A stretch of DNA of 49,807 nt from Peloplasma aerotolerans (GTDB taxonomy: Bacteria; Bacillota_I; Bacilli_A; Acholeplasmatales; Acholeplasmataceae): the NCBI RefSeq assembly GCF_030012175.1, contig NZ_JASCXW010000014.1:1-49807 (forward strand), written 5' to 3'. Shown piece by piece: positions 1 to 49,807 of the stretch (positions within the stretch are counted from its first letter, which is position 1; every line of letters starts with the position of its first letter). The notes beneath the pieces were generated by a model that was not told the origin of the DNA, searched no databases, and worked only from the letters and a program-made list of their open reading frames with translations. Position numbers and translations under genes: made by a program.

Positions 1-23
1 TTTTTGATTGATTGAACTTGAAT

Positions 24-782
24 TTATTTAAGTGCTGCTCTAACTAACGTTAAAAACGAATTAGGATCTAATGATGCTCCACCAACTAATGCTCCATCAA
101 TATCGGACATTGATAATAAGCTATCAACATTCTTCGTGTTGACAGAACCACCATATAAGATACGAATTTGCTCACTAACTTCTTCGTTATATAGTTTTTT
201 AATGACTGAGCGAATTGCTATAATGGTTTCATTTGCTTGTTCTGGAGTTGCAGTTACTCCTGTACCAATTGCCCATATTGGTTCATATGCAACAACTGTT
301 TTTAATGCATCTTGAGCACTTACATTTAAATAAGCTTTTTCAATTTGCTTTTTCACGACTTGGTTGGTTGTTCCAGCTTCTCTAATTTCTAATGATTCAC
401 CAACACAAACAATTGGTGTGATATCCACATTTACTGCGGATATAAGTTTTAAATTCACAGTCTCATCTGTTTCATTAAAATAAGCACGACGTTCACTATG
501 TCCAACAATGACATAATCAACACCATATGATTTCAACATAGCAGCTGAAATTTCTCCAGTATATGCACCTTCTTCAGCATAATGCATATTCTGAGCACCA
601 ATTCTTAGATTTTCGCCTTCTCTTTTCACAAGATCTTTCAAAAATATAGCTGGTGCACAAATCACTGATTCCACAACATCTTTGTCAGGGACTTCGACGT
701 TAACAGCATAGATGAATGCTAGAGCATCATCTTTCGTCTTATACATCTTCCAATTCCCTGCGATTAAAGGTTTTCTTCTCAT
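24..782 (-). CDS. tpiA: Triosephosphate isomerase
   Basis: Interconverts dihydroxyacetone phosphate and glyceraldehyde 3-phosphate in cytoplasmic glycolysis. At 252 residues it has the normal family length. All catalytic signatures are visible: GNWKM with the substrate-binding lysine (Lys12), VGHSERR with the electrophilic histidine near residue 95, and AYEPIWAIGTG with the catalytic glutamate near 167, followed by the phosphate-gripping YGGSV and GGASL loops. It is the last visible gene of the minus-strand operon pgk, cupin regulator, HPr-like gene, tpiA, and starts 4 nt after the HPr-like stop codon, so it is almost certainly co-transcribed. Identification is secure. Confidence 0.98.
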   Translation of the reverse strand: MRRKPLIAGNWKMYKTKDDALAFIYAVNVEVPDKDVVESVICAPAIFLKDLVKREGENLRIGAQNMHYAEEGAYTGEISAAMLKSYGVDYVIVGHSERRAYFNETDETVNLKLISAVNVDITPIVCVGESLEIREAGTTNQVVKKQIEKAYLNVSAQDALKTVVAYEPIWAIGTGVTATPEQANETIIAIRSVIKKLYNEEVSEQIRILYGGSVNTKNVDSLLSMSDIDGALVGGASLDPNSFLTLVRAALK

Positions 783-786
783 AATC

Positions 787-1032
787 TTATCCTAAGATAG
801 AGGATACGTCTTTGATTGCTTCTTCGGCACGAGTTCCTCTAGCTACGATACGTACATTTTCTCCATGTGGGACAGCCAATGACATTAAAGCAAGAATCGA
901 CTTTAAGTCAACAACTTTGTTGTGGTAATGCAATTCAATATCAACAGCATATTTTGATGCTGTTTGTACAACTTTTGCTGCTAAAGCTGCATGTAAACCT
1001 TGTGTACTCTTAATTACAATTTCTTTTTCCAT
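787..1032 (-). CDS. HPr-like phosphocarrier protein with altered active-site loop
   Basis: An 81-residue protein of the HPr/Crh family (PTS phosphocarrier fold). The loop reads GLHAALAAK: the phosphorylatable histidine is present (His14, equal to HPr His15), but the arginine two residues on (HPr Arg17) is Ala16 and the following proline is Leu17. The regulatory site is intact: DLKSILALMSL places Ser45 where HPr Ser46 is phosphorylated by HPr kinase. In the family, Arg17 helps stabilise the phosphohistidine, so PTS phosphotransfer may be weak and a Crh-like regulatory role is possible (inference). It lies between the cupin regulator and tpiA in a glycolytic operon. It could still be a working HPr; no other PTS gene is in the window. 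Confidence 0.85.
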   Translation of the reverse strand: MEKEIVIKSTQGLHAALAAKVVQTASKYAVDIELHYHNKVVDLKSILALMSLAVPHGENVRIVARGTRAEEAIKDVSSILG

Positions 1033-1053
1033 TTTAACTTTTCCTCTCCTTGG

Positions 1054-1593
1054 TTAAAACATTGGTGGTGTGCTTATCCATAGCACCTTTGCGTTTTGAT
1101 GACTGTGATTAATTAAATAATGTTCTTTGTTTGCTGGATAATAAAATGTTTCACCTTTTCGAACAATATATCTTTTCTTATTTAAAACTAAAGTAACTTG
1201 ACCTTCTAATATATAACCAAACTCTTCACCTGCATGAGGATCATCAATAACTGATTGTCCACCTGGTTCTAAGTCAATTATAATAGGTTCCATTTCATAT
1301 TTTAATGCATTTGGTACAATCCAAGAGATCATATGCTTTAAATTGTCATTTTCTTTTTCATAGAAATCTTCTTTTTTATAGACGACAGTTTGTTCTTCTT
1401 CAATACTAAAGAACTCATGAACATCTGTTCCAAGCACCTCAAGAATTGAGAATAAGGTTTGCATTGAAGGTGACGTTAGATTATTTTCAATTTGTGAAAT
1501 ATACCCTTTTGTTAACTCCAATCTGTTCGCAAGCTCTTCTTGTGTTAGATTATTTCCTAATCTGAGTGCTCTTATCTTTTTACCAATATCCAT
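1054..1593 (-). CDS. XRE-family regulator with C-terminal cupin domain
   Basis: A 179-residue transcription factor. Residues about 4-60 form a lambda-repressor-type helix-turn-helix (IRALRLGNNLTQEELANRL, then LTKGYISQIENN), and residues about 105-175 form a small cupin barrel (DDPHAGEEFGYILEGQ, RKGETFYYPANKEH), the usual ligand or metal sensor of this class (PuuR/SinR-like cupin regulators). Its start codon overlaps the pgk stop codon by one base (TAATG), indicating translational coupling. A cupin regulator inside the pgk-tpiA operon suggests local control of glycolysis or autoregulation, but its ligand and targets cannot be read from the sequence. Confidence 0.9.
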   Translation of the reverse strand: MDIGKKIRALRLGNNLTQEELANRLELTKGYISQIENNLTSPSMQTLFSILEVLGTDVHEFFSIEEEQTVVYKKEDFYEKENDNLKHMISWIVPNALKYEMEPIIIDLEPGGQSVIDDPHAGEEFGYILEGQVTLVLNKKRYIVRKGETFYYPANKEHYLINHSHQNAKVLWISTPPMF

Positions 1594-2792
1594 TATTTAT
1601 CGTCAACACATTCGATACCAGGAAGCACTTTACCTTCAAGGTATTCTAGTGATGCTCCTCCGCCAGTTGAAATATGTGAAAATCTCTCTGCTAGACCAAA
1701 TTGAATTACTGCAGCTGCTGAATCTCCACCACCAATAATAGTTGTTGCTTTACCTTCTAGTTCAGCAACAGCACGTGCGATAGCAAGAGTTCCTTCAGCA
1801 AACCTTGGGAACTCGAATACACCAACTGGTCCATTCCAAACAACGGTTTTTGCTTTTTCAATATATGATTCGAATAATGCAACTGTTCTTGGTCCAATAT
1901 CCATACCCATTTCATCACTTGGAATTGCTTCTGCATCTCTGACATGTTTTTCACTCTCTGGACTAAATTCTTTTGCTGTGTAAATATCTTTACCTAACAA
2001 TATTTTGCCTTTTCCAAGTTCTAACAATTCTTTTGCTAAGTCCACTTTATCTGCTTCTAATAAACTTGTTCCAACTTCGTATCCTAAAGCCTTAAAGAAA
2101 GTGTATGCCATCCCACCACCAATTAATACATAATCAGCAACTTTGAGTAAATTTTTTATGACTTCAATTTTATCAGATACTTTAGCTCCCCCTAGTATAG
2201 CTACAAACGGTCTTTCAGGATTTTCTAGAGTTCCACCAATAAAGTTGATTTCTTTTTCTAAAAGGAAACCTGCAACAGTTTGTTCAATATTTGATGCAAT
2301 ACCTACATTCGATGCTGCTTCACGATGTGCTGTTCCAAATGCATCATTAACGAATACATCCCCTAAAGAAGCCCAATACTTACCTAGTTCAGGATCATTT
2401 TTACTTTCTTTTTTACCATTTAAATCCTCAAATCTTGTGTTTTCAAACATTAAGATTTCGCCATCTTTCAAAGCATCGATAGCGTCTTCTAATAGTTTTC
2501 CTCTAGTCTCAGGAACAAAGACAACGTCTTGATTTAAGTGTTCACTTAATCTTTTAGCAACAATATCTAAACTACCTTTTGCCTTATCGGACTCTTCTTT
2601 GATACGCCCTAGATGAGAAAAAACAATCGCCTTACCACCTTGATCTAAAATATACTTAATCGTTGGTAATGCTTGTACAATTCTGTTTTCATCACTTATT
2701 TCGCCATCTTTAATTGGTACATTAAAGTCAACACGAACAAGCACTTTTTTTCCTTTTAATTGAATATCTTTAATTGTTTTTTTTGCCATCAT
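1593..2792 (-). CDS. pgk: Phosphoglycerate kinase
   Basis: Makes ATP from 1,3-bisphosphoglycerate in glycolysis. The 399 residues match the usual length. Visible signatures are [10 protein letters not shown] at the N terminus, the substrate motifs VFSHLGR and [18 protein letters not shown], and the C-terminal nucleotide site GGGDSAAAV with STGGGASLE. The start has two consecutive ATG codons behind a GGAGG ribosome site; the first was taken. It is the first gene of the operon that continues into the cupin regulator, HPr-like gene and tpiA. An extended -10 promoter and a cre-like element lie upstream. gapA is not adjacent here. Confidence 0.98.
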
Positions 2793-2808
2793 TTTTCCTC
2801 CTATATGA

Positions 2809-2822
2809 TGTAATCGTTTAAA
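2809..2822. promoter_or_regulatory. cre-like operator in the pgk leader
   Basis: TGTAATCGTTTAAA fits the CcpA operator consensus TGWAANCGNTNWCA at all positions but one (A for C at position 13). It lies between the pgk -10 box and its ribosome site, a position where a bound repressor would block elongation. Functional assignment is inference. Confidence 0.4.
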
Positions 2823-2836
2823 TTTTAACCGTTCTT

Positions 2837-2845
2837 ATTATAACA
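2837..2845 (-). promoter_or_regulatory. Extended -10 promoter of the pgk operon
   Basis: On the minus strand TGTTATAAT is a TGn-TATAAT extended -10 box about 45 nt upstream of the pgk start. No good -35 hexamer sits 16-18 nt upstream, as is common for extended -10 promoters. Confidence 0.55.
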
Positions 2846-2867
2846 CTATTTGTAAACTTTTTCTATA

Positions 2868-3284
2868 CTATTGAAAATGAAAATGTTTTACTTTCATAAA
2901 CTTTATCATTTCTAAATACTTTATCTGCTTTGATAGACTATTTAAAGAATACTTTAAATATATTTTTCTTTGACTATAGAATTCAATTTCTAAACCATCA
3001 TCGGATTCTCGGATATGATTGATGGATGCATAATTAATCCATATGTTATCATAGTCTCTCGTTCTTTTCACTGGAATCAACATAAGATAATCGTTGATGT
3101 ATACTGGAACCTTATATTTGATGTCTAAAACCTTCTTAACAGCCATTAGATAACCCTCATAGGTAAATAATCCTTCTTGACATAAAAGCTTAATATAACT
3201 TAAATTTGATGATTTATATGTCTTTATGTGTCGTTCTTGATAAATTAACGCTCCCTGACTGGTATTAACAATATATTCAATCAT
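2868..3284 (-). CDS. ComK-like competence transcription factor
   Basis: A 138-residue protein whose central and C-terminal half follows the ComK pattern: K-x-P-V-Y-I-N at about 57-63, a hydrophobic strand ending LIPVKRTRDYDN, then IWINYASI with the hallmark W-I pair, a strand with IEFYS, and IYLKYSLNSLSKQIKYLE matching the ComK S-x-x-S-x-x-x-Q-I tail. In Bacillus and relatives ComK activates DNA-uptake genes. The N-terminal half is shorter than in B. subtilis ComK (192 residues) and lacks its cysteine. It stands alone between the ugpC terminator and pgk. It may control other genes in this organism; the assignment is by motif order only. Confidence 0.6.
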   Translation of the reverse strand: MIEYIVNTSQGALIYQERHIKTYKSSNLSYIKLLCQEGLFTYEGYLMAVKKVLDIKYKVPVYINDYLMLIPVKRTRDYDNIWINYASINHIRESDDGLEIEFYSQRKIYLKYSLNSLSKQIKYLEMIKFMKVKHFHFQ

Positions 3285-3300
3285 AATTATTTATCTCCAT

Positions 3301-3323
3301 AAAAAAAAGGCCAATTGGCCTTT
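3301..3323 (-). terminator. Rho-independent terminator after the ugpC-like gene
   Basis: Perfect palindrome AAAGGCCAATTGGCCTTT followed on the minus strand by a run of T, just downstream of the sugar-importer ATPase gene. Confidence 0.85.
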
Positions 3324-3328
3324 AATTA

Positions 3329-4483
3329 TTATTGTTCTTCTTCTTTGATTTTCTTAATTGTTTTCTTTGGTTGAGCTTCAGATGAAACTAAACGTTGTTC
3401 TGATTCTGGATCAAAGAAATGACATTTGTGCATATCTAATGCAAGTCTCATTTTATCTCCAATATGAACGCCTGCACGTGCGTTAACAACAGCACAGATA
3501 TTATTACCATTAACGTTTGTATAAATATTCGTTTCAGAACCAAGTAACTCAGCAACATCAACAGTGATATTTAAAATTGCATCTGGATATGTATCCATAA
3601 CCACTTGTTCGTCATGAATATCCTCTGGACGAATACCTAAAACAACTTCTTTACCAACCATACCATTTTCTTTTAGGATTGCAAATTTATCTTCAGGAAC
3701 AACAATTTTATGTTCTCCAGCAACAAAGTTAGATTTGTTATCAACGATACCATGGATAAAGTTCATTGGAGGTGTTCCAATAAATCCAGCCACGAATAAG
3801 TTGTTCGGATTGTCATAAATATCTTTTGGAGCTCCAACTTGCATAATATAACCATCTTTCATAACAACAATACGGCTTGCCATTGTCATCGCTTCAATTT
3901 GGTCATGAGTTACATAAATTGTAGTCGTTTCAATCTTATTGTGAAGTTTAATTAACTCACCGCGCATTTGAACACGTAATTTTGCGTCAAGGTTTGATAA
4001 TGGTTCATCCATTAAGAACACTTTTGCGTTACGTACGATTGCTCTACCTAAAGCAACACGTTGTCTTTGTCCACCTGATAAAGCTTTTGGTTTACGCTTT
4101 AAGTAAGGTGTTAATCCAAGAATATCTGCTGCTTCTTGAACCTTTTCATTGATGATATCTTTAGGCATTTTTCTTAGTTTAAGACCAAACGCCATATTAT
4201 CATACACAGTCATGTGAGGATATAGGGCATAAGATTGGAATACCATTGCGATATTTCTATCTTTTGGTGCTTTGTCATTAACGAGTTCATCGTCAATATA
4301 TAATTCACCTGATGTGATTTCTTCAAGACCAGCAATCATTCTTAGTGTTGTAGATTTTCCACAACCTGATGGTCCAACAAAAACGATAAATTCTTTATCT
4401 CTAATTTTAAGATTAAAGTCAAAAACTGCTTGTACACCATTAGGGTATACTTTATTAATATCTTTTAATTGTAAAGTAGCCAT
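3329..4483 (-). CDS. Sugar ABC importer ATPase (UgpC/MsmK/MalK type)
   Basis: A 384-residue CUT1-family ATP-binding subunit. The Walker [10 protein letters not shown] (about 38-46), Q-loop VFQSYALYPHMTV, signature LSGGQRQRVALGRA, Walker B VFLMDEPLSNLDA and switch histidine VTHDQ are all intact. Residues from about 240 form the MalK-type OB-fold regulatory domain, including VVLGIRPEDI. No permease or binding-protein genes are adjacent. In Firmicutes such orphan ATPases (MsmK, MsmX) often energise several separate sugar importers, so a shared multi-transporter ATPase is the likely role (inference). It has its own extended -10 promoter and terminator. Confidence 0.93.
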   Translation of the reverse strand: MATLQLKDINKVYPNGVQAVFDFNLKIRDKEFIVFVGPSGCGKSTTLRMIAGLEEITSGELYIDDELVNDKAPKDRNIAMVFQSYALYPHMTVYDNMAFGLKLRKMPKDIINEKVQEAADILGLTPYLKRKPKALSGGQRQRVALGRAIVRNAKVFLMDEPLSNLDAKLRVQMRGELIKLHNKIETTTIYVTHDQIEAMTMASRIVVMKDGYIMQVGAPKDIYDNPNNLFVAGFIGTPPMNFIHGIVDNKSNFVAGEHKIVVPEDKFAILKENGMVGKEVVLGIRPEDIHDEQVVMDTYPDAILNITVDVAELLGSETNIYTNVNGNNICAVVNARAGVHIGDKMRLALDMHKCHFFDPESEQRLVSSEAQPKKTIKKIKEEEQ

Positions 4484-4518
4484 TTTTTTCTCCCTTATTT
4501 TAATTACATTCTAAAACC

Positions 4519-4527
4519 ATTATAGCA
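4519..4527 (-). promoter_or_regulatory. Extended -10 promoter of the ugpC-like gene
   Basis: TGCTATAAT on the minus strand, a TGn-TATAAT extended -10 box, about 36 nt upstream of the start codon. Confidence 0.55.
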
Positions 4528-4538
4528 AGTCCATACGA

Positions 4539-4572
4539 TAAAAAAAATGTGCAAGTTGCACATATTTTTAGA
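4539..4572 (-). terminator. Terminator of the PucR-type gene
   Basis: Inverted repeat ATGTGCAA/TTGCACAT at 4547-4563 followed on the minus strand by a T-run. It begins at the stop codon of the PucR-type gene. Confidence 0.8.
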
Positions 4573-5143
4573 TGACTAGATGATAAATAAGAAATGCATC
4601 ATTGAACACTCTAACATCAAAACCAGTCGTTTGATAAAACTTATCTAATCTTTGAATAAGTGTATTACGATGTATATACAATTTTTTAGCTGCTGAGCTC
4701 ATGTTCTGATTACACTCTAAATATGTTTTAATACTCTGTAACATTGAAGTGTCTTGATTGTATTTTCGCAGCATATAACTTTTTAACTCATGATCGATTA
4801 GGTTTAGTAGTGATCGTAGTAAGATTTTATCATCGATATATACATATTTTATAAATGGTATGAGTTTCAATTTGTTTTTAATAAAGTTCATGTGTAATTG
4901 TAACTGATCTTCATTTTCAAATTGATAAGACACATAAATACGTAAGTCTGTTAGTGTATCACTCATAATATTTAAAATGACATCTAAAAAAGAAACATCA
5001 GTTTCTTGTTGATAAAATATATGAATCGCGTAAGGTTCTGTCTCAACTTTAGTAATATCGATGAACTCAGAAAAAATAGATATAATAGGCGACTCTTCTG
5101 ATTTGATTTCTTTTTTGCTTTCAATGATGAGATATCTATACAT
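4568..5143 (-). CDS. PucR/CdaR-type helix-turn-helix regulator
   Basis: A 191-residue protein. The last 65 residues form the PucR C-terminal HTH: SMLQSIKTYLECNQNMSSAA, then KKLYIHRNTLIQRLDKF, matching the family pattern of a tAk-LyiHrNTL-Rl core. The N-terminal 120 residues match nothing I recognise, and the GGDEF-like middle domain of full CdaR proteins is missing, so this is a short version. The family often senses sugar acids or nucleobases. It lies upstream of the sugar-importer ATPase but is separated from it by a terminator and a second promoter, so it may regulate that gene without sharing a transcript. A GGA ribosome site lies about 8 nt before the ATG. Confidence 0.8.
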   Translation of the reverse strand: MYRYLIIESKKEIKSEESPIISIFSEFIDITKVETEPYAIHIFYQQETDVSFLDVILNIMSDTLTDLRIYVSYQFENEDQLQLHMNFIKNKLKLIPFIKYVYIDDKILLRSLLNLIDHELKSYMLRKYNQDTSMLQSIKTYLECNQNMSSAAKKLYIHRNTLIQRLDKFYQTTGFDVRVFNDAFLIYHLVI

Positions 5144-5191
5144 TCAATCATTCCTTTTCTCTATTATATCACTTCTAAATAATTCTATTTT

Positions 5192-5953
5192 CTATGGTTC
5201 TAAATAAAATACCTTGAAGGTTCTTAAAATATAAATGGAATATGCATATGTAGATCCGTTATCTACATCAAATTGGATGCCAATGATCTCATGATTCATA
5301 TTGATCATAACACCACCATTACCAAAGGCATCAGATAAAACGTTCGTTTCGACTGCTTGAACTATATTTTCATCAGTCTTAATATAACCAGTAATTAAAC
5401 CCATCGTCAATGCATTGATGATTTCTCCTTGATATCCTATTAACATAATTGGTTCTCCTATTAAAGGTAGACTGTCGGAGATGTCTAAAGTCTGAAGAAC
5501 TCTATTTCTATTTTTTACGAATCTTATGCCTGACAACCCTAAATCTTCAGATGATTTTCTAAGAAAACCTCGATATGTTCTACCTAAGTAATCAGATATT
5601 TCAATTGACATTGTTTGACCTGAACTCAGTTTTGTTAAATCAAAGGTTGTCAAAACGTGATAATTACTACTATCTTCTTCAAAAATAACACCTGATCCAT
5701 ATCTTGTTTCAAGCAAAACACCTAATGGCGAATAAACTTTAACTTCAATCATAACGCTAGAGATGGTTGTCTCAAGTGTTACAACATTAATGAATGTTTG
5801 AAATCGATCAAAAATATTAATATCGTTTGCTATATAATTTTGGTATTGACTTGCTAATATCTTAAACTCTTCAGTATCTTCTTCAATAACAAAGATAGCA
5901 CAACCATTAAGTAAGGTTGCCAATAGTAAAATAAGCATCAACATTTTTTTCAT
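5192..5953 (-). CDS. Lipoprotein, catalytically dead trypsin-like protease paralogue
   Basis: A 253-residue lipoprotein: hydrophobic N terminus with lipobox LNGC (Cys18). The body aligns with the neighbouring 266-residue serine protease lipoprotein along most of its length, but two of three catalytic residues are changed. The His of LTNNHVV is Asp105 in LTTFDLT, and the Ser of GSSG is Gly213 in GNGG; the Asp is kept (Asp137). It should have no peptidase activity and may bind substrate or regulate its partner on the outer face of the membrane (inference). Its start overlaps the partner's stop (ATGA), so the two are co-translated. It is not a decayed gene: the frame is open and the signal intact. 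Confidence 0.85.
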   Translation of the reverse strand: MKKMLMLILLLATLLNGCAIFVIEEDTEEFKILASQYQNYIANDINIFDRFQTFINVVTLETTISSVMIEVKVYSPLGVLLETRYGSGVIFEEDSSNYHVLTTFDLTKLSSGQTMSIEISDYLGRTYRGFLRKSSEDLGLSGIRFVKNRNRVLQTLDISDSLPLIGEPIMLIGYQGEIINALTMGLITGYIKTDENIVQAVETNVLSDAFGNGGVMINMNHEIIGIQFDVDNGSTYAYSIYILRTFKVFYLEP

Positions 5954-6750
5954 TCAGAGTCACCTCCAAAATCAAATTCAACATGCTCAAAGAATGCGAA
6001 AACTTTCTCTACTGGAATAATGAAAGCATATTGAGATACATCGCTATTATTACTAAAATTACCAGCATAAACAACACCGATTAACGCATACGAGTCATTA
6101 ATGACTACACTACCACTACTTCCTGATTTAACAGGTGCAGTAGCTACTAATACAGGGAAATCGACATTAACAACATCGGTAGATGGATTTTCGATATCTA
6201 TCACTGTGTAATCTATTGATGTGCCTAAAGTAATAGCGTTGATTTGAAAACTCGGGTAGCCTAAGATAGCAATATTGAGGTTTAAGGCAGGGTTTTCTTC
6301 AGCAAACTCAATAACATCAAGTAGCTCGCTACCCTTTCTAAATCTGACGATACCTAAGTCAAATGCACTACTGTTTGCAACTAAAGTAGCACTGTAATTA
6401 TTCCCATTATAGTCACCAACTGAATAATTGACTGAATAACTAGATTCCTCATATACAACATGATTGTTTGTTAGCACATAGTAATAAAGACTATCCTCAT
6501 AAAATATGACACCAGAACCCGTCATAGACCCAGATGATGCAAAAACTGTTTTCTTAACGGATACAACACTTTTAATTGTTTCTGTTGAGATATGATTAAA
6601 ATAATCAATATGAGATTGATATATCGCTTCGTTCTGATTCAAATGTGTTTGGTAATCTTGGTATAAGTCATCATAGGTTATAACTTCTGTACATCCAGAT
6701 ATGCTGATGACCATTAGACCTATTAAAAGAAAAGAGAAAAATCTTTTCAT
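5950..6750 (-). CDS. Trypsin-like (HtrA/S1-fold) serine protease lipoprotein
   Basis: A 266-residue lipoprotein with signal sequence and lipobox ISGC (Cys20), so it is anchored on the outer face of the membrane. The full triad is visible: His97 in VLTNNHVVY, Asp131 in SAFDLGIVRF, and Ser212 in KSGSSGSVVIN. There is no PDZ domain, so it is shorter than HtrA/DegP and resembles stand-alone trypsin-like domains. It ends in TGA, inside an ATGA overlap with the inactive paralogue downstream, which is also evidence that TGA is a stop codon here. Likely role: surface protein quality control or processing; the substrate is unknown. Confidence 0.88.
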   Translation of the reverse strand: MKRFFSFLLIGLMVISISGCTEVITYDDLYQDYQTHLNQNEAIYQSHIDYFNHISTETIKSVVSVKKTVFASSGSMTGSGVIFYEDSLYYYVLTNNHVVYEESSYSVNYSVGDYNGNNYSATLVANSSAFDLGIVRFRKGSELLDVIEFAEENPALNLNIAILGYPSFQINAITLGTSIDYTVIDIENPSTDVVNVDFPVLVATAPVKSGSSGSVVINDSYALIGVVYAGNFSNNSDVSQYAFIIPVEKVFAFFEHVEFDFGGDSE

Positions 6751-6790
6751 CCTAACACCTCTTAAGATTATTTTACGCTAAAACGCGTAA

Positions 6791-6828
6791 ATAAAAAAGA
6801 TATTTGCGAATTTATCACAAATATCTTT
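6791..6828 (-). terminator. Terminator of the suf operon
   Basis: An 11-bp stem AAAGATATTTG/CAAATATCTTT with an 11-nt loop, followed on the minus strand by a T-run, 17 nt after the sufB stop codon. Confidence 0.85.
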
Positions 6829-6844
6829 AATATGTTTTTGAATA

Positions 6845-8254
6845 TTAACCGATTGAACCTTCCATTTCCAACTTAATTAATTGGTTTAACTCAATAGCAT
6901 ATTCCATCGGTAATTCTTTAGCAAATGGTTCAATGAATCCCATAACAATCATTTCTGTTGCCTGTTCTTCAGTTAGCCCTCTACTCATTAAGTAAAACAG
7001 TTGCTCTTCACTGATTTTAGAAACTGTCGCTTCATGCTCAAGGAATACATCGCTATTACGTACAACATTTGTTGGGATTGTATCTGAGAATGAATAGTCA
7101 TCTAAAATAATCGTGTCACATTCGACATGTGCTTTTGCACCTTTAGCTTTTTTGCCGAAATCAACTTTACCACGATAGTTAACAGTTCCACCACCACGAC
7201 TAATTGATTTAGAAATAATAGTTGATGTTGTGTTTGGTGCAACATGAATCATTTTAGCACCAGTATCTTGCCATTGACCTTTACCAGCAAATGCAATCGA
7301 AATGGTTGTACCTTTTGCTCTTTCACCAAGTAAAACACATGATGGATATTTCATGTTTACATTACTTCCGATGTTTCCATCAATCCATTCCATATGTCCA
7401 TTTTCATAAACATATGCACGTTTGGTCACCAAATTAATGACGTTGTTAGACCAGTTCTGTATGGTTGTATAACGACACGTTGCATCTTTGTGTACAACAA
7501 TTTCAACGATGGCTGCGTGTAATGAATCTTTCTTATATATGGGTGCAGTACATCCTTCAACATAGTTTACTGATGCACCTTCATCAACAATAATTAAAGT
7601 TCTTTCAAATTGACCCATTTGGTCAGAGTTGATTCTAAAATACGATTGAAGAGGTTTTGTTACTTTTACACCTTTAGGAACATAAATAAATGATCCACCA
7701 CTCCAAACTGCACTATTTAATGCAGCATATTTATTATCATTTTTTGGAATAATCGTTCCAAAATACTTCTTCACCAAATCAGGATAATCTCTTAGTGCTG
7801 TGTCAGTGTCAACATAAATAACACCTAAGTCTTCAAGTTCTTTTTGTGTATTATGATAAACGACTTCACTTTCAAATTGGGTAGATACGCCAGCTAAAAA
7901 GTTTCTTTCAGCTTCAGGTATCCCTAATTTTTCAAATGTGTCTTTAATTGCTTGAGGCACTTCATCCCAACTTGTTTCAGCGCGATCACTCGCTCTAAGG
8001 AAGTACGTAAACTCATCAAAGTTGATAAATGATAAGTCTGGACCCCATTTGGGATTCTTCAATTCTAAAAACTTTTTATAACTTTCTAAACGGTAATTAA
8101 GCATCCATTCTGGTTCATTCTTTGTTTTGCTAATCACACGTATAATGTCTTCATTAAGACCTTTTCCCGTATCAAATACAGGCTTTGATTCTGTATGGAA
8201 ACCAAATTGATACTCGCCTATAATTGCATCTATCTTCTTCTTGTTCTCATCCAT
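6845..8254 (-). CDS. sufB: Fe-S cluster assembly scaffold SufB
   Basis: A 469-residue beta-helix scaffold subunit of the SufBC2D complex, which builds iron-sulfur clusters in the cytoplasm. Family signatures include [51 protein letters not shown], and the C-terminal [18 protein letters not shown] segment shared with SufD. Length is normal. It is last in the operon sufC-D-S-U-B and overlaps sufU by 8 nt. The cluster supply fits the ferredoxin-type domains of the PFOR encoded further along. Confidence 0.97.
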
Positions 8255-8693
8255 TTAGCTCATCCTCCTTTATTTTTATTATACCTTGTTCTGCAGCTTT
8301 CCATGCCAATGTTGCACATTTAACACGAGCTGGAAACTGAGCAACACCTTGATAGACCACTGCATCGCCTTTAAGAATTTCTGGATTAAAAGGGTAACCT
8401 TTAATCAATTCATAAAATTCATGTAGTATTGATATTGCTTCATCTAGTGATTTATTTTTTAGTGTTTCACTCATTACACTTGCACTTGAACAGCATATAG
8501 AACAACCGGTTCCTTGGTGCAAAATATCTATGATTTTGTGATTATCGACTTTCAATTGAACGGTCATCTCATCCCCACAACTGGGGTTGTTTAAATGAAC
8601 GGTCATGTAACTGTTATCAGCTACAAACCCTTTGTTTTTTGGGTTTTTATAATGTTCCATTATCACTTGTCTATATAAATGCTCAATATTCAT
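8247..8693 (-). CDS. sufU: SufU sulfurtransferase/scaffold protein
   Basis: A 148-residue SufU. The family's zinc or cluster ligands are visible: NNPSCGDEM (first Cys and Asp), [12 protein letters not shown] (second Cys) and RVKCATLAW (third Cys), with the SufU-type insertion between them that IscU lacks. In Firmicutes SufU is a zinc protein accepting persulfide sulfur from SufS. Its position directly after sufS and overlapping sufB agrees with this. Confidence 0.95.
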
Positions 8694-8701
8694 AATATCT
8701 C

Positions 8702-9907
8702 CTAAAACGATAAAAAGAATTCTTTTGCAGCTTTTACACTGTCTATAAATGTATCACAATCTGCGATGTTATTATATACATGGAATGACGCTCGCAATGT
8801 AGAATTCACTCCTAAAAATTTTGTTACAAGTTGTGCACAATGATGTCCAGCACGAACACTGATGTTATATTGATCTAACATTGTTGCAATATCGTGTGGA
8901 TGTACATCATCAACATTAAATGCTATGACTGGATTATCAGCTGTTGGGTTATAGATTGTCACACCTTCAACGTTTTTTAGTTTATCTAATGTGTATTGAT
9001 GTAGTTGATGTGTATGTTCATGAATCTCATGGATTCCAATAGATTCAATATATCGGATTGCTTCTGCTAATCCTATCGCACCACTAATCACTGGTGTTCC
9101 TGCTTCAAATTTAAGTGGTGCTTCTTTATAAGTAGCATGATCTTTAAATACTTGATCAGCCATTTCTCCACCAAACTCAAAGGGTTCTATGCTGTTTAGC
9201 AAATTTTCTTTACCATATAGCACTCCTACACCAGATGGCCCAAACATTTTGTGACCTGAAAATGCTAGAAAATCAACACCAAGTTCTTTAACATTAACTT
9301 CCATATGAGGTACAGATTGTGCTGCATCAAGAATAACGATTGCTTCTTTCTCATGCGCGAGTCTTGCGATTTCTTCAATAGGAGTTTTATAACCCATGAC
9401 ATTTGAGACATGTGTTATAGCAACCACCTTGGTTTGATTTGTTAGCACACTTTTGAAACCTTCAACTGTAATTCTTCCTTCTTTAGTTAATGGTATATAA
9501 ATCAGTTTAGCACCAGTCTTTTTTGCGACTACCATCCATGGAAGTAGGGAAGAGTGGTGTTCTAGTTCACTGGTAATGATTTCATCACCAGGCTTTAAAA
9601 TCTCTTTATATGCATGTGCAATAAGATTTAAAGCGGATGTCGTTCCACGAGTGAAGATGATTTCATCTTCCTGTGCACCAATAAATTTTGAGACTGTAAT
9701 TCTTGCATCTTCATATAATTTTGTTGCTTCATAAGCTAACTCATATGCCCCTCTGTGTACATTCACACCTAAAGACATATAATAATGGTCAACCTGTTTG
9801 ATAACAGATCTTACTTTGAGTGAAGATGCTGCAGAATCTAGATATGCTAGTTTTGGTTGTATATCATAGATTGGAAAATCTTTCCTAATTTTGTTAATAT
9901 CTATCAT
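8702..9907 (-). CDS. sufS: Cysteine desulfurase SufS
   Basis: A 401-residue PLP enzyme releasing sulfur from cysteine as persulfide for cluster assembly. Visible motifs are AYLDSAASSLK at the N terminus, TSELEHHSSLLPW with the PLP-stacking histidine, ILDAAQSVPH, the PLP-lysine motif FSGHKMFGPSGVGVLYG, and the catalytic-cysteine loop RAGHHCAQ near residue 358, of the group II (SufS) type. Its start overlaps the sufD stop (TGA in ATGA). Confidence 0.97.
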   Translation of the reverse strand: MIDINKIRKDFPIYDIQPKLAYLDSAASSLKVRSVIKQVDHYYMSLGVNVHRGAYELAYEATKLYEDARITVSKFIGAQEDEIIFTRGTTSALNLIAHAYKEILKPGDEIITSELEHHSSLLPWMVVAKKTGAKLIYIPLTKEGRITVEGFKSVLTNQTKVVAITHVSNVMGYKTPIEEIARLAHEKEAIVILDAAQSVPHMEVNVKELGVDFLAFSGHKMFGPSGVGVLYGKENLLNSIEPFEFGGEMADQVFKDHATYKEAPLKFEAGTPVISGAIGLAEAIRYIESIGIHEIHEHTHQLHQYTLDKLKNVEGVTIYNPTADNPVIAFNVDDVHPHDIATMLDQYNISVRAGHHCAQLVTKFLGVNSTLRASFHVYNNIADCDTFIDSVKAAKEFFLSF

Positions 9908-10779
9908 ATTCTTGAATTGACAACATGCACGAATCTTTCCTTAAGTGGTTCATCATCGATTTCATCGATAACTGGACGCAGGAATCCATTAATAATGAGT
10001 TTTTCTGCTTCCTGATGTGTTAATCCTCTGCTTCGCAAGTAAAACAATGCGTCTTCTGCAATTTTACCAATTGTTGCTCCATGACCTGCTTTAACGTCAT
10101 ATTCATCAATTAATAAGATTGGATTGACTTCAACTCTTGCTTCATCAGATGTAATAATACCTTTTAAGGTTTGGAAAGCATTAGCATGCTTCATCCCCTT
10201 TTCTATTTTTTCGACACCGTTCAAGACAATTTTACCACGTTTATTGGCAATTCCAATGTTCGTCATGTCTCCAAATGTGTTTGGTGCTTTATGTACAATT
10301 AGAACATCAATGCTTTGTTGATGGTCATCAGACGATACAGCAATCGCTCTTAATTTGACTTCTGCACCTTCGCCAACTAAATCAACATGCATTTTTGCTG
10401 TAAGTATATTGCTTACAAATCCACCAATTAAGTCTAATTTTGCATCTCTATCTACAACAAAATGATGCTCAAGATTAGCATTAAGACTCGATAATTCACT
10501 AATAAGTAAATATTTGACTTGTGTATTCGATTTCGCATGAAGCTTTATTTTGTAATTGTTGTCTGTAGTATCTTCACTAACAACTTCTAAAATAATCTTG
10601 ATGCCTGTATTTTCAGACACAATGATTTCAAATGACTCGTTGCTATCATCTTCTAATGTTATTTTAAATGGATCTTGATATTGGATATTTTTTGGTATGG
10701 TTAATTGTTGGTTTTCATAAATGAAATCTTTAGGTAATCCCGATACAACTTCGTGATTTTTAATAACAATTGAATTCAT
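9904..10779 (-). CDS. sufD: Fe-S cluster assembly protein SufD (short form)
   Basis: A 291-residue beta-helix protein of the SufB/SufD family, recognised from the C-terminal block VEVNPILLIDEYDVKAGHGA, GKIAEDALFYLRSRGLTHQEAE and INGFLRPVIDEI. It is much shorter than B. subtilis SufD (437 residues); the N-terminal helical region is reduced. It partners SufB and SufC. It is translationally coupled on both sides: a one-base TAATG overlap with sufC and a 4-nt overlap with sufS. Confidence 0.93.
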   Translation of the reverse strand: MNSIVIKNHEVVSGLPKDFIYENQQLTIPKNIQYQDPFKITLEDDSNESFEIIVSENTGIKIILEVVSEDTTDNNYKIKLHAKSNTQVKYLLISELSSLNANLEHHFVVDRDAKLDLIGGFVSNILTAKMHVDLVGEGAEVKLRAIAVSSDDHQQSIDVLIVHKAPNTFGDMTNIGIANKRGKIVLNGVEKIEKGMKHANAFQTLKGIITSDEARVEVNPILLIDEYDVKAGHGATIGKIAEDALFYLRSRGLTHQEAEKLIINGFLRPVIDEIDDEPLKERFVHVVNSRI

Positions 10780-11546
10780 TATTGATCCTCTTCAATGTAA
10801 TCTATACCTAATTCATCTTTTATCCATAAATAACCATTTTGATCAATCTTTTCAATTAATTCTTGCCCACCACTTAATACGATTTTACCATCAATCATAA
10901 TATGAACATTCGTTGGTTTGATATGGTCTAAAATACGTTGATAGTGTGTTATCAAAATACAACCAAACTCACTATTAACAAGACTACTTACGTTCTCTCC
11001 AACGATTTTTAATGCATCAACATCAAGTCCTGAATCAATCTCATCAAGAATTGCAAATTTTGGCTTTAAAACTTTTAACTGAAGAATTTCATTTCTTTTT
11101 CTTTCGCCACCACTAAAACCTTCGTTTAAATAACGATGTGCTAGATCTGGTCGCATTTTCAACTCTTCAACTTGTTTTTCATATGAAACAGCAAACTCAA
11201 AAAGACCAATATCTTTTCCTGAAGTTGCTCTAACTGCTTGACGCATAAAGTCAGAATTTGTTACGCCAGGAACTTCAGCTGGATACTGCATTGCAAGAAA
11301 TAAACCTGCACGTGCTCTTTCATCAACTTCCATATCTAAAATGTTTTCTCCATCTAGATACGCTTCCCCTGCAGTCACTTCATATTTTGGATGGCCCATC
11401 AATGCGCTTGCTAGCGTTGATTTCCCTGTACCATTAGGACCCATAATTGCGTGTACTTCTCCTGAATTAACTGATAAGTTAACTCCTTTTAATATTTCTT
11501 TTCCTTCAATTTCAACATGTAGGTTGATAATTTCTAATTTTGCCAT
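10779..11546 (-). CDS. sufC: Fe-S cluster assembly ATPase SufC
   Basis: A 255-residue ABC-type ATPase that drives the SufBCD scaffold. Walker A is GPNGTGKSTLA, the signature is GFSGGERKRNEILQL, Walker B is FAILDEIDSGLD and the switch histidine is ITHYQR. The start chosen is the ATG at 11546, preceded by AGGAGG 8 nt upstream; an in-frame ATG at 11585 lies upstream of the -10 box and would not be transcribed. First gene of the operon. Confidence 0.97.
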   Translation of the reverse strand: MAKLEIINLHVEIEGKEILKGVNLSVNSGEVHAIMGPNGTGKSTLASALMGHPKYEVTAGEAYLDGENILDMEVDERARAGLFLAMQYPAEVPGVTNSDFMRQAVRATSGKDIGLFEFAVSYEKQVEELKMRPDLAHRYLNEGFSGGERKRNEILQLKVLKPKFAILDEIDSGLDVDALKIVGENVSSLVNSEFGCILITHYQRILDHIKPTNVHIMIDGKIVLSGGQELIEKIDQNGYLWIKDELGIDYIEEDQ

Positions 11547-11573
11547 AAAAGACCTCCTTGAATTTCCATATCT

Positions 11574-11579
11574 ATTATA
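11574..11579 (-). promoter_or_regulatory. -10 box of the suf operon promoter
   Basis: TATAAT on the minus strand, 28 nt upstream of the sufC ATG, with a weak -35. It decides the sufC start codon choice. Confidence 0.6.
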
Positions 11580-11692
11580 TAACAAAGGGCTTTTTATTGC
11601 TATTTATATGCTAATTTATAATTTGTTAAAATGAGGAAACGTTTTCAATGAAAATTTCATGTAAATAATCATTCATTTTCAGAAAACTGTAT

Positions 11693-11866
11693 TATAATAT
11701 GAATGTAGTCAGGTTTACTTTTTCTATTACAAGACTACATCAAATGTATTTTTCTCCCAAAAAATACAGCGTTAACCTCGCTATTAAAATATTTGGACTG
11801 CCATCCACGATTATTTTATAAAAAGGTTTTCCCAAAATTGGGCTTCTTAGGAAGCTCGTTTTTTTT
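11693..11866 (+). ncRNA. Putative stand-alone structured small RNA
   Basis: This 358-nt gap between the divergent sufC and S41 lipoprotein genes holds what looks like an independent transcription unit. A TATAAT box sits at 11693-11698. From about 11702 a series of hairpins follows: ATGTAGTC/GACTACAT, TGTATTTTT/AAAAATACA, GCG/CGC around TTAACCT, TGGA/TCCA. It ends with a terminator stem at 11840-11857 and eight T. A strong second promoter for the downstream gene starts at 11873, after the terminator, which argues against a simple 5' leader. I match it to no known RNA class (6S RNA, SRP RNA and common riboswitches were considered). An attenuator is possible. Confidence 0.4.
11831..11866 (+). 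terminator. Terminator with overlapping alternative hairpin
   Basis: GGGCTTC-TTAG-GAAGCTC stem (one G-U pair) followed by eight T. The first GGG can also pair in the palindrome CCCAAAATTGGG at 11831-11842, so the two hairpins exclude each other. Confidence 0.7.
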
Positions 11867-11872
11867 ATAAAC

Positions 11873-11901
11873 TTGACAAAAAATGAAAAAAAATATATAA
11901 A
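11873..11901 (+). promoter_or_regulatory. Promoter of the S41-type lipoprotein gene
   Basis: TTGACA at 11873-11878, 17-bp spacer, TATAAA at 11896-11901, 43 nt before the start codon. An inverted repeat ATACAT/ATGTAT lies just downstream, followed by a GGAG/GGGGG ribosome site. Confidence 0.8.
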
Positions 11902-11943
11902 TAATATAATACATTATATTATGTATGGAGAAGGGGGCTTCAA

Positions 11944-14154
11944 ATGAAACAAAAAATAGTATTTTTAATATTAATCATTACATTTGTTTTATCAGCATGT
12001 ACTAAGAGTGAAACATACACCGTTTCATTTAACACACAAGGTGGGACAGAGATTACCGAAATAGTCGTTGAAAGTGGTGCAGTGATTGGATTCCCTGAAC
12101 AGACAGAAAAAGATGCATATATTTTTGATGGATGGTTTACTGACACCATTTATAGTAAACCTTATGATTTTAGTGAGCCTGTTACAAAAAATATAACACT
12201 ATATGCTAAATGGCTAGCTGATTCTACTATTCAAATAAATAGAATGGATCTTGACGCAGCACAAATTAACATTTCTGAAGACATGATTTTGTCATCAAAG
12301 ATTGAATTACCAAAAACAGGTGAAATACATGGGTCTAGTATAACGTGGATATCTGATGATCCTGGTGTTATTACCTCAGGTGGTATTGTATTACATCCGC
12401 CTATGGGTAGCGATTCTATAACTGTTACATTAACTGCAAAGTTAAACTATGAACTAGAATCGAAAAACTATGATTTCGAACTTGAAGTTATGCCAATGAA
12501 TGAGATTAACATCATTGAATCAACATCTCTACCATTTACAAATGTAACCTCAGAGTTTGAAGTATTTTCTGGCAACTTAATGACTTATTATGGCGAAAAC
12601 AGTTCTATTCCTTATGTTGATGTTCAAGAATTCTTGCAATTGCTAGATGGTTTTCTACATTATGAAGACCTAGAGTTCACATATTTAAATGAGATCATGA
12701 CCATCGCATATGAAGCTGAGTTCGATATCGAAGATGAATTTGGGAATGTCATCGATACAGAAATTGAAAGTTTTTTAATGACTATAGACTTCGATTTGAA
12801 CACCGTTACAGTCGATCGATTAGGTTTTTTCGACTATTACGTTTATGAAACAGCTACTGAATATGGTGCTGGTATTACTTACTTAGACTCTTATGTTGAA
12901 CCGGGAGATTCAATTACTTTTGAATTGACACCTTATCGCTTTGATTTGGTTATTGATAACGATAAATATTTATTCCCATTCCATATAGCCAACCTTTTAT
13001 TTACAAGTGGCTCATACTATAATGTTTATTTTAACGGTAATAGTTATACGGGCATCTATGCTTTTCCGGATCCATCTGATACTAGCGGTTCAACTGAAGA
13101 TGGTATTGCATTCAATACAATTAAGAATAGTTCATATAATGGGCACGATATACCTGCAGATTTAATCGTTGCAACCTACGATATGCTTGCTTTTACACTT
13201 GACTACTTCTTTGGATTAAAAGATGAGCGTGGTATTCAAACACATTATGATTTGCTAAAAATTTATAACAATACTATGTTAAATGGAACAACAAGAGGTT
13301 TATCTGATGGTATCTTTAGGTTTGTTACTAAGACGATGGATGATTTACATAGTTCTCATCACTTTCCAGGATACTATGAACCAAAGAATTTTAGTATACC
13401 ATTAACAAATATCGCCCAAGTAGGGGCTTCTGTTAGAAGATGGTATGAAACATTATGGGATGTTCAGGAGGTCTTAGCAACTACTTACCCTACCAATATA
13501 GACAACTTACCACCAAACTATAGAATCATTGATGGTGGTAAAACAGCTGTCATTTATTTAGATGGTTTTCATACTGCAACTGTTGAAAATCCAGATGGAA
13601 AAGATTCCAATAAGTATATGAGAGAAACATTGAACAGTATCTTTGCTGAATCAATGAGTATTGAAAATATAGTTATTGATCTAAGTTATAATACTGGAGG
13701 AAATCTTGGAGCTTTACTTAGAGTTTTAGGTTATATGACTGAAGATCCTATTGAAATGAGCTATATGAACCCTTTAGATGGTTCTAGAGTTACATATTTC
13801 GCAAATATTGATACAGTTGCTTATACTGAAATCAATTGGTTCTTCTTAACTTCAAAAGTAACGTTTAGTGCAGCAAACCTAATGGCTTCAATTGGTCAGC
13901 ATATGGGGTTTGCTGCAATTATTGGAACTCAATCTGGTGGTGGTGCATCATCAATCACACCTGTTGTTTTACCAGATGGTAGTTTCTTTCATATGAGTAG
14001 TCTAAATGTGTTAAGCTATCGTGAGGGTAATGAGATTGATGGTTATACTTATTATAGTATTGAACATGGTATCACACCTGACTATATTCTAGAAGTTGAG
14101 TTCGTTCAATCTAATGCCAAAATTATTGAAGCAATTTATCAAATCCTTGATTAA
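11944..14154 (+). CDS. Surface lipoprotein with InlB-type repeat, Ig-like domain and S41-type peptidase domain
   Basis: A 736-residue lipoprotein: signal with lipobox LSAC (Cys19). Residues 25-90 are one Listeria-Bacteroides (InlB B-type) repeat (SFNTQGGTEI, FDGWFTD, ITLYAKW). Residues about 95-190 look like an Ig-like domain. Residues about 215-360 carry a copper-amine-oxidase-N-like segment (tentative). The C-terminal 200 residues resemble S41 tail-specific peptidases: IVIDLSYNTGGN near 572, KVTFSAANLMASIG near 640 with the likely catalytic serine, then IGTQSGGGASS. No PDZ domain is seen. Likely a cell-surface peptidase or peptide-binding protein; the substrate is unknown. It is monocistronic with its own promoter and terminator. 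Confidence 0.75.
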   Translation: MKQKIVFLILIITFVLSACTKSETYTVSFNTQGGTEITEIVVESGAVIGFPEQTEKDAYIFDGWFTDTIYSKPYDFSEPVTKNITLYAKWLADSTIQINRMDLDAAQINISEDMILSSKIELPKTGEIHGSSITWISDDPGVITSGGIVLHPPMGSDSITVTLTAKLNYELESKNYDFELEVMPMNEINIIESTSLPFTNVTSEFEVFSGNLMTYYGENSSIPYVDVQEFLQLLDGFLHYEDLEFTYLNEIMTIAYEAEFDIEDEFGNVIDTEIESFLMTIDFDLNTVTVDRLGFFDYYVYETATEYGAGITYLDSYVEPGDSITFELTPYRFDLVIDNDKYLFPFHIANLLFTSGSYYNVYFNGNSYTGIYAFPDPSDTSGSTEDGIAFNTIKNSSYNGHDIPADLIVATYDMLAFTLDYFFGLKDERGIQTHYDLLKIYNNTMLNGTTRGLSDGIFRFVTKTMDDLHSSHHFPGYYEPKNFSIPLTNIAQVGASVRRWYETLWDVQEVLATTYPTNIDNLPPNYRIIDGGKTAVIYLDGFHTATVENPDGKDSNKYMRETLNSIFAESMSIENIVIDLSYNTGGNLGALLRVLGYMTEDPIEMSYMNPLDGSRVTYFANIDTVAYTEINWFFLTSKVTFSAANLMASIGQHMGFAAIIGTQSGGGASSITPVVLPDGSFFHMSSLNVLSYREGNEIDGYTYYSIEHGITPDYILEVEFVQSNAKIIEAIYQILD

Positions 14155-14172
14155 TTTATTGAATGAGATAGA

Positions 14173-14203
14173 AAAAAAGCCAATCGAATTTGATTGGCTT
14201 TTT
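14173..14203. terminator. Bidirectional terminator between the S41-type gene and the opp operon
   Basis: AAGCCAATC/GATTGGCTT stem flanked by A-runs and T-runs on either side, serving convergent genes. Confidence 0.85.
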
Positions 14204-14205
14204 CA

Positions 14206-14394
14206 TTATCCGAATAATAACAATAGAACAACTACAAAGATAGCTACAATAATAAGAAATACTGGCAACAAAACGATGAACGCTGCAATAAACATTGCTA
14301 AGATATCGTTCTTTTCTGGCGGAGTTTCAGCTAAATTTTTACGAGCTTGAGCTCTTTTAGCTGCTTTTTCTGCTTCAGTTTCGTATTTTCTCAT
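14206..14394 (-). CDS. Small single-span membrane protein coupled to oppF
   Basis: A 62-residue protein starting one base after the oppF stop codon, so probably translated by the same ribosomes. The first 30 residues are charged (ETEAEKAAKRAQARKNL); residues about 31-60 are one long hydrophobic helix (FIAAFIVLLPVFLIIVAIFV). A bidirectional terminator follows directly, making it the last gene of the opp operon. No family recognised. It could be a small transporter-associated subunit, but that is only inferred from position. Confidence 0.6.
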   Translation of the reverse strand: MRKYETEAEKAAKRAQARKNLAETPPEKNDILAMFIAAFIVLLPVFLIIVAIFVVVLLLLFG

Positions 14395-14395
14395 T

Positions 14396-15934
14396 TTACT
14401 TCATATCTTTTGTCTTTTCATAATAGTGACATGCTACGAAGTGTCCTGGATTAATCTCGCGATATTCAGGAACTACCTTAGCACATTTATCTGTTGCCAG
14501 AGGACAGCGTGTTCTAAATTTACAACCTGATGGTGGGAAGATATTAGAAGGAATATCGCCTTCTAGGATAATCCGTGTACCTTTAATCTCATCAGTTGTA
14601 GGAATTGCTGATAATAAAGCTTTTGTATATGGGTGAAGTGGATCTGCATAAATTTCAGCAGATGGTCCAAGTTCAACCATATTACCTAAATACATAACTC
14701 CAATACGATCACTAATATGCTTAATAACGCTTAAGTCATGTGAAATAAATAGGTATGTTAAGTCTTCTTGTTCTTTAAGTTCCATTAACAAGTTAATAAT
14801 TTGAGATTGAATCGATACGTCTAACGCACTAACTGCTTCATCACAAACAACAAATTCAGGTTTTAATGCTAGTGCTCTAGCGATACCAATACGTTGTCTT
14901 TGTCCACCAGAGAACTGGTGAGGGAAACGGTGTAACATATAACCGTCAAGACCACATTTTGACATCGTTTCTAAAATATATGTTTCAAGCTCTTTCGAAC
15001 CCTTCTTATACATTCCATGCTCAACGACTGCTTCACCGATAATTTGCCCAACTGTCATACGAGAATCAAGAGATGAATATGGATCTTGGAAGATAATTTG
15101 TAACTTTCTTCTTAGATTTCTCATTTCTTCATCATCAAGTCTTGTTAAGTTGATACCCGTTTCACGGTTTTTCTCAAGTTTTGCTTGATATTTAGGATCT
15201 AAGGTACGTTCTGTAATAGCCAATGTTTTTTGACCTTTAAATCCACGAACTTTTTCAAATAATGATTTAACTTCTTCTGAGTACTTATCGCTATACTTAC
15301 CTTCTAGACCACTGAAAATAACACTGTTATGTCCAAATAGAACGGTTGCTTTAAGGAGTAAGTCGCGAATTTGTTCGATATTTTCTTCTAAAATCAAACT
15401 ACCAACTGTACGTGAACCTTCTCTAAGTTGTCTTGAAGCTTCCTTTTTTTGTTCTCTTGAAAGGTATGCTAGTTTTTCTACTCTTTTTTGTTTCTTTTCG
15501 TAATTCTTATCAGGCATTTCTTTGCTTTTTTCAATTGCATCAATTTCTTTTTTCAGAGATACTAATTCTTCATCATACTTAACACTCTTTTGATAACATT
15601 TGATAGCATGCTCTTGATATTTAGGAAGTTTTTCGATTTCTTTAACAATATAATTTAGATCCATATCTTCAACTCTAGAGCCATAATATACAGCACTACC
15701 ACTTGTAGGTGGATATAATTGAAGAATTACGCGTCCAAGTGTAGATTTACCACAACCTGATTCGCCAACTAATCCAAATGTTTCACCTTTAATGATTCTT
15801 AAATTCACATCTTCAACAGCACGAACATAGATTTGATTTTTATCAAAGAATGAATTTCTTTTTAATGGAAAGAACTTTTTCAACTTATTCATTATAAGTA
15901 GAGGTTCTTGTTTACTTAGACTATTTTTCGCCAT
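14396..15934 (-). CDS. oppF: Oligopeptide ABC importer ATPase OppF, with large insertion
   Basis: A 512-residue ATPase, much larger than usual OppF (about 310-330). Walker A is [11 protein letters not shown]. The Q-loop FQDPYSSLD comes only about 210 residues later; between them lies an extra segment of about 170 charged, helix-prone residues (for example [20 protein letters not shown]). The signature [15 protein letters not shown], Walker [13 protein letters not shown] and switch histidine FISHD are intact, and the C-terminal oligopeptide-transporter Cys motif CKFRTRCP is present. The start used is the ATG at 15934 (GGGGTG upstream); an in-frame GTG at 15949 is the alternative. It overlaps the oppD end. 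Confidence 0.93.
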
Positions 15935-16925
15935 CGCTGCGCACCCCACTTTCTGGATAGAAACAACGAATGTGGTGATCTTTTTCCACTTCTACTAATT
16001 CAGGTTCTTCAACTCTACATTTGTCCGTTGCATATTTGCAACGTGGAGCAAATTTACATCCTGGAGGTAAATCCAGTGGATGTGGTACTGTACCTGGAAT
16101 AACTTCTAGTTTCTTACCTTTTTCATCTGAAAGTCGAGGAATTGAATTCATCAAGCCTTCAGTATAAGGATGTGAGTATTTAGCTTTTCCACTAAAAATA
16201 ACTTTTGAATTCGCACTCTCTACAACTTGTCCAGAATACATAACTGCAACATCATCAGCCATTTCGTTAATAACCCCAAGGTCATGTGTAACGAATATAA
16301 TTGATGTTCCAAGTTCATCTTTCAACTCATTCATAAGTTTTAGAATTTGTGCCTGGATGGTTACGTCTAATGCGGTCGTTGGTTCGTCAGCGATTAGGAG
16401 TTTTGGACGACAAGCTAATGCCATCGCAATCATAACACGTTGACTCATACCACCGGAAAGCTGGAATGAGTATGCTTTCGCAATCTTTTCAGGATTACTA
16501 ATACCTACAAGTCCTAATAATTCAATAGTACGCGCGTGAGCTTGGTCTTTTGTCATGTCTTGGTGAAGCATTAAAACTTCACTAATTTGTCGCGTAACTG
16601 TTAATACTGGATTCAAACTTGTCATCGGCTCTTGGAAAATAACAGAAATATCGTTCCCACGAATTTTTCTAAGCTCGTTTTGAGTTAAACTAGAAATTTT
16701 TTCACCATCAAACCAAATTTCACCAGAATGTATTTTTTGATTGTGTTCAAAGAGTTTTAAAATACTCATTGCTGTAACACTTTTACCACTTCCGGACTCT
16801 CCAACAATTCCTAATGTCTTACCATTTTGAACTTTAAGAGAAACACCATTAGCAGCTTTAATTAAACCTCTTTTAGTTGTGAAGTAGGTATGTAAATCTT
16901 TTATTTCTAATAAATACTTATCCAT
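15921..16925 (-). CDS. oppD: Oligopeptide ABC importer ATPase OppD
   Basis: A 334-residue ATPase of normal size. Walker A GESGSGKSVTAM, Q-loop IFQEPMTSLNPV, signature LSGGMSQRVMIAMALAC, Walker B LLIADEPTTALD, switch histidine VTHDLG, and the C-terminal cysteine motif PGCKFAPRCKYATDKC (an Fe-S cluster site in some family members). It pairs with OppF as the two nucleotide-binding subunits. It lies 12 nt after oppC and ends inside the start region of oppF. Confidence 0.96.
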   Translation of the reverse strand: MDKYLLEIKDLHTYFTTKRGLIKAANGVSLKVQNGKTLGIVGESGSGKSVTAMSILKLFEHNQKIHSGEIWFDGEKISSLTQNELRKIRGNDISVIFQEPMTSLNPVLTVTRQISEVLMLHQDMTKDQAHARTIELLGLVGISNPEKIAKAYSFQLSGGMSQRVMIAMALACRPKLLIADEPTTALDVTIQAQILKLMNELKDELGTSIIFVTHDLGVINEMADDVAVMYSGQVVESANSKVIFSGKAKYSHPYTEGLMNSIPRLSDEKGKKLEVIPGTVPHPLDLPPGCKFAPRCKYATDKCRVEEPELVEVEKDHHIRCFYPESGVRSDGEK

Positions 16926-16937
16926 TTGTCATACCTC

Positions 16938-18815
16938 CTATCGTTCAGCATTCTTAGGATCCATAGCATCTCTTAGAGCATCACCAATTAAGTTGATACT
17001 TAAAGCTGCTGTTAGAATCGCTATACCAGGTAAAATCCAACGCCACCAATATGTACGAATAACGTTAACATCTTGCGCAGCTGTTAAAATATTACCCCAT
17101 GATGGATTAGGTTTTTGAACCCCAAATCCCAAGAAGGATAATCCAGCCTCGGTTAAGAGTGATCCAGCATAACCAATCGTTAAGTTAACAATAACAATAC
17201 TAATAACTGCCGGGAAAATATGACGCCAGATAATATGTTTTTGTTTAATACCTAATGCTTTTGCAGCAAGAACATAATCTCTTTCTCTTTCAGAAAGAAT
17301 TTGCCCTCGAATAAGCCTTGCTAAACCGGTCCATGATAAGACCCCTAGAATAATCATGATGAGTAACATACGTTGAACTTCTGTTGTTGCTCCACCCATC
17401 AATAAAGCTGATAGTGTTATCGCGAACGGTAAGAACGGGAATGATGCAACAATTTCAGCAAAACGCATGAGTAAGTTATCAATTCTACCACCAAAGTATC
17501 CAGCAGTAAGACCAACAGTGACACCAATAACAAGTGAAATTAAAACAGCCACAGCCCCAACAGTAAGTGTAATCTTACCACCATGAATTAATTGGATAAT
17601 AAAATCTCTACCTTGTTCGTCACTACCTAATAAGAAACCTTTGTTACCCCAAGTGTGTACGTTGCCCTCTTCATCAACAGCAAAGTTTTGATAAGAATCT
17701 ACAAAAATATCTTTTATATTTGCATTACTTAATCCTCTTGGCAGTTCTGTTTGTCTTAAATCATTATTGCCCCATGCATAAACATGACCATCTTCTGTTA
17801 AAACAACAGCGTGTTCATAACCAACACCAAGTTGTTTAACATTTGTTTTTGCTTCTTCTGGTATGAATGGTCCATGAACTCCAAAACTTGTAGCTCCCCA
17901 AACATATAAGTTACCATTCGAATCAACTGCAAATGCATTATAAACCGTTACTCCAATTTGTGTAACTTGTACACTACCATCTATTAAAATCATCGGAAGT
18001 GTATTCACTAAATCTGATTGTACACCAATTAGTCTAACAGTACCATCTTCTAATAATACAAGTGCATTATTGAAGTTTGAAACAACATCAATAGCTTTAA
18101 TTGGATTATCGAATTCATCATAATAAATATATGGTGAGCCTCTCATAACATCTCCGATATTGTTTGCTCCAACACCCCAGACGTAAACTGCACCTGATTC
18201 AGTAATCGCTAAAGTACGTTCGAATCCACCTTTTAAGTAAGTAATTGGGTCTTCCTCAAAGGCAGTTACAAATCGATCGTGAATTTTAGCTTGTTGTTGG
18301 TGATTGTATCCCCAAAAATACATATTACCATCAGCATCAACTGCCATAAGATGTTGTGAACCTGCAGAAACGTCTACAAAATTCGTTCCATTTTTCACTG
18401 CATCAGGCATATTTTGAACTTCACGATAACTTGCGCCCCACATATATACTTTACCCGCTTCTGATAAGCCAATTGAAAATGCATTACCAGACTCAATTTC
18501 AACAATACCTTCTCGTTCCAATTGTTTTGGTACGTTTAAGTATTGATAGTTTGGAGGTAAATTACGATGGAATGTATTCGTATAAAACATATTTAATGGG
18601 ATAATTAGTGACAAACCAAATGAAAAGAAAAATATAAATGTGAAACCAATTATACCAATAACTGCTAATTTATTTTTAATAAATCTTCTTGCAATAACTT
18701 TACCTGGGCTGAGTAATGCTTCTTCAGCATAAACATCTACAGCCTTTTTTTGTGGTAAGAACAGGCGTTTAAATAGATTAACTATTGATGCCCATATTTT
18801 CTTTAAAGTATCCAT
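16938..18815 (-). CDS. oppC: Oligopeptide permease OppC with inserted seven-repeat RCC1-type beta-propeller
   Basis: A 625-residue permease, about twice the normal OppC length. TM1 is at about 48-75. Residues 104-390 hold seven repeats of the RCC1/BLIP-II type, each ending in a WG-like turn (104-127, 147-169, 191-214, 241-264, 284-307, 327-349, 367-390; e.g. VSAGSQHLMAVDADGNMYFW). The fourth repeat is weakest (LIG for WG). The last repeat runs straight into GSDEQGRD (397-404), the OppC hallmark GTDxxGRD, and then five TM helices with the EAA-type loop. By topology the propeller faces outside. It may bind peptides, OppA or a surface ligand (inference). The operon is otherwise normal. Confidence 0.93.
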   Translation of the reverse strand: MDTLKKIWASIVNLFKRLFLPQKKAVDVYAEEALLSPGKVIARRFIKNKLAVIGIIGFTFIFFFSFGLSLIIPLNMFYTNTFHRNLPPNYQYLNVPKQLEREGIVEIESGNAFSIGLSEAGKVYMWGASYREVQNMPDAVKNGTNFVDVSAGSQHLMAVDADGNMYFWGYNHQQQAKIHDRFVTAFEEDPITYLKGGFERTLAITESGAVYVWGVGANNIGDVMRGSPYIYYDEFDNPIKAIDVVSNFNNALVLLEDGTVRLIGVQSDLVNTLPMILIDGSVQVTQIGVTVYNAFAVDSNGNLYVWGATSFGVHGPFIPEEAKTNVKQLGVGYEHAVVLTEDGHVYAWGNNDLRQTELPRGLSNANIKDIFVDSYQNFAVDEEGNVHTWGNKGFLLGSDEQGRDFIIQLIHGGKITLTVGAVAVLISLVIGVTVGLTAGYFGGRIDNLLMRFAEIVASFPFLPFAITLSALLMGGATTEVQRMLLIMIILGVLSWTGLARLIRGQILSERERDYVLAAKALGIKQKHIIWRHIFPAVISIVIVNLTIGYAGSLLTEAGLSFLGFGVQKPNPSWGNILTAAQDVNVIRTYWWRWILPGIAILTAALSINLIGDALRDAMDPKNAER

Positions 18816-18828
18816 CTATTTAGCCCTC

Positions 18829-19803
18829 CTATTCCAATTTAACACGTGGATCGACAAGTGCATAACTAATATCCATGACGATATTTGCTACAAGTGCCAA
18901 TACAGCGTAGAACATGTTCATAACAAGTACGAGATTGTAGTCATTAACACGTAGTGCACGAATCAAGACTGTACCAATGCCGTTCCATACAAAGATTGCT
19001 TCTGTAATTGCAGACCCACCAAACAATCCAATAATTGAAAAGGATAAGATTGTTACAACAGGAATTAATGCATTTCTAAAAGCATGAGAATAAATAACAA
19101 CTTTTTCTCTAAGCCCTTTTGATCTTGCAGTACGGATATAATCCTTACTTAATGCTTCAAGCATAGATCCACGGACGTATCGAATCGTTCCAGCTAATGC
19201 ACCAATCGTAAGTGTTGTTACTGGTAAGATTAGATATCTTAGATATGATAGATAAAACGCAGTTGTACCAGGGTTCTCATAAGGCATACCCCCAGATGGT
19301 AACCATCCTAAGTTAAGTGCGAAGATGAAAATCAGAGTTAAACCGATAAAGAATGTAGGCATTGAAATACCAACAAGTGAAAAAATTTGCCATCCACGAT
19401 CGTGGAATGAGTCTTTTTTCACAGCAGATTTAATCCCTACTGGAATTGATATTAAGAAAGCTAAAGAAATTGAGAAAACATTAATAATAATACTGTTTCT
19501 TAGAGGCTCTGCAAGAACATCTCTAACCGCAGCCTGATAATGCGAAGAATAACCAAAGTCGCCTATTACCATATTCTTAAACCAAATAAAATATTGAATA
19601 ACTACGTGTTTATCCAATCCAAGTCTTCTCTCAGCAGCTTCGTATAATGTCCGATAAACATCTGGATCTTGAATGGTACCAGGCGGGATCATATAGCGCA
19701 CGGGATCACCAGGCATCAACTTCATAATGGTAAAAAGCATCACTGAAATGATGATGATAACTGGGATCAAAGAGAGAAGTCTTTTCCCTAAAAATTTTAA
19801 CAT
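18829..19803 (-). CDS. oppB: Oligopeptide permease OppB
   Basis: A 324-residue permease with six TM helices. The N terminus LKFLGKRLLSLIPVIIIISV and PGDPVRYM are typical of OppB/DppB; the cytoplasmic EAA loop is EALSKDYIRTARSKGLRE. No insertion is present, in contrast to OppC. It lies between oppA (100 nt upstream, with a hairpin in the gap) and oppC (13 nt downstream). It forms the translocation channel with OppC. Confidence 0.96.
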   Translation of the reverse strand: MLKFLGKRLLSLIPVIIIISVMLFTIMKLMPGDPVRYMIPPGTIQDPDVYRTLYEAAERRLGLDKHVVIQYFIWFKNMVIGDFGYSSHYQAAVRDVLAEPLRNSIIINVFSISLAFLISIPVGIKSAVKKDSFHDRGWQIFSLVGISMPTFFIGLTLIFIFALNLGWLPSGGMPYENPGTTAFYLSYLRYLILPVTTLTIGALAGTIRYVRGSMLEALSKDYIRTARSKGLREKVVIYSHAFRNALIPVVTILSFSIIGLFGGSAITEAIFVWNGIGTVLIRALRVNDYNLVLVMNMFYAVLALVANIVMDISYALVDPRVKLE

Positions 19804-19828
19804 AGTGCCTCCTTTTTTTCGAAAAGTA

Positions 19829-19855
19829 AGGAGAGCGTATAAAACCTACTCTCCT
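19829..19855 (-). other. Hairpin between oppA and oppB
   Basis: AGGAGAG/CTCTCCT, a 7-bp stem with a 13-nt loop in the oppA-oppB gap and without a strong T-run. It probably reduces read-through or protects the oppA mRNA end, allowing more binding protein than permease. Confidence 0.55.
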
Positions 19856-19904
19856 CATTTTCTAGATTCTAATTAAGATTTATTTTGCGATTGTTTCTAG
19901 TTTC

Positions 19905-21773
19905 TTATTCGAAATACATGTTGTTAATCAATGCAGCCCAGTTCCAGAATGGAGTAGTTTCTACACCTTTAAGTTTGCTATTAAATACATCATAGTATTG
20001 GTTTGAATATAGAGGTACGTTTGGAATTAATGTGTTCCAACGAACTTGGTATTCTCTCCAAACAGCTAGATATTCAGCTGTATTTCCTGGTGCAACAGTA
20101 CGTAATTCAACTGTTAATTCATCAAGTGTCTTAGTACCATTAGTTGCATTCAAAGGAGCAGCAGGACTTTCTGGACTATCTTCTAGTTGGTGACCATTCA
20201 TCCAAGTTCCTAAGAAATCAGAATGCCAGCTGTAATATGGGTCATAAGCTACACCAAAGTTAGTTGCTAAGTTGAAGATGTGATATAACTTATCTTCTTC
20301 ATCTAGTTCATATGCATAATAGTAATGATCTAGTAAGAATGCGAAGTCACTTTCTGTAACATCATACATAATACCAACTAATTGCATATTGATCTCGAAT
20401 TTAGCAGCAAGTGAAGTTGTTACTTCATTATTTTCAGTACCTAAGTGTCTAATTTGTAGAACTTCACCATCAGAATTATAACGGTAATATTCGCTATTAG
20501 CAACAGCCTTAGTTACATCAAATGCAGTTGTTCCATCACTTTCATATACCCAGTCTGTAGTATCAAGAACAGTGTTTGCTTCTGTTACTGAGAATGAATA
20601 TTTATTAATGTTTGCATCTACCCAGTCTTCACTTTGTACATACATCCATTGTGCTAGACCATATTCAGAATATGTAATTGAACCATATCCATCAAGAACT
20701 ACGTCAGTAACATATTGACGATCAGTTAAATAAGCGATTGCTTGGCGCACTTTGTAATCCATTGTTGGACCAAAATGTGCTTGCATAGCTAATAGACCAT
20801 AACCATTACGTGAATAGTAATTTGTACTAGTTGTTGTTGAAGCTTCAGCAGCTTGAATCTTAGATCCTTCAATAACGCCAGTAACTAAGTCAATTTCACC
20901 ACTGATAACTAGATCAACGTCTAATGTTTGGTTTACTCTTCTAATAACAATTGTTTTAATTTTGGGAGTATCGCCATAAACGTTACCCTTGAAATTGTCA
21001 TTTCTTTCTAATGTAACAACTTGGTTAATGAAACTTACAAATTTGTAAGGACCAGAACCAACGATTGGAGCATAACGGAATCCACCAATTTTAGCTGCAT
21101 CAGCTAATAATGCGAATCCACCAGCACCAATTTTAGCACCACTACTGTTTGAATCAATTTCAGCACCTTCAGGAGCTAAAATATGCATTGGCATTGGAGC
21201 TATAGATGCGTATGATGTTTCATAGAAATATGGAAGTTCTTCTCCATCAATCGTAACTGAGAAAGAATAATCGCCAAGAAGTTTAACACCTTGGAATCTT
21301 ACGTCAGCTGAAGTATCACCAGCACGGTATTCTGCATAACCAACTAATGAATCACCTAATGTAGATGAAGCACCAGCAGATACCCATTCTTTTGAAGCAG
21401 ACATCAACAGGTTGAATACATAGTCTCTAGCCGTAATCGGCTCATCATCTGACCATAATAGATCATCATGAATAACAAATGTATACGTCTTGTCGCCATT
21501 TGAAGCTACAGATGTAGTTACAGTGTCAACAACTGTTGTATTAAGAACTATTTCACCGAGTTCAGTTGTAGAGTATGTACCATATGAGAAGATTAAATCT
21601 CTAACCCATACGTCATATGCACTGTTACCAAAACCAGTCATGAAGTTACCGCTGATTTCTGGTGAACCAACTACTAATGTTTGATCATCAGAGTCTCCAC
21701 CGCAAGCAACGAGTACAAAGACGGTTGTTAATGCAATAATCAATGTTAATGCACTTTTAACAAATTTTTTCAT
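19905..21773 (-). CDS. oppA: Oligopeptide-binding lipoprotein OppA
   Basis: A 622-residue SBP_bac_5 family lipoprotein with signal and lipobox LVACGG, anchored on the outer membrane face. Family features: LLWSDDEPITARDYVFNLL, the GSGPYKFVSF loop, VTLERNDNFKG, and VRQAIAYLTDRQYV. First gene of the opp operon, with a near-consensus promoter and a cre-like operator upstream. It collects peptides for OppBCDF, a plausible nitrogen and carbon source for a fermenter. The exact ligand is not readable. Confidence 0.95.
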   Translation of the reverse strand: MKKFVKSALTLIIALTTVFVLVACGGDSDDQTLVVGSPEISGNFMTGFGNSAYDVWVRDLIFSYGTYSTTELGEIVLNTTVVDTVTTSVASNGDKTYTFVIHDDLLWSDDEPITARDYVFNLLMSASKEWVSAGASSTLGDSLVGYAEYRAGDTSADVRFQGVKLLGDYSFSVTIDGEELPYFYETSYASIAPMPMHILAPEGAEIDSNSSGAKIGAGGFALLADAAKIGGFRYAPIVGSGPYKFVSFINQVVTLERNDNFKGNVYGDTPKIKTIVIRRVNQTLDVDLVISGEIDLVTGVIEGSKIQAAEASTTTSTNYYSRNGYGLLAMQAHFGPTMDYKVRQAIAYLTDRQYVTDVVLDGYGSITYSEYGLAQWMYVQSEDWVDANINKYSFSVTEANTVLDTTDWVYESDGTTAFDVTKAVANSEYYRYNSDGEVLQIRHLGTENNEVTTSLAAKFEINMQLVGIMYDVTESDFAFLLDHYYYAYELDEEDKLYHIFNLATNFGVAYDPYYSWHSDFLGTWMNGHQLEDSPESPAAPLNATNGTKTLDELTVELRTVAPGNTAEYLAVWREYQVRWNTLIPNVPLYSNQYYDVFNSKLKGVETTPFWNWAALINNMYFE

Positions 21774-21831
21774 TCAGTTTCCTCCTAATTTTTCTCTTTC
21801 TTCTTACACTTTCTGATTAAGTGTTTCCCTA

Positions 21832-21860
21832 ATTATATATTTAAGAGCCTGACTTGTCAA
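21832..21860 (-). promoter_or_regulatory. Consensus promoter of the opp operon
   Basis: On the minus strand TTGACA (21855-21860), 17-bp spacer, TATAAT (21832-21837): a perfect sigma-A-type match about 60 nt upstream of oppA. Confidence 0.88.
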
Positions 21861-21874
21861 TAGTTTTTTGCATT

Positions 21875-21888
21875 TGTAAACGTTTACA
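21875..21888. promoter_or_regulatory. Perfect cre-like (LacI/CcpA-type) operator upstream of oppA
   Basis: TGTAAACGTTTACA is a perfect 14-bp palindrome that fully fits the cre consensus TGWAANCGNTNWCA. It ends 14 bp upstream of the -35 box, a position typical of CcpA activation or upstream repression. A weaker relative, GGAAAACGCTTCAA, lies at 21979-21992. The rest of the 341-nt gap up to the nifJ terminator is AT-rich with no other clear feature. Confidence 0.65.
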
Positions 21889-22055
21889 GAAACAAAAGCA
21901 ACCATTTTCAAGGTTTATATTTAATATAAAGGTTTATGTTTTTCATTATTTTTCGCACAATAAGCTTTATTTCTAATAGGAAAACGCTTCAAAAAACTTA
22001 ACTGCTATATATATTTATTTAATAAATAAAATATCATTTTCATAGATGGTTAATA

Positions 22056-22078
22056 GAAAAAGGCGCTTTACGCCTTTT
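22056..22078 (-). terminator. Terminator of the bcp-nifJ transcript
   Basis: AAAAGGCG/CGCCTTTT stem with a 5-nt loop and a T-rich tail on the minus strand. Confidence 0.85.
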
Positions 22079-22114
22079 AATATAAAATTTATTACTGGTA
22101 CTATTTTTTTATGA

Positions 22115-25100
22115 TTAGATTGAGTAATCCATTGCTTGGTATCTCTTATACATGTTCCATCTTCTTTTCGCATCATTCATATTTTTATCTAATAGTTCTG
22201 ATGCATGATCAGGGTTGATTTGTGCGAGTTGTGCATATCTTGACTCGCTAAGTAAGTAGTCGTGATATTTATCCCAAACTGGTTCTTTACTGTCAATAAC
22301 GAATGGGTTCTTGCCTTCATCTTCTCTTCTTGGATCAAATCTAAAGGTTGGCCAGTATCCACATTCAGTTGCTAATTTTGCTTGTGCAAATGTATTTGTT
22401 AAACCACCTTTGATGCCATGTTCGATACATGGTGCGTACGCGATAATTATGGATGGTCCATCGAAACTTTCTGCTTCTTTAAACGCTCTAAGAACTTGAG
22501 CAGGTGATGCACCATGTGAGATTTGAGCAACATAGACATGCCCATAACTCATAGCGATTGCTGCTAAGTCTTTTTTCTTAGTGCCTTTGCCAGCTGCGGT
22601 AAATTTAGCAATTGATCCTGCAGGTGCAGATTTTGATGATTGACCACCAGTATTTGAGTAAACTTCAGTGTCTAGTACTAGAATGTTAACATCTTCACTG
22701 TTTGCAATAACGTGGTCGATTCCACCATAACCAATATCATATGCCCAGCCATCGCCACCCATAATCCATTGTGAAATTTTAACAAAATATTCTTTGATAC
22801 TTAATAATTCTCTTGCATATGGTGCATCAATTTTTTCTAATTCTGTAACCATTTCTTTTTGTAGCTTTCTTGTGATTTCAGCACTCTTTCTATTTTCAAT
22901 CCATGAATCAGCCATTGTTTGAAGTGACTCAGGCATTTCTGCTTTATGGTTGTTTAATAGTGTTTGTACTCTATCTCTCATGGTTTCATATGCGATACGC
23001 ATTCCAAATCCAAATTCAGCGTTGTCTTCAAACAATGAATTCGCCCAAGCTGGTCCAAATCCTTCAGCATTTGTTGTATAAGGAGTTGCAGGAAATGATC
23101 CGCCATAAATTGATGTACAACCTGTCGCATTAGCGAAAACCATATGGTCTCCATATAATTGCGTTAAAGCCTTAATATAAGGTGTTTCACCGCAACCAGC
23201 ACACGCTCCAGAAAATTCGAACAATGGTTGATTGAAACTTAAATTTTTAGGGTTGTTTGTTCCCATATCTTTATAGGTAACTTCGTTGAAGAAATAATCA
23301 GCAATTTGTTGTGAGTTTTTAGCAAGTTCATCACCAATTGGCACCATAGCTAAAGACTTTTCTGGTGTAGGACATACTTGAACACAAACACCACATTCAG
23401 TACAGTCAAGTGTTGATACTTGAATTGTAAACTTCATGCCTGCCATATCTTTACCTTTAGCATCTAACATTTTAGCGCCTTCAGGTGCATTTGCTGCTTC
23501 GGTTTCGTCTGCTAAGAATCCACGGATAACAGCATGTGGGCATGCAAATACACATTGATTACATTGAATACAATTTTCAGCTCTCCACTCAGGAACGAAG
23601 TTTGCGATACCGCGTTTTTCATAAGCTGATGATCCGTTTTCCATGTGTGCATCTTCATATCCTAAAAATGCAGAAACAGGTAGTGAATCTCCTTCAATTG
23701 CGTTAACAATATCAGCAATTTTTCTAACAAAATCAGGGCGATTTGATGTATCTTCTTTGACTTCATCTGTTAACATTGCCCATTCTTTTTTAACGTCAAC
23801 TTCAATTAAATGTTTATATCCAGCATCAATTGCAGCATTGTTTAATTCAACAATAGCATCGCCTTTTCTACCGTATGTTTTTTCAGCATAAGACTTCATG
23901 TATTTATTTGCATCATTTGCGTCCATTAACTGTTCGTTAAGTTTGAAGAATGCTGATTGCATAATCGTATTAATACGTCTACCTAAGCCAATTTCATAAG
24001 CTAAATCAACAGCATTAATAATATAGAATTTAGCTTTCTTTTGAGCTAATTGACGTTTCACTCTATTAGGTAATAAAGTTTCAATTTCTTCAACAGGTGT
24101 TGTTGTATTTAATAAGAATGTTCCACCTTCTCTAAGTCCTTTAATCATGTCATATTTTTGCAAATATGTATCTGTAGAGCATGAGACGAAATGTGGATAA
24201 TTCACTAAGAATGTCGAACGAATAGGTTTTTTGGCAAAACGAAGATGCATGCGTGTAACCCCACCAGCTTTTTTAGAGTCATATGACGCGTAAGCTTGTG
24301 AGTAAAGTGTTGTATGATCACCAATGATTTTTGTAATATTTTTAGATGCTCCAACGGTTCCATCAGAACCCAATCCAAACAATAATACTTCGGTAGCATC
24401 TTTATCACCGATAACTAAGTTTCTATCGATTGGAAGTGATGAATTTGTTACATCGTCTTCAATACCTAATGTGAACTTATTTTTATGCTCGCCAACCATA
24501 TTTTCAAAGACTGACAAGATCATTGCAGGTGTTGTATCTTTCGAAGAAAGTCCGTATCTTCCACCTAAAATCAAAGGTTGATTTTCTTTTCCGTAATAAA
24601 CTGATTTAACATCAAGATATAATGGATCTCCTTCAGCACCTGATTCAAGAGTTCTATCTAGTACAGTAATTCTTTTAACTGTCTTAGGCATAGCTTTTAA
24701 TAAATATTCAGCACTAAATGGACGATATAAATGAACGTTTAACAAACCTACTTTTTTGCCTTCATCCATTAAATGATCTACTGTTTGTTGAGCCGTTTCA
24801 ATAACAGATCCCATAGCAATAATTACATCTGTCGCTTCTTTATCACCATAATAAACAAATGGAGCGTATTCTCTACCTGTCAATTTAGAAATTTCTTGCA
24901 TATAATCATTCACCATGTCTGGAACTCCAGCATAATGAGAATTTTGAAGAACTTTCGTTTGGAAATAAACATCTTCACCTTGTGCTGTACCACGTGTTAC
25001 TGGATGCGCTGGGTTTAATCCTCTAGATCTAAATTTAGCAACTGCTTCTTTATCAAGCAAACGGTCAAAAACTTCATAATCTATAACTTCGATTGATTGT

Positions 25101-25645
25101 ACTTCATGTGAAGTTCTAAAACCATCAAAGAAATGCACAAAAGGTACACCTGACTTAATTGCTGTTAAGTGTGCGATACCAGCTAAATCCATTGATTGTT
25201 GTACTGATGCTGATGCTATCATACCCCAACCTGTTTGACGTGCTGCATAAATATCTTGATGATCTCCAAATATTGACAATGCTTGAGCTGCAATACTACG
25301 TGCAGCTACATGAATAACACCAGGCAATAATTGCCCCGCGATTTTATACATGTTAGGTATCTTTAATAATAACCCTTGAGATGCAGTGTATGTTGTTGTT
25401 AGAACACCCATTTGCAATGAACCATGAACGGTCCCTGCAGCGCCTGCCTCACTTTGCATTTCAATAACCTTAACTGGCATTCCGAATAAATTCTTTTTGC
25501 CTTCCGATGCCCAAAGGTCAACGTATTGAGCCATTGGTGACGATGGTGTAATCGGGTAAATTCCGGCTACTTCACTGAATGCATATGAACAATATGCTGC
25601 AGCTTCATTACCGTCCATCGACTTAATAACTTTCTTTGCTACCAT
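22115..25645 (-). CDS. nifJ: Pyruvate:ferredoxin (flavodoxin) oxidoreductase
   Basis: A 1176-residue single-chain PFOR that oxidises pyruvate to acetyl-CoA and CO2 and reduces ferredoxin, the key step of anaerobic pyruvate fermentation. Domains in order: pyrimidine-binding TPP domain (YPITPSSPMAQYVDLW), transketolase-C-like domain, the 8Fe ferredoxin domain (CIQCNQCVFACPHAVI and CTECGVCVQVCPTPE), and the C-terminal TPP-binding domain (FSGACAGCGETPY, GGDGWAYDIGYGGIDHV, NTGGQSSKSAP). Full length, no break. It starts 24 nt after the peroxiredoxin gene and is probably co-transcribed with it. Its clusters would come from the SUF system in this window. Confidence 0.98.
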   Translation of the reverse strand: MVAKKVIKSMDGNEAAAYCSYAFSEVAGIYPITPSSPMAQYVDLWASEGKKNLFGMPVKVIEMQSEAGAAGTVHGSLQMGVLTTTYTASQGLLLKIPNMYKIAGQLLPGVIHVAARSIAAQALSIFGDHQDIYAARQTGWGMIASASVQQSMDLAGIAHLTAIKSGVPFVHFFDGFRTSHEVQSIEVIDYEVFDRLLDKEAVAKFRSRGLNPAHPVTRGTAQGEDVYFQTKVLQNSHYAGVPDMVNDYMQEISKLTGREYAPFVYYGDKEATDVIIAMGSVIETAQQTVDHLMDEGKKVGLLNVHLYRPFSAEYLLKAMPKTVKRITVLDRTLESGAEGDPLYLDVKSVYYGKENQPLILGGRYGLSSKDTTPAMILSVFENMVGEHKNKFTLGIEDDVTNSSLPIDRNLVIGDKDATEVLLFGLGSDGTVGASKNITKIIGDHTTLYSQAYASYDSKKAGGVTRMHLRFAKKPIRSTFLVNYPHFVSCSTDTYLQKYDMIKGLREGGTFLLNTTTPVEEIETLLPNRVKRQLAQKKAKFYIINAVDLAYEIGLGRRINTIMQSAFFKLNEQLMDANDANKYMKSYAEKTYGRKGDAIVELNNAAIDAGYKHLIEVDVKKEWAMLTDEVKEDTSNRPDFVRKIADIVNAIEGDSLPVSAFLGYEDAHMENGSSAYEKRGIANFVPEWRAENCIQCNQCVFACPHAVIRGFLADETEAANAPEGAKMLDAKGKDMAGMKFTIQVSTLDCTECGVCVQVCPTPEKSLAMVPIGDELAKNSQQIADYFFNEVTYKDMGTNNPKNLSFNQPLFEFSGACAGCGETPYIKALTQLYGDHMVFANATGCTSIYGGSFPATPYTTNAEGFGPAWANSLFEDNAEFGFGMRIAYETMRDRVQTLLNNHKAEMPESLQTMADSWIENRKSAEITRKLQKEMVTELEKIDAPYARELLSIKEYFVKISQWIMGGDGWAYDIGYGGIDHVIANSEDVNILVLDTEVYSNTGGQSSKSAPAGSIAKFTAAGKGTKKKDLAAIAMSYGHVYVAQISHGASPAQVLRAFKEAESFDGPSIIIAYAPCIEHGIKGGLTNTFAQAKLATECGYWPTFRFDPRREDEGKNPFVIDSKEPVWDKYHDYLLSESRYAQLAQINPDHASELLDKNMNDAKRRWNMYKRYQAMDYSI

Positions 25646-25669
25646 AAATACTCCCTTCTGAGTCCTATC

Positions 25670-26128
25670 CTATTGTAAGACCTTTAATATATCTGATGCA
25701 TTCTCTTTAGGAGATGCTTTTTCAAAAACGTGTGTAATCATACATTGTTCATCTAAAACAAATGTTGAACGACTTATCCCCATATATTTTTTGCCATACA
25801 TGCTTTTTTCGACATATACACCGAAATAATTGGAAACCTCTAAATCTTCATCACTTAACAATATAAAAGGTAGATCATATTTTTCAATAAAGTTGCGGTG
25901 ACTTTTCGAATCATCTTTACTAATACCAATGACCACAACTTCATTTTTTTTAAAATCATCATAAGCTTCTTTAAATGCACATGCTTGAGATGTGCAGCCT
26001 GGAGTATCATCTTTTGGATAAAAATAAATGACTATTTTTTTGCCATAGTAATCTGACAATTGATGTCTTTTTTCAAAAGCATCTACTAAACTGAAATTTC
26101 TAACCTTAGTTCCAACTTTTAACATCAT
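25670..26128 (-). CDS. bcp: Thioredoxin-dependent peroxiredoxin, Bcp/PrxQ type
   Basis: A 152-residue thiol peroxidase that reduces hydrogen peroxide and organic peroxides. The peroxidatic site PKDDTPGCTSQACAFKEAY carries Cys (about 46) and the Bcp-type resolving Cys five residues later; ISRSTFVLDE is typical. There are two adjacent ATG codons; the second (26125) is better spaced from the TAGGAG ribosome site. It stands directly upstream of PFOR, an oxygen-sensitive enzyme, which suggests protection against peroxide (inference). Possible operators lie in its promoter region. Confidence 0.95.
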   Translation of the reverse strand: MMLKVGTKVRNFSLVDAFEKRHQLSDYYGKKIVIYFYPKDDTPGCTSQACAFKEAYDDFKKNEVVVIGISKDDSKSHRNFIEKYDLPFILLSDEDLEVSNYFGVYVEKSMYGKKYMGISRSTFVLDEQCMITHVFEKASPKENASDILKVLQ

Positions 26129-26142
26129 GCTCCTACCAATCC

Positions 26143-26180
26143 GTTGATTTTATCAACATTACTATTATACCCTATAAGGG
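26143..26180 (-). promoter_or_regulatory. bcp-nifJ promoter with two short palindromes
   Basis: TATAAT on the minus strand at 26164-26169. CCCTATAAGGG (26170-26180) abuts it on the upstream side and GTTGATTTTATCAAC (26143-26157) lies at the presumed start site. They do not match the PerR or Rex consensus. They could be operators for an unknown redox regulator or a 5' hairpin. Confidence 0.4.
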
Positions 26181-26248
26181 CATAAAAATTAAGGGCAATT
26201 TTACATTTTCACATGATATTACAAAACTTCTAAAATATCGGTTCCAAA

Positions 26249-26275
26249 TAAAAAAACGACATTGTCGTCTTTTTG
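26249..26275 (-). terminator. Terminator after tRNA-Leu
   Basis: ACGAC-ATT-GTCGT stem with a long T-run on the minus strand, 8-15 nt after the tRNA end. Confidence 0.8.
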
Positions 26276-26282
26276 ATATGTT

Positions 26283-26367
26283 TGGTGCGGGTGACAGGAG
26301 TTGAACCTGCACGCCGTTAGGCGCTAGATCCTAAGTCTAGTGCGTCTGCCAATTTCGCCACACCCGC
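26283..26367 (-). tRNA. tRNA-Leu (UAG)
   Basis: Class II tRNA of 85 nt with encoded CCA. Acceptor GCGGGTG pairs with CACCCGC; the anticodon loop CTTAGGA gives anticodon UAG. A long variable arm (CGCCTAACGGCG) and GGTTCAACTCC T-arm are present. Confidence 0.97.
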
Positions 26368-26376
26368 GCAAAAAGA

Positions 26377-26405
26377 ATTATACCCTTTTTTTTGAAGAGT
26401 GTCAA
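26377..26405 (-). promoter_or_regulatory. Consensus promoter of tRNA-Leu
   Basis: TTGACA (26400-26405), 17 bp, TATAAT (26377-26382) on the minus strand. The -35 and -10 lie inside the arms of a longer inverted repeat AAAAGAATT/AATTCTTTT that may also act as a weak terminator for the upstream gene. Confidence 0.85.
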
Positions 26406-26420
26406 TTCTTTTCTAAAATA

Positions 26421-27974
26421 TTATATCTTTTTCTTTTTTATTATAAAAAAGGTAAGAAATCCTAATGAAACTGAACCACCAATGGTTCCTATGAGTAAAT
26501 AGTTGGGTTCTATTTTTTCTTCTTTTACATCAATTCTTATTCTTGAAGTTTGTATTTGACCATCTAGTTCATAATTCAAATATACATAGTAACTTCCACC
26601 TAATTTTTCATTTCCTTCATACTCATTATATAAAACACTCACTTGGGACACTGTCAATCCACTTGACATTGTTAGATTTTTAAACCAATCAATGATGTCT
26701 TGATCTGTCATGTTTTCTGCAGAGCTTGCTTGAATAATCGTTTCATCTTCAATAAATATAGGTCCTCTATTCTCAATCACATGAATTTCAATATTTTTAT
26801 AAGTAAAGTTATATTGAGTATCTCCAGCTCTTAGAGCCATTTGATAAATACCAGGAGAGGTTTGTTGATTATAGTTGTTCGTAATGATGTCAAATGAAAC
26901 ATTTGAACCGTCAACATCATCATACACATTAAACCTATTTAATATTTGCTGATTTGTTAATGCTGGATCCGTCGTGTATAGAAATATGGAAAACGGACCA
27001 GAAATTGTTGGTCCAACCAAATCAACAAGTTGTATTGGCACAACAAGGCTTGATATATTACCACTTAAATCTGTTGCTTCAACTGTAATTGAATAATGAC
27101 CAACTGTTGTAGCACTACTGTAGGTATCCTGAATAACAACAAGATCTGATGGTGATATCTCATCAACATTATCTGTAACACTAATCAATTGCTTAATCTC
27201 GTCAATTGTCAATTTTTCGCTCAATTGAACTTGAATATCACCAGATAAAGTAATGATTGGACTAGTAAGATCAAAGACTCTAATGTCTAAAAAATATTTT
27301 TTGGAAATTCGATTAAATGTTGATACGAAAACCATTTCATAAGATCCAGGTGTTTTTAAACTTGATGAATAATCATCAGTTTCTACTACATACTCTAAAG
27401 ATCCACCATATGGGTCTTTCGCTATTATAAAACTTTTAATTTGCTCAGTTGTAAGTTGATGATCATAATCAATGGGTAAGGTCCCACCATATTCTAGAAT
27501 TTCTGTCTCACATATATATGGTTCATATCCGAAAAAATCAGTATATAAACCTTCATACAAAATCGCATCATAGTTTCTAGTATTATCAACTGGTATTTCA
27601 TGCAATCGAATCCAGTCCAATACTGGCATAAATTCGACATATACACGACCATTGTATGGATCATCTGTCATATACTCATAATAAAAATCATCACCGAATC
27701 CTTCTTCTATTAATACTTTAATGTACTCTGGATAACCAGCATGTTGTCCAATGAACTCATAATCTAGAACAAGAGTATACCAAACAAATGATTTAACTCT
27801 GATATGCTCAAATGTATCTCCAAGATCTGTTCTATCATTGTGATATCTGAAATTTTGCAAATTGAGATAGTTTTTTCCTCTTGGATAACTAACAGACTCT
27901 TCAGCGAATGTTGACGACATAAAAGCAACACAACTTAGTAAAAACATACATAATAAAATCAATATTTTTTTCAT
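26421..27974 (-). CDS. Cell-surface protein with Ig-like (DUF5011-type) domains and C-terminal anchor
   Basis: A 517-residue exported protein. The N-terminal signal ends in STFAEE (likely cleavage after Ala, no lipobox). Residues about 165-405 contain repeated Ig-like modules of the DUF5011 kind, e.g. LTSPIITLSGDIQVQLSEK followed by VTDNVDEISPSDL and HYSITVEATDLSGN, with a second module beginning LVGPTISGPFSIF. The C terminus is one TM helix (LIGTIGGSVSLGFLTFFII) followed by KKKKI, so the protein is anchored and faces outside. The first 160 residues are not recognised. Possible adhesin or structural surface protein. No operon partners: it is flanked by tRNA genes. Confidence 0.75.
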   Translation of the reverse strand: MKKILILLCMFLLSCVAFMSSTFAEESVSYPRGKNYLNLQNFRYHNDRTDLGDTFEHIRVKSFVWYTLVLDYEFIGQHAGYPEYIKVLIEEGFGDDFYYEYMTDDPYNGRVYVEFMPVLDWIRLHEIPVDNTRNYDAILYEGLYTDFFGYEPYICETEILEYGGTLPIDYDHQLTTEQIKSFIIAKDPYGGSLEYVVETDDYSSSLKTPGSYEMVFVSTFNRISKKYFLDIRVFDLTSPIITLSGDIQVQLSEKLTIDEIKQLISVTDNVDEISPSDLVVIQDTYSSATTVGHYSITVEATDLSGNISSLVVPIQLVDLVGPTISGPFSIFLYTTDPALTNQQILNRFNVYDDVDGSNVSFDIITNNYNQQTSPGIYQMALRAGDTQYNFTYKNIEIHVIENRGPIFIEDETIIQASSAENMTDQDIIDWFKNLTMSSGLTVSQVSVLYNEYEGNEKLGGSYYVYLNYELDGQIQTSRIRIDVKEEKIEPNYLLIGTIGGSVSLGFLTFFIIKKKKI

Positions 27975-28027
27975 CTTATTTCCTCCTGCTTTATATTAGA
28001 AAAGAAATAATTAAATTACTTTAAAGC

Positions 28028-28054
28028 AAAAAAAAATAGAAACAAAAGTCTCTA
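28028..28054 (-). terminator. Terminator of the tRNA-His/Gln transcript
   Basis: TAGAGAC-TTTT-GTTTCTA stem on the minus strand with nine T. Confidence 0.75.
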
Positions 28055-28067
28055 TAAATTTTTATTA

Positions 28068-28141
28068 TGGCAGGCCCAGCTGGATTTGAACCAACGATGA
28101 GGGAGTCAAAGTCCCTTGCCTTACCCCTTGGCTATGGGCCT
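28068..28141 (-). tRNA. tRNA-Gln (UUG)
   Basis: 74 nt with encoded CCA and discriminator G73. Acceptor AGGCCCA pairs with TGGGCCT; the anticodon loop CTTTGAC gives UUG. It lies 10 nt after tRNA-His on the same transcript. Confidence 0.96.
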
Positions 28142-28151
28142 ATTAAAGATA

Positions 28152-28228
28152 TGGGGCGGCTGAAGGGAATCGAACCCTCGAGTGTCGGAACCACAATCCG
28201 ATGCGTTAACCACTTCGCCACAACCGCC
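28152..28228 (-). tRNA. tRNA-His (GUG)
   Basis: 77 nt counting the extra 5' G(-1), which pairs with C73 as required by histidyl-tRNA synthetase, and encoded CCA. Anticodon loop TTGTGGT gives GUG. Confidence 0.96.
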
Positions 28229-28247
28229 ATGCTAATGCGCAACTACT

Positions 28248-28275
28248 ATTATACAATAATTTTGGTTTTTGTAAA
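28248..28275 (-). promoter_or_regulatory. Promoter of the tRNA-His/Gln unit
   Basis: TTTACA (28270-28275), 16-bp spacer, TATAAT (28248-28253) on the minus strand. Confidence 0.7.
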
Positions 28276-28348
28276 GTGAAATTGTGTAATTTTATTATTT
28301 TGGTTGTTTATTATTCTAAATTCTTGTATCATATTCAAGAAAGGCGTG

Positions 28349-29338
28349 ATGCACATGTTTAAATGGGTCATAAGATTCTTATACATTATGATTATATCAA
28401 TTGCAACTATCTATGTCTATGGTAGTGCCAATTATTCGAGATTGGAAGCTTATTATGCAGATCATATGGCAGATTCCATAGATGATACAACAACATACCT
28501 AGAAGGTATAAATACAATTATGGGACTTGATTATTTTTCAAGTAATCCTATTTATCAATTTAAACAAGACTCAGGAGATTATCAGTTTACTTTAGGTATT
28601 TATGCGATTGGCGTGACCCTTGAAAATCAACTTTATGATGGACTTATGGTTTTTGTGAATAATGTTAGAATTGTAGAAAATAATGAGGTTATCGAACATC
28701 CCAAACTTAAAATTGTAGTAGCGCTCGATCAAAGCACTTATAAAAGTGGTGATGATAGACTTAACACAGCAACTGTTTTATTTGATTCAGAAAAAGTTTT
28801 CCCATATTCATATGTTCCTGCAGTATTTCTATTAGATGCAGATGGTTATTTACAAAGACAAGTTGAGAATTCAGAGGAAATCATTCAGGCACATATATCT
28901 CAAATATCAATCGCTTACTCGAATGGCACAAAAAATGATACTGGTGCCTTAGTATATAATGATTCTTTATTGTTTGTAAGTTCTATGGAACCTTATGGTG
29001 AAGCTGCATTTGTTAAAACTACAGATTTAGCTATTGATACTAATGAATATAGATTAAGCACTCAATTTGAAGGAAGTCAACCAACAGATGCTGAGTTAGC
29101 AACCTTTAACTTAAACACAAACCGTGGAAATCTAGGTGATTACAATAACCTTATTTGGAGAACCATGGCAATCTATATACTTATCACTGGTGTTATAACA
29201 TATTTCTTGTTCTTCCATAAAGGGGTACGAGAAAGAAAGCAAGCTAAACGATACTTACAAAAAGATGGTGAAACAAGAACTGTAACCGCACAACCTATTT
29301 TTAAAGATACGGAAGAGAATGAAAAAGATAGAAAATAA
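28349..29338 (+). CDS. Hypothetical two-span membrane protein
   Basis: A 329-residue protein from the start chosen here. The ATG at 28349 follows AAAGG by 4 nt; a start at 28304 has no ribosome site, and 28355 is another option. TM1 covers about residues 5-25 (VIRFLYIMIISIATIYVYG). About 240 residues, probably outside the cell, have mixed alpha/beta composition. TM2 is near 280-300 (IYILITGVITYFLFFH), then a basic and acidic cytoplasmic tail. No family recognised. It stands alone: tRNA genes diverge upstream and a terminator overlaps its stop codon. Confidence 0.7.
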   Translation: MHMFKWVIRFLYIMIISIATIYVYGSANYSRLEAYYADHMADSIDDTTTYLEGINTIMGLDYFSSNPIYQFKQDSGDYQFTLGIYAIGVTLENQLYDGLMVFVNNVRIVENNEVIEHPKLKIVVALDQSTYKSGDDRLNTATVLFDSEKVFPYSYVPAVFLLDADGYLQRQVENSEEIIQAHISQISIAYSNGTKNDTGALVYNDSLLFVSSMEPYGEAAFVKTTDLAIDTNEYRLSTQFEGSQPTDAELATFNLNTNRGNLGDYNNLIWRTMAIYILITGVITYFLFFHKGVRERKQAKRYLQKDGETRTVTAQPIFKDTEENEKDRK

Positions 29339-29352
29339 TCTATCTTTTTTTC
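29322..29352 (+). terminator. Terminator with the stop codon in its loop
   Basis: AAAAAGATAGA/TCTATCTTTTT stem; the TAA of the upstream gene lies in the loop. Confidence 0.8.
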
Positions 29353-29512
29353 TTTCCGTAGTTGAATAATTAACTTTCTTTTCTAGGATATCGCGCAGTT
29401 TTTGACAGATTCACTTGTGTTTAAGACCAATTCAAAATAAAAGAACCAAAAATTAGTTGATTTATTTATAGAATGTGATAAGATGAAATTGTAAATATAG
29501 ACATTTGATTTC

Positions 29513-29574
29513 ACACTAAAAATCACTGATTAACTTACGCTGACAGTGTAAGTTGCGCGATTGGGTTTTAGTGT
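29513..29574. repeat. Nested inverted repeat next to the IS left end
   Basis: Outer arms ACACTAAAA (29513-29521) and TTTTAGTGT (29566-29574), inner arms AACTTAC (29532-29538) and GTAAGTT (29548-29554). The outer right arm overlaps the IS inverted repeat. It may be a transcription-blocking structure or part of the IS end. The gap 29353-29512 shows nothing else convincing. Confidence 0.5.
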
Positions 29575-30806
29575 TTCTTGTCAAAAGTCTATACCTACAT
29601 TATTTAACCAGGTTTGGGGTTAAATGAATAGAGTCAGGGTCAATGGCCTTGACTTTTAATTTGTCCAAGATATCTTTACCAAAATGTGTTTTCATCATGT
29701 GATAAGCTGTAAGAAATTGGTTGGATCTTAGTTTATAACTATTGATACAGTTAATGAAAACGTTGAGTTTATCTTGTGTGAGAAAATCTAGTGATTTACC
29801 TTTGGGAAAAACATATCTAAGTAAACGATGAATACTCTCGATTGCACCCTTTTGATAAGAGGCTAAGGGGTCACAGTAAAACACATAAGTTCGTCTTTCA
29901 TGTGCATCATTAAACTCTAACTCTTCGGAATCACTAAACTCTGTACCGCGATCTGTTAGAATAACAGGCATGAGCCTTTTGAAATCATCATGACCTAGTT
30001 GTTGATATAACCATTTGAAAGCTCTTGTGACTGCACCTGTATGCTTAGGAATGACAAATGCATAGAAGAAATGAAATTCAATGAGGATTAGTGTTAGGAT
30101 GTAGAATCGATCTGATTTTGCTCCATGAACAGTGTCCATTTGAATTGTAAAAGTTTGAGGGTGCTTTGCACAGTAAGTTAAGTAGTCCATGAATTGACGC
30201 CCTTCGATATGCGTTTTAATTTTTGTTTTTGTGGTTTTCTTGCGCTTTTTGAATCTGACCTTACGTCTTAAATCAAATGTTTTTATAGATAAAAGGTCTT
30301 GATCGATGTAGCGATATAATGATCTAACACTAATTGGTAAATCTGGATGGGTTGCTTTAATGTGCTCTAAAGATTGTCCGTTTTTAATACCTTTTTTGAC
30401 GATACCATCTAGATAAACATATTCAGTTGCGGATAAGTTAATACCTTGTCTTGAAGTCTTTAGGACATGTTGATAAGCTTGATTTGCTTGTTTTGCTTCA
30501 TAGGTAAAAAAATCACTTAGACAACTGGATTTAAATGCACATCCATCGCAGGTAAAAGGATATCGTTGATGCCTTTGACAATTTGTTTTACTGACGTTAC
30601 TAAATCTAAAACGTTGATTTTCTTTTCTAATTAAGTGCGTTTTGATTTCATAAGATACTGTTCTAGGACTCTTATTGATTTCAAGTGCGATGTCTTGAAG
30701 GCTCTTGATTGCTTTAAGTCCAGCTTCTATAGTGATTCTTTCTGATAATGTTAAATGTTTATACTTTTCGCTCATGCTCATTACCCTTTCATATGACAAG
30801 AAACAC
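29571..30806 (-). mobile_element. IS30-family insertion sequence
   Basis: A single transposase gene bounded by a perfect 13-bp inverted repeat, GTGTTTCTTGTCA at 29571-29583 and its complement at 30794-30806. The resulting length, about 1.24 kb, is typical of IS30 elements. IS30 ends are usually longer and imperfect, so the true boundaries may lie some bases further out, and no target duplication could be identified with confidence. It sits between a hypothetical gene and tRNA-Trp and disrupts no visible gene. Confidence 0.75.
29600..30775 (-). CDS. IS30-family transposase
   Basis: A 391-residue DDE transposase. The N-terminal HTH (HLTLSERITIEAGLKAIKSL, then IALEINKSPRTVSYEIK) is the IS30 signature. 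A Cys/His cluster, probably zinc-binding, follows (CQRHQRYPFTCDGC...C). The catalytic core is IQMDTVHG (first Asp), VILTDRGTEFSD (second Asp) and DPLASYQKGAIESIHR (Glu). The frame is uninterrupted, so it may be active. Start: the ATG at 30775, 8 nt after AAAGGG; upstream in-frame starts at 30781 and 30829 are less likely, and the latter lies outside the IS repeat. Confidence 0.95.
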   Translation of the reverse strand: MSEKYKHLTLSERITIEAGLKAIKSLQDIALEINKSPRTVSYEIKTHLIRKENQRFRFSNVSKTNCQRHQRYPFTCDGCAFKSSCLSDFFTYEAKQANQAYQHVLKTSRQGINLSATEYVYLDGIVKKGIKNGQSLEHIKATHPDLPISVRSLYRYIDQDLLSIKTFDLRRKVRFKKRKKTTKTKIKTHIEGRQFMDYLTYCAKHPQTFTIQMDTVHGAKSDRFYILTLILIEFHFFYAFVIPKHTGAVTRAFKWLYQQLGHDDFKRLMPVILTDRGTEFSDSEELEFNDAHERRTYVFYCDPLASYQKGAIESIHRLLRYVFPKGKSLDFLTQDKLNVFINCINSYKLRSNQFLTAYHMMKTHFGKDILDKLKVKAIDPDSIHLTPNLVK

Positions 30807-30933
30807 CTTAAGTATAAACCTTGAATCATTAAAAAGTATTAAACCCTTTTATGAAATTATTGTCATACTAACTTTTCTTAATATGAAAAAAGGAAAATAA
30901 GTTTGTCAATTAAAGTCTTTTTTTCTTTTATGA

Positions 30934-30963
30934 TTGCTTTTAATTGTTTTAATATGCTATACT
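30934..30963 (+). promoter_or_regulatory. Promoter of tRNA-Trp
   Basis: TTGCTT (30934-30939), 18-bp spacer, TATACT (30958-30963) with an upstream TG (extended -10). Confidence 0.6.
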
Positions 30964-30976
30964 TATAAATGCGCTT

Positions 30977-31051
30977 AGGGGTATAGTGTCAACGGTAGCA
31001 TACCGGTCTCCAAAACCGTCGGTGCGGGTTCGAATCCTGCTACCCCTGCCA
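30977..31051 (+). tRNA. tRNA-Trp (CCA)
   Basis: 75 nt with encoded CCA. Acceptor AGGGGTA pairs with TACCCCT; anticodon loop CTCCAAA gives CCA, reading UGG only. No UGA-reading (UCA) tRNA-Trp is present here, consistent with TGA being a stop codon. Confidence 0.97.
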
Positions 31052-31061
31052 TTTACAATAC

Positions 31062-31087
31062 AAAGGACGAAAGAATCGTCCTTTTTT
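31062..31087. terminator. Bidirectional terminator between tRNA-Trp and phoR
   Basis: AAAGGACGA/TCGTCCTTT stem with a T-run on the plus strand, and A-rich on the other side for the convergent phoR gene. Confidence 0.85.
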
Positions 31088-31088
31088 G

Positions 31089-32777
31089 TTACTCTATTTT
31101 TAGTTTAATGGTCATCTTAGTACCTTTACTTAATGTTGAAGAAAGCTCAACAGAGCCATTGTACTTAAGCGCAATATGCTTAACAATAGCTAAACCTAGT
31201 CCAGTCCCACCATCGAGTCTACCTTTATCTACTCTAAAAAATCTTTCGAATACTCTTTGTTGATATTCTGGTTCGATTCCGATACCCTGATCTTTAACAC
31301 TAAAGATAATATCATCATCTTTTTGTTCTAAATCAATATTAACATTTTTATTTGGTTCACTATATTTTATAGCATTCTCAATTAAATTTTTATAAAGTTT
31401 TTGTAGATCTAATGGATCACACATAAAAGACAAAGGTTTTGAGTTTACATTAAGCTTGATATTTTTCGATTTAGCAAATGCGGACAGGTTATCAATGACT
31501 TCTTTTAACAGCTTATCAATGTCTTGTTTTGAATAGACTTTTTCTTTTAAGTTTTCTAATCTTGATAACATCAACATATCTTCAACCAAAGCACTCATTG
31601 TTTCAGTCTGTTTAACAATTTGATGTGATGATTCTATAATTTCTTCAGGTTTAACTAAACCATGTTCTATAAGTTCAGCGTACCCTCTAATTGCTGTTAA
31701 AGGTGATTTTAATTCATGAGATGCATGTGAGAAAAAATCACGCTTCATTTGCTCCATTGCACGTTCTTGACTTACATCTTTAAACAGTGTAAGCACAGTA
31801 GCTTCCTTACGATTAAACCCTTGAGCATCAACATTAAAAATTCTAACTTCAATGGTTTTACCATCAATTGTTGAATCAAATGTTGATGTCATCTTATCAT
31901 GGTTTGCTTTTGTAATTGATTCCCTAATTTGAGCATCTCTAATACCATAATAACTCGGCTTTAAATAAGCATCATCGTCAAAATTAAACAATGTTTTAGC
32001 ATCATCATTGAAAAATACAAACTGTTCATCTTTATCAAATAGTATAACACCTTGTTTAAGTTCATTTAGTATTTCACTAAGTTGCACACGGTATGCTTCA
32101 ATTGCATTTAGGTTTCTTAATGTTGATAGATTAATATCGTTGATTTCACGAATAATTTCGTTGATTTCTGGATAAGGACTATTGATTGACATCATTTGAA
32201 CGTTTCCTTGATTTAAATCGATTAATCCATCTTTAACTTTTTTCCATGGCTCAAGTAAATTCTTACTAACTTGTGTTAGACCTAAATAGAAAATCAAAAT
32301 AAAACCAGCTGATGTCAAAACTAAAACGATGATAATAGAATTGTATGAAGCCTGTTTGGAATCAACTGGGATAGCAACCCTTAAATAATTGTCATCATCT
32401 AGTCTTCTCGCAATATATAAAAGGTTCACATCTATTGTATCTGAAGTCCTTTTATAAACAACACCTAAATTTCGAATTTCAGGTCTTCCACTTTTATCTG
32501 TTCCTATCGTTTCATCATGAGAATCTGCAAGAACAATTGCATTTTGATCTAAAATCGTTATTCTTCTACCATTTTCATTTTGATATGTTTCTACAAACTC
32601 AAGTGGTGTTCCAATAAAAACATTATATTCAACTTCAACTTCATCAATAATAAAGTTCATTAAATCCTCTTGATTTTTTCTTTCAAATGAATATAAAGCG
32701 AAAAAAACAACAACAAAAAACAGCATAAAAGCACCTAATAAAAGGAGAATGTTGTTTCTAATCAGTACCCTTTTCAT
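31089..32777 (-). CDS. phoR: PhoR-type sensor histidine kinase
   Basis: A 562-residue membrane kinase. TM1 is at about 10-30, an extracytoplasmic sensor of about 110 residues follows, then TM2 at about 145-170, a linker, a PAS domain near 240-310 (EQFVFFNDDAKTLFNFD), and HisKA with phospho-acceptor FSHASHELKSPLTAIRGYAE. The HATPase boxes are NAIKYSEPN, DQGIGIEPEY and GTGLGLAIVKH. It overlaps the response regulator by ATGA and is last in the pst-pho operon. This context, and the Pho-box-like repeats ahead of pstS, support a phosphate-starvation sensor (inference for the signal). Confidence 0.93.
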   Translation of the reverse strand: MKRVLIRNNILLLLGAFMLFFVVVFFALYSFERKNQEDLMNFIIDEVEVEYNVFIGTPLEFVETYQNENGRRITILDQNAIVLADSHDETIGTDKSGRPEIRNLGVVYKRTSDTIDVNLLYIARRLDDDNYLRVAIPVDSKQASYNSIIIVLVLTSAGFILIFYLGLTQVSKNLLEPWKKVKDGLIDLNQGNVQMMSINSPYPEINEIIREINDINLSTLRNLNAIEAYRVQLSEILNELKQGVILFDKDEQFVFFNDDAKTLFNFDDDAYLKPSYYGIRDAQIRESITKANHDKMTSTFDSTIDGKTIEVRIFNVDAQGFNRKEATVLTLFKDVSQERAMEQMKRDFFSHASHELKSPLTAIRGYAELIEHGLVKPEEIIESSHQIVKQTETMSALVEDMLMLSRLENLKEKVYSKQDIDKLLKEVIDNLSAFAKSKNIKLNVNSKPLSFMCDPLDLQKLYKNLIENAIKYSEPNKNVNIDLEQKDDDIIFSVKDQGIGIEPEYQQRVFERFFRVDKGRLDGGTGLGLAIVKHIALKYNGSVELSSTLSKGTKMTIKLKIE

Positions 32778-33436
32778 TCGACTTGGTATCCTATTCCACG
32801 GATTGTTTTTATTGTTATTTTTGCATCATTTTCTCTTATTTTTTCGCGTAATGATTTTATGTGCATATCTAAAGTACGTGTTTCTCCAATAAAATCAGTC
32901 TCCCAAACTTCACTAAAAATTTTCTCTTTTGTCACAACAATATCTTTATTTTTCAACAAAAGTCTCAATATAGAAAACTCTTTATTAGTTAGATATACTT
33001 CATTATCATTCATCAAACAGACATGTTTTTTCTCATCTAAGACAACGTCTTTGAGTTGACTAACTTTATCATCAAACTGCTTTCTTAATTTTGCTTGAAT
33101 TCTAGAAGTAAGCTCTAAAACACCAAATGGTTTTGTCATATAATCATCAGCACCTAAATCTAATGCAATCACTTTATCCATTTCGCTTTGTAAAGCAGAT
33201 ATCATCATGACCGGTGTCTCTTTATCACTTTTTCTGATTATTTTTAAAAGGTCTAAACCCGATATGTCAGGAAGCATAACATCAAGCAAAATCATATCTG
33301 GTTTTTCATGTTTATATGCATCTAAAAACAATTCGCCTTTTTGAAATCCTTTTCCCGTCATTCCAGCATGATTAATCGTTTTTTCAATAATATATCCTAT
33401 TGCTTGATCATCTTCTACATAATAAATAACTGGCAT
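32774..33436 (-). CDS. phoP: PhoP/PhoB-type response regulator
   Basis: A 220-residue OmpR-family regulator. The receiver domain has the phospho-acceptor in MILLDVMLPDISG, preceding acidic residues VEDDQ and the lysine in DDYMTKPFG. The C-terminal winged helix includes LTNKEFSILRLLLKN and TRTLDMHIKSLREKI, then IRGIGYQVE. The start used is the ATG at 33436 (AGGAGGG upstream); a longer in-frame start at 33496 would overlap phoU and lacks a ribosome site. Next to phoU and phoR in the pst operon, it probably binds the repeats upstream of pstS. Confidence 0.94.
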   Translation of the reverse strand: MPVIYYVEDDQAIGYIIEKTINHAGMTGKGFQKGELFLDAYKHEKPDMILLDVMLPDISGLDLLKIIRKSDKETPVMMISALQSEMDKVIALDLGADDYMTKPFGVLELTSRIQAKLRKQFDDKVSQLKDVVLDEKKHVCLMNDNEVYLTNKEFSILRLLLKNKDIVVTKEKIFSEVWETDFIGETRTLDMHIKSLREKIRENDAKITIKTIRGIGYQVE

Positions 33437-33444
33437 AATCCCTC

Positions 33445-34107
33445 CTAAAATAATAAAGTTTCTTTGTGTTTCCCACTGACCATAAATATAATCCATTCAG
33501 CAATATTGACAGCATGATCACCAACACGTTCAATGTATTTCGCAACCATAAGCACATATACTGCTTCGTTCGGATCTAATTTATCCTCTTTCATTTCTTT
33601 TGTCATTTTAACAATGAGCTGTTGGAATAAATCATCGACTTCATCATCTCTATCAATGACTTCTTGGGCTTGTTTTTCATCAACTTTGACTAATGCATTA
33701 ATACTTGAGAGAACCATTTGCTCAACAATTTCTGCCATTTTAGAAGTCAATGGTAGCATCCGTTGATTTCTATTATCTTCAAGATGCAAGGTCATTTCCG
33801 CTATATCACTTGCGTGATCTCCAATGCGTTCTAAATCTGTGATAAGCTTGAGAATCCCTGTAACTAACCTTAAATCACTGGCTACAGGTTGTTCTTTCCA
33901 TATAATCTTTAATGCGTTTTTAGCAATATCTTCTTCAAACCTGTCTACTTCGTCATCTTTAGCCATAACTTCTTTTGCAAGTTTTAAATCAGTATTCTTA
34001 AATGCTCTTAATCCTTCTTTAAGGTTTGCTAACGCGATATCAGCCATTTGTGCAACTTCTTTTTTTAAATCTTCAATTGACTGCATGAGTGATTGTCTTA
34101 ATGTCAT
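33445..34107 (-). CDS. phoU: Phosphate-signalling protein PhoU
   Basis: A 220-residue all-helical PhoU with two three-helix repeats. Both metal-binding motifs are visible: ITDLERIGDHASDIAEM in the first and KYIERVGDHAVNIAEW in the second. PhoU connects the Pst importer with the PhoR kinase and limits phosphate signalling and uptake. Gene order pstB-phoU-phoP-phoR supports this. It ends 8 nt before phoP. Confidence 0.97.
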   Translation of the reverse strand: MTLRQSLMQSIEDLKKEVAQMADIALANLKEGLRAFKNTDLKLAKEVMAKDDEVDRFEEDIAKNALKIIWKEQPVASDLRLVTGILKLITDLERIGDHASDIAEMTLHLEDNRNQRMLPLTSKMAEIVEQMVLSSINALVKVDEKQAQEVIDRDDEVDDLFQQLIVKMTKEMKEDKLDPNEAVYVLMVAKYIERVGDHAVNIAEWIIFMVSGKHKETLLF

Positions 34108-34132
34108 TTTTAATTACCTCCATTATAGCATA

Positions 34133-34900
34133 TTAACCGAATCGTCCGGTTATATATTCTTCAGTTTTTTTATGTTCAGGTGTAGAAAAAATACGTGCTG
34201 TGTCATCGTATTCAATAATCTCACCAAGTAAGAAGAATGCTGTTTTATCAGATATTCTAGCTGCTTGCTGCATGTTATGAGTCACGATAATGATTGTATA
34301 TTTCTTTTTTAACTCTACAATTAAATCTTCTATTCTTGCTGTTGCAACTGGATCTAAAGCTGATGTAGGCTCATCCATTAAAATAACTTCAGGTTTCATA
34401 GCAATCGTTCTTGCAATACATAATCTTTGTTGCTGACCACCAGATAGCGATAGTGCAGATTCTTTTAAACGATCTTTGACTTCATCCCATAATGCTGCTT
34501 GTCTTAATGATTCTTCGACAATTTGTTTGAGTTCTGTTTTATCTTTAATCCCTTGACATTTAGGACCGTAAGTGATGTTATCATAGATACTCATTGGAAA
34601 TGGATTTGGTTTTTGGAAAACCATACCGACTTTTTTCCTAAGACCAATGATATCTGTACCTTTTTCATAAATATTATCCAGATGATAATTGATATCACCT
34701 TCTATTGTACAATTTTCTATCAAATCATTCATCCTGTTTAACGTTCTTAAGAAAGTTGATTTTCCACATCCGCTGGGACCTATGAGTGCGGTGACCTCTT
34801 TTTCATAAATTTGAAGACTTATTTCTTTTAATGCTTGAGTCTCTCCATAAAAAAGATTTAATTTTTCTATATTAAATACTATGTTATTTTCTATTGTCAT
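34133..34900 (-). CDS. pstB: Phosphate ABC importer ATPase PstB
   Basis: A 255-residue ATPase. Walker [20 protein letters not shown] is the PstB-specific form; Q-loop [15 protein letters not shown], signature [16 protein letters not shown], Walker [14 protein letters not shown] and switch histidine [13 protein letters not shown] are intact. It overlaps pstA by 4 nt. It drives phosphate import through PstC and PstA. Confidence 0.98.
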
Positions 34901-36111
34901 GCGCTAACACCAAACCTTTTCATATAGTTTTTAGAAATGAATTTAATCGATAAATTCAAGATGAGTACGATAAATAAAATGATTAAAGCAATGGTTGTTG
35001 ATAGTTCAATATTAGCAGGTTCATCACCCATCATTGACCATATATGTACTGCTAAAGATGTTGATTGTCCAGTTAATGATATATCATCTTTTATTGCAGT
35101 ACCAATTGCAAATACAAGTGCTGCACTTTCTCCTATAATTCTTCCAATAGCAAGTAGAGTTGCAGTCAATATCCCAGGAAATGCATTAGGCAATATAATA
35201 TTGAATGTAGTTTGTGACTTACTTGCACCAAGTGCTAGAGATGCAAATCGATAATCATCTGGTACAACTTTTAAGCTTTCTTCAGTTGTTCTAATCACTA
35301 CAGGTAGTAAAATCACTGCCAATGTCATAGCTCCAGATATAATACTTCCACCTGTAGCATCAGTGATACTCACAATGAATGGAACAAATACAGCTAGCCC
35401 CATTAATCCATAGATTATTGATGGAACGCCTGTCAATGTTTCAATAAAGGATCTTACTAATCTTGTAAATCGGTTGTTTTTTGCATATTCATTTAAATAT
35501 ACTGCTGCGCCAATACCAATAGGTAATGCAAATGCTAATGTTAAGACTATCAAATACAAAGTTGTAATAATAGATCCTCTAATACCTCCACCTGTAGTCG
35601 TAAACTCTAGTTCCCTAAAATCATACTGATTATCTAAATCTGATATCATTAATTCAGCACCATATCTTGATAACGATGTTGGACTGCCATCATAGGCAAT
35701 TCGTATAATACTATAATCAGTATCTAAATGTAATAACTCTTCGCCAGTGCCTTTGTTAATTAAATCGTTAAGTGGTGAATTGGGATGAATATAATAAACT
35801 TCTACAATGTTTTTACCCAACAAATCTGTGCTATCAGTTAAAGCGATACCCCACCTGTTTGAATAATATGAATCATCTGGTATTTCTATAGTTGGTAAAC
35901 AATTGCATAAGACCTGATCCTCTCTTGTATCAGCTATATAGTTGAACGCTTGATAGTTATTTGTAATTAAATCTATATTTAATAACTTAATCCCATTAGA
36001 AGCAACGTAAAATACAATCAACGATAATGTAACAAGGCTAAAGAATGCAGCACCATATGTAATGATTTGAAAAAACAAGTCTTTAGTTTTTCTCTTATTT
36101 AACATTGACAT
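34897..36111 (-). CDS. pstA: Phosphate permease PstA with large outside loop (PDZ-like?)
   Basis: A 404-residue permease, against about 280-300 for common PstA. TM1 is at about 15-37. The permease core resumes at [17 protein letters not shown] (from about 174). Between them lie about 130 residues that should be outside the cell, including [18 protein letters not shown] and [13 protein letters not shown], which resemble PDZ-domain strands (a GI-L strand and a hydrophobic residue-x-x-SP-L turn); that is a low-confidence fold guess. Two cysteines in CNC (69-71) lie there too. The core EAA loop and [14 protein letters not shown] are normal. It overlaps pstC by 17 nt. Confidence 0.93.
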
Positions 36112-37042
36112 TACCTACCTTTCTTTTAATTGCATTTAATGTGAGATTTGTCAAAACAATAACAATCATTAAAACAAGTCCTACTGAAAAGCGAATGTTA
36201 TAATCTAGACCTGCTGATTCTTTCATACCTTCAAGCATGGTTGTTGTCAATGTGCTTGTTGTATCTAAAATATCAAATGATAAACCAGATCTTCTTCCAC
36301 CAGCAACCAAAGATACTGCTGTTGCTTCTCCTAAAGCTCTACCAACTCCTAAAATAGCTGATGTGAAAATTCCGGATTTCGCAGCTGCTAAAACAACTTT
36401 GAAATTGGTTTGTGTAGGACTTGCTCCAAGAGCTAGCGAACCATGGATTAAGGTTATATCAACAGATCTGATGGATACTTCTGAAATGGTCGTAATTGTT
36501 GGTATTGTCATTAAAGCTAAAATGATGACTGTTGACAAAACAGAGTTTCCACCTTTGGATTGATAACCAAGAATTGCACTAAAGTCATAAACAATTTTTA
36601 AGATAAATCCTGCACCAAATAAACCATAAATAATAGAGGGTATTGATGCCAAAATTTCTACAACACTTCTTAGTATTTCTGCTAATTTTTTAGGTGCGAT
36701 TTTTGCTATAAACAATGCAGTTAAAACACCAATCGGAAATGAAATGAATAGTGATAATGAAACCACATAGATTGTACTAACGATAATAAATCCAACACTA
36801 TATAGATTGGATTGAAATGTAGGTCCAGTAAGCCACGTATCACCTACTAAAAAGGGGAGTACTGGAACGCTTCCTAAACCTCCATTATTTGTTATAAATG
36901 GCGTTAATCCTTTAGCAATAATAACCCCAGCAATAATAAAGATAAAAGATCCTGATAAAATAGCCAATCCTTTAAGAATCTGTTCAACCGTTATATCTAT
37001 AAGTGCGTTTTTTTGGAATTTTTTCTTCACTGTTTGTTGCAT
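36095..37042 (-). CDS. pstC: Phosphate permease PstC
   Basis: A 315-residue permease of normal size with six TM helices. Typical motifs: VEILASIPSIIYGLFGAGFI in the core and the cytoplasmic loop HGSLALGASPTQTNFKVVL, then GVGRALGEATAVSLVAGG. It forms the channel with PstA. It follows pstS after a 70-nt gap with a hairpin. Confidence 0.96.
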   Translation of the reverse strand: MQQTVKKKFQKNALIDITVEQILKGLAILSGSFIFIIAGVIIAKGLTPFITNNGGLGSVPVLPFLVGDTWLTGPTFQSNLYSVGFIIVSTIYVVSLSLFISFPIGVLTALFIAKIAPKKLAEILRSVVEILASIPSIIYGLFGAGFILKIVYDFSAILGYQSKGGNSVLSTVIILALMTIPTITTISEVSIRSVDITLIHGSLALGASPTQTNFKVVLAAAKSGIFTSAILGVGRALGEATAVSLVAGGRRSGLSFDILDTTSTLTTTMLEGMKESAGLDYNIRFSVGLVLMIVIVLTNLTLNAIKRKVGNVNVK

Positions 37043-37069
37043 ATGCCCGATTCCTTTCTACTGAAATAA

Positions 37070-37089
37070 GGGACTCAAGGAAGAGCCCC
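37070..37089 (-). other. Hairpin between pstS and pstC
   Basis: On the minus strand GGGGCTC-TTCCTT-GAGTCCC, seven pairs with one G-U that works only in minus-strand RNA, followed by TTATTTC. Probably a partial terminator or 3' stabiliser giving more PstS than permease. Confidence 0.55.
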
Positions 37090-37112
37090 TTTTTCATATC
37101 TTTTTTATCTTA

Positions 37113-38045
37113 TTATTCGTTTGGAACGTCTGACCATGTAAGGTATGTTCCTTCATAAATTTTTTTAAGTGTATCGGCTGTTACATTATTGATTGGATTG
37201 CTTAAATGTACGATTGCTACAATTGCATCCCATGCAAGTTGTCCATATTGTTCCTCTATAACATTAGATAGTTCTGTTGTTGTAAATGGTCTTGACGAAA
37301 ACCCTACATCTTTACCAACAGTCTGATCTTTTGTGTCACCATTTGTTCTTTTCCAACCATCACCTGATCCTGTATGATCATGTTCAGCAACGAAATTCCC
37401 GGCTTTTGCAGTAAATGCTGCTGTCACTGCTTCAGCAATCTTTTGAATTGAATCAGATCCTCCAAATCTAACAGTTATCGAACTATTGTCTTGTTGTGTG
37501 ATTGGAAAATCATTTTTAATTGAATCCCATGTTATTGATGATGGTAATGCGATTGCTCCTGAGTTATTGATAATATCAGCAGCATCTGTTGTTCCTAAAA
37601 AGGCAACGAATGCATGAACTAAGTCCTCTACATCTTGAGATGGAAAATCACCAACAGCTCTAATCATCCACATAAAAGGACGTTTTAAATCATAGGTGTT
37701 ATTAATAACATTTGCTTCTGTTGGTTCAACACCATTAAAGTATAATCCTTTAACTGTGTTGTTCAAACTTGATGTTGAAATATAACCAATACCAAATTCA
37801 TCAATAGACATTGCATTTAACTGTGCTGTGTTGTCTCTAATAACAAATCCAGTGACAAGTACTGAATCAGATTTTGCTGCTTCAGCAAATCCAATACCAT
37901 TCATAAATCCATCACGTGTTCCAGACGTTGTGTCTCTTGTATACACGGTAATATTACTATCTAAATTAAAACCTGCGTCACTTGGTGTGCATGCAGTCAG
38001 TAATAATACAATTGCAAACACCATAATCAATATTATTTTTTTCAT
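37113..38045 (-). CDS. pstS: Phosphate-binding lipoprotein PstS, circularly permuted
   Basis: A 310-residue lipoprotein (signal with LLTACT, Cys19) of normal PstS length, but with motifs in swapped order. Residues 31-165 match the usual second half: ITVYTRDTTSGTRDGF (normally VxRxxGSGT), FGIGYIS, KGLYFNGVEPTEANV and YDLKRPF. Residues 185-310 match the usual first half: ITVRFGGSDSIQKIAEA (normally GSTS), HTGSGDG, GKDVGFSSRP, AWDAIVAIV, LKKIYEGTYLTWSDV. The chain thus starts and ends at the hinge where the canonical W-x-(D/E) and SGT segments meet. Start ATG at 38045 follows AAGGAG; a TTG at 38072 lies upstream of that ribosome site. First gene of the pst-pho operon. Confidence 0.9.
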   Translation of the reverse strand: MKKIILIMVFAIVLLLTACTPSDAGFNLDSNITVYTRDTTSGTRDGFMNGIGFAEAAKSDSVLVTGFVIRDNTAQLNAMSIDEFGIGYISTSSLNNTVKGLYFNGVEPTEANVINNTYDLKRPFMWMIRAVGDFPSQDVEDLVHAFVAFLGTTDAADIINNSGAIALPSSITWDSIKNDFPITQQDNSSITVRFGGSDSIQKIAEAVTAAFTAKAGNFVAEHDHTGSGDGWKRTNGDTKDQTVGKDVGFSSRPFTTTELSNVIEEQYGQLAWDAIVAIVHLSNPINNVTADTLKKIYEGTYLTWSDVPNE

Positions 38046-38076
38046 TTTCTCTAATCTCCTTATTTTTTTCAACTTA

Positions 38077-38142
38077 AGTATACGACAATAAAAAAAATAG
38101 AGATACCAAGAATCGGTAACTCTTTTGTAAAGAATATGTAAA
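38077..38142 (-). promoter_or_regulatory. pstS promoter with four Pho-box-like repeats
   Basis: On the minus strand four hexamers at an exact 11-bp period: TTTACA (38137-38142), TTTACA (38126-38131), GTTACC (38115-38120), TTGGTA (38104-38109). The B. subtilis PhoP box is repeats of TT(A/C/T)ACA spaced 4-6 bp. They end at the -35 region; TATACT (38077-38082) is the -10. This fits activation by the PhoP-type regulator of the same operon. Confidence 0.65.
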
Positions 38143-38143
38143 C

Positions 38144-38173
38144 AAAAAAATGCTCACGAGTTTGCGAGCATTT
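38144..38173 (-). terminator. Terminator of the ABC-2 exporter operon
   Basis: AAATGCTC/GAGCATTT stem with a T-run on the minus strand, directly after the permease gene. Confidence 0.8.
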
Positions 38174-38177
38174 CAAC

Positions 38178-39059
38178 TTAGTTTTTAATCTTTTTAGTCA
38201 TATTTTTATAAGCGATAAGCATAAGTATAAATGATATGGCTATAATGCAACCCATAATGATCCACATATTGACTTCTTGTCCAAAAACACCTAGTTCAAG
38301 CGTACCATAGGGTAACTCGATTTCATCAACAAGTTCTTGTGAGACTTCTAGAGCAAGTAATCGATATGGCTCTTTTAGCAAAACTTGTTTTAAAACTATT
38401 GTCATATGGGTAAACGGAACAACTGATGCTACATATGTCATTGATTTACCTAAAACAAATAGTGGCATATAAATACCGCTAATAAAACCAACAATTGTTC
38501 CTAATATCCCTGAAAGTGCACCAAATGCATTTACAGATTTCATCAGTGTTGTTAAAAAAATCATTAAACTTGCAGAAATAAATGTATAAAAGATAATCAA
38601 TCCAGAAGCTTGAATAATCGTACTAAAAGAATACCAATATCCCGAAATCAAACCTACGTAAAGAATCGTTAAAAACCACATCAGCAAAGATAAAATGGCT
38701 GTTACTATGATCGCGGATAAGTAGTAACTTAAAATAATTTTATATCTTTTTACTGGAGTTACTAAGAATCCATCTAATCTGCGATTTTCCAAATCAGTAA
38801 TCACATTCCCCATCACACCAAGTGATAAGGATATGGTATTAATGACTAAGACACCACCCATAATGATACTGACACCTAGAAAAGTTCTTAGGTTTTCGTC
38901 AATCAAATCAAGCTGTCCTCCCGTCGTATATTGTCTACCTATAAATAGAAAATATAACGCTAACAAAATAATGACACTAAGGAATGAGAAGAATACAGCA
39001 GTTTTATCTCTTAAGAACTTATATATATTTCTTTTAACTAAGCAGGTAAGATCAAACAT
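38178..39059 (-). CDS. ABC-2 type exporter permease
   Basis: A 293-residue ABC-2 membrane subunit (DrrB/NodJ-like) with six predicted TM helices: one after the amphipathic N terminus (LVKRNIYKFLRDKTAVFFSF), four in the middle and one at the C terminus (MWIIMGCIIAISFILMLIAY). The cytoplasmic segment VITDLENRRLDGFLVTPV is typical of ABC-2 exporters. The ATG at 39059 is chosen because it lies 8 nt after AGGAGG; an upstream in-frame GTG overlaps that ribosome site. It overlaps the ATPase gene by 8 nt. Substrate (drug, lipid or peptide) unknown. Confidence 0.9.
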   Translation of the reverse strand: MFDLTCLVKRNIYKFLRDKTAVFFSFLSVIILLALYFLFIGRQYTTGGQLDLIDENLRTFLGVSIIMGGVLVINTISLSLGVMGNVITDLENRRLDGFLVTPVKRYKIILSYYLSAIIVTAILSLLMWFLTILYVGLISGYWYSFSTIIQASGLIIFYTFISASLMIFLTTLMKSVNAFGALSGILGTIVGFISGIYMPLFVLGKSMTYVASVVPFTHMTIVLKQVLLKEPYRLLALEVSQELVDEIELPYGTLELGVFGQEVNMWIIMGCIIAISFILMLIAYKNMTKKIKN

Positions 39060-39957
39060 TGTTCTCACCTCCTATGACATTAATAAACACATCATCCATT
39101 GAGCCTTTAATGACTTCAAATTGTTTAATGTTATCTTTAATAACATTAATTAAATCGATTGCATCCTTTGCATCATCGATTGTGATGATATATTCACTAG
39201 AAACCTTAACATAACTTCTCTTTAAACCATCTAAATCAGCTGCTAAACGCTTTTTATCATATGGAACGACCTTGAGTCTATCATAACTGTACTTATCCTT
39301 AAGCGTTGTAGGAGTACCTTGAGCAACAATCTTACCTTTGCTAATAATCACAACATGATCAGAGTTAGCTGCTTCTTCCATATAATGTGTCGTCAAAAAA
39401 ATAGTTAATCCTTTTTTGGTTCTTAAATCCTCAATAACTCTCCAAACTGTTTGTCTTGTTTCTGGATCTAGTCCTGTTGTAGGTTCATCAAGCAATAAAA
39501 TTTCAGGGTCAGAAAATAAAGCTCTTGCAATTTCTGTTCTTCTTTTTTGTCCTCCAGAGAGTGTTTTATATCTTTGATTCTCAAACTCAACTAAGTTTAG
39601 ATATTGACTTAATTCTTGATATCTTTGCTCAACTTTTTCTTTGTTGTTGATATAAAGTGATCCTCGATAAATTAAGTTTTCTTTTACAGTTAAATCGTCA
39701 TCTAAGACATTGCCTTGAAAAACAACGCCTATCTTGTTTCTAAAATATGTTTCGTTTGTTTGATCGTTTAGATAAATCTTACCTGAATCTGCATTTAATA
39801 ATGTTGTCATAATGTTTATCGTTGTTGTTTTCCCTGCTCCATTTGGCCCTAAAAATGCGAAAAGACTACCTCTTTTCACTTCAAACGATATGCCTCTTAC
39901 GGCTAAAACATCCCCATAACTTTTGACAAGGTTTTCTACTTTTATAATTGCATCCAT
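39052..39957 (-). CDS. ABC-2 type exporter ATPase
   Basis: A 301-residue DrrA/CcmA-type ATPase. Walker A GPNGAGKTTTINIMTTLL, Q-loop VFQGNVLDDDLTVKENL, signature LSGGQKRRTEIARAL, Walker B ILLLDEPTTGLDPETR and switch histidine TTHYMEEA are intact. The C-terminal 80 residues are the usual DrrA-type extension. It forms an exporter with the adjacent permease. No resistance or immunity gene is next to it to suggest a substrate. Confidence 0.93.
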   Translation of the reverse strand: MDAIIKVENLVKSYGDVLAVRGISFEVKRGSLFAFLGPNGAGKTTTINIMTTLLNADSGKIYLNDQTNETYFRNKIGVVFQGNVLDDDLTVKENLIYRGSLYINNKEKVEQRYQELSQYLNLVEFENQRYKTLSGGQKRRTEIARALFSDPEILLLDEPTTGLDPETRQTVWRVIEDLRTKKGLTIFLTTHYMEEAANSDHVVIISKGKIVAQGTPTTLKDKYSYDRLKVVPYDKKRLAADLDGLKRSYVKVSSEYIITIDDAKDAIDLINVIKDNIKQFEVIKGSMDDVFINVIGGENNV

Positions 39958-40035
39958 ATCATTTTCCCTTCATGTTCACTTCATTTTTTTCATAATATAA
40001 GTATATCATAGATGAGTTATGAATAAAAACCATGG

Positions 40036-40911
40036 TTAAATCTGTTGTTTTTTCTTAAAACGAATCGCATAATCAAATGGGAGAAAGCCCATATTTAAAT
40101 ACACAGAGCGATTAGATCCAACAAAAATGTCGGTTGCTCCATCATTTCTAGCGCGTTGTATTGCATGATAAATACATGCTCTTGCAAGATGCTTTTTTCG
40201 ATGTTCGGGAACAGTAGCAACAGGCTCTATTAAAGCTGTTTTAGTTCCTTTTTCATACCATACACCCGCATATGAAACATATTGATTGTTATGAACCGCT
40301 ACATAAGTATAGTACTTTTTAAAATTTGGCGATGAAGTCATAAGTCTTCTATCTTCTAGGTTTTGTTTACTATAATCCATTTCATCTCCATGGTCAAAAC
40401 CTCTCCATAATGCATGATGAATTTGATCTAGTCTATAATCTTCTTCTAGCGATACAATGTCATAACCTGGAGTTTCAGGTAATTCTATAGGTCCATTGTT
40501 TAATCGTGTTACTGGGTCTATCCAGTCTGTTTGTTCATAGTTTAGAGATAGCAATCTTTGCTTCATATCTTCATCATTAGGAATGATAATATCATCTTGT
40601 ATATTGTTTTCAACCATGTAGTTTATAATAAAGTCTTTGAGTTCTTGACTGTCATCATAAACTAAAAAATATACACCTGGCTCATCTTCGATACTTAACA
40701 AACCTTTAATTTGATTATCTTTCATAAATAAGGTAATTAGTGATAAGTCTTCTGTTTGAAACGAATCTCTTGCGAACATCCATTCCCATCTACTCCAATG
40801 AAAATGAATGTTTTTTAGCATTTCATTGTGCTTTAATAAAAACTGTCTCACATCTTCAAATGTTTTTCCGTATGCTTTAGTTTTTGGATATAATTTTGTA
40901 TAGTACATCAT
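40036..40911 (-). CDS. GNAT-family N-acetyltransferase
   Basis: A 291-residue protein. The C-terminal half has the GNAT fold: VAVHNNQYVSYAGVWYEKG, the acetyl-CoA strand ALIEPVATVPEHRKKHLARA (the V-x-x-x-RxxxxA pyrophosphate loop), and NMGFLPFD at the end. The N-terminal half looks like a second, degenerate GNAT domain (KGLLSIEDEPGVYFLV). There are two adjacent ATG codons; 40908 is better spaced from AGGAGG. Substrate unknown. It diverges from the VOC-protein gene and is not coupled to the exporter downstream. Confidence 0.85.
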   Translation of the reverse strand: MMYYTKLYPKTKAYGKTFEDVRQFLLKHNEMLKNIHFHWSRWEWMFARDSFQTEDLSLITLFMKDNQIKGLLSIEDEPGVYFLVYDDSQELKDFIINYMVENNIQDDIIIPNDEDMKQRLLSLNYEQTDWIDPVTRLNNGPIELPETPGYDIVSLEEDYRLDQIHHALWRGFDHGDEMDYSKQNLEDRRLMTSSPNFKKYYTYVAVHNNQYVSYAGVWYEKGTKTALIEPVATVPEHRKKHLARACIYHAIQRARNDGATDIFVGSNRSVYLNMGFLPFDYAIRFKKKQQI

Positions 40912-41065
40912 GGCCTCCTGCTTTGTCTAAATATCAAATTTATTCTAACATTTTAGTCTAGATAAATGAATAGGATTTTGATAATATACATTAAAATAGT
41001 CTCACAATACATCAAAACACAAAAATTCATGAATTGTTGTATAATGAAATTGGGAGGAGATATCT

Positions 41066-41434
41066 ATGAAAATCAACAAGGTTGGACAAATAGCAATACC
41101 CATCCGTGATATGAAAAGAGCTATTGAATTCTATGAAAATGTTTTAGGACTTAAGCTATTGTTTAAGACTGATCAGCTAGGCTTTTTTGATTGTGATGGT
41201 GTAAGATTATTGTTAGCTTTACCTGAAAAAGAATCGAGCGATTATTTAAGTTCGATTATTTACTATCACGTTGATAACATCAATCAAGTTTATGATGAAT
41301 TATTAAATCGTGGTGTGCAAATCGTTCAAAAACCACATATTATTGCAAAAACAAACAAGATAGAGACATGGATGACATTTTTTAAAGACTCCGAGGGAAA
41401 CACTTTGGCTTTAATGAGTGAGAGCGAAGTTTAG
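41066..41434 (+). CDS. VOC (glyoxalase/dioxygenase) superfamily protein
   Basis: A 122-residue single VOC module pair. GQIAIPIRDMKRAIEFYENV and LGLKLLFK form the first beta-alpha-beta-beta-beta unit, and IYYHVDNINQVYDELLNRGV and FFKDSEGNTLALMSE the second. Typical metal-ligand positions include Glu near the C terminus. The reaction is not predictable; family members include glyoxalase I, fosfomycin resistance proteins and lyases. It stands alone with its own promoter (TATAAT at 41040-41045) and a GGGAGG ribosome site. Confidence 0.85.
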   Translation: MKINKVGQIAIPIRDMKRAIEFYENVLGLKLLFKTDQLGFFDCDGVRLLLALPEKESSDYLSSIIYYHVDNINQVYDELLNRGVQIVQKPHIIAKTNKIETWMTFFKDSEGNTLALMSESEV

Positions 41435-41601
41435 ACAACATTTTAATGCTTTATTAAGCCAAATAAATGGTATGTCTAAATATGCATTCCACAATTGTAA
41501 TTTTGGATGATTGGCAAATTTAATTTATATGTTGCGTATGCTTTGTTTTTATAATGAAGAATATTTATAATGTATATATGTAAGGAAAAGGAGAATCAAT
41601 T

Positions 41602-42411
41602 ATGAAGAAAATATTACTTATTTTAACCATTACTATAGGAGCAATTATTTTATCCTCATGTGGACGTGATCAAAGAGTGTTACGCGTCGGTATGGACTTA
41701 AAGTATCCTCCATTTGAAACTGTTGATACCAGCAATAATCCTGAGGGTATTTCAGTTGATATCGCCTATGCTTTAGGCGAATTTCTAGGACGCGAAGTTG
41801 AGATTGTCAATACTGATTTTGGAGCCATTATTCCATCAATCCAATCTGGAGAAATCGATGTTGCTATTGCATCTATGAGTATAACTGAAGAAAGAAAGCA
41901 AATTGTAGACTTCTCAGAACCGTACTTCTACTTTAAGATTATTACTTTGGTTAATCAAAATTTCGCAACAGCGAATGGTATTAATGAAGATACAACTGTT
42001 CAAGAACTACTTGCTGTTGAAAATACCAGATATATCGGGATTGCTGCTCAAGTTTCAGCATCCATTCCTCAAAGTTATGGTAAGGAAGTAACTGAAGCTA
42101 CTGATTTAGGTACTGCTGTTGAGTCTGTTGCTCAAGGTACTGCTGATGTTTTATTGATGAGTGCTAACCCTGTTGTTGATGGATTTAAAGCGAATCCAAA
42201 TACGACAATGGTGATGTGGGATCCATTTGTAGCTAGTCCAATCGGAATGGCAGTGCGTAAAGGCAATACTGAGTTACTTGAACAAGTCAATGCGTTTATC
42301 GCAACATTTAGCGAACCCGATGGTTTATATGATGTTTTAGCAGCTAAATGGGATAACATTTTGCTAGATCGTCTTGGACGTTATGGCTTAGACTTCTATA
42401 TCAATGAATAA
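41602..42411 (+). CDS. Amino-acid ABC importer substrate-binding lipoprotein
   Basis: A 269-residue family 3 solute-binding lipoprotein: lipobox LSSCG. Characteristic motifs: LRVGMDLKYPPFETVD at the start of the mature domain, EGISVDIAYALGEFLG, IPSIQSGEIDVAIASMSIT, ERKQIVDFSEPY, and the C-terminal ASPIGMAVRKGN. It probably binds a polar amino acid; the ligand is uncertain. It overlaps the permease gene by 8 nt; the three genes form a compact importer operon. Confidence 0.94.
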   Translation: MKKILLILTITIGAIILSSCGRDQRVLRVGMDLKYPPFETVDTSNNPEGISVDIAYALGEFLGREVEIVNTDFGAIIPSIQSGEIDVAIASMSITEERKQIVDFSEPYFYFKIITLVNQNFATANGINEDTTVQELLAVENTRYIGIAAQVSASIPQSYGKEVTEATDLGTAVESVAQGTADVLLMSANPVVDGFKANPNTTMVMWDPFVASPIGMAVRKGNTELLEQVNAFIATFSEPDGLYDVLAAKWDNILLDRLGRYGLDFYINE

Positions 42412-43132
42412 GTTTGTTGCCTATGTGCTTGCAATACTGACAATCTTATCGCTTGTCGTATTCATTATTACACGTCAAGATGAGCCATTTACGTTGTCAT
42501 CTTTTAGAGTTTATCAAAATTTGATTACAACAGGTATTGGTAATACAATCATTGTTTCAATAGTATCTTTATTGGGTAGTTTAGTTTTAGGTTTTATATT
42601 CTATTTATTTTCAATATCAAAAGTGAAGTATCTCAATGCGCTAACTGATGTTTTTACTGAGATTATTTATGGAACTCCTTTATTGGTTTTCATCGTGATT
42701 ACTGCATTTGTAATCGGTCCTGCATTTGGTACATATAACCGTAATGCTATGGGTTATCTTGCATTAATTATTTATATGACGCCATATATGAAAAATGTAT
42801 ATCAATCTGCATTTTCAAGTATTGGTCGTGATCAATATATGACGATGGATTTATTTGGATTTACACCTTATCAGAGATATCGTTACATAATCATTCCACA
42901 AGTCATTCGGATATTAATGCCTCCAATGATGAACAATTTTACAATGATTATTAAAGGTAGTGCATTATTAAATGTCATCAGCTATACTGAACTTTATTAT
43001 GCAATACGTGTTGCGCAATCACAAACATTCGCTTTCGTTGAAGGCTATATTTTGATGTGGGTCTTATACTTGATGATTACAATTCCACTATCTCAAGCAA
43101 CTAAATATATTGAAAGGAAGTGGGCATTGTGA
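42404..43132 (+). CDS. Amino-acid ABC importer permease
   Basis: A 242-residue HisM/GlnP-family permease with about five TM helices. TTGIGNTIIVSIVSLLGSLV opens the core; FTEIIYGTPLLVFIVIT and the loop FSSIGRDQYMTMDLFGFTPY correspond to the family's R-G-T-P-L and EAA-like motifs, with Arg of the usual RGTP changed to YGTP. It overlaps the ATPase gene by 4 nt (GTGA). Confidence 0.92.
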   Translation: MNKFVAYVLAILTILSLVVFIITRQDEPFTLSSFRVYQNLITTGIGNTIIVSIVSLLGSLVLGFIFYLFSISKVKYLNALTDVFTEIIYGTPLLVFIVITAFVIGPAFGTYNRNAMGYLALIIYMTPYMKNVYQSAFSSIGRDQYMTMDLFGFTPYQRYRYIIIPQVIRILMPPMMNNFTMIIKGSALLNVISYTELYYAIRVAQSQTFAFVEGYILMWVLYLMITIPLSQATKYIERKWAL

Positions 43133-43833
43133 ACATAGAAATCAAAAACATATCGCATTCCTATGATGTGGAAGTGTTAACAGACTTGAATTTATCGCTT
43201 TCAAACTATCATTCTGTAGCTATTATTGGAGTTTCAGGTTCTGGTAAATCTACTTTGATTCGGTTGATGTCAGGATTAGAACTTCCTTCATCTGGGTCAA
43301 TAGAAATCAATGGATTTGATGTGCGTGATGAAATTTATAGAAAAAGCATAGGTTTTGTTTTTCAAAACCACAATCTATTTCCTCATTTATCACTTAAGAA
43401 AAATATTTCACTCGTATTAGAAAAAACAAGAAATATGGATAAAACTGAAGCTGATCGTACAGCTTTGAGATACTTATCTTTATTACATCTTGAAGACCAA
43501 GTCGATAAGCTTCCTAATAATGTCTCTGGTGGCCAAGCACAACGTGCTTCTATTGCCAGAGCACTTAGCATCAACCCTGAAATCATCTTTTTAGATGAAC
43601 CTACATCTTCCTTGGACCCTATTTTAACCCATGAGGTTTTAACAGCTGTAGAGGAGCTTAAAGGTCTAGGAAAAGATTTCATATTTGTAACACATGTTAT
43701 GAGCTTTGTTAAAGATTTTGCTGATTATGTTATTTTTATGGATCAAGGAAAAATTGCCGAACAAGGATTGCCAACAATCTTGGATCACCCCAAAAGTGAA
43801 GCATTAAAATCATTTATGCAAAAAGTAAGATAA
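43129..43833 (+). CDS. Amino-acid ABC importer ATPase (GlnQ type)
   Basis: A 234-residue ATPase. Walker A GVSGSGKSTLIRLMSGLE, Q-loop VFQNHNLFPHLS, signature VSGGQAQRASIARAL, Walker B IIFLDEPTSSLDP, switch histidine VTHVMSFVKDFAD. The start used is a GTG at 43129, 8 nt after AAGGAAG and overlapping the permease TGA; an in-frame GTG at 43120 directly abuts the ribosome site and is less likely. Last gene of the importer operon. Confidence 0.94.
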   Translation: MNIEIKNISHSYDVEVLTDLNLSLSNYHSVAIIGVSGSGKSTLIRLMSGLELPSSGSIEINGFDVRDEIYRKSIGFVFQNHNLFPHLSLKKNISLVLEKTRNMDKTEADRTALRYLSLLHLEDQVDKLPNNVSGGQAQRASIARALSINPEIIFLDEPTSSLDPILTHEVLTAVEELKGLGKDFIFVTHVMSFVKDFADYVIFMDQGKIAEQGLPTILDHPKSEALKSFMQKVR

Positions 43834-43853
43834 ACAACCGATAAATCTAAAAT

Positions 43854-43906
43854 AAAAAAGAGTGAACCTATTTTAAATAACTTTTTAAATAGGCTTACTC
43901 TTTTTT
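43854..43906. terminator. Bidirectional terminator between the importer operon and the rhodanese gene
   Basis: Long stem: AAAAAAGAGT/ACTCTTTTTT outer part and CCTATTT/AAATAGG inner part; U-tracts on both strands. Convergent genes share it. Confidence 0.85.

Positions 43907-49807: not shown

Follow-up and report, generated by a model that had tools for sequence, protein, structure and literature searches.

Peptide importers feed bacteria and also carry peptide signals and several antibiotics. The window considered here, a 49,807-nucleotide stretch of Peloplasma aerotolerans DNA, raises the question of what a ring-shaped domain is doing in the permease of one of them, since its oppC gene (16938..18815, minus strand) encodes 625 amino acids, with a predicted RCC1/BLIP-II propeller inserted between the first two membrane helices. 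The open reading frame has an ATG start and a good ribosome-binding site (AGGAGG). Its product matches the Pfam families OppC_N at residues 36-88 (2.6e-08, 34.0 bits against a cut-off of 23.9) and BPD_transp_1 at residues 431-621 (2.1e-31, 109.5 bits against 26.4). The propeller region itself scores above the cut-offs of both RCC1 profiles, RCC1_2 (PF13540; five stretches, 1.7e-35, 120.3 bits against 22) and PF00415 (25.5 bits against 21.7).

Alignment to E. coli DppC pairs OppC residues 37-76 with DppC 18-57 and residues 390-621 with DppC 75-297, such that residues 77-389 (313 amino acids) replace about 17 residues of DppC. Reading along the protein, all on the minus strand, TM1 (approximately residues 47-75; 18591..18677; model helix 49-71) is followed by a linker (residues 77-103; 18507..18587) whose N85, P88 and P96 are conserved across 41 fusion proteins, then by the propeller (residues 104-390; 17646..18506), by the motif GSDEQGRD (residues 397-404; 17604..17627), which the alignments identify as the counterpart of GTDxxGRD ahead of TM2, and by the membrane domain comprising TM2-TM6 (residues 413-622; 16950..17579). 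The preliminary description had placed a GTDxxGRD equivalent directly after the repeats, and the motif is indeed there, in this refined spelling. A short TM1-TM2 loop and a length of about 300 residues, neither of which this protein has, are usual rather than defining properties of OppC and DppC, and apart from its loop the protein is an otherwise intact, normal OppC.

The insertion point is flanked by two motifs, P-N-x-x-Y-L following TM1 and GSDEQGRD, the order being P-P-N-Y-Q-Y-L, ending at residue 93, then the propeller, then F-L-L-GSDEQGRD. In a propeller-less OppC such as L024, R-P-N-G-T-H-L-F-GTDDLGRD runs uninterrupted ahead of TM2, indicating that the propeller splits what is otherwise one short stretch, in keeping with a closed ring, the ends of which adjoin. 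The TM1-TM2 region of DppC is periplasmic (PMC12136057), and by this homology the loop would lie outside the cell rather than in the cytoplasm, as the preliminary description had it. The loop is acidic (38 D/E against 19 K/R) and contains no cysteine.

The same description had read seven RCC1/BLIP-II repeats at residues 104-390 as a closed propeller, and the predicted fold agrees. In the AlphaFold2 model, 21 strands form exactly seven triplets in a ring, with blades at residues 104-127, 146-169, 191-214, 239-264, 284-307, 326-349 and 367-390. Over ten-residue steps, most pLDDT values fell within 75-91 for blades 1-2 and 5-7 and within 55-83 for blades 3-4; with an input of only seven sequences, the model of the membrane part of OppC was poor. 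Among fold matches (Foldseek, VIA-align 2), the best was BLIP-II (Z 26.1 over 260 residues, rmsd 2.6), followed by UVR8 (Z 24.8), and HERC2 and RCC1 also matched. Comparison of the 41 diverse fusions shows that six blades never vary at the glycine of the W-G pair and that the most conserved residues are mainly these structural W-G pairs and linker prolines. Conservation is lowest in blade 4 and higher in the two blades closest to the membrane, 1 and 7. Sequence and predicted fold together thus point to a complete RCC1/BLIP-II-type propeller.

The propeller OppC belongs to a complete OppABCDF peptide importer, as had been proposed. On the same minus strand lie oppA (19905..21773; ORF and Pfam), encoding a lipoprotein-type peptide-binding protein of the SBP_bac_5 family (622 amino acids), and, by profile matches, oppB (18829..19803), encoding the second permease subunit (324 amino acids), and the ATPase genes oppD (15921..16925; 334 amino acids) and oppF (14396..15949; 517 amino acids). 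OppF carries an insert of its own, about 170 residues long (approximately residues 92-264; 15158..15676), between the region after Walker A and the Q-loop, modelled at low confidence as long helices (mean pLDDT 54.7). In other genomes, oppA and oppB adjoin the fusion gene at every locus with readable flanks, and the full oppABCDF set is present at all such loci except two, one ending at a contig end (L085) and one showing only a weak ATPase match (L112); in one genus the order of oppD and oppF is swapped. An OppF insert of 113-184 residues is present in 25 of the 26 non-redundant propeller operons measured. We considered it as part of the propeller feature and rejected this, as the two are not strictly tied, L041 and its close relative L084 having a propeller and no insert.

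Convergent with oppF is a gene for a lipoprotein-type S41 peptidase with a List_Bact repeat and an Ig-like domain (11944-14154). It occupies the same place in three congeners, a kept position suggesting that it is perhaps tied to peptide supply. No RNA element was detected upstream of oppA, and across the window only tRNAs passed Rfam cut-offs. Elsewhere in the window we noted an ice-binding-like protein with a Big_2 domain in this Acholeplasmataceae genome (45625-46992; PF11999, 1.2e-71); a PBP_like_2 binding protein (37113-38072), whose family match begins only at residue 197, adjoining two permeases, one of 404 amino acids (34897-36111), with long N-terminal parts in both the binding protein and this permease; and two long open reading frames of 517 (26421-27974) and 344 (28304-29338) amino acids with zero Pfam matches at 1e-5.

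The preliminary description had described the architecture in a single gene; surveys confirmed that it is real and revealed something unforeseen, namely a widespread subfamily of apparently single origin. More than 40 other genomes, of Bacilli and Lachnospiraceae, also carry the propeller OppC, a recurrence that puts it far beyond chance and rules out a unique oddity of the source genome. Within the window's genus, four genomes, the source included, carry the complete gene, at 80-94% identity in the congeners. A scan of genome contigs found the fusion in Acholeplasmataceae and two Lachnospiraceae, and family and phylum samples found it in 16 of 397 Lachnospiraceae genomes, in 16 of 392 genomes of the window's phylum (12 of the 16 in one other family) and in 9 of 299 genomes of the phylum sample around a Lachnospiraceae genome, all lower bounds given the strict thresholds. 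Two propeller OppCs are further enlarged, L110 (4357-7791; 1144 amino acids), with a long, apparently coiled-coil stretch and further extra sequence inside its repeats, and L111 (5197-7467; 756 amino acids). In four genomes with other RCC1 proteins on their contigs, OppC was either of about 290-353 amino acids or absent.

In a carefully built permease-only tree of 54 rows, 39 fusions all fall to the same side of a branch (support 99/92; 99% of bootstrap trees), and a wider, quick tree of 85 rows concurred (support 92). The closest propeller-less rows (L138, L139 and L140) are OppCs of 333-366 amino acids. The simplest reading of these unrooted trees is one propeller gain in the ancestor of the subfamily, with gain versus loss depending on the outgroup rows, as the root was not inferred. 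We ruled out a recent foreign capture by the source genome, the fusion being common to congeners and distant families; the GC content of the propeller (0.36, against 0.38 in the permease) also counts against it, as does the restriction of RCC1_2 matches in the source genome to the oppC gene alone. Between the window and congeners and among congener pairs, some with dS near saturation, dN/dS was 0.07-0.19 in the propeller, against 0.03-0.05 in the permease, revealing a domain that is under purifying selection yet changes faster than its permease. One origin and a presence common to many bacteria suggest that the propeller probably serves the importer.

To ask which partner the propeller has diverged with, we compared tree distances for each operon part over 26 operons, controlling for all other parts. 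Known contacts were recovered (partial r of 0.57 for OppA-OppB, 0.75 for OppB-permease and 0.53 for OppD-OppF). The propeller correlated with OppA (0.39, permutation p 0.001, p-values here being optimistic as the rows are related), not with OppB or OppD (-0.01 each), and weakly and non-significantly with the permease (0.15). It also correlated with OppF (0.31), an unexplained result across the membrane which indicates that the test is not purely contact-based. Correlated divergence thus gives moderate support for a partnership between propeller and OppA. The preliminary description had offered several roles, of which contact with OppA gains this indirect support, while zero positive evidence emerged for peptide capture or surface-ligand sensing.

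Our leading reading, to which we give an even chance, is that the propeller is an OppA-docking platform that works like the P2 loop of MalF. The propeller would form a rigid platform beside the pore, rooted at both ends by the outer gate of OppC; lipid-anchored OppA would be held or oriented by it above the OppB/OppC entrance; and the platform might thereby aid handover of the peptide without loss and couple OppA docking to OppC movement. Such a role is supported by the complete operon, with oppA and oppB as neighbours of the fusion wherever flanks were readable, by the single origin, purifying selection and correlation with OppA but not OppB or OppD, and by the better conservation of the two blades nearest the membrane relative to blade 4. 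Set against it are the OppF correlation and two general points: propellers of the RCC1/BLIP-II type have partners of many kinds, and ordinary Opp importers function without one. Precedent also favours docking, since OppA or DppA caps OppB/OppC during transfer (PMC12136057) and MalF P2 offers a comparable loop (titles cited in PMC3328499).

A weaker but serious contender, with perhaps half the standing of docking, is that the propeller is a receptor for an outside peptide, protein or polymer, either concentrating substrate for OppA or signalling through OppC to the ATPases. Propellers of this type are binding scaffolds, this one, though under purifying selection, changes at three to four times the pace of the permease, which would suit a domain adapting to a ligand, and its correlation with OppF, the ATPase that pairs with OppC, would fit signalling. 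Yet the analysis turned up neither a ligand nor a pocket or conserved cluster on the surface, conservation being highest mainly at structural positions, and OppA is always there as the substrate receptor. Nor is a wall ligand likely as the common partner, since PF00905, the wall transpeptidase family, is missing from the source genome, which belongs to a wall-less member of the Acholeplasmataceae, whereas Lachnospiraceae are walled.

Less probable again is a purely structural or assembly part, stabilising OppC-OppB or tying the importer to other surface proteins with no direct role in handover. Junctions conserved at both ends, together with the better kept blades 1 and 7, point to a propeller rigidly fixed to the permease, and other Acholeplasmatales have different large domains in the same loop, which may only show that it tolerates bulk; the propeller nonetheless tracks OppA, rather than the permease or OppB, in its divergence. 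We regard as similarly improbable a bolder version of the receptor idea, in which these operons are a distinct class of peptide ABC importer spanning Bacilli and Clostridia, and the propeller, as an additional receptor outside the cell, has its state relayed by OppC to OppF. The propeller might then have its own ligand or act as a check on loaded OppA; OppF's own helical insert is found together with the propeller in nearly all the operons read. If true, this would add a new way of gating to type I importers.

That the propeller is a tolerated passenger of little function seems very improbable: sister OppCs work without it and it was inserted into a short exposed loop, but its origin is single and old, its seven-blade pattern has been kept over Bacilli and Clostridia, and its dN/dS is far under 1. 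Misassembly, conceivable in an 88-contig draft and with the gene broken at contig ends in two further genomes of the genus (G019 and G005), we set aside almost entirely and treat as ruled out, since the fusion is intact in independent single-contig genomes (G776, G782 and G801) and on multi-megabase contigs (G294, G327 and G407), besides the closely similar genes of congeners. None of the three outcomes that the preliminary description named as refuting it came about.

The docking reading bears on a wider question, as species differ in how they hold or time the binding protein over the pore, and the propeller is a removable part with which this could be tested. The binding protein associates transiently in E. 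coli Dpp but stably in Opp and Dpp of M. tuberculosis (PMC12136057). The literature searched, whose reach excluded many subscription journals, contained no paper treating OppC and RCC1 together, and a query for RCC1 with ABC transporter permeases returned one irrelevant match, in keeping with the earlier statement that no importer of this architecture had been described; the domain architecture may be listed in protein databases. The feature is conserved, widespread and apparently unstudied.

Compared with known systems, the propeller importer is an apparently undescribed variant of an otherwise standard peptide importer, not a separate system. It shares with OppABCDF and DppABCDF the OppC_N and BPD_transp_1 domains, a GTDxxGRD-type motif and an operon with A, B, D and F genes, and differs from E. 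coli DppC in having 313 residues with a propeller where DppC has 17. The nearest NCBIfam model is Opp4C (NF045476), where it is not filed, its 317.1 bits falling below the curated cut-off of 350. Its seven predicted blades and its RCC1_2 repeats are shared with BLIP-II and the RCC1-type propellers UVR8, HERC2 and RCC1. Those propellers are free-standing or fused to unrelated proteins, whereas this one is a ring in the loop of a membrane permease, attached at both ends; beta-lactamase inhibition and Ran exchange are activities of the named family members, and neither is expected here.

The closest functional parallel may be MalF P2, which has another fold and sits in another loop, but like the propeller forms a large outside domain within a loop of one of the permease subunits in a type I importer. 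By titles cited in PMC3328499, the P2 loop of the maltose importer interacts with the binding protein. The scoop motif of DppB, an outside element of about 30 residues after TM1, also engages the binding protein (PMC12136057); the propeller would likewise lie outside, after TM1, but is a whole domain, in OppC rather than the B subunit, and exists alongside a normal-length OppB. Other Acholeplasmatales OppCs (L031, L033, L120, L121, L027 and L034; 449-672 amino acids) have large non-RCC1 domains in the TM1-TM2 loop; the first four of these have no RCC1 repeats by W-G count and take a separate place in the tree from the propeller OppCs, with their extra residues in the same loop. The outside loop of OppC is thus a site where whole domains get added.
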